NCBI GenBank assembly: GCA_020055645.1
Contig: CM034546.1
Location: 33,294,001-33,358,000, forward strand
DNA from: Tomocerus qinae
Lineage: Eukaryota > Arthropoda > Collembola > Entomobryomorpha > Tomoceridae
Reading direction: 5' to 3'
DNA length: 64,000 nucleotides
In this document: positions 1 to 64,000 of the stretch, piece by piece
How the letters are laid out: every line of letters begins with the position of its first letter
How positions within the stretch are numbered: the first letter of the stretch is position 1
Notes under the pieces: generated by a model
What the model was told of the DNA's origin: nothing
Databases searched by the model: none
Seen by the model: the letters and a program-made list of their open reading frames with translations, nothing else
Program-made: the position numbers and the translations under genes

Positions 1-615
1 CGCCATATACCTTGGCTGTTTGAGAATATACTCACAGAAAATAAGAAAACAATTTCGGAATTGCATTTTAAAAGTCTTACTGGACCCGGGAAGTACAATC
101 TGAGTCCATTGATCGGTCCCAATCTATCCAAGTTGACAGTTCATTACTCTGGAGATTTGAATCTGCATGTAAAATTAAATTTTGATTTAGACTGTCTAGT
201 TTCAATTAATTATCTCAGCTTAACTCGTTGCAGTGTTACTGTAAACAAGAAATCACTCAATAAAATATCCCCAAAGGAATTATTATTGGAAAAGGTCACA
301 TTCCTACAAGATGGATTCGTAATGAGGAAAATACTTTTCAACAATATTGTAAATTTTAGGGAAATGAACTATCTAACTCTGCGTGGCTTTCCCGGTCAAT
401 TCGAGCTTGATATCAGCTGTGATAATGTTGATCTAGATACATTGAGACTGTCTAATGTCAATGTAGTCAACTGTAATCAACAGAAATGGACTGTAGACAA
501 ACTGTACTTAGAATGCTGTGACCGCTTACGAAACTGTATCAATGCAAAACTTGCAGTTTGTCCCAAACCTCAGTCTAGACTTCCCTGGACTAATCCTCGT
601 CGTTATCGTCGTTAA
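1..615 (+). pseudogene. LRR-like C-terminal region of an NLR-type gene (partial, runs off left edge)
   Basis: The frame is open from the first base of the window, so the 5' part lies outside. The product is a run of short beta-strand/leucine-rich units (for example INYLSLTRC, MNYLTLRGF, LDTLRLSNV, VDKLYLECC). It aligns unit by unit with the LRR-like region of the CARD-NB-ARC gene at 30.0-30.2 kb: SPKELLLEKVTF against SPEELKLERVSF, and NYLTLRGFPG against NKLTLTGGKM. The last ~20 residues before the stop (PKPQSRLPWTNPRRYRR) do not fit the repeat. From about 553 the +1 frame (LQFVPNLSLDF) does match the paralogue (MEFNSSSLDI), so a small indel near 550 probably truncates the repeat. A poly(A) signal AATAAA lies at 991-996. 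It could instead be a functional gene with a divergent end. Confidence 0.6.
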
Positions 616-2041
616 GACTAATGATGTAGCTTAATATAAAAATATTTGTTTTTCTAATGACATGGAAATCTATTGTTATTAGTGAAAACCTTTTAAGTAG
701 TACATATAGTATAATATTTCTTTCAGATAATGTTTAGACGGCTACTTCATTTTACATTTATGAAAATGTGATAAGCAGAAGATAATTGTTAAGCAATTAA
801 TCCAATAATTTCCAACTGCTGTATATACTAATGTTATTAAGAGCTTACTGAAACATTCTATACCTATATTGATAAGTAATAATAATAATTAAAGTCGACT
901 TATAACAAAATTCAAGAGAACTTCTAATTCTATATTGTTTTTGAACAAATCTTGTAATACTATGTAATACATTTACTAATTTTACGGTAAAATAAATCAC
1001 TCTGTTAATATTAATTACTTTTAAATTTTATTTATTGCTAGTTGTATAACATATCTCTATATTTGGCTGTTAGATATAACAAGCACTATCATTTCCAACT
1101 ATTGGACACTCACATAAAACACATTCTGTAGATTAGCACATTTTTTTTAAATGTCCGGCGTCACCTGAGAATTTCCTAAAAGATGACAAACCATTTTTAA
1201 CGTGATTGGAAATAGTCTTAAGTCATTTATGAGCACTATAATTTCAATACAAATTTATTCAGATACATTTGGTTTTACTAAGTAAGCAAACTTTTTACAC
1301 GTTATAAACATTTTATTCCCCTTCTATTTTAATAATAACTTAATTTACTTGACGAACTTGTTTCATAACCTTGTGATTCATTTGTCATTCTAATTGTATT
1401 CCCTCCACTATTACGAAGACGTTTATCCTATTCTGGTTTTCCAATTTTACGGTAGACATAAAAACGAGCAAAAATATTTTATAATTCACGTGAATGCTGC
1501 GTGGGCGCCGGTAATTAATGGAATGAAGGAAGGGAATGTAGGAAGGAGGAATCATATCTTCAGGCAGTAATTGCTAATGCTATACTCTACTGCTGATACG
1601 TTATACTTAAGCAAACAAAAGCACTACAACATCATCAGCGCGTAACTAATATTTATACTCAAGACGTTTGCGCATGAGAGATTCTGTAGCAGGTATAGAA
1701 ATAAATAGCACCTTAGAATAAAAATGCACTAGAAAAGTACACCAGATTATTAACTTGATCTGCAAACAATGCTATGTACAGCACAGTCTAGAAATTGATC
1801 CTTTATTTATGCAACAATATAGCAATTCTGCATTACTTTGCATTATTGCATTACGCGCTGTGTTATCTTCAAAATCAGATTTCATATCGTTAGCTACTGA
1901 TAATGTATCTATACTTGAATATATTATAAGATTAAGTAATAACTTCCTGCATAAATTCTTAGGTATGCTCAATTGATAGTAAATATTGATACCAATTTCA
2001 GAAAATTATATGACAAATGCCAAGGTATTAAATATTGCAAC
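616..2041. other. intergenic, AT-rich
   Basis: This is the 3' flank of the LRR-like ORF, with AATAAA at 991-996. The short ORFs around 1755-1976 occur on both strands and show no codon bias, domain or splice context. I see no gene, RNA or repeat here. Confidence 0.5.
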
Positions 2042-2250
2042 CAGGGCATGAAAAACCCATGGGTTTTTCCTTTTGGTTAGGAAAAACCCAACCCAAAAAC
2101 CCGGGTTTTTGGGTTTTGGGTTTTTGGGTTTTTGCCCAAAAACCCAGGGTTTTTGCCCAAAAACCCAGGGTTTTTGCTGTTTGCTACCCAAAAACCCACC
2201 CAAAAACCCAATAACCCAAAAACCCGGGTTTTTGGGTTTTTCATGCCCTG
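2042..2250. mobile_element. hAT-type MITE made of AAAAACCC/GGGTTTTT repeats
   Basis: The element is 209 bp with terminal inverted repeats CAGGGCATGAAAAACCC / GGGTTTTTCATGCCCTG. It is flanked by an exact 8-bp direct repeat ATTGCAAC (2034-2041 and 2251-2258). An 8-bp duplication and a CAGGG-type terminus are typical of hAT transposons. The interior is almost entirely short G-run/T-run repeats resembling telomeric arrays, with internal inverted symmetry. The overlapping ORFs on both strands are by-products of this low complexity. Confidence 0.85.
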
Positions 2251-2685
2251 ATTGCAACAAAATATTTCTTTTTGTTTCTTTGTGCTGTAATATGATTGTA
2301 ATTTGTAATAATTATACTGTAACGCGTGATTCAATTTTTCAAGTTTTTATTTTTGTCACATGTATAGGAAAAAAATTTAATTTATTGTTTTCACAAGTTC
2401 AGAGTTTTTTAAAATTAGACTAGTTTGTATTAAATTTGTCTTTGTTACAAATGTCATAATTGTACAGGTTATTGCTGAAAGTATTTAATTAGCAAGATTA
2501 AAAATAAGTTATTAACAAAGAAGAAAGGACTTTGTGCACAATTTTAACTGTCTTGATTTTTGGTGTTTGAACTATTAATTTTGTGATCTAATTTACCTCC
2601 TTCCTTTATTGGTAGTAGTTTGCCTAAAGAAAAAAACAATTATTAAATTCACAAATAATACTTATTTGAAAATTATTAACCATTT
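2251..2685. other. 3' flank of the cuticle gene
   Basis: AT-rich sequence between the MITE and the stop codon of the cuticle gene (minus strand). It probably includes that gene's 3' UTR. I see no other feature. Confidence 0.4.
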
Positions 2686-3343
2686 TTATATTGTTATTAC
2701 GTGTCTCTTGGCGTAGACTGGGAAAGTCCCCACGCTGTGCACAGTTGGGCCAGAATTGGCTACTTGGGCATTAAATCCATTAATACCATCAGCAGTATAA
2801 GTAACAGTTCTTATGTTACCAGTAGGTTCAACGAGAGAATATTGACCATTGACTATTCCTCCCACTCTTGTTTCTGTTTGGGACTTTTTGTCTCCAGTAA
2901 ATGGATCATTTACAGTCAGCGATGTAAAAGAAGCTATCAAAAAGTGGCCAGTACAAAATTAAACGAGTGCAGTAACCAGAAGGCAGGGATGTGAGGGCAA
3001 TTGGCGTAGTAATAGAACCCTTTCGAGGTGGTTAGATAAAAAATGCCCCTCTCAGTATATAAAAAATAAAACTTACTACAAAATTTTGAAATCAAGTACT
3101 TTGCAGTAAAAAAATATGCTGATTTCGAAAAAAGAGGTCGTTTTCAGAAAAAATCGAAATTGTGGGTGTGGCTACCAAACCCGTCTAGTCAATTTGATGG
3201 CATTAGGCCCATAGGTACCAATTTTAAATTTCAAAAACGTTAATGTCGTAATAATTAATCATTGATCCAAATCATGAGAAAAAGGGGAGGGGCAACCACG
3301 CCCATTTGGTGAACATAGTTGTATTTTACTACCAATTAGGATT

Positions 3344-4450
3344 TTGAAGTTTCAAAACATGCTGATTTCGAATAAATTAGTCATTTTTACCAAATCTGAG
3401 AAGTGGGTGGGGCGATTCCACCCATTTTCTAATATCTATGCAAAGCAGCTGTCAAATTCTATTTTGAGGTTTTGGAACATGCTGATTTCGAATAAATTAG
3501 TCATTTTTACCAAATCTGAGAAGTGGGTGGGGCCGGACTACCTATTTTCAAATATCTACACAATAAGATTTACAAATTTTATTTTAAGGTTTTCAAACAT
3601 GCTGATTTCGAATAAATTAGTCATTTAAACGAAATTCAAAAAGTGGGTGGGGCCAACATACCTTTTTCTAATATCTATACAATTAAGCTGTCAAATTCTG
3701 TTTTGAGGTTTTTAAACATGTTGATTTCGAACAAATTAGTCATTTTTACCAAATCTAAGAAATGGGTGGGGCCAGCCTACTCATTTTCTAATATCTCTGC
3801 AAATAAGCTGTCAAATTCTATTTTGAGGTTTTGGAACATGCTGATTTCGAATATATTAGTCATTTTTACCAAATCTGAGAAAATGGGTGGGGCCAGCCTA
3901 CCTATTTTCTAATATCTATACAATTAGATTTACAAATTTTATTTTAAGGTCTTCTAACATGGAGATTTCGAAAAAATTAGTCATTTAAACGAAATTCGAT
4001 AAGTGGGTGGGGCCAACATATCTATTTCCTAATATCTATACAATTAAGCTGTCAAATTCTGCTTGAGGTTTTGAAACATGCTGATTTCGAATAAATTAGT
4101 CATTTACCAAATCTGAGAAGTGGGTGGGGCCAGCGGCCAGCCTACCCATTTTCGAATATCTATGCAAATAAGCTGTCAAATTCTATTTTGAGGTTTTCAA
4201 GCATGCTGATTTCGAATAAAGTAGTCATTTACCAAATCTGAGAAGTGGGTGGGGCCAGCCTACCTATTTTCTAATATCTATACAATTAGAATTACAAATT
4301 TTATTTTAAGGTCTTCAAACATAGCGATTACGAATAAATTAGTCATTTTAACGAAATTCGAAAAGTGGGTGGGGCCAGCCTACTAATCTTCTATTATCCA
4401 TACAATTAGATTTACAAATTTTATTTTAAGGTGTTCAAACATACTGAAAA
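3344..4450. repeat. tandem ~120-bp repeats, left arm of foldback element
   Basis: About nine units with starts near 3362, 3482, 3602, 3721, 3841, 3961, 4081, 4204 and 4322. Two subtypes alternate, differing in the spacer after GTGGGTGGGGC. The four units furthest inside have no full partner in the other arm, suggesting gain or loss by unequal exchange. Confidence 0.85.
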
Positions 4451-4689
4451 ATAGATGGTTTGATTGTTGGAATAGAAAACAAAAGACCCACTACTCACAC
4501 GCCGTTCATTAAAAATAGATTAGATACCCAAATGTTTCATCGTTCATAACCCATACAAAATCTACGGAGTATGACAACTTTAAGAAGAATTTAATGTGCT
4601 TTAAACGCACATTCAAAAATTAAATTTTAGGAATGGAGTGATTGTACAGATATTAGAAAATGTATGGAGTTGCCCCACCCAATTTTCGA

Positions 4690-5342
4690 CTTTCATTAAA
4701 ATGACTAATTTATCCATTTTTCAGTATGTTTGAACACCTTAAAATAAAATTTGTAAATCTAATTGTATAGATATTAGAAAATAGGTAGGCTGGCCCCACC
4801 CATTTTCTCAGATTTGGTAAAAATGACTAATATATTCGAAATCAGCATGTTCCAAAACCTCAAAATAGAATTTGACAGCTTATTTGCAGAGATATTAGAA
4901 AATGAGTAGGCTGGCCCCACCCATTTCTTAGATTTGGTAAAAATGACTAATTTGTTCGAAATCAACATGTTTAAAAACCTCAAAACAGAATTTGACAGCT
5001 TAATTGTATAGATATTAGAAAAAGGTATGTTGGCCCCACCCACTTTTTGAATTTCGTTTAAATGACTAATTTATTCGAAATCAGCATGTTTGAAAACCTT
5101 AAAATAAAATTTGTAAATCTTATTGTGTAGATATTTGAAAATAGGTAGTCCGGCCCCACCCACTTCTCAGATTTGGTAAAAATGACTAATTTATTCGAAA
5201 TCAGCATGTTCCAAAACCTCAAAATAGAATTTGACAGCTGATTTGCATAGATATTAGAAAATGGGTGGAATCGCCCCACCCACTTCTCAGATTTGGTAAA
5301 AATGACTAATTTATTCGAAATCAGCATGTTTTGAAACTTCAA
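4690..5342. repeat. tandem ~120-bp repeats, right arm of foldback element
   Basis: About five units in the opposite orientation to the left array. The outer units pair base for base with 3344-3930. The innermost segment (4690-4756) instead resembles the end of the left array near 4395-4450. Confidence 0.85.
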
Positions 5343-6647
5343 AATCCTAATTGGTAGTAAAATACAACTATGTTCACCAAATGGGCGTGGCTGCCCCTCC
5401 CCTTTTTCTCATGATTTGGATCAATGATTAATTATTACGACATTAACGTTTTTGAAATTTAAAATTGGTACCTATGGGCCTAATGCCATCAAATTGACTA
5501 GACGGGTTTGGTAGCCACACCCACAATTTCGATTTTTTCTGAAAACGACCTCTTTTTTCGAAATCAGCATATTTTTTTACTGCAAAGTACTTGATTTCAA
5601 AATTTTGTAGTAAGTTTTATTTTTTATATACTGAGAGGGGCATTTTTTATCTAACCACCTCGAAAGGGTTCTATTACTACGCCAATTGCCCTCACATCCC
5701 TGCCTTCTGGTTACTGCACTCGTTTAATTTCGTACTGGCCACTTTTTGATAGCTTCTTTTACATCGCTGTTTACAGTGTAACCGAAATTAGTTACTGGGA
5801 CACCTAAGTAGAAATCATTCATAATATAATTTAATGCTTAACGAACAATAATCAAAATGAAAATTTTTATTAAACTTTATTATACTCAATTTAATATACT
5901 TAAATAGTAATATTATTTAATGAACTGCGTAAAATACATAAAATACTAAACAATGCTTAAATTCTTGAAATAATTGAAATTGTTTTTAATTTCTCGAATT
6001 TAAAATAAATTTGAGATTGTGAATGCATAAATTTGTTTCGCTTGTAAGGTAGATAGTGAAATTTATTTATTAAAATTAGAAATAATCAGTTGACATTGAA
6101 AATTGTAATTTTTGCAAAATTATTTAAATTATATTCTTAAAATTGCGAACAAAAATCATTGAAATTTAAAATAATTTGTTGAGAGAAAATTGAATAATGT
6201 TTACAAAAATTGTAAATTACCTTTGGTAAGGACAGTAGGGGCGTAAGCGACGATTGGTGCCTTGTAGACAATAGGAGCCTTGTAGACAACGGGAGCACGG
6301 TAAGTAATAATGGGTGTTTTGTATAGAGCTGGGTAGTAAGTTCTGTAGGTAGGAGGGAGAGTTCTGTACCAAGGAGATTCGTAAGTTTTGTAGAAGACAT
6401 TTCTTGGTGGAGGTGGTCCAAGTCCTAAGTAGATAGATTTAACTAAAGACAATCTTGGTAATCTTGGCAATCTCAATCGTGGTAGTCTAAGTCCAAGTCC
6501 AAATTCAAATCCAAATCCTCCTGAAAGGCCACCAGCAGCGGCACATCCGAGGATGGCAGCAAATATTATAAGCTAAATAAAATAAATAAATTATTAAATG
6601 CACAAAATATTAAAAATTTAAATAATTATTTAATTTACCTTATTCAT

Positions 6648-9600
6648 AGTAAATCCAACTTTAATTCATGTAATATAATTTTAGTATGAATTGGAGAACA
6701 ATTATTTAAGTTATTGGATGGAATAACTTGTGATGTCGATTGAAGCGGTTAAGGTTCATCGTAAATGTACTTATAGAGGTTTTGTTAATTTTTTACCGAA
6801 TTGTATATTTACCAAGAATGCTTTACCTACTTATCACTTGACATTCATTAAGGAAATATCGTAATTCCCTTTTTCATCATAAGATTTATATAGTGTTTAA
6901 TACTATATTGGTTAACACTCGTTAGATTTATGTAATATTGAGATAAAGTAATACTTGTCTATACAAATTGGTATTCATGTATTAGGTATAGCATGTGTAT
7001 GAAAGTAAAAGGTTATATTGCTACACAATATACACTTACCATTTCAATAGGCTTTATTGTGTAAACATATTAGCCGCAAAAGTATTTATTTTAAAAATAT
7101 AACACCTTTAAGACATTTTAACTAATTTTAAAAATTGGAGAATTACAATAATTATTTGCACAATGTATAACATTTCTAAGCAAATAAAGCGGCCTTATTC
7201 TATCTACATTAAAGAGATGTTAGCTTAGATTTATTATTATTATTATTACACTGTTGTTTCTACATTCTAAAAGCACTAAAATCAGGATGCGTATCAATCC
7301 AAATAGATACCCACATTTTTAGACAATTAACTGGTTGAAATGGGAACATTTGCTATCTTTATTCCATTGCATTCAAAGCATATTATGACCATTTCATTTA
7401 TTGCTATGCGTTTGCATTTGATTCAATTATACAGTAAATCAGCAGCTAACTTACACAAAAGGTATTTACAAATTAACATTATCTTACTGACCTACACTTG
7501 ATTATCAATATTCCATTAACTTTGACAATGGGATCATAATTAGTAATTTATTAAGAGCAATAGACTGAAACGTTATTAAGATCCATTTTATTTTGGTTAC
7601 AGTATAATAAGTACAGATAATATTATTAGAAATAACTACTTAATAATGTGTATGTAATTTTATAACTTCAGATGTGGTCAACTTTCATTGCTAATTAATT
7701 AGGCAAATAAAAAAAGTCAATTTCCGTACGGAAATTCGTATTAAGGAAATTAAATTAGCAAAAACCTTGGAAGAAATATTATAGTAGGTCTTACTTATAA
7801 TATAATTCCAATTTCAAATTAAAACTGTATATTCTACTGGCAAAACTATGTTTTCCATTACAAATACCTCGAAAAGTTTTCCTCAAAATAACATAAAGTG
7901 ATTTGTGTCGGCCATCATGACCGATTCTTCCACAATAACATGAAATGAAGGCAATAAAGACAGAAGTCAAACTAAAATACAATTAAATTTGAGGGTTAGT
8001 AGTAATATATAAGATTTAGTTCTTCCATGGCACATGACGTAAAAATTTTCCAAGATAATTGACAAATTATTGTTCTCATATATTTAGTAATGTAATTATG
8101 TATAATAGATTTGAATTTAACATTATTTGGACGACAAATAGCAGAATAAAAACAATGCCATTTTTATTTAATATCTTATAGTCAAAAAAAATAATTGGGA
8201 ACAACCTCTATAAATACGGATTTGAAAAACAACCACAGTCTGCCAATATGAGCTTATTTGGACATTTTGGAATCCTCGTTGATAATGTAAAGTACCAACT
8301 GTAAAGGTTATTTAGGTGATAGTAAATTATTAATCATCATTCACTGACATGGCAGTCATTTGTGAAATGAAAATTATTTTAACACAAGAAACTACCAGGA
8401 GCCTTTTAAACAAAACCTTTACAAACCTTTTAAAATTTTTATTTGCAAAAAGGCAAAAACTAGCAATAACATTATATAATGTGGCCCAGCCAGACTTGGT
8501 TCTTTCACATGGAAATTAGGATTGAGACTAAATTTATAGTATTTTGATTCCTGTTTAACATAATAAAATGATTTTTATAATATCATAAAATAATTTTTTG
8601 AATAGACCAAAGATCTCATTTTCTTTAAACAAAATATACAGTCGTAATGTTAAATAAGGATACATATGTAAATAGAAAATATTCAGTTGTAATAATTGTG
8701 TAAATGTTAGACACTTCTGTGATTCGTGTCAGTCTTTGTTTGCCGTTATCACTTGCTGCAAAAACACTTAAAGCCATCGGGGCAGAAGTCAAACTATAAT
8801 AGCAATGATACCGATTCTAATATTTCTGTATAATTATTTCTGTAACCGAGAACTGGTGTCTCACTTTCATGATGAAGACGGGAGAGTGATGGATTATTTT
8901 TTTTCGCTTGGCGATCTTAACATTTTGATATTGAAAATGCTCTTTCGTCAGATGAATAATTATTTTCTATCTAGTCTCTTAATCTGCCATATAAAATATG
9001 AGATAAATTCCTCTGAATAATAATAGTTTATCGATTTCAATATCTACCCGTGAAATTGATTGAATTCATCGTCAATAATGAAAAGTTCAAACATACGTAT
9101 AAACTAAATGGCACATTACATGCATGTACACACTGCTGCGGTTGGTTATGATTGAATGACACTCAGCGATTGTAATAATTTAAAATTTGCTGTTTGTATA
9201 AATGCATGTACTTGTTATACTTATACTTTGTGCAGGTGTATGATGGATTTATGGAAATTTCCATTTAAATGTCCTTAGATGCCAAAGGCATGTTGATGTT
9301 TTCATTTTCAGGTATTACCAAAACAAACAAACAATGTATGCACAATTCTGTAGAATGTGGCAGACGCACTACGACGAAATGATGAACAGAAGGAAGGCAA
9401 TGAAATGTAGTTCTATGGTATATTTGAATTAAATAATTTCCTAGTAATTGATGTATAATTGGGTCGTAAGCTAATTTGAAAACTTATAACTATATGCATA
9501 GGGTGTATAGGGAAGGACACATAGTTCATTGAAACTGATTAATGGAACGAACAATTTCTTAGAATTGGAAAAATGCATTACCTATCTGTAGTAGTACTTC

Positions 9601-10437
9601 TGTTTAATCATAGAAAATATGAAAATAGGCTACAGCAAATACAATTCAAAAACAATACGTATTGAGTGTACATTACTGTTTGCAATGTACAAGTGCAATG
9701 CATGTTACAGGTAGATAACAAATTCAGCAATCATCAGCACTGACTACAGAATTTTGACTATCTGAAATTTTGAAACTTATTCCAAACCGTGCAAACATTT
9801 TTTGTGTGTTAATTTCTACATTCGATCTTTAAAATATATTTCGATTAATTTTTCATAGCTTTTATTATGTCTTCTTATTTTGTTCCAAATTTTTAAGTGG
9901 AAAATCTAGCGTAATCTGAAGCTCTGTTTTCAGTTTCCATTCTAAAAACATGAAATGAAAAATTAAACTTTTACAGCTAACAAATACAAATTAGATTTCA
10001 GAAATTCAAATTATTTTACGTCTCGCCAATCTGGAAATTGCTCATCATAACCCCACCAAAACCAGTCAAACCACCCTTAAACATATTAGTCATGTATAGT
10101 CAACATTACAATATTAGATAGAATGTAAAAAATTACAAAAATTTTAATTGCAGCTGTTTTTATATTGATTCAATAGTACATCACGACCTCCTTTTCATGA
10201 GCATACACTTATAAACAAATATTATTATATGGGTAGATATCTACCATCTGAAGCACAAAATCGATTCTGAGAAATATAGTATATTTCATGATGGATATAT
10301 AAACACAAATTATTTTCATTGGGAATCGCATCCAAAAAATAATTTAAAGACACTCTTCATTTTCGACTAAAATTTTGCTAAATTGGGAGTGATTGTTGAA
10401 TAAGTTTCAGTAGATTTTCATTTTTTATAGGGCTAAG
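6648..10437. other. intergenic, AT-rich
   Basis: Flank upstream of the cuticle gene and of the next plus-strand gene. Apart from one possible isolated exon at 9312-9432, I see no convincing coding sequence. ORFs at 7791-7982 (minus) and 8805-9020 (plus) have no recognisable domain or partner exons. Confidence 0.4.
9312..9432 (+). CDS. possible terminal exon, unrecognised
   Basis: Preceded by a good acceptor (TTTTCATTTTCAG). In phase 1 the frame reads YYQNKQTMYAQFCRMW ... THYDEMMNRRKAM and stops at TAA 9430-9432. The Gln/Met/Arg-rich composition looks coding, but I found no upstream exon or homologue. It may be a chance ORF. Confidence 0.2.
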
Positions 10438-11613
10438 ATGCTACGTTCACACAGTTACATTTTCCCTCTAATTGTTATCGTACATCTTGGCATAATTGTT
10501 CCTGTTTGTCCTTCGCCATCACCTAAACTGGTACCTAAACAGGTAACTAATCAAAACGTCACGAATATTTGTAATTAATTATAGATTATTCAGTTTTGTC
10601 TCTTTAAGCTGTGCTAGTATGGGGGCTACATATACTAAATATTAGATATCACTAAGCTAGATTTCACTATTTTATTAATATTTCTGTCAGAATATTTAGG
10701 AGTGATGGGTAAAATGTTTAAAAAATTAACATATCTGATTTTCATCAAAATTGGTGAAAAATTATTAATGAGATCCTAATAACAGTTCTGCGATTATCAT
10801 TTCAAAGTAAGCTTTCTGGAGGTTTTTGTAAATTTTGATAATTGGAAATTCGCGAAATATTCGGTAATTGCCAACTTTTTATTTTCAAAAGCCATTTTTA
10901 TGCACCGATATGTACATCATGAGATTCGTTCGATTTACAAAAAGAATTTCTACAAATTTACTGGACAGGGCTTAATAGGGAGTCCCAAATTAACGAGCCA
11001 AATGTAAATGATAAGTTGTACGTAATATTGTAATTATCTTGTATCTTATGGAATTTAGTTTTAGTGCTGTGAAAAAGCTATATTCATATAATATTCGGTC
11101 ATTTGTATATTATTTAAATAAAATTTATAATATACTGTTAAAACTTTAATAGAGAATAATTACTGACTTGTTATTCAACTTAAGATTCTAAAATTGGTTA
11201 GTAATTACTACATGATTTTATGTCGTCAACGTATTTTCAATTTAGAATGCCGCCGTCAGCAATGTTCAATCAAATTTGAAAAAATTTAATGGTAAGTATC
11301 AAACAAAAATATTTAGAAATTAGAACGAAATGATATCATTTTAGTTTCATATGTGTTTTACTATTTCATGTATTTAGAACATTCGAGAACAATATTCATC
11401 CCACTGCCATTTATACCTATTCCACGACCACCAGCTGCCACTAATGTAAGACCAACTGCAACTATTACTGCACCATCACCATCTGGTACCGCACCTTTGG
11501 TTGGGGTGGAAGAGGAGGAAGAGATTCCTGAAGAGCTGACTGAAGAGGCATCCGAAGAAATAATAGAACAGCCGGCTGAAGAGTCTGAGGAAGAAGAGAC
11601 TGATGCTAAATGA
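10438..11613 (+). CDS. small secreted protein with acidic C-terminus (3 exons)
   Basis: Exon 1 (10438-10542) encodes a signal peptide (MLRSHSYIFPLIVIVHLGII) ending PKLVPKQ|GTAACT. Exon 2 (11246-11291) lies between TTTAG and G|GTAAGT and encodes NAAVSNVQSNLKKFN. Exon 3 (11378-11613) follows TATTTAG and encodes IPLPFIPIPRPPAATN, a Thr/Pro/Ser stretch and a Glu-rich tail (EEEEEIPEELTEE ... EESEEEETDAK). Phases 0 and 1 join without a break, giving a protein of 128 residues. The family is not recognised. Composition suggests an extracellular, disordered acidic protein. It converges on the gene at 12.2-15.3 kb, which has a similar plan (signal-peptide exon with a phase-0 intron, low-complexity body, acidic tail). 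They may be related, but I cannot show homology. Confidence 0.6.
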
Positions 11614-12209
11614 TTTTACACCATTTTACTAATTTTTTCATAAAAAAGTGGAAGATAAAGTAATAGAACGATAAATTTTTTAGGCGTCATTATTTAACTG
11701 CTATATCATTTAATTATTATTTTTTGCATAACATTTTTCCTTGGCATACTGAAAGAATGATTTTTTAATATACAGATCATCAAGAATTTTAAACCGTCAA
11801 GACCTTTGTTATGGCATCGTATATTTAATATTCATTTCAGTCATAATCAAAATGCATTTACTTAAATTAACTTTTCCATAATTCGACAGGAATTTACGCT
11901 GGGATAGCCAAATTGCTACAATGAATTAGCAATCGCTCTGCTGTGAAAATCTTGTAATAAATTATTATGAAACACGCACTAGTTTTACAACTATCACGAT
12001 GAATTGGCGTGCAATAATTAGATAGGTTATTTTGTCCTCTTAGTATTCGAAAGAAATGAGGTTTTACGCACCCCTAACAAAACACTCCTTTGCTGTTTCC
12101 GTTTATCATAAAATATATTTTCGTTTTATAAACAATGGCTTGTTATTTATTAAAATTCCAAAAAATTGCGATGGACAAACAATCGTTTTAATCATGTTAA
12201 TAATAAAAT
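11614..12209. other. convergent intergenic spacer
   Basis: AT-rich spacer between two tail-to-tail genes, presumably containing both 3' UTRs. The ORF at 12056-12277 (plus) runs antisense into the Asn-rich gene and is not supported. Confidence 0.4.
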
Positions 12210-15200
12210 TTAACTTTTGGCGACATTTTCGCCTTCCTCCTCTGCGTCATCATCGTCATCATCTTCAGTCGTACTGACGACGGTGGAGACGAGAGGAAGG
12301 ATTGTCGTCGGTGGGAGATCTGTTCCTGATTCGTCAATAAAAATTTGAACGTTTCCCGTGGCACCGATGGCACTCGGAAGTCCATTGGTGAATACTGTGT
12401 GCACCTGCGCATTCTCTGGTATTTTAAGTCCCTGGCTGTTAGAAATTCTCGGAGGATTGGAAAATTCGTTTAAGTTTGGAGGAGACGGAGGTGGGGCAAG
12501 TGCTGCTGGGGACTCAAAAATTGCTATATTTTGACTGTCAGATGTAGCGGGTTTGTTCGAATTGATTTTATAAGCAAATCCTGGCGGTTTTTTCGAAACT
12601 CCAGATAGAGGCTGGTCGATCTCTCCTTCGTCATCTTCATTCCCTGGGCCTCCTTTGGAATTAATCCTAGGAAGAACCGTACATTTTCATATAATTTTTG
12701 TATAATATATCTAATTTTCCTTAAAATGAAATATTATTGGGTAAAAGACAGGCAGCTCTAGATATATTATTATTCCAGAAATAAATACGTGGAAGGTTTA
12801 AAATATTAGGGTGTTTGCGCGCACAAATATTTATAAAATTTGTAAAAAGTAAAAGTTGTACAGAATTGGTTGCCAATTATATACTTTTTATAAAATCAAT
12901 TAAATTTTGTGTAAATGGTGAAATATTCATATTGTTCGGACAGAGGACTTCAAAGAATAGGAAACGATAGATAGGGTAAATTAAAATTTATTGACATGAT
13001 TCCGAAACCTTAATAGATAGCATTTGCCGTTCTAGGGTTAACTAACCTTTGCGTTTCACCATATACCCTATCGGCGGGCACCCGAAGATAATAGATACCT
13101 GGACTTTTCGTCACTTCCTCTCCAATCTCATCATCACCATCTCGGGCACTAGAACCTTTGGAATTTTCTTTTCGAAAGCCAGCTGATGATTTAGATGCAG
13201 AATTTGAATTTAGGGAAAAGTCCTTGGGGTCATTAGGGGCACTACGACTAACTTCAACGGACGCTGGGTTATTATTTGCACCCCTTTGAAATTGTCCATT
13301 TATCGTGTTAACCCTGTTGGCATTCGGAGTGTTGAACCCGTTGCCATTGTTTTGATTGGTGAGCCTGTTGACATTGTTTTGATTGTTGAGCCGGTTGACG
13401 TTGTACTTACTGTTGAACCCGTTGGCATTGTTCTGAGTGTTGACCCGGTTGACATTGTTCTGATTGTTGACTCGGTTGGCATTGTTCTGATTGTTGAACC
13501 CGTTGACATTGTTCGGATTGTTGACCCGGTTGGCATTGTTCTGATTGTTGAACCCGTTGACATTGTTCGGATTGTTGACCCGGTTGTCATTGTTCTGATT
13601 GTTGAACCCGTTGGCATTATTCTGAGTGTTGACCCGGTTGGCATTGTTCTGATTGTTGAACCCGTTCCCATTGTTTTGAGTGTTGAGCCGGTTGACATTG
13701 TTCTGAGTGTTGACTCGGTTGACATTGTTCTGAGTGTTGACTCGGTTGACATTGTTCTGAGTGTTGACCCGGTTAATATTAGGTGATTGAGCATTAGTAT
13801 TCCCAGGTCTGTTAAAAGTGGAAACTGCTGATGATACTCCTCCTCCGTTATTGTTGGAATTATCTGACAATAAATTGTTAATTACAGTTATTATTTATTA
13901 AATATTGTTATTCATTAGTTACCGTAGTTCATTTCATTTATCCTTGCCCACATTCATCTTCATTCCCCACCCACCAAGTACTTTTAATAATCCCTATTAC
14001 AACTGTTCATAAAGTATATTATCTGCTATATAGAGAAAATTTTGTTTCAAAACGCAAGAGTTTAGCTAAAATGAAATTTTTCCTGTTTTTCCTGATATCG
14101 CATTCTTAAGTTTATTCCAAATTCTGTACATTTAAATAAAACTAAATTTTACCAATTATACCATTTGGACCATAATTTCTAGGGGTCAGTATTTATAAGC
14201 TTTAAGTAAAAACCACTTACCACTGGTAAGTAAGTGATATTTTGTACACTGATTGTAATATCATAATATTAATTTAAATAATAAAATATATTTCTTAATT
14301 AAATTATATTACCATTTATGACAACAATATAACTATCCTGGGGTGTTTGGCCTGGCGTTTGTTTTGACGTCGTTGATGGCTGGAGAAGAGGATTTGGGGT
14401 AGAACTTGCTCCCAAAATATACTGTCCGAATTGCTCTAGAGGTTGTTGCAGCAGACCAGTGAATAGTCGTGAAGAGCTTTCACCTAGGTCAGGGATAAAA
14501 TCCACATTGGGAGGAAAGGCCAACTCGGCTAGTCCTTCAACAATGCCCTCAATCCCTCCGAGGTCCCCAACGTCTTGCTTTGCACCTTTTATCACTCCTT
14601 GCTGCACAAATTTATTACTGACTTTATACATTGAATTCAATTAAATTTTAACTTGTAAAAACATACCGTTTTTCCAGAAGGTATTACAATGTCAGAAGTA
14701 TTTGCACTGCCCGGAGAGGTCGAATTTTGCAATTCGGAGCTGTTTCGGTTAAAAACTGGAAGTGCATTAGTCAGCGGCTGAAAAATTATATTAATCATTT
14801 TTAGTTTTCCTAATACTCTCTATTCCATTCCAATCCCATTCTGTTAGACGTTGGGGAAATATTGGAAATTTTGGGAAAGGGGAAATATTTGAAATAACCC
14901 AAAAACTTTGAAAATTGTGGGATATTTTTTTCCACAACCATTTTGATACCCACATTCCCAATGGGAATTGGGAAAATAGTCGAGGTTATTAGAAACCTCG
15001 ATAGTCAACCAGGAGACGAATGAAATTTAATTTCAACTGATTAATCATTTTGTATTTTAAATATATTTTCTCCAATTTTCTAAATAGTCATGTTTTCATG
15101 AATTAAATTTGCAATGGGAATACATCTAGTAGTATCACCTATAAGGTGGGGAAGTAAATCTAATTTTATGGAAACTGATTTTAATTGTCTTAACATGGGG

Positions 15201-15324
15201 ACCTTTCTTTAAATAATCTTAATAATCCTTATTTTCGGGGTAAAAATAGTGAGTAAATTGAGTTAAATTTAAAATTCCATTAAAACGAAGTTACCAAAAT
15301 AAGCAGCAGAAAATAAGTAAACAT
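12210..15324 (-). CDS. secreted Asn-rich repeat protein (5 exons)
   Basis: The exons join in frame. Exon 1 is 15295-15324 (MFTYFLLLIL|GTAACT). Exon 2 is 14667-14777, which completes the signal peptide as PLTNA and adds a Ser/Thr/Asn stretch. Exon 3 is 14313-14601 (GVIKGAKQDVGDLGG ... FTGLLQQPLEQFGQYILG ... YIVVING). Exon 4 is 13047-13863 and holds about 18 copies of a 9-residue unit alternating NRVNTQNNV and NGFNNQNNA types, then a Ser/Lys/Asp region and YYLRVPADRVYGETQR. Exon 5 is 12210-12666, Pro-rich (LAPPPSPPNLNEF) with an acidic tail DDDDDDAEEEGENVAKS. All splice sites are GT-AG and phases match (0, 0, 1, 2). The total is about 567 residues. The function is unknown. The signal peptide and disordered Asn/Gln-rich repeats suggest an extracellular matrix, silk-like or cuticle-associated role (inference). 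Confidence 0.75.
13305..13785 (-). repeat. 27-bp coding minisatellite in exon 4
   Basis: About 18 tandem 27-bp units encode the 9-residue Asn-rich repeat. The unit is a multiple of three and has no stop in two other frames, which produces long shadow ORFs on both strands (for example 13286-13786 plus). Confidence 0.85.
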
Positions 15325-17483
15325 GTTGTTATAGTTGGAGTCAGGCCAAGCCGCAGGTCTCAAAAATGCAGCAAAAATAAAAAGCTTTTCCTAGATTTGT
15401 CACAATTGAGGAACGGGATGAATTATTCATTTAAATACACGTGTGGAATAATGCACCACAATTAATTACTTCTGTTTCTATTAGTGGACGGGGTGAATAA
15501 ACTAATTAACTCATCCTCCCTTTATATATCGTATGGGGCAGTCCAGACAACTTATACGGCTTATGTTGCCTGTTATTTCTATATTCTCCGTTTCTATATC
15601 AACAATAAAAGACATCGTTTCACGAATAAATACCTCATTCATATGTTAAATCCTAATGAGGGGACTGAAATGCAACATACGGCATTGTTGGCCCGAAATT
15701 ACTTTCGTTTGCAGCTAGAGTTTCTAAGAAAGTGTGAAAAGCTGGGAAAATATGTGAAAAAGCAATAACGTATTCTTCTGTGCTAGAATACAATCCAAGT
15801 CTGATTTTTTTGCGGACCCCCGCCCCGTTGGCCGCGACACTTATTTATTATTATATCTGCTGTGCATGCATTTTATATTACCAACATAGTAACATTATCT
15901 TACTATTTGATAGCTTATATTCATATAAGCTTAATTTATTACCTATTGAATACAGTCCATGACCATGCACAAAAGCAAATAATACTGTTATATGTATATA
16001 ATGTTTGGTAGTTAATTAATTAACTTTGTTATCTGCTACATTTTAGTGTGCATTGTTGACCATATTTTTTAGTATGATAATAGCTACTACAAAACACAAT
16101 AATAGTATTGCCGTATCATAAGCAACACATTGACAGACGGTTATATAAAAAACTATGAACGGTAAAAATAGGTAAATACGGTAAATATATTAATAATTCT
16201 TAATTTCAATAGCATAAGGTGGTAATGTATTGTGAGAGTAAAAACCAACGTTTGTACAAGAAATTAAAGTTAAACCCGTCGTGGGAGCCAGAATTTAAGC
16301 GAATAATGAAAGACTTTTAGAAATTTTCAAATTTTTTATTGTCTTTGCAACTGCATAATGTCCCTTTTGTATTTATATTTGGTAACTGCTAACTCAAATC
16401 CAAATTAAGTTTATCTCATTGCAAAAATACAGATTCAAAACAAAACAAAAATGAAATTCGCGTTTCACATAACCTGACAAAAAATTCCATGGGTCTAATT
16501 TCAATTCATTAATAGTTCCGTCTGTAAGAGTGTAAGACCCCCAAGCTGCACTCGCCTATAGGTTGGAATCGTTTTATTAGGCTGTTTTGTTCTAGGTTTT
16601 TTGAATACGGAAAACCGTTTTCGACTGCTAAGAAAATGATGAGAACATTGTATCAATTTGACTGCCCTTAACCCCCATCTGCAAGTTTTTTGTTTGTCTG
16701 CCATTGACCAAATTTCTGGCTACGTGCCTGGTGAATGCAATCATGATTTGAGTGTGCTGACGAGTCTTTACTACTACTATTATTAGAATGAGGACATGAC
16801 AGCTAAAATGCCTTATTCTAATACCTAGATATAGTAAACATGAAAGTATATAGACATTAGCATTATGTCCAAAATTTGGTTACCTAAATATTGGAATATA
16901 TAATAACTCATTATATTCAATGGCAGTAAAATAGGATTTTTTGGTGAACTTGTCTCAAGAAACGGTACTCTCAAAATCAACTTGTTGGTGTAAGTGCGGT
17001 AACCAAAAAACAACCGCACAATGCCGTTTTTAGTTCAAGAAAATATTCATAGTTTCGGATATTCCCATTTCCCAGCAAATTTTGCTTGGACACTGGGAAT
17101 TCCCACCAATTTGGGAAATGGGAAATAGTGGGAAATAGTGGGAAATGGGTGTCGCCATCTTGCGGAATTAGGGTCTATTTCCCACTTGATTTTTCTATTT
17201 CCCATTTTCCCACCCACTTGGCCTTTTTGTTTCCCACTTTTCCCACTGGGAAATGGGAAATGTCCAACTTCTTTCATTTCCCACTCGAAACCATGAAAAT
17301 ATTAAAATACTTTTCTGTGCTAGGATAGAATCAAAAGTTTCGACAAGTTGTTTAAAATATGCCATGTATTCAGAAATTTGGTCAAGGAGGGTAGCAACCA
17401 AAAATAATGAAAAAAAATGTTGCAATTTTTGGCCTTTTTGGGAAAATACTTCTATTTTTCTTCGATTTAAGATATATGTGCTT
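15325..17483. other. intergenic with low-complexity GGGAAAT repeats
   Basis: Region upstream of the Asn-rich gene. An ORF at 15484-15768 (94 residues, ending RNYFRLQLEFLRKCEKLGKYVKKQ) has a coding-like end but no recognisable family. Between about 17047 and 17290 there are many short GGGAAATGG / CCATTTCCC motifs on both strands forming imperfect inverted repeats. A related stretch is at about 14850-14990, inside the intron of the Asn-rich gene. I see no RNA gene. Confidence 0.4.
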
Positions 17484-17957
17484 AGGCTGACCATCCGTCC
17501 CGTTTTTAACGGGATCGTCCCGTTTTTAGTGACCTGTCCCGGCGTCCCGAAAGTGTCCCGTTTTCAGAAAAAATTGAGTAATATCTAATTTAATGACTAC
17601 TACGAACGAAAAAGGAAAATTTTGACTGAAAATAACAAAATTTTTCGCGCTTCGCGCGATTAATGGTAAAACTTAATGGCAATCTACAATATATTGGCTT
17701 TTCTCAACAAAAGGACCTAACATTTTCATGGTTCGCACAATTGTTTGGAAACTTTAAGCCGTTTTAGGGAAAATAAACGCTCATCGTACGATTATGAGGA
17801 AATTTTAGACCATTTTTTGCAAACAAAACTTAAAATTAAACAGCTTCGCGCGATTATAAGGTTTTTTGTCTATTTTCAGCAATAAGAGGTTAAAATTAAT
17901 GCGCTTCGCGCGATTATAATTGTCTTTTATGGTTATTTTAGGGCAAAAATAGCTTAA

Positions 17958-19976
17958 CACTTCCACATCCAGGCCTAAAAACTTCCGCGGACTACCAAGT
18001 GTGGTACAATTGTACCACGCAGCAGTATCCAAGTGTGGTACAATTGTACCGCACAGGGTTTCGTGTTTTTGTACTGGTCGCTAAACCAATGCTTAAGGTC
18101 CTACTCTTGCTATCATGGCAATATCCAAGTGTGGTACAATTGTACCACATAGCAAAACCCAATGTGGTACAATTGTACCACACTGGGATACATACAAACG
18201 TTCAGCGTGTAGTCGACGATAACAATTAATTTAGGTTTCCTTCGGTTAATTGTCGACAATGACAAATTACATTCTAACGGGTTATCATCGATGATTACAA
18301 TTTAATATGCAGTCTGCCGGCTTATAGTCGATGCTTACAGATTATTTTCCATTCTTTCGTCTAATAGTTTATTATTATATTTTAATATACATTATGTCGG
18401 CTTATAGTCGATAATTATAATGTAATATATATTCTGTTGGCTTATAGTCGATGCTTACAGAATTATTTAAATTCCGTCTGTTTATATTCAGTGATTACAA
18501 TTTTATACGCATTCCGTCAGCTTATAGTCGATGATTACATATATATATATGTTCTGTCGGATTATTGTCGATGATTAAATATTAATATAAATTCTGTCGG
18601 ATTATTGTCGATGATTACATATTAATATACATTCTGTCGGATTATAGTCGATGCTTACAGATTAATTTGCATTCTTTGGGTTTATGGCCGATGCTTACAT
18701 ATTAATTTACATTCCATCGGCATATAGTCAGTGTTAACAGTTTAATATGCATTCCGTCGGCTTATAGTCGATGCTTACAGATTAGTTTGCATTCTTTCGG
18801 CTAATAGTCGATGCTTACAGATTAATTTACATTCCATCGTCATATAGTCGGTGTTAACAGTTTAATATGCATTCCGTCGGCTTATAGTCGATGCTTACAG
18901 TTTAGTTTGCATTCTTTCGGCTAATAGTCGATGCTTACAGATTAATTTACATTCCATCGGTTTTTAGTCGGTGGTAACAGTTTAATATGTATTCCATCGG
19001 CTAATGGTCGATGCTTACAGATTAATTTACATTCCATCGGTTGTTAGTCGGTGATAACAGTTTAATATGCATTCCGTCGGCTTATAGTCGATGCTTGCAG
19101 ATTAGTTTGTATTCTTTGGGCTAATAGTGGATGCTTACAGATTAATTTATGTTCCTTCGGCTTAGTCGTTGATTACAATTTAATATACATTCTGTCGGCT
19201 TATAGTCGATGATTACTAAAATTTATACATTCCTTTGGCTTATAGTCAATGCCTACAGATTAATTTGAATTCTTTCGGTTAATAGTCGGTCATTACAATT
19301 TAATACACATTCTGTCGGCTTATAGTTGATGATTACAATATAATATACTATCTGTCGTCATATTGTCGATGTTTACAGATTAATTTGCATTCCTTCCGCT
19401 AATAGTCGATGCTTAGAGAATAATTTACATTCCGTTGGCTCATAGTCGATGCTTACAGATTAATTTGCATTTTGTCGGCTAATAGTCGATGCTTAAAGAT
19501 TATTTTACATTACGTCGGCTTATTGTCGGTCATTGCAATTTAATATGTATTTCGTCGACTAATAGTCGATGGTATAAATTAATTTGAATGCTGTCGTCTT
19601 ATAGTCGACTATAGAAAATTAATTTTCTTACTAACATTGCATTAATTGTATTTATTTATTAATTATTTACCATTTATTCTAGTCTACATGGCAGTATCCA
19701 AGTGTGGTACAATTGTACCACCCCAGATAAGAAACCTTCTTTGTGGTACATTTGTACCACATTGGATATTGCCATGTTAGCGATGACTTCGCCTTAGTTT
19801 TTCGGTCATAAAAAATTGAAAAAATCTTCAAATTTACCTCAAAATATTTTTAAAAATTGTAAAACAATATTCCTGACAGGTACCTGGAAGCTGGATGTAA
19901 TTCAGTTGAAAACAACGGAGATAAGGGCAAATAAAGGCGTTGTGGTACAATTGTACCACACTTGGATGTGGAAGTG
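17958..19976. mobile_element. TTAA-flanked element carrying a 60-bp satellite
   Basis: Termini are CACTTCCACATCCA and the inverse TGGATGTGGAAGTG, immediately flanked by TTAA (17954-17957 and 19977-19980). TTAA duplication with short inverted repeats is characteristic of piggyBac-like and Kolobok-like elements. Seven copies of a perfect or near-perfect palindrome, GTGGTACAATTGTACCAC, sit near the ends (18001, 18034, 18131, 18164 on the left; 19703, 19743, 19942 on the right). The middle is a 60-bp satellite. There is no transposase ORF, so it is non-autonomous. Confidence 0.8.
18240..19630. repeat. 60-bp satellite array (about 23 units)
   Basis: The unit contains GGCTTATAGTCGATGCTTACAG followed by TTAATTTGCATTC. 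Adjacent units often alternate, giving a 120-bp higher-order period from about 18700 to 19100. Divergence between units is moderate. There is no coding potential. Confidence 0.85.
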
Positions 19977-20501
19977 TTAAAATTATCGCGCTTCGCGCGA
20001 TTAAATGCCATTTTTTAAAATGTTGGGCAAAAGTATCTTAAAATTAACGCGCTTCGGGAAAATATTCCTAAAATACATGGTTCAATGGCATTGCCCCCGT
20101 CAAAATCGACTTCTAAATACAATACTGTATGGTGTCCCGTTTTCCTTGCGTCAAACAAATTATGGTCAGCCTAGTGCTTGTCAAATAGATTAATCAAGGA
20201 TTATATTGAAAGTGGGTGTAAAACAAAGGAATTTGGCAGTTCGTACAAAGGCTTTGGCAGTTAGGCCATAAAGGAATTTAGCATTAAATCAAAGAATTAG
20301 TATTATAAGAAAGGAAAGTGGCTGTTTTCGCGTAAAAGAATGGGCAGTTTTTTTATAAAAGATTTTAGCAGTAGTCAATAAAGGAAAGTGTACATTAAAA
20401 TAAAGAAGTCGACTGGCTCCAGTGGTATTTTTGACATATTATTTTCCACATGAAAGATATGCATATTATCAAAGTTGCTGTAATTATAGTGATTTGAGTA
20501 T

Positions 20502-20769
20502 CAGGTTGCCTCTTCAGGATGTTTGAAAAATGAAAATTCACTTTTTTCATTTGTGGATCTAAATTGGACGATTTAGATCCACAGCCAAATCTACTCTGCG
20601 CTCACAGTTTTGACTTATGAATGACTATGACCCAAAGGTTGGTTGCCATTGGGTACATACAGCTTTAGCTTTGAGTACAGATTTGGCTGTGGATCTAAAT
20701 CGTCCAATTTAGATCCACAAATGAAAAAAGTGAATTTTAATTTTTCAAACATCCTGACGAGGTAACCTA
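20502..20769. mobile_element. MITE with ~95-bp inverted repeats
   Basis: The arms (from about 20502 and ending about 20769) are nearly identical inverses. They include CAGGATGTTTGAAAAATG and GTGGATCTAAATTGGACG, and are separated by about 70 bp. The transcript would form a long hairpin. No target duplication was identified with confidence. Confidence 0.6.
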
Positions 20770-21010
20770 ATCTAATACATGAATACACTGCCTACTAGCT
20801 AATACTACAGGGATTTTGGCATGTTATATATATTCTTGGAATAGCTTTTTATTTCCATTGTCAATATTAATTACTATTATCAGGGTTGGCATTTTTATCA
20901 CTTCTCAATTATTATTAACCACTGTGAATGTTCAAATAACCCAAAGTTCATATTATTTATTAAGTTTAACCTAATTCTACAATTCTCTTATCAAACAAGT
21001 TTACCCTGTA

Positions 21011-21285
21011 CCCAGTACCGTATTTAGAAGTCGATTTCGGAAGGGGCAATGACGTCATGCACCTATATGAAATAGGCATATTCACGCGAAGCGCGAAAAA
21101 TTTTGGCTTATTTTGCCTAAAATGGGTGAGAAATAGCCTAAAAATCACATAAATTCGCGTTTTGGTATTTTGAGAAATTTTTCTCGTTTCTTGAATTACA
21201 GGACCCCCCTGTAATTCAAGAAACGAGAAAATTTTGCCCTCGATGCCCCCCCTCCCCCCACAATACTGCTTTGACTGTACCCTTT
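21011..21285. mobile_element. hAT-like MITE, CAGTACCGTATTTAG family
   Basis: Begins CAGTACCGTATTTAGAAG, has the GCGAAGCGCG motif and a Gly-run/C-run end. It is the inverse-orientation relative of the better-defined copy at 58959-59189. The right boundary is approximate. Confidence 0.5.
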
Positions 21286-22500
21286 ACTCAGGCGAGATTT
21301 CTGTTACTGATTGCTGTTAAGTTTAAGTGCTAAGTTTCATTGAAATACATTCAAGAATTCATTCTGGTCTAGATGGGGTCTATATTTCTCATATCTTGTT
21401 ATTGTGAGCCTACATACGATTACCCTATTTTGCTGAGATTCCCCTATTTTAATGAAACTGAAAAACTGATAATTCCTTTTCGGCCTACTGCTACGAGCCT
21501 TTTTGCCTACTGCTGAATCCTTTGTTGCTCAACTGCCGTTTCCTTTATTCAAATGCCACAATTAGTCAAACTGCCATTTTCCTTTATTTTACCCCCACTT
21601 TAATTCATATCCATTAATCAATATGGTTGAATGAATTTTAGACACAAATCAATGAATTACAAAATAAATCTACAAGAAATTTTGGTTACAAAGACATAAA
21701 GAGAAGCCTAAACATATTGATTTCCTTTTTGGCTTTGAATAAATGCTTTGTCTGGATTAATTTGTTTGATGCCATGATTTAATAAGTCTTGAAACTTCCA
21801 AATCTCTAAAAAATAAATAAATGTTACAACATAATTGACAATTGACAATATAGTACTGTACTTTGCCTTAGCAAATACATTTAAAGCAATTTAAATGGAT
21901 TTAAATTTAAATAAAATATAATCTGTATAATGAATGACGGAAGATGCTATTAAATGGGTGAGAAGCAACCAGGCCTGCAATTTTTTGATTCTCTTGCATT
22001 TTTTACCAAAGCCAACTAATAATACGACAACGGCAAAAACTCGATGATAGGCTCTTAGTAGTGTAGTGTAGCTTAGCTTAGGTCAACGTACTTTTTTACG
22101 GCTTTGCATTTCACATATATTATATTGTATAGGTCCATATCATTAATATGAGAGTAAAACTGAATTACAATATATATAACAGACTGGAGTTTTGCTTACC
22201 TGTGTTTATTATATTATATTCCTATATCAGTTACATATACAGTCCAACATAAATATAAATTCTTTTTATCTACTGATAACTGACGTGTCGGGGTCGGGTT
22301 AATCGTACGTCTGCTTATGTAATGTTCAAATAAATGACGATTGTCTCTCTCAGCCAATCATCACTCTTCAACCTCACCCAACTACTCAAAGTCCAAGCCA
22401 AATAATCAGACTCAGCACCAATTTCCAATCCGCCATTAAAGTTCCGCATGGTCGAATAACCAGTTTTTGTTTTTGTGGTGCTTTTTGTCGATTTTATACA

Positions 22501-22620
22501 ATGGCAGAAGAAATTAAACGAAATCTTGTTTTCTTAATGGAAAATTTAACAAATTTAACTTTAGTGTTGGGTTATTTGGAGCAGTTTGACATCATCTCAA
22601 CAGCTGAAAGCGACGATATT
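22501..22620 (+). CDS. CARD exon 1 of the NLR-type gene
   Basis: Forty codons from ATG to AGCGACGATATT, followed immediately by the consensus donor GTAAGT. The residues form helices 1-3 of a CARD (MAEEIKRNLVFLMENL, LVLGYLEQFDIIST). On its own it would be an orphan. The fit in sequence and phase with the exon at 27603 is the reason to join them over 5 kb. Confidence 0.8.
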
Positions 22621-23258
22621 GTAAGTTTATTCATTTATTTATTAATCGTAAGTAAATAGTTGAGTTTAGAAAATTCATTCTGCAATAAATGGGATACAAA
22701 AGACTGCAGAACAGACCTGGAAACAAAGTCGCAACTTTACACTGTTTTGCCAAAAGTGACAAATGTGCATAAGTATAGTTGTAACAATCTGGACAATGTA
22801 GAAACAATAAAGGCGTAATAAAAATTGGGATAGACCTTCACGTCTGTTTGAAGTTCTTCTGTATTCAAACAGAATAAACTCTGAGTAGATCAATCGGTGT
22901 TAGAAACTTTCGTGTTTGTTAGAACACGGAAAAGTGGGAAAAATAGAAACGAAATACAGCAAAATGATGTTGGCCGTGTAACTTACATACACATGTATAG
23001 GTATATAAAGAAGTGAGGAACAAAGGAGATGAAAGATCTGGAACATTTTTTGACAAGGGCATTTGCCCGGACCCGAAAAATATTTTTATTAACGAGATTT
23101 TACTATTAAGTCCTCAAATTATAATGTAATCTAAACTTTTGATTATAATCTGGAAGCCAGGTAAAGAGTTGCCATTAAATTTGTCAAAAATAGTTGAGGT
23201 TTATGGATTAACCTTTTGTTTTAATCAGCGCCCTCATTAAGTATAAGTGTACACAATC

Positions 23259-23687
23259 ACCCAGCCACGTTGGCTTGGTGGAGTACTCAGTCGTCTGACT
23301 AATCATAATCAATGTGTGCTTCCACTGCCAGTTCGTTACTTTGGCTGGGTGAAATGGCCGAGGGCTGTTTAAAGGCGAGTGTTTGAGTTGTTAATGTGGA
23401 ATTAAGACAAGGGTTAAGCACGAAACCGCAATTACAAGGGCCGTCCTATTGATACCTCGTATATTGAGAGTGTACGTAGAGTAGCTTTGGATAACCTGTC
23501 TTTGTTGTGCTAGTAGACTTCCGATAACAGTCCCACGACAGTGACTCGTAAATGACAGCCTTAGGCTTCTCGGGTATTAATTAACAACAATACCAGTGTT
23601 GAGGGAGTTGGCAATGGGCCCGTATTTGAGGCCTGCGCCCAGTACTATCACTATGTAGTGAGGCAGTACACCCCATATAACATACAT
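23259..23687 (+). mobile_element. SINE-like retroposon
   Basis: A 13-bp direct repeat AGTGTACACAATC flanks a 429-bp insert (23246-23258 and 23688-23700), as expected from retroposition. Near the head, TGGCTTGGTGG resembles an RNA polymerase III A box, and CAGTTCGTTACT about 60 bp further resembles a weak B box, suggesting a tRNA-derived head. The tail lacks a long poly(A). Confidence 0.6.
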
Positions 23688-25208
23688 AGTGTACACAATC
23701 TAGCTATCTATTTATTTTGGTCTACAGTCGATTTCAGTTATTTTACTGCAAAATGTAGTTTCTGGCCATAAAAAAAGCCGAAAGCAACAAAAAACGAGGA
23801 CACTCTTCGGCCGGTTAAAATTGTAGTTATTAAAGGAAAGATTCCTAATATAGGCAGCTAAATTAGTCATGAAACTACATATAACTACGGACATTTTATT
23901 TCAATGATTCCATAAAGAGTTCAATTCGCAGTTGTAGTAATGTAATTTATCAATTTTTAATTTTAAATGATGTTTTAAATGAATTCACATTGAACTAATT
24001 ATCCAGTTCACCTTATTGACAATTGTCGAAAAAGCGTTAGACGAGTTCACCTACAACCGATCCTAGTCACCTTATAACTTGATTTTTTCTTGGGGTTCAT
24101 ACCGTAATGCGTTAGGTTACTGCGTGGGTTAAACTAACCACGGCCTATATCCGTAATATTTCATTATCATAATATTTTAATTGGTGGAAAGTCTCATACA
24201 TCGGGTTAAATTTGATGGAGATTTATAGTTTTATTTTCTTACTATGCGGTCACAGGACCCAGGTCCTGTAGTACATGGGGCTAGTGCATCTACAAACAAT
24301 TTTGTAAGAATTATGGTTTATAGTAGGCCAATTACACCGGCATTCAATTTGGTTCACCACTAATATAATGTACCGGTCACAGGACCCAAGTCCTGTTATA
24401 AATAAAGCCAGTGTGTATTCCGGGGCAATATTGTACGATGGGTAGAATGTATTTCAGATACATAGATTTTTATGTTAATTCCAATTGGCCTTTTCATGCT
24501 TTCTCATTAGGTGGGCCAGGGCCAGAGGTACAGATTTTACGTTACATTGATAGAGTCAAAAAATATTCCAAAACTTCGCCTTAGTACGGCCTAGGGTCAA
24601 CCTTTTGTTTAGAAAGAGAATTTGGCTATTGGCAAATTACTCCGGTTATCCACCACATTTTTCACTCGGATACTTTTAATCACCATTATCCATACTGCCA
24701 TCGCTGGACAATGGACCATTTTAAGGCCGAGTTAGCCTTAATTAGCAATGTAGCGTCAAGCGATTAATTAGAAAATTGAGTGTTTTTTATTGTAATTTTA
24801 GCTCATCGCTTGAGGAAGCGATCTTATAGAACCGCACAGTCTGTCCGCCCTTCTGTCCCCACGATAACTTTTTAATGCAAAAAACGGATATTGACCAAAC
24901 TTGGCAAAAACGATGCCTATATGGACCACTGACGATCCTTATTGATTTTGGGACAAATCGGTCCATTGGTTGCTGAGATACCGCGCGCTCACTTTGTTTC
25001 ATTTTGATAGTCAAAGTAGAAAATGGGTATTAAAAAGTTCAATTGCGTTTCCTATAAATTGTTTGCGGAAAATTTTTCACTCTGCTCCTACCAAATTTAA
25101 GATTTATTTTGATAGTCAAATACAACTTATTTTAAAACTTTTTGATTTTGATAGTCAATTATGATCAATATTGCTCTAATTTGAAGTACTGTAGAATTTA
25201 GTAATCAA

Positions 25209-25397
25209 CAGATACGTATCTAGAAATTTGGTCAAAGGGGGGGGGGCAACTAAAAATGATGTTAAAAATAATAAAATATAACATATTCGCGCGAAAATTT
25301 TTTCAATTTTTGGCCAATTTTGGAAAAATCCCTCCTTTCTCAGATCCGCTGCTTCCCCCTTCCACCCCGCCCCCACCCCCTACTGGATACGTGCTTA
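25209..25397. mobile_element. hAT-type MITE
   Basis: Begins CAGATACGTATCTAG and ends GGATACGTGCTTA (imperfect inverted ends sharing ATACGTATC / GGATACGTG). It is flanked by GTAATCAA at 25201-25208 and 25398-25405. G-runs near one end and C-runs near the other. Confidence 0.6.
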
Positions 25398-26892
25398 GTA
25401 ATCAATCCTATTTCTACTATCTTTCTACCAAAAATGTGCACATGGTCGCCTTTACTCAGGCGAGTTTCTGTTACGGCTTGCTGTAGGTTTTATTCTCTAC
25501 TCCTATACTCGAAAAAGAGTAAAATTTGAACGTGAGTGCGTGCTTGGACGTGTCCAGTGGGGGAGGGGGTGCAGCGCCCCTCTCAAAGTAACGTTACCTT
25601 ATACCCCAGGTTAAAAATGTGACCCGGACTCAGGCACCGAAAATCTCTTGCAACATGCATGGTTGCTGTGAAAATGGGCCCTTGCCCCGCCCCCAAAGTA
25701 GGAGGAGCTTAAGTGTTCTCAGCCAATAGAATGTCACGATCCATTCGGGGGCGTGGCTAATTGACGGAGTTAAAGTGTGGAAATTAGCCAGTGGGCGGGG
25801 CCTGTTACACTGGAAATTAAAATGTTTTCGATGTCTATTGACCCTAGGTAATAGTAAGATGAAATTTTAGAATTTTTTTTGACTATTGGAGTAACTCATT
25901 GAATATCGTATATTTTATACATTGTGATGGTCGACATTATATTCAGGATTCCAAAAATGTACCACACAAGAAAATCGGGTAAGAACTTTAAACAGAATTC
26001 TAAGAGTTGTAAAGCAATTTTTAGATGTATTTTGATGATCATCAGATATTTCCAAATCTGAGGTACCGGGAGCTTAAAGTCCTGGTGCATATAGACGTAA
26101 ATGATCTCTTGACAATCATATTCCTCATTAACTTTTTTTGGGAAAGTGCTAAAGGATCCGAGATTACTGATCCAAAACCCATAAAGTAAATTCAATAAAG
26201 ATTCATCGGAACTTATCCTAGAGGTTATATTTTAAAAATTTCACAATTTTGTCTTTGATTGGAAGACACACGGATCCCAAAATGCGTATACAGAAATATG
26301 TAACAATTTCAAGTTTCCAACGATAATATCTTCAAGCCAGAGACAAAAATGTGAAGTTTTCAAAGTGCAAACTCTACAATAAGTTTTGAAGAATCTTTTT
26401 TACACAAACCTACATGGGTACACATACGGAATTATCTTCGCGCATGTCCCACTTTACTCTTATAAGAAGAGAAGATGAACCAACAAATGGTCAAATCTGC
26501 CTTATTTGGCAAAGAGCCGTTAAAACGGTCAAATAAATGTTTTATGATAGTAATAATGTGAAGAATTTTTAGTCAACTCTGTCATATTATATATAGAATT
26601 CCAAAAGTCAATGAGTCCATTAAACTTTCTTGTCACAATACCACAACAAAACTTCAAGATGCGAGTGAAAATTAATAAGTACAACAAACGGTATACTTAA
26701 TTGAAGGAAGAAGTTTCTACTACCACGTCACACAACGGTGTATTTAAATTTAATAATTTTATCATACTTTGCCTTTAAAACGCGCAAGCGTGTATGCATA
26801 AATTAAGTATGAAACCATTCTGTTTTGAAACGTTACATGGCTTGCCCTATTCTCATAAATACATATAGACACATACAAACATACGTACATAC

Positions 26893-27045
26893 AAATGTTT
26901 TTAATAATGTACCCCAAAGCAGTTGACCCGAAGTCCACTGTAATCAAAGTGCCTTTGTCAGGTAACTTCGGAAGGCATCAGACAAATGCTCGTTGCGTGT
27001 GGTGGACATCGGGTAAACTGCTTTGGGGTACATTATTAAAAACAT
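26893..27045. mobile_element. palindromic MITE
   Basis: Inverted arms of about 45 bp (AATGTTTTTAATAATGTACC ... GTTGACCCGAAGTCCAC and inverse) separated by about 60 bp. Its inverse ends are almost identical. No clear target duplication. Confidence 0.55.
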
Positions 27046-30000
27046 TAATTATTCAATACGCGTGCGCCAGTTTATCTTTATACTTTAGTCATGATGAAAA
27101 GAGTCACTTAAAATTAATACCTGTTTAGTTGATTTTTCCAATACTTTGAATTTAGAAAACAATGAATTCAATTTTATTGTCGGCTAACTGCAATTGCACT
27201 TATTTTATACAAATATCACAATTAACCGAAATGTAATTTGCTTTTTTTCATACTTTATTATTAAAATTTTCATCAAAATGTAATAAATTAGTGCTAAAAC
27301 CCACAAAAACCAATTTATTCAAGTTTGTAAACTATTTTATATTGTGTGATGCCCAATAGTTTGTATTAAACCACACCAAAAAACTTTAGATAGCTTATGT
27401 TAAAAGAAAGATATACAATTGGTATTAACTGTTGCACTTAGGTATGTAATTTAGTGTAAATAGTATTTACTATAATCTTGTACTCACATATTTTCATTAC
27501 TTTCTCACGCACTTCATACATGACTCGATTTAAGTACAGCTGGAAACCAATTCGTACTTCATTCAACCAGGTTAGTAAATGCTTTTATTAAATATTTTAC
27601 AGAAAGCTGAAAAAACTCCAAATGATAGAAATTATAAATTATTGTCTACTCTACAAAAGAAGAATTGGCCAGAAATCAGAAATTTATTTCTTGAAATATT
27701 AAACAAGACAAACAATGAACGTTGTGCACAAGAAATTCAAGAAAAAAAAGACAGTCATCCTATTCCAAAAAAGAAATTGCGACTGCAAACCGGGAATCTT
27801 ATCTGCCACTCAAAAATCAATAATAAATGGTGGCCAGAGAAAAAGCAGTTAACTGAATCTCTTCTCAAAAGAAAATTCAGAGGAAAAATTTTAATTGAAG
27901 AGTTAAAGGATCGACTTTCAAAAGACAAGAACCAAATGCTCGTCATCTGCGAATCCTCAGATGCGTCCAAATATTCGGGGATGGGCGGAGTAGGCAAAAC
28001 CCTCACCGCCAAATGGTATGCACACACTTACGAACAAGAATATGATCATATAATCTGGATCGACTGCGGGGAGGGCAGTCTTCTCTCCTCTTTTGAAAGT
28101 CTGGCCAGAGATTTGGAGATTAAACATTTAGAAAAGTTAGTCAAAGTTCAAGATTTTGCGAGAAAATGTTTTGATGCGTTGTCTGCATTTAGATGTCTCT
28201 TAGTCTATGATAACGCAGAAAACTACAAAGGAAATGAGGGAATCATCAATGTCCTTCCAATATATGAACTGTTTTACTGCATAATCACTTCAAGAAGTCG
28301 TAAATGGGGAACGGAGAGGGTTGGATTCGGGAAAATATCCTTCCTGGAACTGGATATTTTCAGCGAAGAAGAAAGTCTGGAATTTTTAAAAACTACATTG
28401 CTTGATTCAATAGAACGAACAGATTATTTACTCAAAGATTTATGTCGTCAATTGGGAAATCTTCCTTTAGCTCTTCAGTTGGCTGTTGCTGCTTTAAACG
28501 GTGGGAAAATAGATTTAAAAAGCTACCTTGAGAAAAACAAGTTTGAAAAGATCATTGACGTCGAATTTGATGACTATGAACGGACAATCAATAAAAATGT
28601 AAAGATCGCCTTGGAATTAATACTAAAAGAAAATTGTGGGAAAGAAGCCCTCGAAATGTTGTTAATCTTTGGATATATTCGACCAGATGAGGTAGAAATC
28701 GAATTCTTCATGAAAGTAGTAAACTTTGAAAACGAAGAACAGTTAAAAATGGCAATCAAAATATTAAAGAAATATTCTCTTGTCGGGAAAACGAAAATAG
28801 AGATTCAAGATAAAATCAAGATTACGTTGAGTGTCCACCGACTTCTGCAGCAAGTAATTCGTTACAACGGACGAGAGACTGAGAAGGAGACGCTGAGGAA
28901 GATTCTCGGCTGCGAGGGATTCATCGACTACAAATTATATTCCTTTTACCAAATACGCGGATGAAGAACTAAGAAAAGAATTTCCAAAAGTCAAAGCAGA
29001 GTTACTCGATCAAAAGCAATTGAGGAAATTGATTGGAGAAGAGAGATTCGAAGAGTCGGTTCAGTTGGCTAGATTTATTGATGGAGAGTTGAAGACTAAA
29101 ACAACGAAATTTAATCATGCAGTTTGTCTGCATAAGAATGCCCAAGTAGAGGAATGTTTAAATATTCTGAATGAACTAAATCTTGAAACAAGAATAGATC
29201 CAATAAAAGAGGAAATGGCAGAAACGTTAAGAAAGATGTTAGAATATTTGAAAACAGTTGAAGACAAACGAATAAATGTCAAAATAGATTTGAATTTGAT
29301 GGACTTAAAAAGAGAACCCATCAAAAAGGAAATTGGAGATCCGATATTCTATCAGTATTTGGGATCAGCTAGGATCAACGAAGCATTGACAATTGGTCTA
29401 CAAATAGCAGATGACACTCACCTAATTAAGATTCAACGTGAAGTGTTAAGACAAAAAATATTCGACGAATCTGTGCAATTAGAAAAGATAACTAACGAAG
29501 GGTTAAAAACAAAAACATCAAAATTTAATCTCTCAGTTTGCTTGGCCAAAAATGAACAGTTGGAAGAAAGTTTGGATATTTTGAAGGAAATGGAGAAGGA
29601 AGAAATGGAGGAAACGAAAAAGTATAAATGGGATGCTGCAGAGATGGGGATGATGGGATTGAAAGAAGAATTGTCCAGAGATCTGATTTGGGGTAATCTG
29701 TTGATTATTTGTTGGAAAATGGACAACAGAAGAAGCATAAAAGAACTTCTTGAAAGTAAACGAAGATTCCAGGTCTTTTATTCAGAAGATTCACTTGGCA
29801 CTTTGATTCGATTAGTCCATTCTGATCTCATAAAGTACAATTATTCTCTCGCAAAGGATTATCTTAATAGATCTACAATCGAATTGGAATTGGGAGGAGA
29901 ATCAAGTAAAATTGACTTGAGGGAATGTTCATTGGATCTTTCATCTTTCGATCGACTGTCTCCAGAGGAATTGAAGTTAGAGAGAGTCTCATTCAATAGA

Positions 30001-30834
30001 AATGGGCGGGAAGTGGAGGAGGCGAATCTCAACGAATTCTGTGATTTCCACAAAATCAATAAATTGACACTCACGGGTGGTAAAATGTCTATTGAGTTGA
30101 GTGACGAAATCTCCATGGAATATCTTCTCTTATATAAAGTGAAAGTGTTGAACTGGAAAGAGGCCAGATGGAATATTCAAAGATTAGAATTGAGTGATAT
30201 TCCATTTGTGGAAAAGACGGAAATGAAAGTCAAAGAGATGGAGTTTAATTCTTCTTCTTTAGACATTTCATGTCTTGCTCCAACAATTGAAAAACTGCAT
30301 TTATATGAAGCAAAAGTTGTTTGTAATGAACCAATCAACCTTCCAAATCTGAAATATTTGAGACTTCAAAGGATGTCCGATTCTTTCTTGTTGTCTTCTT
30401 TACGATCTGCCAATCTCACACACATTGACTTCTACGTGATGAAAGAAGTGAATGTAGATGAAATACCCAAAAGCGTCACCCACATCAAGATTTGGAATTC
30501 TAACCCGATAGTTGTTGGTGGAGTGAGGTGAGTGGACAAACTCATTCTAATGATCTTTTCTGTTAAAGAAGTGGAGGAATTGTTGGGCCACTTTCAGACA
30601 GACGAACTCGTTCTTTACTCTGGATTGTTATCTTCATTTACACCAAAAGAGTTGATTGAGTTGACGAAGAAAGAAATAAAGAGAATTGCAGTTGGAGAAA
30701 TAGATTGGGAGGAAGAAGATTTGTCGGTTCTCTCCCGCCACGTCGACAGAAAAGCAAATTATTATTTGTGGGAGGGAGGAAGGGGGAGGGGAATGGAGTT
30801 GGAAGAGTTTGAGGAGTTAATGGAATTGTATTAA

Positions 30835-31110
30835 ACTAGTTCGAATAAATTCCAATAATTGTGATTTCGGTTGATATCGAGGATTGGATGGTGGAGATTT
30901 CTATCTTCTTGTAGTTACTTAATTGGTCTGTTTGTGTTGCCGTTATTCATGTTTACATTTCGACCCTCCTAAATGTTTTCCACAGAAATCTTAAATGGCT
31001 ATGAAATAAAGTTAGATAAAATCATTTATGACCTTTTGTAAACAAAATCTTTATTTTAATGAATTTATATTATTTGAAAACAAAAATAAATATAAAATCT
31101 ATATTTTTTC
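30835..31110 (+). other. 3' UTR of the NLR-type gene
   Basis: Follows the last stop (TAA 30832-30834) and includes AATAAA at 31005-31010. A diverged copy of the junction (TTTGAGGAGTTAATGG...GTATTAAACTAGTTCG) recurs at about 32920-32965, indicating duplication of the gene's 3' end. Confidence 0.5.
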
Positions 31111-31113
31111 CAC

Positions 31114-31260
31114 TGGCGTCGCAACCGCATTTTTTCATTTCGATGGCTAGCAGACATTTTTTGGTCGCAATCGAAAGCCAGTAATCTATTCTATTGTCAC
31201 CACCCGCCGAAGACAAAAAAAGTTTCTTACATGGCCATGAAATACCAATTTTCGTGCCAA
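31114..31260 (-). repeat. coding-frame repeat, copy 1
   Basis: Minus strand reads ISWPCKKLFLSSAGG, DNRIDYWLSI and LAIEMKKCGCDASGKN. It lies inside a 91-residue ORF (31070-31345) that starts MNLVGGIYKLSYPPK. One of six copies sharing this frame (see findings). The family is unknown. Confidence 0.55.
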
Positions 31261-31424
31261 AAAGGCCTATTTCACAGAAATGCCGCGTTGGACAAACAAT
31301 TTTAGGGGGGTAACTCAATTTATAAATCCCCCCCACCAAATTCAATACAACATATTTCCTTCTCTAAATAATTCTTGAACAACATCTCCAACAGCCATCT
31401 ACCATCCCCAAAACATTTCTTTAC

Positions 31425-31855
31425 CTGCTCCTAAAACATTCTACTCTTAAAATATGTTTTCCCCTGCTCCTAAAATATTTTTCACCTCCTCCTAAAATAT
31501 TTTTCAGCTCCTCCTAAAATATTTCTTCACCTACTTCTAAAATATTTCTTCACCTACTCCTAAAATATTTTTTCACCTCCTCCTAAAATATTTTTTTTCA
31601 CATGCTCCTAAAAAAATTTTTCACCTACTCCTAAATTATTTTTTCACCTCCTCCTAAAATATTTCTTCACCTACTTCTAAAATATTTCTTCACCTACTCC
31701 TAAAATATTTTTTCACCCCCTCCTAAAATATTTTCACCTCCTCCTAAAATATTTTTTTTCACATGCTCCTAAAATATTTTTTTTCACATGCTCCTAAAAT
31801 TTTTTTTTCACATGCTCCTAAAATTTTTTTTTTCACATGCTCTTAAAATTTTTAA
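31425..31855. repeat. minisatellite of ~23-bp units
   Basis: About eighteen units of the form TTTTTCACCTCCTCCTAAAATA with variants (CTACTTCTAAAAT, CATGCTCCTAAAAT). The unit subtypes are arranged in blocks. Non-coding. Confidence 0.85.
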
Positions 31856-32012
31856 TTTATTTTGGTCTACGTTGATGTAAACCTGTCTGAAATTCTTATT
31901 TGCATGTTTATCTCCATTTATCCACCTCCGTCTTCTCAAATAATTCTTTTTTTGTGCCGTAATTAGTATTTTAGAAATTTATTTTTCAGCCTAAAAGCTA
32001 ACTACACTCCCA

Positions 32013-32156
32013 TTAGCGTCGCAACCGTATTTTCTTATTTCAAGCACCAGCCAACAATTATTGGCCAAAATGGATAGGCTGCAACCTACTCTATTGTCAA
32101 TACTCGCCGAAGACATAAAAAGTTTCCGACAAGTTGATGAAATTTTAATTCCTCCT
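32013..32156 (-). repeat. coding-frame repeat, copy 2
   Basis: Minus strand open frame: ISSTCRKLFMSSAS, DNRVGCSLSILANN and LVLEIRKYGCDANGS. Upstream residues (KIALGGIK) also align with copies 1 and 3. Confidence 0.5.
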
Positions 32157-32899
32157 AAGGCAATTTTCATACAAGTGCAGGCAATCCAACTTTTCAGATA
32201 TTTGCAAATTTAACCTAATATAAAAAAACTTGATTTACGTGAAAATGTTGCCATAAATTAACAGTTTCATTCCCAGATTAGTCCAAATTAATGTAAAACT
32301 GTGTAAAATCCTCCACCCGTGCATCTCAACCCTATAACTCCGTCTTCTAAAAACAATTCCTTGTTATATGGTAATAAAAGAAATGAAATTAATTTTTGCC
32401 GTACTCACTAAATAACATTTTTTTTAAATTTTCGGCTGAAACCTAACCTAAACCTGTTTCCAACTTAATCATTAAATTTCATATTTTCAGCCCAAAATCT
32501 GTTAATTTCAAAGAAAGTCTCATTTAAACCCTCCTAATCCTTTTTAAACAAGTTTTTATAGGACAGTTTAAAAAGAACATTATTTTATTTTGCAAATTAA
32601 TTTCATTATTTTTGTCACGCACAAACATTACTGAAACTATTTTGAATCTGCACTCTCTATATAAAACCAAAATACAAAATCGCAATAGAATGAATTTGAT
32701 CTAAATCTAGTTTGAATTTTGTTCTCTTTTCACGCGAAAGTACTAAAAAGTTTGGACCAATTAATTTACTGATATTTAGTTCTCGCTTAGAAATATTTTC
32801 AATATTGTGAATTCTCCTTGCATTTCCTTAAATTCGAAACTGTCCAGTTGATCTTCTGCATTTTTGATAGCGTCTCTGTATTTTGACAAGTTGTTCGCA

Positions 32900-32965
32900 A
32901 TTAAAAACGATACTTTAGCTTTACGAGTTTAAGGAGTAAATGATATTGTATTAACCCAGTTCGAA
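32900..32965 (+). pseudogene. relic of an NLR-type gene 3' end
   Basis: The sequence ACGAGTTTAAGGAGTAAATG..ATTGTATTAACCCAGTTCG matches the end of the NLR gene (30801-30850) with scattered differences. It is followed ~260 bp later by a coding-frame repeat copy, the same spacing as after the intact gene, so this is a decayed tandem duplicate of the 3' segment. Confidence 0.45.
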
Positions 32966-33209
32966 TAAATACAAATAATAGTCAGTTAATAGCGCTGAAA
33001 GAATATTTTAGATTCCTGTCCATGCTGTTGTGGGTGTAGTAATTCCTCTTGTAGCTACTTTGGTCTGTTTATTCCATTCAAGTCAAATTTGATTCAAATT
33101 ATAAATGTGTGGGAAATAAAATGAATTTATAAATTATTTTTGCGTTTTTAATTAATGAAAGATAGTCATTTCAATGTGATCATTAATTGTACAATAAAGA
33201 CCACATGAT

Positions 33210-33536
33210 CTAATTTTCTCGATTGGCGTCGCTACGGCATTTTCTCATTTCAACCACCAGCGAACAAATATTAGTCATAATCGATAGACCGTATTGTAAT
33301 CTATTGTAAAAACCCGCCGAAGACATAAAAAGTTTCCGACATGACCATGAAATATTAATTCCACTGCCAACATGACAAATTTTATACAAATGGGTAAAAC
33401 AAAAAAATTTTTCATCTAGAGATCGGTCAATGGTGTTTAAATCCTCCACATCTTCATCTCCATCCCTCCCCGTCTTCCCAAATAATATCTTTATATAGCA
33501 ATAAAATAGCTGAAATATTCTTATGGCGTGATTCAA
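33210..33536 (-). CDS. hypothetical protein, 108 residues, containing coding-frame repeat copy 3
   Basis: The best-preserved copy of the family. It begins MNHAIRIFQLFYCYIK, has an acidic stretch (GRDGDEDVEDLN) and ends with ISWSCRKLFMSSAGF, NRLQYGLSIMTN and LVVEMRKCRSDANREN before TAG. Cysteines and the LFMSSAG and RKCxxDA motifs are shared with copies 1, 2, 4, 5 and 6. Function unrecognised. A small cysteine-containing domain exon or a mobile-element ORF fragment are both possible. Confidence 0.35.
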   Translation of the reverse strand: MNHAIRIFQLFYCYIKILFGKTGRDGDEDVEDLNTIDRSLDEKFFCFTHLYKICHVGSGINISWSCRKLFMSSAGFYNRLQYGLSIMTNICSLVVEMRKCRSDANREN

Positions 33537-33588
33537 ATTTTACAATTCTAATTTATTGTTGGCCCAAAAACTAAAACTACACTCCGAT

Positions 33589-33720
33589 TGGCGTCGCAAC
33601 CGCATTTTATTATTTCGAACACCAGAAAATAATTATTGGCATCATTTGAAAGGCAGCAATCCATTCTATTGTCAAAACCTGCCAAAGACATAAAAAATTT
33701 TGGTCGTGAAAATCTCATGT
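33589..33720 (-). repeat. coding-frame repeat, copy 4
   Basis: Open on the minus strand: KFFMSLAGF, DNRMDCCLSNDANNYF and IIKCGCDANRSV. Upstream part diverged. Confidence 0.5.
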
Positions 33721-34048
33721 GTTATGGGAGGGTACGATCTCTTCATGTCCACTAGATAGGGCTATATGACAATTTAATTGTTTATTGGTAATTAGCAATC
33801 AACTTAATTAATTACTTCTAAACAAATTTCTTGTCATAATTTAAGTGAAATATGGAAATCAATTTAATTACTTTCAATTCGAATCCTAGATAAGTATTTT
33901 TATCTAATCCAATTATCCGTCTGCATTTTAATTGCATTTATTGTGTTTTAGATAAAATAAATCCGTTATTTGGATTTATTAATTTTCGAAATGAAAATAA
34001 AAATCATTACAAAACAAGTAAACTTCCCCAAGTCTAGATTTTAAATTT

Positions 34049-34195
34049 TGGCGTCGCTACGGCATTTTCTTATTTCTTCCACCAGACAATAATTATTAGC
34101 AGTACAATCGAAAGACTGCAATCTACTCTTTTGTCAAAACCCGCCGAAGACATAAAAAGTAATCAGCAACATGGCCATGGAATATCAATTTTCGC
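34049..34195 (-). repeat. coding-frame repeat, copy 5 (frame-shifted)
   Basis: Contains LFMSSAGF, DKRVDCSLSI, a one-base frame change, then ANNYCLVEEIRKCRSDAK. It also has a stop just before LLFMSSAG. A decayed copy. Confidence 0.5.
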
Positions 34196-35357
34196 AAATC
34201 ATAAATTTTTCTCCCTGCACAATCTCTACCGTGATCACATTTATAAAACAGATTTATGTAATGGCATAATAATATAAATGTAATTATAAAATGTCTTCCC
34301 CATTTATCTTTCTTCTCCCACTCTTTTCTTTCCGCAGTTTCATCCGAGATTCTCGTTCCTCTTCTAATCCTACTCTTAAATATTTGAGTACACAGTACAC
34401 AATATTTAATTCTTAGTCAACTTCTAATTATGTAATAGCAAATAGCTGAATGCATTTAACTATAATAATAGTATTTGATGTATGCGCTCTCTTGTTTCCC
34501 CATGCACAGGTATTTTTACTTAGACTTTGACTCTCTATGGGAAGTTCTATGCATAGCTTTCTTATATGATGAATATTTTAGGTGACTGCGCATTAACAAA
34601 TGGTGGACGACGCTTTTAGAAAAAATGAAGATAATATTTTCCAGATAAAAGATGACCGTTTGAGAGATGGAACGAACATTTATGTAGAACGCAAAATTAG
34701 CAAAATGGTTACCTTTTTGCCTTTTTAGTTATTTTAAATTAGATGAAATAATTTGCAATTTTTATGTTTTACGGCATAAAATTCATAGAAAATGACAATC
34801 TTATTTTGTCATGTCAAAAGGAAGTTAGTAACAATTCAAATTTATTTATAATTCTGCTTCACATGTAGTGAATGTCATGGGGAAAAGGCAAAAATGTACA
34901 AAATGGTGCCTTTTTAGAAAAAAAGCAACCTTTTTCATGCCCTAGAAATGACAACATTTGGCGTTCCCAGATTCACTGAAGATTTACTTTACAAAGCCTC
35001 TGTTTGGAAAGGCAACAGATAAGAGACATTTGTCACTTTGTCATAAAAGTATTCAATCTCATCCTACTTGATCTACTTTATGCAGCAATTACCCATTATT
35101 TATAATTCTCGTATGCAGATGAATCTCGCTTTCGACAAAAGTAAGTAGATTAATATAGTCAACAGATACTAGTCTGATTTCATATTTTAATGAACGTGTA
35201 GAATAATTTATATAGACAATAGAATTATCGTCATAGACAGGAAGAGGAAAAGAAACATCAAATTGAGAGCAATCGGGACTATTCCTATTTCCTAAACAGG
35301 TGAGTATTTCATTTTTATTCGTGATACCGATGGCATGCATGTAATATTTCATTTTAG
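34196..35357. other. intergenic, AT-rich
   Basis: No convincing gene. The ORF at 35089-35352 (minus, 87 residues) has no recognisable motif. A possible acceptor at its edge serves the next feature on the other strand. Confidence 0.35.
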
Positions 35358-35573
35358 AGCTATTAGTATTGAACGTGAAAAGTTCGTCTGGAATGCGAAC
35401 AATTAGAGGAAGAAAAGATGGAGCTCCAACGTAGGAATCGTGAGTGTCTCGAAAGAAAGAAGTTAGAGGAACAACGAGAGGAAAATGAAAGACTGCGATT
35501 GAAAAGAAAAGAAATCGAGGAAGAGAAACTATGCCAAATGAAATTGAAAATCGAAAAGCGATCTAACCACTAA
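35358..35573 (+). pseudogene. coiled-coil ORF fragment
   Basis: After an acceptor TTTCATTTTAG (35357), one frame reads AISIEREK. From about 35385 another frame reads RLECEQLEEEKMELQRRN ... KKLEEQREENERLRL ... EIEEEKL and stops at TAA 35571-35573. The heptad-like Glu/Lys/Arg/Leu pattern is a coiled coil. The frame change near 35383 and lack of a start suggest an exon of a broken or mis-sequenced gene. Homology to transposon-encoded coiled-coil proteins cannot be excluded. Confidence 0.35.
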
Positions 35574-35723
35574 TCAAAACATTCAATCCCTGATGAAAGA
35601 GTTGTCGTTGTCAAAAAGTTGTTGACATTCATGTTGTTCATCAATCAGAAAAGTTCATCAACCACTTGTATATACTATAAAATAGTTTTTGTTTTATTAT
35701 AAAGACGCTTTGATACTTTTAAA

Positions 35724-36721
35724 ATGTTTACGAAACATTTGCGTCCTATTTTCAGATTTAAAGCGAAATCAAATGAAAAATCAAACGTGGAACGACGACC
35801 AGATCTCGGTTATTATTCCCCAATATCATCAACGTCATCCGAATCGAGTATTATGGAAACTAAGAAGTATTCATTTGTTATCTATAAAAATAAAGGAATA
35901 AGATTAAGGGAGGTGAGTATGTTTATTTACTGCTTTATTATTACAAATTCCGTATTTATAAAAACATCAATGGAAAAGTTTTGAAGTGTATTACATAAGT
36001 AGATTAAGGTAGGCTGGTAGGTGAAGCAATGCAATCAAAACCCAAGTTGCAATTTTTTTCCATGTGCAGTATAATGGTTGTACTGTTTTTATTTTATCCT
36101 TACTTTAAATAGCAACATTAGCATTCATTCTCCAAGTGCGTAACAAATTGCAAATGTATTTTCATTGTTTTTGTCAGATGCAAATTCAAAGAGAAAGCTT
36201 TCGTATTCGCCCGAAAGTGTGAATGTAAGCTTTGATCCAAATGCAATAACCCATTCTACGCCGCGAAACAATTGGACTTCTTATCACAAATCTAGACGTT
36301 TTTTTGATAGCAAAAAATAAAACAAGGAAATTCCTTGTGCCGTTTATATTTCATATGTATAAGTTATTGTTTATACTTTTTTTTAATTTACAACGCATTT
36401 CATTTCGAATTTCCAATAGCTTTAATGAACCAGAAAGGACCAGAGCAAATACTGATTTAGTATTGTTGTTGCCAAAAATATGTGGCTTTCAAAGCTCATT
36501 TAGTACTGTACGTTCGTCGAAAGTTAATTTTGCATACAGAAAAGTAAGTTTGTATTTTACATAACCATTCAAATCTTAATTAATTTAATATTTTTGTGCT
36601 GTAGTTGCAGATTTAATTTTAAAAATATTTTCTAATTTTAAAGGCCGAAAGAAATCCCAAGATTGGCTCGTCGTTCAAACATCGTTATTTAATGAGACTC
36701 TGTATAACTTTACAAAGTTAA
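35724..36721 (+). CDS. unrecognised multi-exon gene (tentative)
   Basis: Possible exon 1 (35724-35912) starts MFTKHLRPIFRFKAKSNEK, has a Ser-rich stretch (YYSPISSTSSESS) and ends AGGGAG|GTGAGT. Further coding-like sequence follows an acceptor-like TTTTTGTCAG near 36178 (KRKLSYSPESVNVSFDPN). There is a putative exon ending 36543 (RTRANTDLVLLLPKICGF ... VNFAYRK|GTAAGT). A phase-0 terminal exon after TTTTAAAG spans 36644-36721 (AERNPKIGSSFKHRY...). The junction between exon 1 and the second exon is uncertain. The protein is basic and Ser-rich. Function unknown. Confidence 0.35.
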
Positions 36722-37370
36722 GTAAGACATTTTTGATGACTTCTGATATTATGATATTAATTAATTTGGTTATGTAACCATTGAATTTTGTTATATATAT
36801 CCCAGTAAAACCAAATTTTTGTGTTATTATAAAATCGAATTTATTTCGACATTTATTATTAATATATACCAATAATTAATATATCCCCTGTCCCCCCTGG
36901 CTGCGGCACTGACTCCAGCCTCCAGCTTTGAGGGTGGGTTTCGAAAGACTCCAAACGCATTAAGCACTGCCTCCTTAATGCGATAACAAACAAAAATAAT
37001 TCTCAGCCTTTTAGAAAGAACAAACTTGGAGTTATACTTCCGCACTAGTGAAGATTTTTGCCAAAGTCAATGTTTTTTGCCAACTCCAGTCTAAACTAAT
37101 CCGAAACATGGTATAAGTATAATCTAAGTGGACATACTAAAACAACAACCACAATTAACTTATATATTAATTAGCGAATGAATTGGGCCTTTCCATGAAC
37201 GGCCATGTAATACCATACGCTTCAAACGCCAGCTGCCAATTCCGATCATGGTAGTTAACTACAATGCATATGTAAAAGTTAGTAAATCGAAATGAAAGTT
37301 TGTATTCAATTCCTTATATTTAATTCAATTTAACAAATAGTACTCTGGTCCAAAAATAAGTTTCATTTTA
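36722..37370. other. intergenic flank of the giant palindrome
   Basis: AT-rich. A GC-richer stretch at about 36890-36970 (CCCCCTGGCTGCGGCACTG) looks like the edge of a dispersed element. No gene seen. Confidence 0.35.
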
Positions 37371-37383
37371 AGTAGTAAGGGGA

Positions 37384-37780
37384 CCAGTAAGCCACAACCA
37401 TACGCCATCTTGGATTCTAAAAAAGGCTCGAACAGCCACAACCATAGCCTACGGCTCTCATCAAGCACATACACTAACCTTACTCTGGGATAGTAGTCCT
37501 CACCCTCACTATGCTTGGATAGCCACAACCATAGCCTACGGCACTCCTACACTATCCTAATTCTTATGCTTGGATAGTCACGACCATACCCCGAGGCGGT
37601 AACCGAAATACACTATGCTTGAATAGCCACAACCATAGCCTGCGGCAGTGCTTATAGTACATACACTAGCGTAACTCTTACGCTCGAACACTCACAACCA
37701 TAGTACAATGCATTCATGGCAGTACAGGTACTAACCTTTCTATTACACTTGGATAATAGCAACCATACCCAATGGCAATT
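37384..37780. repeat. subterminal repeats, left arm
   Basis: About seven or eight spaced copies of a motif like CTTGGATAGCCACAACCATAG followed by CCTACGGC, between the terminus and 37780. Subterminal arrays like this often bind the transposase. The mirrored array is at about 49793-50189. Confidence 0.7.
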
Positions 37781-39921
37781 TAATATCATTCATAATTTAA
37801 TGCTTATATATAATTAACGTCATACAATATAGGTATATCATATTCATATATGCCTATCTATAAGGGTGATTAATATCTAATTACTATAAAATATAATAAA
37901 TGACAATGCAAATTAGATCTCTTTGAATACTCAATGATAATGATGAAGGTCATTGTGTGTAGACACCTCCTGATAATAAAATTAATTTTATAATTTTAAT
38001 TAAATAGAAACAAAGTGTACACACATACAGATACGATAGAGTAAACCAAATTATATTAATTAATTATTATTGATTGTCGATTATTGGTTATTAAGTGTTA
38101 AGACGAAAAATTTATTTAAAATTTTGCAAGGATTTTGCTAAGAATAAAGTACTGTTCAGGTATAAAAATTTTGTTTGATTAAAGAGGGTCTGGATTTTAA
38201 TTAGTCGGTGGTCAGGCGTTAATTGAAGTCCTTAGCATGCAATAAATTATATTAAATGTTCAAATATTTTACAAACCGCAACAGCAACCGCAACAACCGC
38301 ACTATCAACCGCAGAAATGTCATCAAAAACTGTATCAAATAATGTATCAACAGTGTTATTAACAGAATAAACACTTGTTATTTTATTGAGGTTATGTGCA
38401 TTTAGCAAAATAATTTTAAAAGTACATTCAAAAACAAAGTTCTATATACCTGAGACTACTTGTGTTTATGTAATGTACACTCCAATGCTGGGATAGTCAG
38501 AATAGTAGCCTGTGACAATTTATTAATACATCATTGAATGTTTAAATTTATTTTCAAAGTTTGTGTCCGATTATTGGTATATCGCATACTTATCTATAAA
38601 TGTTGAATGTCAGTAACGATAACATATAATGAAATGATAAGCTAAACTATGTTCCTGTGAGTACTTGTATTTGATGAACATAATGGTGTGTAGGACAAAA
38701 ACATTGTAAATATATGTGTATGACTTTACATGTGAGGATAAGTGTATGTAATGAAGGGACGTGGAAAGGGGTTGAACACAATGGTATGTAGTAGAAGGTA
38801 GAAGAAGTAGATACATTACAACATTGTACAGACATACACGTCGTTTCAGTACTTTAAAATATCCAGGCAATGGAAATTATTTCCCAAATTGGAGTACGTT
38901 TGGAACAAAAGAGTTGCTATTACCTTTAGTCATAAAATCCTTTCTCAGAAAGGGATTTACGTAAAAGATTTTTTCTTATAGGTTACTTTCAACTTACGCA
39001 CCTTATATTTTAATTCTACAAAGGTCTCTACTAAGAATATATTTGTTATAAATCATATATGATAGTAATTCATTCTCTGAGGTAGTAATACAAGTGCAGG
39101 TCAGAAATTAAACTTGTATGATTGTACAGAGTCGGTTCTTAGTAAGTACAAGTCTATTCTTAGCTAATTATAAAGATATGTGTCAGTCATAAGCTTAATT
39201 CTTGTACTTAAATAGGAATTATCATACCGCAATGGGAAAATTTTTTCCCAATATGTTGCAAATTTACTACTGAATACTCGGAAATTTGTAAAACATGGAT
39301 AAACAGACAGACATGGATAAACACAGACAATTACATAATCTAGTATACAAAAATACTACACCAACATCACTAACCGCACAACTAACCGCAGTAATAGCGT
39401 TAGTAAACGTAGTCAAGACCGCGAAAACCCCAACATAAATATATGTATAATATTTCAACAGGTTCATTGTCGAATAGTACTGATTCTGAGACTATAGTTT
39501 GTTCTTTAACACGTAGTAAAACTTACAATCAATAAGGTTTATACGGAAGGGGGTTTAAGACTTGTATACAGCATCAATACAATACAAAATGTTATTTTCA
39601 ATACAATAATAAGGATAATCCTCTCCTGAAAAGCTACTTACATATCGTAGGTACATTCTAACTTATATTATTTAAAAAATTGCGTCAGGCGTTCAGCAGA
39701 CGCAAGGTAACCTTTTTCCGAAAATACATGATACATTTACATGTATGTTCCTACTTATATAGTTTATTTATATTATCGAATGAAGTGGGGTACTAAGATG
39801 TGTAAAACATTTCACTTAAATAGGGGTACTTTGTAAAAATCATCACATTACAACTAGGGGAGTTATCATTAACATCTAGCTTCAAAAGTCTTCTGGTATA
39901 GCTGCCATAATAATTCTCAAT

Positions 39922-41301
39922 ATGGAAAATTGTCCAATCTGTAGTGTATATTTAACTAGTAATTTTGAGCAACATTTTAAGGAAACTCATCAGTGCCCAA
40001 CATGTTTGAAGTTTAAAGAACCTGGTCGCCTATCTGGTAAGTGTTTAAACAATATTTCATATATTTTACAAATTTATATCAAATTTGAAAACGTGAAAAT
40101 TATAGGATGTATAACCTAATAAAATTCCCCGGATTATATATTTTCAGGATGTCCTAATAACGATTGTACCAAATGTTTCGAAACAGAAAATGATATGAAA
40201 GTCTGTGTCTACGATGTCAGAGACAGCGGGGATACCATAGCGCTAAATCAGGAAAAAGATGACGATAACAATGATAACGAAGAGATCCAAGAATTTAAAC
40301 AGGAAGTAAATGAAGGTAGTGACAGACAAGTTCAGGAAATCGAGATGTTCGACCAGGAAGAAGATCACGCTGGCCCAGAAAGCCAAGAAGGAGATGACAC
40401 TGACCGAGAAAACCAGGAAATTGATGAGATCAACCGGGAAGAAATAGGCGATGACGATGAAAATCTTCAGGATGAGGACGATGATTGGGTTAGTGTTTAT
40501 AATGGAAATCATGATCAGCAGGTAGATTCAGAGGAAGAATTTGAAGACGATGGATTTGACGAACAATTTGTAAGTGCATACGAGTATGATTTAGAGGACG
40601 GAGATTGGGGAACAGAATTTTCCACAACATTTACAGAATATATTGACAGTCTAATTTGTGAACCACCGCCACAGCTAGGAAGTTTAGTTATTTCTGTTGT
40701 AACTAATAGCCTTTATACTGAAGATTTCAATCTTAAAATGACAAGATATAATATTCATGGTGAGAAACATGAGGAATTGGAGTTTCCTTGTAACCCAAAT
40801 GCAATTGTTAACATTATTACAGCGATTGACAAATGTATTAATTATGTAACAGTGCCAGATTTTTACCCGTTTATTGATATTAAAATGTTGGACATATTTT
40901 CAATTTATCCCGATTATTACGACTTACGTCTTCGATATATTAGACGTAATCGAACTAATGAATTGCTTGGGTTTAGATTATATGTACCAGAATTAAAAGA
41001 TGAGAAACCAAGTCTATATATTCTTTCTAACGAATTTGCAGCAGTTATTCGAAAGTTAGATTTATTTCGCGAATATCTTGAGAAAATTTATTCCACATCA
41101 TTTCGCAGATATTCTACGGATCGAAATCTCGAAAAATGTCCTCACGATTTTGATGGAGCAAATTTTTCTATATCATCCTTGTGTCCAGAGTATTGTAATT
41201 GTAGACTGACTTTAAAAAGAGTAATTTTGCCTGCACAAACATTACCGACTACAATAATGATAAAATTATCCAACGCTAAGGAAGACAATTGTATTGTTTA
41301 A
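39922..41301 (+). CDS. zinc-finger/acidic protein, left-arm copy (2 exons)
   Basis: Exon 1 (39922-40036) encodes a C2H2-like finger, CPICSVYLTSNFEQHFKETH, and CPTCLKFKEPGRLSG, ending in phase 1 at CTG|GTAAGT. Exon 2 (40148-41301) continues CPNNDCTKCFETENDMKVC, completing a second Cys cluster. It then has ~110 residues extremely rich in Asp/Glu/Gln, and a globular-looking C-terminal half (TRYNIHGEKHEELEFPCN, YPDYYDLRLRYIRRNRTNE) with several Cys near the end (CPEYCNCRL). The total is about 422 residues. Probably an element-encoded nuclear or DNA-binding protein (inference from the fingers and acidic tract). Family unrecognised. Confidence 0.65.
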
Positions 41302-41894
41302 AATGCATACAAATTATACAAAATGTTTAAAATTAATCCAATAGAATGTATCAAATAAAAGCATTTCAGTTGTTAAATGCGGTTATTACTGAGTTTATTT
41401 GTACTAAGCCAGAATTCTGCTTTTAAGCAGCTGATATATAAACATTTAGTATGTTGATATTGAACTAAATACTTTTAAAGTTTATCATCAATTTTGTTAA
41501 TTAATTTCACTAGTTATAAGCCTAACCTTACCTATGAACATAAGTTTAATTTAAAAATATAAAACACTCAAATGAATAGTCAAATGGAAGTTAGTGTGAT
41601 CGACTGTCCTTTTTTGTGTTGAATATAATATAATATGACGAATTGCAATTAAATATAGTCTGGTATTGAATAAAAATATAAGTTTTAAAATAATTGTTTA
41701 GTTAATGAAAATTTTTTACTAATCATATTTTATTTTAAAATATAAATAAATTACTTTTATTTAAAAAATTATTCTAAAAACAAGAACAGTTAGAACTGCC
41801 AAAGACATGGTCCGTCTAAAACCATATATTTTAACAGTATAAGTCTAATTAACAAAACTAAAGCAAAATAATTGTCGGCTTAGCATTTTGAAAA

Positions 41895-42393
41895 TTGTAT
41901 TATAAGTACCTCAAGTACTTTTTTCACATCTACTCAAATCGAACCAACAAGAGGACATTTCATTCCAATACAAGTGACAGCTTGCTAAACCGACAATTAT
42001 TATCAATACATGGTAAAAAAGTTGTAGATATAATATTACTTACTTGTTGGAAACAGAATGTTTGTGATGACTGTCAAAAGTACGAAAACGATTTCTTCGA
42101 TGTCTAATTATAGGCCAAATGATGTAAGTTTAGGAAAATATCACAATATAATAAACAAAAAACGATTAGGGTACAATTGTCCAATACTGACTGAATTTGC
42201 TTGTACTAAGCCAAAGTGGTATTGTTGTAGTAGCAGAAAAACAGCTGATATTTATAATAACACAGGAGACTATAGTCCAAAGAAAATATTGAAAAGAGTT
42301 AGTATAAGTGCGGTTGAAAAGTATATAGTTTTTGAATATTTGGTAGATGCAATGTGTCCCAGAAAATTCTTTGAATGCTCAAATATTGATTGA
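41895..42393 (+). pseudogene. small Cys-rich ORF pair, left arm
   Basis: Two overlapping frames: 41895-42107 (ends LTCWKQNVCDDCQKYENDF) and 42058-42393 (contains CPILTEFACTKPKWYCCSSRK and ends FECSNID). They probably represent one frame-shifted gene. Part of it (around 42185-42265) resembles the region just after the zinc-finger gene (41383-41443: both contain TTTG..TGTACTAAGCCA and AGCAGCTGATAT-like motifs), indicating an internal duplication. Function unknown. Confidence 0.35.
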
Positions 42394-43039
42394 TTGAGAG
42401 TGGAAAAAAGGCTACAAATGACCCAGATGTAAAAAGATATTTTCCCAATAAGATTGTTACTATAGTATATGGTCACTAAAACATTAAATTGTATGAAAAA
42501 ACGTGTATAATGTAATATTGATGTAAATACTCGTAAAAACGATGCCCGGCAATTTCCGCAGATTTTGTTGTTTCGTTTTACTAGTTATGTAACCTAACGT
42601 AACCTAATTTAGTCTACTTTAAAAGATAAAAATGAAAATAAATAGACAATATAATTTGACCCAACGTAACTTAATGCACTTAAATTGTATTTTGAATATC
42701 TATTAAAGTGATGAATGAAAATAAAATTAACATTTGTGCACATAAATCTGTTTTGTTATGTATGTATTTATTTTAAACTAACAAAAATTACATTTATTTA
42801 CAATACAAAACATTCCAAAATACTAAAACAGTTTTCAAAATTACACAAATAATCAAATCGCTAAGAAGAAATTAAGTGCGTTTTTCAAACTATCAACATT
42901 ATTAGACATATAAATGTATACTTAAAGCCTAGCCTCAGTGTTGTCTCAGTCATATATAGCCTAAATAACGTAATAAATCACTCATATCATGCATTAACTT
43001 TGTAAAATCAAAATAAAAGTCACACTGCCATATATATAC

Positions 43040-43205
43040 ACACGTACCGCAGTATCAACCGCAGTAACAGCACTATCAACCGCAGTAACCGCACTATCAA
43101 CCGCAGTAACCGCACTATCAACCGCAGTAACCGCACTATCAGCCGCAGTAACCGCACTATCAACCGCAGTAACTGCAGTATCAATCGCACTATTAACCGC
43201 AACTT
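43040..43205. repeat. 21-bp CCGCA tandem repeat, left of the palindrome centre
   Basis: Units of CCGCAGTAACCGCACTATCAA type, about seven copies. Mirrored at 43793-43958. Related short CCGCA-rich runs occur at about 38275-38312 and 39355-39425 (mirrors about 49261-49298 and 48150-48220). Confidence 0.8.
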
Positions 43206-43474
43206 TAAATTCATTTTTTCAAACTCTTAAAACATAACAATCATCTACATAAAACCTAACCTACTAATTGAACATTCTTTATGGATACTTCCAATCATTT
43301 CAGCAAACTTAATGATTAATTACGTAAGGCTCGTAATTTTTAAGTCAAATCTTAACGTAATTCCTTCAACTTTACTCAAGAAATATCACACATACACAAC
43401 CTATAATTGGCACAAAATACTATCTTGTATCAAAATCTACAAGATTTTAATTTTGAATCAGAGAAACAAGAGAG

Positions 43475-43523
43475 ATAACAGAAATTGTCGGAGAAGTTTC
43501 TCCGAAAATTACTGTCTCACAAG
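43475..43523. other. centre of the giant palindrome
   Basis: This is the only unpaired stretch between the arms, 49 bp long. It contains its own short hairpin, CGGAGAAGTTTCTCCG. The last pairs of the arms are GAGAAACAAGAG / CTCTTGTTTCTC. Confidence 0.8.
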
Positions 43524-43792
43524 CTCTCTTGTTTCTCTGATTCAAAATTAAAATCTTGTAGATTTTGATACAAGATAGTATTTTGTGCCAATTATAGGTT
43601 GTGTATGTGTGATATTTCTTGAGTAAAGTTGAAGGAATTACGTTAAGATTTGACTTAAAAATTACGAGCCTTACGTAATTAATCATTAAGTTTGCTGAAA
43701 TGATTGGAAGTATCCATAAAGAATGTTCAATTAGTAGGTTAGGTTTTATGTAGATGATTGTTATGTTTTAAGAGTTTGAAAAAATGAATTTA

Positions 43793-43958
43793 AAGTTGCG
43801 GTTAATAGTGCGATTGATACTGCAGTTACTGCGGTTGATAGTGCGGTTACTGCGGCTGATAGTGCGGTTACTGCGGTTGATAGTGCGGTTACTGCGGTTG
43901 ATAGTGCGGTTACTGCGGTTGATAGTGCTGTTACTGCGGTTGATACTGCGGTACGTGT
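43793..43958. repeat. 21-bp CCGCA tandem repeat, right of the centre
   Basis: Inverse copy of the array at 43040-43205, with the same number of units. Confidence 0.8.
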
Positions 43959-44604
43959 GTATATATATGGCAGTGTGACTTTTATTTTGATTTCACAAAG
44001 TTAATGCATGATATGAGTGATTTATTACGTTATTTAGGCTATATATGACTGAGACAACACTGAGGCTAGGCTTTAAGTATAAATTTATATGTCTAATAAT
44101 GTTGATAGTTTGAAAAACGCACTTAATTTCTTCTTAGCGATTTGATTATTTGTGTAATTTTGAAAACTGTTTTAGTATTTTGGAATGTTTTGTATTGTAA
44201 ATAAATGTAATTTTTGTTAGTTTAAAATAAATACATACATAACAAAACAGATTTATGTGCACAAATGTTAATTTTATTTTCATTCATCACTTTAATAGAT
44301 ATTCAAAATACAATTTAAGTGCATTAAGTTACGTTGGGTCAAATTATATTGTCTATTTATTTTCATTTTTATCTTTTAAAGTAGACTAAATTAGGTTACG
44401 TTAGGTTACATAACTAGTAAAACGAAACAACAAAATCTGCGGAAATTGCCGGGCATCGTTTTTACGAGTATTTACATCAATATTACATTATACACGTTTT
44501 TTCATACAATTTAATGTTTTAGTGACCATATACTATAGTAACAATCTTATTGGGAAAATATCTTTTTACATCTGGGTCATTTGTAGCCTTTTTTCCACTC
44601 TCAA

Positions 44605-44940
44605 TCAATCAATATTTGAGCATTCAAAGAATTTTCTGGGACACATTGCATCTACCAAATATTCAAAAACTATATACTTTTCAACCGCACTTATACTAAC
44701 TCTTTTCAATATTTTCTTTGGACTATAGTCTCCTGTGTTATTATAAATATCAGCTGTTTTTCTGCTACTACAACAATACCACTTTGGCTTAGTACAAGCA
44801 AATTCAGTCAGTATTGGACAATTGTACCCTAATCGTTTTTTGTTTATTATATTGTGATATTTTCCTAAACTTACATCATTTGGCCTATAATTAGACATCG
44901 AAGAAATCGTTTTCGTACTTTTGACAGTCATCACAAACAT
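44605..44940 (-). pseudogene. small Cys-rich ORF, right-arm copy
   Basis: The 111-residue product is identical to the left-arm ORF 42058-42393. The upstream part of the locus in this arm is interrupted by the insert at 45012. Confidence 0.35.
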
Positions 44941-45011
44941 TCTGTTTCCAACAAGTAAGTAATATTATATCTACAACTTTTTTACCATGTATTGATAATA
45001 ATTGTCGGTTT

Positions 45012-45576
45012 GTGTGTGTGTGTTAGGGGGAGAGCACAGCTACTACTATTGATTAGTATAGCTATGCTACCGCTCAAGCCGCGAGGGCTTACTTGCAGTG
45101 GCTCCCGGAACAACTTTACTAAGTGTACAGACTTACACGAAGAGACTTAGTGAAGAGTACTGAACCATGAGACGGAACGACTCAACACTGTCCCGCAACT
45201 CGATCTGGTGGGCAGTCAGAGAGGGACCGGAACATGTAAGCCAACCGCCAGTGACCACAGACAAATCACTTACAGCAGTCTACTTCAATCCACCTTATCA
45301 CCTCATGTGCATCCCATTGTCCAGACTTGTGCTAGGTAGAACTCGTAGCACGTATACAGACCAACAGAACAATCCATACACTACAGACAGGGCATTGATA
45401 GATAATCATATTGTCACTAAGATAGGCAAATCAATGCTAATAACGAATATACGGCAAAGACAGCTTTTCCCAGCTCCAGACTACTACCTTATAGACCTGA
45501 GGCGCTCCAGAGATTCGAGCTCCAGACATCAGCCTGAGAAGCGGCTGTTTAGACCACTAGACAGACCTGTACGCCC
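45012..45576 (+). mobile_element. 565-bp insertion present only in the right arm
   Basis: The left arm has a single AATTGTCGGTTT at the matching site. The right arm has it on both sides (45000-45011 and 45577-45588), so the intervening DNA was inserted with a 12-bp duplication. The insert starts with a GT run, then TTAGGGGGAGAGCAC. It carries an open frame (45167 onward, beginning MRRNDSTLSRNSIWW, with YFNPPYHLMCIPLSR and PAPDYYLIDLRRSRD) that runs into the flanking arm. The duplication length suggests retroposition. The element type is unrecognised. Confidence 0.65.
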
Positions 45577-46273
45577 AATTGTCGGTTTAGCAAGCTGTCA
45601 CTTGTATTGGAATGAAATGTCCTCTTGTTGGTTCGATTTGAGTAGATGTGAAAAAAGTACTTGAGGTACTTATAATACAATTTTCAAAATGCTAAGCCGA
45701 CAATTATTTTGCTTTAGTTTTGTTAATTAGACTTATACTGTTAAAATATATGGTTTTAGACGGACCATGTCTTTGGCAGTTCTAACTGTTCTTGTTTTTA
45801 GAATAATTTTTTAAATAAAAGTAATTTATTTATATTTTAAAATAAAATATGATTAGTAAAAAATTTTCATTAACTAAACAATTATTTTAAAACTTATATT
45901 TTTATTCAATACCAGACTATATTTAATTGCAATTCGTCATATTATATTATATTCAACACAAAAAAGGACAGTCGATCACACTAACTTCCATTTGACTATT
46001 CATTTGAGTGTTTTATATTTTTAAATTAAACTTATGTTCATAGGTAAGGTTAGGCTTATAACTAGTGAAATTAATTAACAAAATTGATGATAAACTTTAA
46101 AAGTATTTAGTTCAATATCAACATACTAAATGTTTATATATCAGCTGCTTAAAAGCAGAATTCTGGCTTAGTACAAATAAACTCAGTAATAACCGCATTT
46201 AACAACTGAAATGCTTTTATTTGATACATTCTATTGGATTAATTTTAAACATTTTGTATAATTTGTATGCATT

Positions 46274-47653
46274 TTAAACAATACAATTGTCTTCCTTAGC
46301 GTTGGATAATTTTATCATTTTTGTAGTCGGTAATGTTTGTGCAGGCAGCATTACTCTTTTTAAAGTCAGTCTACAATTACAATACTCTGGACACAAGGAT
46401 GATATAGAAACCTTTGCTCCATCAGAGTCGTGAGGACATTTTTCGAGATTTCGATCCGCAGAATATCTGCGAAATGATGTGGAATAAATTTTCTCAAGAT
46501 ATTCGCGAAATAAATCTAACTTTCGAATAACTGCTGCAAATTCGTTAGAAAGAATATATAGACTTGGTTTCTCATCTTTTAATTCTGGTACATATAATCT
46601 AAACCCAAGCAATTCATTAGTTCGATTACGTCTAATATATCGAAGACGTAAGTCGTAATAATCGGGATAAATTGAAAATATGTCCAACATTTTAATATCA
46701 ATAAACGGGTAAAAATCTGGCACTGTTACGTTATTAATACATTTGTCAATCGCTGTAATAATGCTAACAATTGCATTTGGGTTACAAGGAAACTCCAATT
46801 CTTCATGTTTCTCACCATGAATATTATATCTTGTCATTTTAAGATTGAAATCTTCAGTATAAAGGCTATTAGTTACAACAGAAATAACTAAACTTCCTAG
46901 CTGTGGCGGTGGTTCACAAATTAGACTGTCAATATATTCTGTAAATGTTGTGGAAAATTCTGTTCCCCAATCTCCGTCCTCTAAATCATACTCGTATGCA
47001 CTTACAAATTGTTCGTCAAATCCATCGTCTTCAAATTCTTCCTCTGAATCTACCTGCTGATCATGATTTCCATTATAAACACTAACCCAATCATCGTCCT
47101 CATCCTGAAGATTTTCATCGTCATCGCCTATTTCTTCCCGGTTGATCTCATCAATTTCCTGGTTTTCTCGGTCAGTGTCATCTCCTTCTTGGCTTTCTGG
47201 GCCAGCGTGATCTTCTTCCTGGTCGAACATCTCGATTTCCTGAACTTGTCTGTCACTACCTTCATTTACTTCCTGTTTAAATTCTTGGATCTCTTCGTTA
47301 TCATTGTTATCGTCATCTTTTTCCTGATTTAGCGCTATGGTATCCCCGCTGTCTCTGACATCGTAGACACAGACTTTCATATCATTTTCTGTTTCGAAAC
47401 ATTTGGTACAATCGTTATTAGGACATCCTGAAAATATATAATCCGGGGAATTTTATTAGGTTATACATCCTATAATTTTCACGTTTTCAAATTTGATATA
47501 AATTTGTAAAATATATGAAATATTGTTTAAACACTTACCAGATAGGCGACCAGGTTCTTTAAACTTCAAACATGTTGGGCACTGATGAGTTTCCTTAAAA
47601 TGTTGCTCAAAATTACTAGTTAAATATACACTACAGATTGGACAATTTTCCAT
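46274..47653 (-). CDS. zinc-finger/acidic protein, right-arm copy (2 exons)
   Basis: Mirror of the left-arm gene, with exons 47539-47653 and 46274-47427 and the same splice sites. In the translated parts compared, the first ~250 residues are identical. The C-terminal half differs at eight residues: Asn/Ser and Tyr/Asn near the middle, Thr/Ala, Phe/Ser, Asn/Lys, Phe/Val, Ile/Met and Ile/Lys near the end. Both copies are intact. Confidence 0.65.
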
Positions 47654-49792
47654 ATTGAGAATTATTATGGCAGCTATACCAGAAGACTTTTGAAGCTAGA
47701 TGTTAATGATAACTCCCCTAGTTGTAATGTGATGATTTTTACAAAGTACCCCTATTTAAGTGAAATGTTTTACACATCTTAGTACCCCACTTCATTCGAT
47801 AATATAAATAAACTATATAAGTAGGAACATACATGTAAATGTATCATGTATTTTCGGAAAAAGGTTACCTTGCGTCTGCTGAACGCCTGACGCAATTTTT
47901 TAAATAATATAAGTTAGAATGTACCTACGATATGTAAGTAGCTTTTCAGGAGAGGATTATCCTTATTATTGTATTGAAAATAACATTTTGTATTGTATTG
48001 ATGCTGTATACAAGTCTTAAACCCCCTTCCGTATAAACCTTATTGATTGTAAGTTTTACTACGTGTTAAAGAACAAACTATAGTCTCAGAATCAGTACTA
48101 TTCGACAATGAACCTGTTGAAATATTATACATATATTTATGTTGGGGTTTTCGCGGTCTTGACTACGTTTACTAACGCTATTACTGCGGTTAGTTGTGCG
48201 GTTAGTGATGTTGGTCTAGTATTTTTGTATACTAGATTATGTAATTGTCTGTGTTTATCCATGTCTGTCTGTTTATCCATGTTTTACAAATTTCCGAGTA
48301 TTCAGTAGTAAATTTGCAACATATTGGGAAAAAATTTTCCCATTGCGGTATGATAATTCCTATTTAAGTACAAGAATTAAGCTTATGACTGACACATATC
48401 TTTATAATTAGCTAAGAATAGACTTGTACTTACTAAGAACCGACTCTGTACAATCATACAAGTTTAATTTCTGACCTGCACTTGTATTACTACCTCAGAG
48501 AATGAATTACTATCATATATGATTTATAACAAATATATTCTTAGTAGAGACCTTTGTAGAATTAAAATATAAGGTGCGTAAGTTGAAAGTAACCTATAAG
48601 AAAAATCTTTACGTAAATCCCTTTCTGAGAAAGGATTTTATGACTAAAGGTAATAGCAACTCTTTTGTTCCAAACGTACTCCAATTTGGGAAATAATTTC
48701 CATTGCCTGGATATTTTAAAGTACTGAAACGACGTGTATGTCTGTACAATGTTGTAATGTATCTACTTCTTCTACCTTCTACTACATACCATTGTGTTCA
48801 ACCCCTTTCCACGTCCCTTCATTACATACACTTATCCTCACATGTAAAGTCATACACATATATTTACAATGTTTTTGTCCTACACACCATTATGTTCATC
48901 AAATACAAGTACTCACAGGAACATAGTTTAGCTTATCATTTCATTATATGTTATCGTTACTGACATTCAACATTTATAGATAAGTATGCGATATACCAAT
49001 AATCGGACACAAACTTTGAAAATAAATTTAAACATTCAATGATGTATTAATAAATTGTCACAGGCTACTATTCTGACTATCCCAGCATTGGAGTGTACAT
49101 TACATAAACACAAGTAGTCTCAGGTATATAGAACTTTGTTTTTGAATGTACTTTTAAAATTATTTTGCTAAATGCACATAACCTCAATAAAATAACAAGT
49201 GTTTATTCTGTTAATAACACTGTTGATACATTATTTGATACAGTTTTTGATGACATTTCTGCGGTTGATAGTGCGGTTGTTGCGGTTGCTGTTGCGGTTT
49301 GTAAAATATTTGAACATTTAATATAATTTATTGCATGCTAAGGACTTCAATTAACGCCTGACCACCGACTAATTAAAATCCAGACCCTCTTTAATCAAAC
49401 AAAATTTTTATACCTGAACAGTACTTTATTCTTAGCAAAATCCTTGCAAAATTTTAAATAAATTTTTCGTCTTAACACTTAATAACCAATAATCGACAAT
49501 CAATAATAATTAATTAATATAATTTGGTTTACTCTATCGTATCTGTATGTGTGTACACTTTGTTTCTATTTAATTAAAATTATAAAATTAATTTTATTAT
49601 CAGGAGGTGTCTACACACAATGACCTTCATCATTATCATTGAGTATTCAAAGAGATCTAATTTGCATTGTCATTTATTATATTTTATAGTAATTAGATAT
49701 TAATCACCCTTATAGATAGGCATATATGAATATGATATACCTATATTGTATGACGTTAATTATATATAAGCATTAAATTATGAATGATATTA

Positions 49793-50189
49793 AATTGCCA
49801 TTGGGTATGGTTGCTATTATCCAAGTGTAATAGAAAGGTTAGTACCTGTACTGCCATGAATGCATTGTACTATGGTTGTGAGTGTTCGAGCGTAAGAGTT
49901 ACGCTAGTGTATGTACTATAAGCACTGCCGCAGGCTATGGTTGTGGCTATTCAAGCATAGTGTATTTCGGTTACCGCCTCGGGGTATGGTCGTGACTATC
50001 CAAGCATAAGAATTAGGATAGTGTAGGAGTGCCGTAGGCTATGGTTGTGGCTATCCAAGCATAGTGAGGGTGAGGACTACTATCCCAGAGTAAGGTTAGT
50101 GTATGTGCTTGATGAGAGCCGTAGGCTATGGTTGTGGCTGTTCGAGCCTTTTTTAGAATCCAAGATGGCGTATGGTTGTGGCTTACTGG
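49793..50189. repeat. subterminal repeats, right arm
   Basis: Inverse of the array at 37384-37780, with motifs such as GGCTATGGTTGTGGCTATCC. Confidence 0.7.
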
Positions 50190-50202
50190 TCCCCTTACTA
50201 CT

Positions 50203-50983
50203 ATTTTAAATAATGACAACGAATAGCTTTTACAAATGGTTGTTTAAAACTGCCAAAAAACTATATGCTTTGATTGGTTTAAGATGTTTGATTTAGGTAT
50301 GATCGTTTTATATTATGAAAATATGTCACACCGAAATAAATGCCATTCGTTTCAAGTATTTCTCGTTTCAAGAAAGTAACTTTGAAGTATGAAATAAATG
50401 CCATATGCATATCTAACAGCATGCCAAACTCCATTTGTTAATGTCCACCTTAATAACCACCTTAATAAGTCTTCGATTTTCACATAAGAATATCACAAAG
50501 TACATCAAAGCAATACTAAAACTAATTAGAAATATCGAGAAAATATTCGAATTCAAAAAAGTGACTGGCCGCCGCGGAAGTTCTCTTGCCCAACACGTTT
50601 TACATTTGAAACTGAAGTGAAAAAAATGAAAAACATGAAATTGTCCCTTTTGGAATTTTCTAACAATTAATTAAATATTCCAGTGTGACTCAGGGCAAAT
50701 AACCTCCGCCTTAAAATTGGGGTCATCATTGGAACTCTGTAAATTGAGATAAATGTGTAAACAGGTATCGATAAAAATGAATTATCCTCAGTTCCATAAT
50801 ACAAAGATTTCCTTGGTTCAACTCCCCCACTCAGTGGATTCCAGTAGGAGCCATTCAGAAAGTCGATTCAGTCGGGAAGTTTGAAGAATTAGTGCAGAAT
50901 TATTGCACTCTGAAATCCATTTATGAGGACTTGTAGAAGGAAAATCGGGGGGAAGTTTCACAGTGTTCCAAAAACCTTATCAA
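50203..50983. other. spacer between the palindrome and the receptor pseudogene
   Basis: No intact gene. On the minus strand about 50790-50980, decayed sequence (FPPIFLLQVLINGFQ, broken by stops) may be the eroded 3' end of the receptor pseudogene. The ORF 50435-50620 is not supported. Confidence 0.4.
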
Positions 50984-52807
50984 TTAAATCCAAATGTTTT
51001 CAAAGCCAATAATTTTATAACATTTTCCTAAGCTGTCAATAAATTTAAGAATTGTGAATTGTTTTTTAAAATAACTGGACGTATTCTTATAATATCGATT
51101 ATTGTGATGCGCGGATTGGAGCACTAACTTGATTTCACTCTGGTTGTTAGTTTCCCAAAGAAAGCCTACGCATGGATTGACTATTCTATCATCCGTACTA
51201 TTCATTTTCTCTTCACAATAGTAACCAAAGACCGCAGCTGAAATGTACCAAGTAGTGACAAAAGGATCATTCGCTTGTTTCAATAAAATCGCCGAAGGCA
51301 GTAAAGTTGTTTAGATTTGCCAAATGTTGGATGGATTCGATTCTTTCCACTGGACGCGGTCCGACCAAGTCTGTAGTGACAATTCCCTTGAACCCATTTG
51401 TTAGGACAATAAACATTAGCAACATCGGACCGACCACTAAATTGATCCAAGTTGTTTTCTTAGCCTTTTCCGATAACGAGTAACTGACTTTTAACAAATA
51501 CGCATGACAGACCAAAGTAATAGGAATACGGTCGTCTTTTTTGAAATATATTGTACCTTCAACGAATGCAATTACAGCGAGAATTGAAATGATCAACCCC
51601 AGCCAAGCTTCAGGTTGAAGAAACGGTCGAATGTATCCATGAAAAGAGAGACTTTCATCTTCCAAGACGACGCAGGAGATAAAATTGTAAAAATCTTCCA
51701 TTGTTTGAATGATAGCAAAATTAGAATCGTAGTTACGTAATTCAAGGCGTTCTGTTTAAATACTACTTTCCAATTGTTGGTTCCAGTTATCATGTCCTTT
51801 CACATTTCTACATTTGGTTTGTTTATAATTCCTTAGAAATATTGTAGAATTTTGAACATTCTCGGCCATTATCGAAGTAACTCGAAGAGAAATGATATCA
51901 TAGATAGAAGAATCTTTTCTCAAGGGACGATTTTGTTTCCTAATAGGCGGTCCGCAATATGGTTGCTGGTGACGATCAAATCCATCTTTCAAATAGGATA
52001 TTAGGACGAAGTAATCTGCAACGGAGCTCTTCTCCATGACCTTTTTCATTGCCATCACCCTTGGCGGTTGGTAAGAACAATCGTTTAGAGCACAAAAAAC
52101 CTCAGCTGAATAACTGTATTTTTGTTCTTCATACAATTGCGGACAAATAAAATAGATCTCATTCACACCCGTCAGAGAAACCATAAAAAAGGCTTCTGCC
52201 AGAACATTTTATATATTTCAATTATATACTTGTCGAACTGAAACCAACCAAAATCAAATTGGGAACTTGCCTTAGATAACTGCAAAGTTTCTGTATCCAC
52301 AAAAAGGTACACAGAAGAACGTTCAGCGAAATTAAACCAACCAAGGACTTTATAAACTCCTTTTCCAGAGAGAACTCCAGTGATCGAATTAATTAACAAT
52401 AGATCCACTACAACATTTGGACTAAAGTTAATTGTGATATACACTACACAATTATTAGCAATTCGTTGTATAGTTGGAGATGATAGATAATTAGATTTCT
52501 GTAGCCATTTGATACAATCTCTTGCCCACAACTTCGTTTTATCATATGGATACTTCGAATCTTCAAATTCTTTTGTCTTATTTAAATCGCAAAATTTTTC
52601 TTTCGTATTTATTTGAGGTTTGTAAACGCGTACGGGACTAAGATTTGGTAATTATTTGTTCTGAAACTCTTCTACCTGTTTATTTGTATTGTTTTTTTTG
52701 AAAATCAGGTTGATGTAACACTCTTTATCAATATTTACAACTTCTGTCAATTTCCACCCAACATTTAACTTAGTGATGAAAATTATGAAAACTGAAATGC
52801 CTTTCAT
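50984..52807 (-). pseudogene. ionotropic-receptor-like pseudogene
   Basis: A chemosensory ion channel of the ionotropic glutamate receptor-like superfamily, in decay. The start MKGISVFIIFITKLNVG is a signal peptide. The N-terminal domain follows (KLWARDCIKWLQKSNY ... GVLSGKGVYKVLGWF). The channel region shows TM1 (EAWLGLIISILAVIAFVEG), TM2 (KTTWINLVVGPMLLMFIVL) and the post-pore motif NGFKGIVTTDLVGPRP, which resembles the receptor consensus around TM3. After it come ligand-binding lobe sequences (FVTTWYISAAVFGYYCEEK). Four lesions: TAA at 52652-52654, a frameshift at a T-run near 52185, TAA at 51756-51758, and a frameshift near 51275. No intron restores frame at the first stop. The TM4 end is missing or decayed. 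Confidence 0.65.
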
Positions 52808-53660
52808 TTTAAAATTGTTGTCTGCAGGAATGTAATTGCTACCCAAGTTGTTCAAAAATTTTATATAAATATATATTCTATATTCTTACGAGTATGTACT
52901 CTAATTTCAATGATGTCTGTTAATGATAATCAGGATATCCCACTCCAGTTGTTATCACAAAATACTTGGCTAACCAATTGAAAATAAATATGTTAGCGGG
53001 TTATTTTTAGTCTTTATTTACAGAACTAAAATAGAAGAAAAAGCGGTATTGAAAAATGTTTCCAGAATTTCAGGTTATCAATATTTAAATAATTTCCCCA
53101 CCATAATAAAATTTCTGAATAGGAAATTCTCTAATGTAAGGAACAAGGTACAGATTCTCAAACCTTAATGCATATATTACACTTAACTTTAATTCGCCTA
53201 TAATGGTTAAAATAGAAAGCTGTTGTAATATTAGTTATTCGCAAAATCTTAAATGCAATTTTGTGTGTGTTAAGAGGGAAAATGAAGGTCTGACTAAATA
53301 TTATCACTTCAGTATTCATGTCAAAGCTTGAACGCATTAACTCTCTAACACATAGACGGATTTAGGCAAAACTTAGTACATGCATAAACCAAAGAAGAAA
53401 GAAAGTTTGAATAGAAATCGAAACATAAAGTCATTACTAACGACATCTCGCAAGGAAATTACTAATTACTTAAAAAATATTATCACAGAGAGGTTCTTTT
53501 TACCTGGTACGGTGACTAAAGACTATTTACTCATTTGTTTTAAAATATTTTATAAACCATTTACTAATGTATTTTTTGTAATTCAGTAAATATTATGATG
53601 TATAGAAGCAAATGTATATAAACGTGATGTTTCAGACCCAACTCTGGAACATCATTTCGA
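52808..53660. other. intergenic, AT-rich
   Basis: Upstream of the receptor pseudogene. The ORF 53380-53589 has no recognisable feature. Nothing else seen. Confidence 0.35.
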
Positions 53661-53689
53661 TAAGCTTGTATCACGAGTGGCGGTCAATT

Positions 53690-54215
53690 TGGCAAAAGTC
53701 AGTTTGACAAATGCATTTTGAACAGTTTGGCAAAAGGCGCTGACCAGTTTGGCAAAAGCAGAGTATAAAGTCGGCATGCCGTAAACTATTTTTCGATGCC
53801 GCATGCCTTAAATGCCGTAAACGCCGTAAACGCCGCAAATGCCGTAAACGCCGTAAATGCCGCAAATGCCGCAAAGTACTTTAGACATAGTAAAATAACA
53901 TATTTATTAACTGTTTACTTTCAAAATTGAATCTATGTATTTTTTTAAAATCAAAAACGAAGTTTAATTCAGTTTCGCCAACTGAAGTCACAATTAATAG
54001 AAAACTGAAATAATTTATATTATTTCTGTCCTTATTATTGCGAGAAATGACAAATACTGCATTGAATTATCAGTAATTTTGAATTTCACTGCTTCTTGTG
54101 GCTAAAATATAGTTTTCGGCATTTACGGCATTTACGGCATGCCGTAAACTAAATGCCAAATGCCGCAAATTCAATTTACGGCATGCGGCATTTACGGCAC
54201 ACTTACAACCATTCT
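53690..54215. repeat. GCCGTAAA short-repeat region with inverted halves
   Basis: At about 53690-53760 there are spaced copies of CAGTTTGGCAAAAG. From 53773 to 53875 there is a 9-bp array (ATGCCGTAA / ACGCCGTAA / ATGCCGCAA). About 240 bp of AT-rich DNA follows. Then 54115-54205 has the inverse motif (GGCATTTACGGCATTTACGG). This gives an inverted-repeat structure about 430 bp long, probably a MITE-like element. The Arg/Leu-rich ORF 53671-53874 is a by-product. Confidence 0.6.
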
Positions 54216-56655
54216 GGGCTAGTTTGTGTGTAACTTTGTTGAGTGTTTGGGAGACCTATTTTAATGTGGACTCATTCCTCAAAGGTAACTGACGGAAAAA
54301 CTCAAAAGAGAAGGGAAGATGTCTATTGGAATGAAATTAAACCTTTATTTAATTATTTTAGTATGTTAATGCATTCAGGAAAACCAGCAATCATATTTGT
54401 ATTAATATTAATAATGCCGGTATATAATTGATTTTTAAATGTAACTAAGCCAATGTATTTAAATATCTGAATATATGGCAGCTTTTTGAAGCCAAAGTTG
54501 ATAATCTAACATTTTCTACTAATTTAAAAGCTAAAAATGTTATCTTGAATTAGCAAATTTATTCATAGCAAATTTCCTTAAAACTGAATTAATATTGTAT
54601 TGAATTCTATACATTATGACCATTCATTTAAAAAGATTAATCTGGCGCAAATACCGTTTTGGATAAAATATTTTGTATCCTCCATTCTACGCAGCCGCGA
54701 AGCTAAAATTTATCAGCGGGAAAGGCTAATATTTCACCAGAATTGTAGCCAAATTTTATCCAGTCCAGAGTGGATAAATCTGATTAAAGCGATTCTGATA
54801 CTCTTTTACGTGTGCTGAGCTGACTCTGCTGCTGATTGCTAACAACAGATGCAATATTCAGCGTTGCGCTATTGCGTTGCGTTGTGTCGTGGACGTACTA
54901 GGCTAGGTGTGTAAATCCCTTAGTGGTAATTGGAATCCAATTAACTATCCAAGCACTCAATGCGACGCTAATAAACCTTTTAGCCAATTTTAGCCAAGTT
55001 CGCTCAAATTAAATGTATCCATTGCTCGTGAATAGTACTATTATATTGAAATATATTTATAAATTGTGATACATATTTAGTAAATTGATATTGATTATAA
55101 TATATTTCACAATATAACAGACATTGACATGACAGAAGTCAGAGAAGTCAATGCCCCAAAGTATATAAAACGACCAAAAAATTGGTAGAGCAGTAGTACA
55201 TTCTCGTTGGCAATTTTTCAAAAATAACTAAATAACCAAAGATTAAACTTTAACAAGTTTAGCATGCAGCTTCCTGTTTTAGTGATTTAAACCGGATGCA
55301 TTTAAGTGTCCAGATTTACATTTGCACAAATGGTAAAGCCCAGTTATTAGGCCGAGGCCCACTAGGTAATTTTCCATTGTTCAAAGTATAGCATTAAAAT
55401 TTTGTACTGGGATGCTATATTATATTGAGTCGCAAACCGCGCAAACCCAAAAGACCTTCTTTGGTTAAAATTGAAAGGTCACTCCCCAAAGTCAACTCTG
55501 ACACAAAAACATTCGAAATGGTTGGTTGCCAAGCAAAAACGTTTATTTGGAAATTGAAAGTTATGAGGTCATAATATAGCCATATGCAATAGGTATATTC
55601 CGACGAAATTTTTAAAGCCCTTTTGTGGAAAATGAGTCAAATATGGATTAAATGTCACAAATTTTTATTTTGTATTATTGAAAAATTTAATAATTCTGTG
55701 TCATGGGCACGGTTTGTTTGCGTGAGTTTGATTCCGCATGGGCCCTGATACTAACTGATAATACTAATTGGACCTCTTATCTCACGACGTCACGACTTAT
55801 ACTTACTAACGAGCAGCCTTAATATATCCATCACAACCTGATTAATTTAAACTAAAGTCTCAACACAACCCAAGATGTTTAGATGCAAGGACTGTCCGTA
55901 TCTTATTTCATCAAAAAATCGCTCTTGTTGATTCATCTCTTCCTTTATCACGTAATAGACATTCCTGGTCAGTGTATAGAATTTAATGGTAAAAACGGTA
56001 AATTATAATGAATAATTAGCAGGGATAAATAAAAAAATACAAATAAAAAAAGTTTTCATACTCTATTTTCTCTAATATTTTCAAATTAAGATTTACAATT
56101 GCATATTCACTGAAAGTAGTGAAAAAAGTCTTTTAAAAGACATTTATTTGCTTGACAGTCAATCGTGCATTTAATTGAAATTAATTATTTAATAAATAAT
56201 TAAGGACGATTTTCCCCAATTAGTTGATTCTTTCTTGGGTTAATTAATACACATTACAGTTAAGCATAGTCAATTTGGAACAACAAACGCCAGCTGCAAA
56301 TTTTTAGGTGGTGGTAAATAACATTAAATACCATTAAAAATCATTTACCACTGGTAACTGGTATTTTCTACATGATCTTGGTCCAGTGCATATTGCAAAT
56401 ATGTCAATATTGATTGATGTGATGATGATGATAAATGGATTGATTTCAATATATTTAATAAGATAAAGGTGTAAAATCTGAATCACGTCACAAAAATATT
56501 TCATGCATTTCATTACTACATAAATAAATAATTTGCTACGACGAGGAGGGATAAAGATGCGGAGAATTTAAACCTTCGATAGTTTTCTTAGACAAAAGGT
56601 TTGTTCTACAGACACGACAATTACATTTAATAATTTGCTTTTGGGGCGGAGGATT
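54216..56655. other. intergenic
   Basis: No supported gene. The ORF 54600-54818 (ending EWINLIKAILILFYVC) lacks a recognisable family. Scattered short GC-richer stretches at about 54690-54900 and 55330-55760 look like dispersed repeats, but I could not define ends. Confidence 0.35.
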
Positions 56656-56786
56656 TGATATTTCATGGTCATTTAAAACTTTGTATGTCTTCAGCGGGTG
56701 TTGACAATAGAGTACATTGTAGTCTATCGATTTCTGCTAATAATTTTTGCCTGGTGGTTGAAATGAGAAAATGCCGTAGCGACGCC
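56656..56786 (+). repeat. coding-frame repeat, copy 6
   Basis: The only plus-strand copy, 22 kb from the others. It reads KLCMSSAGVDNRVHCSLSI and ANNFCLVVEMRKCRSDASKDK before TGA. The ~110 bp upstream (GACGAGGAGGGATAAAGATG) also match the region upstream of copy 3, so the duplicated unit is longer than the core. Confidence 0.55.
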
Positions 56787-58325
56787 TCGAAAGATAAATG
56801 AAATGTCCAATTTATTGATTATTTGGTACTTGCGTTCTATTATTCTATTATTCGTTTGTCGTGGAATTAAAATATCGAAGGAAATGTTATATAACATTAA
56901 TTAAATTTACCCAAAATTACCAAAAATTAATGGCCAATATTTCAATGCTTTTTGATCATATATTATTTATTTTTTTCGTAAATTCTATAAAAAAGAATGG
57001 ACAACCTAAATGATGTAGGTTACTACTAACTACGAGCTGTTATTAAAAAATTAAAAATGTAACAGGTGATACAATCAAGCATAAAACGAGTGTCAATTAA
57101 AATGCGAAAAAAGTGTTGTCAATTCATATTAGTCAAACAGTTTAAATCCATTTAAATCCACTGGAATTTGATTTTTATTCTTTTTTTCAGTTATTAAAAT
57201 TAAGTGAAAGATAACAATTTTTTGTACATTGCCTGAAGAGGTTTTATTGACATTAAATTGTTACTCTGGCAATAATAAAATGAAAAGATAAAAGTTCCTT
57301 ATAAACGCAAACAACGATTTGTAGAAAGAATATAATTTCGTCTTGTAATAATGAATGCAAAAACTAACCCCGATGTAAAAGTAACAATATCTGCCAGTTT
57401 TCACATCCAGAGAACAGTATGCTTATTTTGCTTATGCCTATATCAGCAGGTCGGTTCAGCGATTTCGGCGATATTACTTTTGTTGATTGTGACCTTATAA
57501 TATAATTTATGTTTGTTATATTCATTTCATGTTTTATGCTGAATCATTTGCAATGTATTATAAAATGTGACTTTGTGCGAAACCTAGTGTGATTTTAGGT
57601 AACTGCGTTTTGGAGTCAGTGGAGGTACGATTTAACGTACGAAGAAGTGTGCTCTCAGATTGGCTTGGGGAGAATGAATTGGTTAAAAAATAGGCCCCAT
57701 AATTTTGTAATTTAATTATTCGAATTAAGAGATTTTGGCATTGTGTTAACACATTTAAATTAAGTAAATGTTAGTTGTCAAAATTCACTTTGGTTTGAGA
57801 GTCACCAGTCACTTTATTGGACATAATTTTTAGATCGAAATTCTATAGGTCATTTGGGCAGCTTATACAATATAGTGATCCATAAGAACTTGACTAACTC
57901 TAAAATACTACATAAACTTTACCATCTTTCAATTATTAGTAAACTCGTCATAGTTTTTTAGATGCAGCCGTTGGTACGGTTATCGGGTAGATAATTCGTT
58001 CCTCAACAATCTTTATAGTTGTTTTTGCATTTTTAAACTTAATAACACTGATTTAGGCGAACCAGGCAAGCTTTCATTAAAATAAGTTTTATAAAACTAC
58101 CCTTTAAATTTCCCGTAGATTGTAAGTTTAGATTTACATGTCTTAGATGTTTTTAATCAACTACTTTATGAACTTAATGCTTAACTTTGTATTGTAATGT
58201 TTCAAAGTGCACCTTTATTAGCTTGTTTCAGTCAACGACGCTCTTCATTCTACTCATCATATCAAACGAAGCCGCTTGTAATGTAATTCTGCAGATTTTA
58301 TCTTCAATAAGTACAGCAATATACT
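56787..58325. other. intergenic, AT-rich
   Basis: No gene, RNA or defined repeat recognised. ORF 57558-57752 (minus) is unsupported. Confidence 0.35.
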
Positions 58326-59489
58326 AAAATAACAAATTAAAAAATTAAAAACTCATAGGGAGACGCGAGGAAAACTAGAAAACAAGGAAAATTAAAGTTT
58401 CTGGATAATTAAAATATGGCGTAATTAAATAAATATTTATGCCCAAGTCTCCCGGTTGAAATTGCTTTTGAATCGTTTTAGCATTGTGCAATGTGAAAAT
58501 TGGTTTTCAATTAGCAATATTCTAATAATAATGGGATAGTTATAGTAGAAATAACGTATCCTAAAGAAAAGACCAAGAGAACTTAGTTATTTAAAATTTT
58601 ACTACACTAAATTAATTCTTTTCTTTGCAGATATTTTGGAGGAAATATTCTTTTAGGTGAGAAATAGTAGTACGAAAGTTATGATTTTGTTATCAAGATG
58701 TCTTAAATTTCAATGGCACCATATCCACTAGATACTAGGTGGGGACAATGAGATAATTAGTGTAAGGGAGTATCGCATAGTATATATTAGTAGAACTCAT
58801 GACAATGTCCTTCTTCGCTGCAAACAATTAACTGGTTGTATAAGGCCAAATTGTTTATTCCCTCCACCTGGTGCCATTCAGACTGTTTTCAGACTATTCA
58901 ATTATGATTTATAAACATTTATGTCACAACTCCTAAATTTCACCACGGAAGTAAAAGACAAGGCTGTATTGAGGGGGGGCATTGGGGGCAAATGCCCCCC
59001 CCCCCGAAATCCAAGAAAAGAGGAAATTTTTTCTCAAAATACCAAAAAATTTCGCGCTTCGCGCGATTTTATGTGATTTTTAGGCTATTTTTGATTCATT
59101 TTAGCTAAAATAAGCCAAAATTTTGCCTAATACATATAAGTGTATGACATCATTGCCCCCTCCGAAATCGACTTCTAAATACGGTACTGGTAAAAGATAC
59201 ATATTCTTCCTATATAGTCTGGTATTTTATAATTGTTTTACTACATTTCAGGAGAACCTTTTTGAATCAGTCAACCAATTTTCAATATTATGATTTACAT
59301 TTTTTTGTTACTTTCTTTACTAATAAAAGTGAAAAGACGACTTCGAATTTGTAATTTCAACCGGGAGACTTGGGCATAAATATTTATTTAATTACGCCAT
59401 ATTTTAATTATCCAGAAACTTTAATTTTCCTTGTTTTCTAGTTTTCCTCGCGTCTCCCTATGAGTTTTTAATTTTTTTATTTGTTATTT
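58326..59489. mobile_element. TIR element with ~138-bp inverted repeats, carrying a nested MITE
   Basis: Left arm 58326-58463 and right arm ~59352-59489 are almost exact inverses (share AGGGAGACGCGAGGAAAAC and GCCCAAGTCTCCCGGTTG). The ~890-bp interior has no transposase ORF and contains the hAT-like MITE at 58959-59189. No target duplication was identified. Confidence 0.65.
58959..59189. mobile_element. hAT-like MITE, CAGTACCGTATTTAG family
   Basis: Flanked by an 8-bp duplication GTAAAAGA (58951-58958 and 59190-59197). One end is CAAGGCTGTATTGAGG and the other is CTTCTAAATACGGTACTG, with G-runs and C-runs and the palindromic motif TTTCGCGCTTCGCGCGATTT. It is the same family as about 21011-21285 and the right end near 20127. 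Confidence 0.75.
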
Positions 59490-59899
59490 TATTTTTATAG
59501 TTTTCATTGTTAATATGTAATGTAAGGCTATTGAACGTTAGGTAAAATGTTGACGGTAAAGTGAGATTATTTAGGGATGTTGTAAACAAAACCATATTTT
59601 TCATCCCTGGAATATTTCCCCTAATATAAAAAATTCTGCCGCTAGAGCCTTTTTCAATTTCTAAAAATATTTTCCATCCCTAGAGTTTTTCCCCATTTCG
59701 GAAATATTTTTATATCTCTGCAACCTTTACCTGCGAAATGTCCATTTATTCACAAAATTATTAATAAATACTCTATCGAATGATATCAGTATTTGGTTTT
59801 ATGGGGGGCTCTGCCCCCCAACCCCCGCTAGGGTAATGAAAGGTGAGTGTTGCGGTTGCAGTTAGTGGTACCAGTAGTAATTCAATCTATTGGATTAGT

Positions 59900-60131
59900 C
59901 AGGGTGACTCGAACGTTATAGGGTGAAGACAGTAGAATGTTTTGCTTTCTTCCTGCAGCCAGTTTGAGGTTTGGGTGCATTTAGTTGACTTTTAGCTGTG
60001 AAAAATCCCGTGGTCATGGATACAGCCACTGATCCCCCCTTGGCCTGCACCCAGTTTTCCTATCTAAACTGGCTGCAGAAAAAGAGCAAAACATCCTATT
60101 GTCTTCACCCTATAACGTTCGAGTCACCCTG
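59900..60131. mobile_element. hAT-type MITE
   Basis: Inverted termini CAGGGTGACTCGAACGTTAT and inverse, about 48 bp each, flanked by the exact 8-bp duplication GGATTAGT (59892-59899 and 60132-60139). 232 bp, no ORF. Confidence 0.85.
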
Positions 60132-60734
60132 GGATTAGTAATACACTCTTACAAATCCCTACATGAGATTAGGTTGAAATCAACGTGATTTCAAGTAATT
60201 TCTCCTGTTTTTTGTGTCCTACATTAGTTTGTGTTAAAATAACATGATTGAATAATGTTGATAATGTAACATTATTGAAAGTTAATAATTTACATTATTT
60301 TATGTAAAAAATTAACAGTATATAATGTAAGCCATACAAAAACAATTTCCACCGCAGGAAACGTTCTCCTTACCTTTGCACCAGTTACTGGAGTCTACTA
60401 CCACTGTCCTGTAACTGTACTTGAGGGAAATGGGGCTACTTAGCTGTATTTGATTTGCATGGATTATAGTTAACATTTTTTTTTGTTATTTTGGCTGAAT
60501 ATAATGTTATCATTAACATTATGAAAACTGTAACTTGTATAACAGTTTAAAAATGTTAATTTCACATGAATTGATGTGAAATATACTCGACAGTGAACAA
60601 AATGTTATTTGAAAAGTCAAGCTACATTATTTTAATGTTAGCTTGACTCTTTATTGTAAGCATGAAATCCCATTTCATGCTGTTATACAACTTATTCCCT
60701 AATTTCCCTATGACCAAACTGTAATGATATTATT
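60132..60734. other. intergenic, AT-rich
   Basis: No gene recognised. A short hairpin (GCATGAAATCCCATTTCATGC) is at about 60660. Confidence 0.35.
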
Positions 60735-61103
60735 ATGTATGCTAATCTTAAACCACACAACCCAGAATGTAAAACACTGCACAATGTCACCCTGTATTCA
60801 GCGAACCAAAGAAACTTTAGTTATACCCGCGAGCCATATGGTAATGAAAACACCTCGACGAGAAAAAAGAAGGGAAGCCATCGAACGGAGAGGAAGCGAG
60901 AGAGGCGATTTTTCCAGAAAGAAACTGAGGACTCGGATTTTAGCCTTCTAGCGAGAAGGTCGCACTTTAGCCTTCATGCAGGGGACTCCCATTTTAGCCT
61001 TCTTGAGGAGGAGACGAACTTGAGAGAAGGAGCCGACGAGAACAAACAAAGGAGCTTCCATTCCACAAGAAAAGAAATTACCCAAAAACTGCCCATCAAA
61101 TGA
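60735..61103 (+). CDS. hypothetical charged protein, 122 residues
   Basis: Single open frame starting MYANLKPHNPECK, a strongly basic middle (TRKKKGSHRTERKRERR), then a threefold repeat DSDFSLLARR / SHFSLHAGD / SHFSLLEEE. It stops at TGA. No signal peptide or membrane segment. Composition differs from surrounding random ORFs, but no family is recognised. An AATAAA-rich stretch is at about 61467-61475. It could be an exon or a transposon-derived fragment. Confidence 0.3.
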   Translation: MYANLKPHNPECKTLHNVTLYSANQRNFSYTREPYGNENTSTRKKKGSHRTERKRERRFFQKETEDSDFSLLARRSHFSLHAGDSHFSLLEEETNLREGADENKQRSFHSTRKEITQKLPIK

Positions 61104-62729
61104 TTTATTTTGATTGTATTCCCATTCTAAGCGATCTACAAGTTCCCTCGAGTCATCCAATTTAACCCTTTGCTAGTGCGCAGATTAAGCACACATCTTG
61201 TAGTCGAGAGATCTATTCGATTCCCATCTTCGCTTGTGTACAACTCCCAACTGTTTCTCTCGTTTTGTGCTCTACATACATTGTAGTTATGTGTTAGCTA
61301 CATTAGACATTTGTTGTAAGAATCCAGTTATAAGTAATGTAATAATTTCCAAGTTATTTTGTGATTCTCCTAATTTGTGAACATTCATCATTTGCTGTCA
61401 TAGTTTTTTATGCCATCAAGCTATTTCCGGGCTTTTCACTATGTCTCTTTGAGTAATCTTAATTCAATAAATAAATCTCATTCCTTTTTCTTTTGCAATC
61501 ATAACCCAAAAACTGTAGTGATAATCCTAATCCATCTTATCACCCAACTATCATCTTCAGAGTGCAATTTATCGTGTGAACACAGACACACACCACACAA
61601 ACACGGACAAAGACAATCATCATCACCATTATTATTATTTCCGTGTACACAGTACCAAAGACAGTCATCTTCCATCATCATCAATACAAATACAATACAT
61701 GCATAATAATATTCTGTGTGACATTATAATGTTAATGATAACATTTTCGAAACAACGTTAGTCCATTTTAACGTGGAATTCTAAGAGTGTAGGCAACGGT
61801 ATTCAGTCAACTTCTGTATTACTATGACAAGAGTGGATTGAGAGGACGTGATAGTGATGATACGGATTTGAAAGAGTAGTATAGTAGTACACTATACTAC
61901 TACTCACTATTGCACTGTATCTACGGAAACTGAATGGGATAATTGAATTTATGCTAACCAAACAAGGTCACAACCGAATCTTCGGGCTCTAGCGGGAGAA
62001 CCGGTCCTTCGACAGAGTTGCTGAATTAAAGCACACTCCGTCGAAGAATGGTTTACTATTACTGTCTCTATAATTTTTGCCCAGAAGTTTCAAGTTTTCG
62101 AGATATCCTTTACATAAATTTTCGAACCCCAACCCAACCTCATACATAGGGATTGACAAATCCTGAGAGCAGTTAGCCTGCCTCGAATGTCTCCCTATTA
62201 AAAATCAGTAAATATATTAGCATCTATTCAGTCACTGAAGATATTTGATTAATGATGATACTTGTGGGTCAACCAGATTCATCAATAATTTCCCTCCATT
62301 TTACGATTCAAAATAAATCGTTTTACCATTTTCAACTTCCATGCTTATGACTCATGATATTATTTTCCTTAAAAAGCCACGAAAACGTGTGTTGAAAAGC
62401 CTTTTCCATTGGGAAAACTGTGAAAGGGTATCTTAAAATGTTCAGATTTTCTCGAAAACCAAACAAGTTAAAGTTGAGAAATGACAGATAGCATTTTCGG
62501 CTTTTCATTCTAACACATCATCGTCTCATAGCTGCAATTATTTCAAAAAACAGGATTAGGATAGCAATGTAGATCAGAAGACTAAAATTTACGAATAGGT
62601 TAACAGAAATCTAAAGTGGAGACAGGAAATATTTTCAATTGATATACTAACTTTAAATTTACTGAAAATTTATAAAACTTAGTTGAAGTTTTACTATCAA
62701 AAGGAAGCATTAGAGGTTTCATATGATTT
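61104..62729. other. intergenic with simple repeats
   Basis: Contains CA- and CAT-rich simple sequence at 61570-61690. No gene, RNA gene or defined mobile element recognised. Confidence 0.35.
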
Positions 62730-63058
62730 TTATTTAAAAGATAGGAAATAAAAACGATATACTTCATAGTTGGCAATGGCATATTTCGGTTTTACCACGC
62801 GATATCCACTCAACAATAGAGTAATACCAATAAATTCCAGGATAAAGAGAATCTCTTAAAGAAAGCAATTACCATGTTATATTAATTCCATACCTCAAGA
62901 TATCATATTCAATGGAAATTTCAAAATCCCGTAATAATTCAACGGCCATCCTCTTCAAGTATAAAGGCAAATTAGAAAAAAACGAGAACTGGCCAGGGAT
63001 CAGATATTTACAATTCTCTATTGAACTTAGGCACGGGAAGAAATATCTCGATTAAAAT
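62730..63058 (-). pseudogene. possible ionotropic-receptor-like C-terminal fragment
   Basis: Minus strand: FFPCLSSIENCKYLIPGQF, then NLPLYLKRMAVELL and EISIEYDILR, ending at a donor-like G|GTATGG (62894). About 40 bp on, a frame open from about 62854 reads EILFILEFIGITLLLSGYR followed by VVKPKYAIANYE and stops at 62730. A short lobe segment followed by a single transmembrane helix fits the end of ionotropic receptors (S2 plus TM4). The two parts do not join in frame with the splice sites I see, so it may be broken. Weak assignment. Confidence 0.3.
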
Positions 63059-64000
63059 CGTAAGATATCAACTTGGGAAAACTGAAGACACTGACGATTT
63101 GGTAGCTGCAAATGCAGCTGAGGTAAATATTAAACAAAACACGTAACCAAAAATTAGAACTGGGTATATGCTTTGGTCTTGGATGTTTAATTTCACTAAG
63201 TCATATGGAAATATCCGGCCATATAATATCACTCTGAACAATAGTATGTGGACTAACTTAGGAACTAATTGCTTCGATCTTATTCCTCATAAACTGATTT
63301 TATCAATTTACAACGAAACGAAGTTACAATAAATTATGTTATGATTCATTTTTAACAGAAAATAGCTACAAATTCAAATCTATTTATTGCAATAGTTCAA
63401 GCTTTCGACAAAATTCGTTTGTTATCCTCAGGAACTGGAATTAACACTTCAACTACATACTCCTCAGCCACCCAGGGTTCCATATGGAACCTCAAAAAAT
63501 CAAAATCTCTAAATCGCCCAATTCGGCTATATCCGAGGTCTTTTTGTCGTAGAGTGCCAAACAAAAAAAAATTTTTCCCAAAAAATTAAAATCTTGGATT
63601 CCCCTGATTCGTCTATATCCGAGGACTTTTCCTTCTAGCACTTATAGTTCCCGAGATAGCAATTTTGGGATTTACGGTCCTTGAGGAGTTAATGGACAGG
63701 AGGAATATCATAATCGTAATAATATTATATATTGTGATTTGGAGTGGAAGTTTACGTTTTATTTATCGATGAAAAACAAGCCCTATATTCCCAGCCAATT
63801 TGACCAATATGAAGGCATATTTAACGAATTTCCAAAAAACGTATAACCTTACAGTCTTTTGATTGCTGCTATTTCTTGTTTTTGTCAGATGGACAAAATG
63901 AGAAAATGCGACAATGAGGAAATATAACAAGTTATTGAGTTGGTCTTCATTTTTAGTTGGTTTTTAAATTGGAAATACATTTTTAGCATTTACATTGAAC
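63059..64000. other. right edge of window, AT-rich
   Basis: Two diverged copies of a motif with GGCTATATCCGAGG / GTCTATATCCGAGG occur at about 63510-63560 and 63590-63640. No gene recognised. Confidence 0.35.

Follow-up and report, generated by a model that had tools for sequence, protein, structure and literature searches.

Palindromes with Maverick ends

The genome of Tomocerus qinae holds a family of mobile palindromes with the termini of Maverick elements and, in most copies, one shared hairpin at the centre. We consider that these are probably self-complementary satellites of Mavericks, whose symmetry is maintained as they replicate by folding back around the hairpin, and which are integrated in trans.

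One copy lies in the window, by which we mean the whole 64,000-nucleotide stretch analysed. It is a palindrome of 12,832 bp (37371-50202). Both termini are AGTAGTAAGGGGACC, with AGTAGTA ends, and an exact 6-bp target-site duplication, ATTTTA, flanks the element (37365-37370 and 50203-50208). The left arm (37371-43469, + strand) runs from the AGTAGTAAGGGGACC terminus to the central hairpin core. The right arm (43529-50202, - strand) mirrors it with 99.72% identity; there are 17 differing sites among 6,102 aligned, plus a 2-bp indel. Inverted arm pieces pair 37371-38972 with 48601-50202, 38970-41998 with 45577-48605, and 41987-43474 with 43524-45011, so that 49 bp separate the innermost arms. 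The right arm alone has a later insertion of 577 bp (45012-45576, 565 bp between 12-bp repeats AATTGTCGGTTT). No relative was found for a 166-aa frame within it. Six CACAACCATA-like subterminal units occupy 37393-37702 (+ strand) and are mirrored in the right arm. Tandem arrays of a 21-bp repeat stand to the left (43046-43189, + strand) and right (43809-43952, - strand) of the centre. We conclude that the palindrome is real and not due to chance. Its matching ends, ATTTTA duplication, 49-bp spacer and subterminal arrays had been named in the original prediction, and coordinates and alignment bear all of these out.

The prediction also included a mirrored spliced gene, and a GT-AG intron and open frame are indeed present in both arms. 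Note that splicing is predicted on paper. This gene, X, has its left-arm ATG at 39922. Exon 1 (39922-40036, + strand) encodes a zinc-finger-like N terminus (Pfam zf-Di19, below cut-off), the intron spans 40037-40147, and exon 2 (40148-41301, + strand) is open until 41301, giving a product of 422 aa. The right arm has exon 1 at 47539-47653 and an open exon 2 at 46274-47427 (both - strand). A protein-set search with the 392-aa frame at 40123-41301 gave no homologue at E <= 0.001. With the Pfam match below cut-off and a useless structure model (pLDDT 32.8), attempts to assign a function to gene X were abandoned. Values of dN/dS for gene X ranged from 0.25 to 1.02 in eight comparisons with the window copy. 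P0001 had no match among PDB sequences, and no transposase was among the Pfam hits for seven window frames scanned.

A family with asymmetric sisters

The mobility and foldback shape of the unit are supported. It is not a one-off and belongs to a family of palindromes of about 8-17 kb. A genome search for further termini revealed many copies, as + and - terminus pairs 8-17 kb apart. Twelve palindromes were bounded (individual elements are given E numbers). Exact 6-bp duplications flank ten; E11 matches at 5 of 6 bp and E3 has no duplication, with 9 bp of flanking DNA inside its inverted ends. AGTAGTA occurs at both ends of all 12, and of four asymmetric elements, the exception being AGTAATA at one end of E7. 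Arm pieces are mostly 98-100% identical across the bounded palindromes, while E6 arms have diverged to 92-94%. In 8 of the 10 copies compared, the ends of the two arms group as sisters. Two results count against our preferred explanation: the left end of E6 matches E5 better (95.2%) than it matches the right end of the same element (94.2%), and E3 is equally near to E4 and to itself (97.8%). E12 (C1:138.45 Mb) was dropped as unbounded, its inverted ends being simple repeats. A copy at C1:12.55 Mb was rejected as a single-arm integration at the hairpin end; it stops just beyond the loop and its flanks have no 6-bp duplication.

The same genome contains asymmetric Mavericks of about 14.5 kb, with the same termini, a family B DNA polymerase (PolB), an integrase and, where tested, an A32-type ATPase. 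Four were bounded, with palindrome-type termini, and three of these have exact 6-bp duplications. E4 encodes an rve integrase. The element at 112.77 Mb has a Pox_A32 ATPase beside PolB, a second asymmetric element has a like frame, and at both 60.19 and 39.94 Mb an integrase is found close to PolB. Pfam identified no capsid genes in E4. A query consisting of the last 113 aa of the integrase of E4 gave 124 matches, none of them inside the 12 bounded palindromes. Among the loci compared, three integrase fragments matched only E4. Since integrase is found in the asymmetric sisters, and unmatched in the palindromes, the latter are non-autonomous Maverick relatives. Hence, the predicted lack of integrase and the Maverick/Polinton affinity (6-bp duplication, AG ends, PolB kinship) both stand, and relatives bearing integrase and PolB have been located.

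Polymerase sequences in the palindromes

No polymerase had been expected. This was incorrect: both arms of the window copy keep a PolB remnant, and in other palindromes the gene is largely or wholly present. E9 has an open PolB frame of 1,448 aa, with PolB motifs. The protein has a zinc-finger N terminus and is 35% identical to an adintovirus PolB. The window copy by itself has only a C-terminal remnant of about 200 residues, in both arms (42037-42579, + strand; 44419-44961, - strand). The left one is 43% identical to E9 PolB residues 1248-1447 (E=9e-31). PolB occurs in both arms of E3, E7, E9, E11 (in part), E13 and E14. The same remnant is found in the window copy, E2, E5, E6 and E8.

PolB dN/dS was 0.08-0.16 against E7 and E3 but, because PolB tracts are common to palindromes and Mavericks, such low values may reflect selection on Mavericks. 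In the PolB tree, palindromic and asymmetric copies interleave, and monophyly of palindromic PolB was rejected. The left E13 sequence groups with a copy at 0.858 Mb and not with the right E13 sequence; the differences are below 1%, and this counts against our explanation. E14 (48.02 Mb) contains a recombinant PolB tract, nearly identical to that of an asymmetric Maverick and alike in both arms. Both arms look as though they derive from a single one. Given this mosaic, recombination can explain interleaving in the tree.

A conserved central hairpin

The original prediction overlooked both this tract, which points to a one-arm origin of the two arms, and a conserved hairpin. In the window copy, the imperfect hairpin core, common to other palindromes, spans 43470-43528 and includes the 49-bp spacer (43475-43523). 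One such hairpin is at the centre of 10 of the 12 palindromes; E11 has part of it and E3 none. It has a conserved mismatch and bulge. Mean identity is 0.89, compared to 0.61-0.74 in flanking bins, and among diverged copies the core is more conserved than the adjoining arms. The same hairpin is central in copies with and without PolB, and like 21-bp repeats lie beside it in the copies looked at. Among the asymmetric elements that could be examined, it was not found. The E10 core folds poorly, which counts against our explanation. Exact matches to the central half number 7 on the + strand and 9 on the - strand. A flip/flop reading of these orientations was dropped; with identical arms, orientation reflects insertion direction only.

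How symmetry may be maintained

We propose that each arm corresponds to the half of a Maverick that carries the polymerase, read inwards from the AGTAGTA terminus, and that in the window copy the polymerase was largely replaced by another gene. The two arms meet head to head at the hairpin, and each single strand can therefore fold into one duplex of about 6.4 kb, open at one end as in a Maverick and closed by the hairpin at the other. Maverick PolB, presumably protein-primed as is usual for the family, would begin at the open end and copy around the hairpin. Mismatches between paired arms would be repaired, or one arm recopied, in the folded form, so that arms would be made identical every round. 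The linear product would then be inserted by Maverick integrase supplied in trans, generating the 6-bp duplication; we infer this last step from the absence of integrase in cis and from the shared ends.

The symmetry might also have arisen on the chromosome. Inverted copies that lie close together are well known to undergo gene conversion, and ordinary non-autonomous Mavericks with very long TIRs could have had their arms made alike after insertion, as in Y-chromosome palindromes, with the hairpin having no role. Arms of 98-100% identity fit this, and conversion could have carried the E14 tract into the second arm. However, conversion is not strong in E6, or in the window copy with its 17 private differences and private insertion, and a hairpin core better conserved than adjoining arms also speaks against it. 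We regard it as unlikely. Less likely still, and already disfavoured, is that each palindrome is a separate snap-back accident, in which a Maverick end was copied twice, much as in symmetric adenovirus recombinants, with no lasting palindromic lineage. Interleaving in the PolB tree is consistent with this, as is E3, which has no central hairpin and groups with E4, an asymmetric element. Conversely, the shared hairpin, 21-bp repeats and PolB remnant require inheritance, and recombination of the E14 kind can account for the interleaving. Perfect palindromes are also a known artefact of long reads. Here, an assembly or fold-back-read error is scarcely credible: arms of the window copy have private substitutions and an insertion, one E14 arm has a private 0.37-kb insertion, further terminus pairs lie elsewhere in the genome, and 10 of 12 bounded palindromes have exact 6-bp duplications.

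Foldback replication thus remains our preferred explanation. A bolder version, which we offer tentatively as a little short of an even bet, is that Mavericks have a second life form. This would be a self-complementary linear duplex of about 6.4 kb, with a dedicated hairpin telomere at one end and the other open. PolB would copy around the hairpin, one arm would regenerate the other each cycle, and tracts would be exchanged with the asymmetric, integrase-bearing form.

Comparison with known systems

Mavericks make 6-bp target duplications and have ends starting AG. The palindromes share both with Maverick/Polinton elements and adintoviruses, as well as a PolB with a zinc-finger N terminus, and have asymmetric sisters with rve integrase and A32-type ATPase. 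Unlike those elements, they are symmetric over their full length, with a central hairpin, no match to integrase inside any of the 12 bounded copies and no recognised capsid gene. The foldback transposons FB and Galileo, which use a P-element-type transposase and make 7-9 bp duplications, are similarly built of very long inverted repeats that contain smaller repeats; they differ from our palindromes in duplication length, termini, transposase and PolB. Symmetric adenovirus recombinants (Ad12 SYREC), also with one end of a protein-primed genome doubled as a palindrome, are laboratory defective genomes, whereas ours form a family inherited in the genome and have a centre of their own. The palindromic rDNA of Tetrahymena likewise joins two copies head to head across a short spacer that is not palindromic, but is host-made and not transposable, while the palindromes read as mobile. 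In poxviruses, replication yields concatemers that are linear, and at their junctions mismatched hairpins form by refolding (PMC8956199). These hairpins too are imperfect, with a conserved mismatch and bulge. In contrast, our palindromes have a single hairpin mid-element and are known here from integrated sequence; because the arms are alike, flip and flop are indistinguishable.

Within a limited literature search, nothing like palindromic Maverick satellites was found, and an IMG/VR search with P0001 found nothing. By alignment, two IMG/VR contigs have no inverted repeats of at least 40 bp in the parts examined (15,423 of 17,398 bp and 13,792 of 15,128 bp). Hence, no palindromic relative was seen elsewhere.

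Implications

The conserved central hairpin, sister arm ends and E14 tract present in both arms go beyond a long-TIR derivative. Repeat libraries may take such palindromes for assembly errors. To our knowledge, Maverick replication is known only from models. Here, the whole element is a foldback stem with a conserved central turnaround, making the foldback step testable. If arms are regenerated each cycle, their divergence would date each insertion, an internal clock comparable to that of LTRs in retroelements. If correct, our explanation would also connect the way in which Mavericks replicate with the hairpin telomeres of poxviruses and parvoviruses, and would provide an example of satellites that exploit an endogenous virus-like element.

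A palindrome family with Maverick ends

The palindrome in the window belongs to a mobile family with Maverick (Polinton) ends, near-identical arms and a conserved centre, which recombines with Mavericks. The window copy, W, is an inverted repeat of 12,832 bp (window 37371-50202) with innermost arms 49 bp apart. Both ends begin with AGTAGTAAGGGGACC, and ATTTTA is found on either flank. Each arm has subterminal repeats, a 21-bp array and gene X, encoding 422 aa, with a plausible GT-AG intron of 111 bp. Each arm also contains a remnant of a family B DNA polymerase (PolB; 43% identity, E=9e-31), spanning its C-terminal ~200 residues. Hence, the original prediction was not exact in stating that no polymerase is present.

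The arms of W are alike at 6,085 of 6,102 aligned sites; otherwise, the differences are a single 2-bp indel and, in the right arm, a 577-bp insertion. At window 45012-45576, 565 bp private to the right arm lie between 12-bp repeats, AATTGTCGGTTT. Searches of Pfam, PDB and the protein set found no relatives for the 166-aa open frame over this insertion. Note that 12 of the 17 site differences fall within 480 bp (window 40773-41255). Here, the right arm has the state of other copies at most sites that these could decide. Hence, it is the left arm that took a local burst of changes. Elsewhere in the window, a 120-bp satellite makes up two oppositely oriented arrays (3341-4447 and 4641-5345), another inverted structure. 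A diverged 40-bp tandem array, of about 34 copies, is at 18267-19608.

The genome searched comprises 334 Mb in 115 contigs and, judging from genome size and transposon content, is probably eukaryotic. The first 401 bp of the element has at least 67 matches, many in plus/minus pairs; the number is a lower bound because 40 of 88 candidates were scored. We took 11 candidate loci (E2-E12) and two more (E13 and E14). With W, this gave 12 bounded palindromes: W, E2, E3, E5-E11, E13 and E14. E4 is asymmetric and stands outside this count; E12 was dropped as a palindrome since it is not bounded. A search for further copies of the termini with 6-bp duplications had been proposed, and such copies were found. 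Duplications are exact in 10 of the 12 palindromes (W, E2, E5-E10, E13 and E14), which are 7.9-13.9 kb long. The E11 duplication matches at 5 of 6 bp. E3 (L011/L012, C14:234847-251501), at 16.6 kb, is without a target duplication, its inverted ends extend 9 bp into the flank, and DUF659 frames occur in both arms. It may be a chromosomal inverted duplication. In both E3 and E11, one arm is shortened, leaving central unpaired stretches of ~2.1 and ~3.7 kb, respectively. Arm identity, in BLAST pieces, is mostly 98-100%. The lowest values are for E6 (92-94%), E10 (92%) and E2 (96%), those for E10 and E2 coming from pieces that include the centre. Plus/minus pairs of the inner terminal repeat at C1:54213001-54214600 (L051) and C1:81703501-81706900 (L052), about 1.4 and 3 kb, are possibly miniature relatives.

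A conserved hairpin at the centre

One imperfect hairpin is at the centre of 10 of the 12 palindromes (W, E2, E5-E10, E13 and E14). E11 retains 61 of its 101 bp and, in E3, the hairpin was not found. We read the common form as a 7-bp stem, then a TGTGAGACA bulge facing TT; next come an 8-bp stem, a single T-C mismatch and a 6-bp stem, followed by an AAACTT loop. The exact 29-bp hairpin half occurs 16 times in the genome, compared to 0 for a reversed control. BLAST detected inverted arms, of 221 to 3,052 bp, within 3 kb at 14 of these 16 loci. The other two are L030 and L044, the latter with PolB on both strands farther out. None of the 16 matches is in the asymmetric elements described below. 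The hairpin was not found in E4, nor in the right-hand stretches that were read for the remaining asymmetric elements.

Among six diverged elements (15 pairs), mean identity is 0.89 in the 40-bp bin inside the core and 0.61-0.74 in the remaining bins represented by at least 6 pairs. Folding energies were compared with 300 mononucleotide shuffles. The W core folds at -12.0 kcal/mol (shuffles: mean -3.5, lowest -9.3) and the common form at -17.4 kcal/mol (mean -4.1, lowest -11.3). For the E10 core, folding is poor (-7.7 kcal/mol). By eye, the outer stem of W and E10 is unlike the common form in sequence and retains pairing.

Asymmetric relatives carry PolB and integrase

E4 (C1:23252768-23267580) has a TCGAAC duplication and a 172-bp terminal repeat. 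It carries PolB together with an integrase of the rve type (PF00665, E=7e-6, under the Pfam cut-off). The same ends bound three further elements, each of ~14.5 kb: C1:112500510-112515056 (with the duplication AATACT), C4:25596508-25611047 (CCTAGG) and C1:112767005-112781594 (5 bp only). In the last, the 112.77-Mb element, a 235-aa ATPase adjoins PolB, with a Pox_A32 match above the cut-off. Pfam identified no capsid genes in E4. Hence, we call these asymmetric elements Mavericks on their ends, duplication, PolB, integrase and ATPase.

As a query, the last 113 aa of the E4 integrase found 124 genome matches, all 128 candidates being scored. The top eight, including E4 itself, show 87-100% identity. 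Their locations are the four asymmetric elements, 115.52 Mb, C5 and the neighbourhood of the PolB copies at 60.19 and 39.94 Mb. None of the 124 is inside the 12 bounded palindromes so, as far as tested, the claim that integrase is lacking holds.

PolB and gene X

PolB sequence is in both arms of E3, E7, E9, E13 and E14, and in E11, which has a shortened right arm. In the E9 left arm, PolB is a single open frame of 1,448 aa. It encodes a zinc finger, an EndoVII-like cluster and motifs of the exonuclease and polymerase types; the latter motifs do not vary across an alignment of seven sequences, relatives included. A hairpin-centred copy at 39.71 Mb has a PolB frame of 1,446 aa without stops; many other arms have broken PolB. 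Against the protein set, E9 PolB has its best match at 43% identity; among named relatives are proteins from springtails (37 and 32%) and the PolB of a spider adintovirus (35%). Adintovirus PolB has been described with an OTU-like N-terminal domain (PMC11071296). Only the PolB C terminus is left in W, E2, E5, E6 and E8, each with parts of gene X. E10 has no PolB match; a 612-aa frame (L025:3124-4959, minus strand) has a zinc finger and reverse-transcriptase domain.

PolB dN/dS is 0.16 (931 codons) and 0.077 (508 codons) for E9 versus E7, and 0.085 (625 codons) for E9 versus E3. These ratios indicate that PolB was under selection and, because of exchange with Mavericks, not necessarily in palindromic form. 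For gene X, dN/dS is 0.25 to 1.02 in eight comparisons with W, and some copies have stops. By this measure, the selection signal is weaker than for PolB. A second PolB family (52-54% identity) is at C93:12612, C9:14630, C1:13534104 and C1:94011702. These copies, unpaired among the matches listed and near integrase copies, are probably ordinary asymmetric Mavericks.

Arm identity and exchange with Mavericks

A tree built on the outermost 900 bp places arms of one copy as sisters in 8 of the 10 palindromes with both ends included. The exceptions are E6, whose arms join at 0.36 support only, and E3, whose arms do not join. Simple percent identity puts the left end of E6 closer to E5 (95.2%) than to the E6 right end (94.2%). 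For PolB, the tree pairs E13 left with the copy at 0.858 Mb, not E13 right, all within 0.5%.

E14 is the sharpest case for one arm having made two. Compared in 200-bp windows, its left arm shares 67-86% identity with the 112.77-Mb element across 48,018,200-48,020,400. Beyond this, identity is 95-98.5%, then 99.5-100% to 48,023,200; the 3' end of PolB (164 bp) is ~88% identical. Over the PolB piece that entered the tree, the right arm matches this element at 99.9%. Arm to arm, E14 is 99.9% identical over 4,697 bp and 100% over 444 bp. Judged by these alignments, the Maverick-exchanged tract is present alike in both arms, as copying of one arm into two would predict.

The PolB tree intermixes palindromic and asymmetric forms. 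With copies at 60.19 and 39.94 Mb scored as asymmetric, a single palindromic clade was rejected (AU p=2e-81; 6e-63 with E3 left free). Note that deep nodes are weakly supported and, because of recombination, any single PolB tree is an approximation.

A proposed folded form as the replicating unit

Judged on title and abstract start, no paper among the matches listed concerns palindromic Mavericks, the search covering few subscription papers. The main texts of PMC6431247, PMC11071296 and PMC10328495 contain no instance of the string 'palindrom'. We infer that the family passes through a folded, self-complementary form. A single strand would fold, pairing one arm with the other, and PolB would copy this form around the hairpin. 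Since arm pairs with arm, repair or recopying in the folded strand would equalise them, explaining their identity. The mismatched hairpin would persist mid-element, much as mismatched hairpins are maintained in poxviruses (PMC8956199). Integration would be supplied in trans and W, without a working PolB, would need that in trans too.
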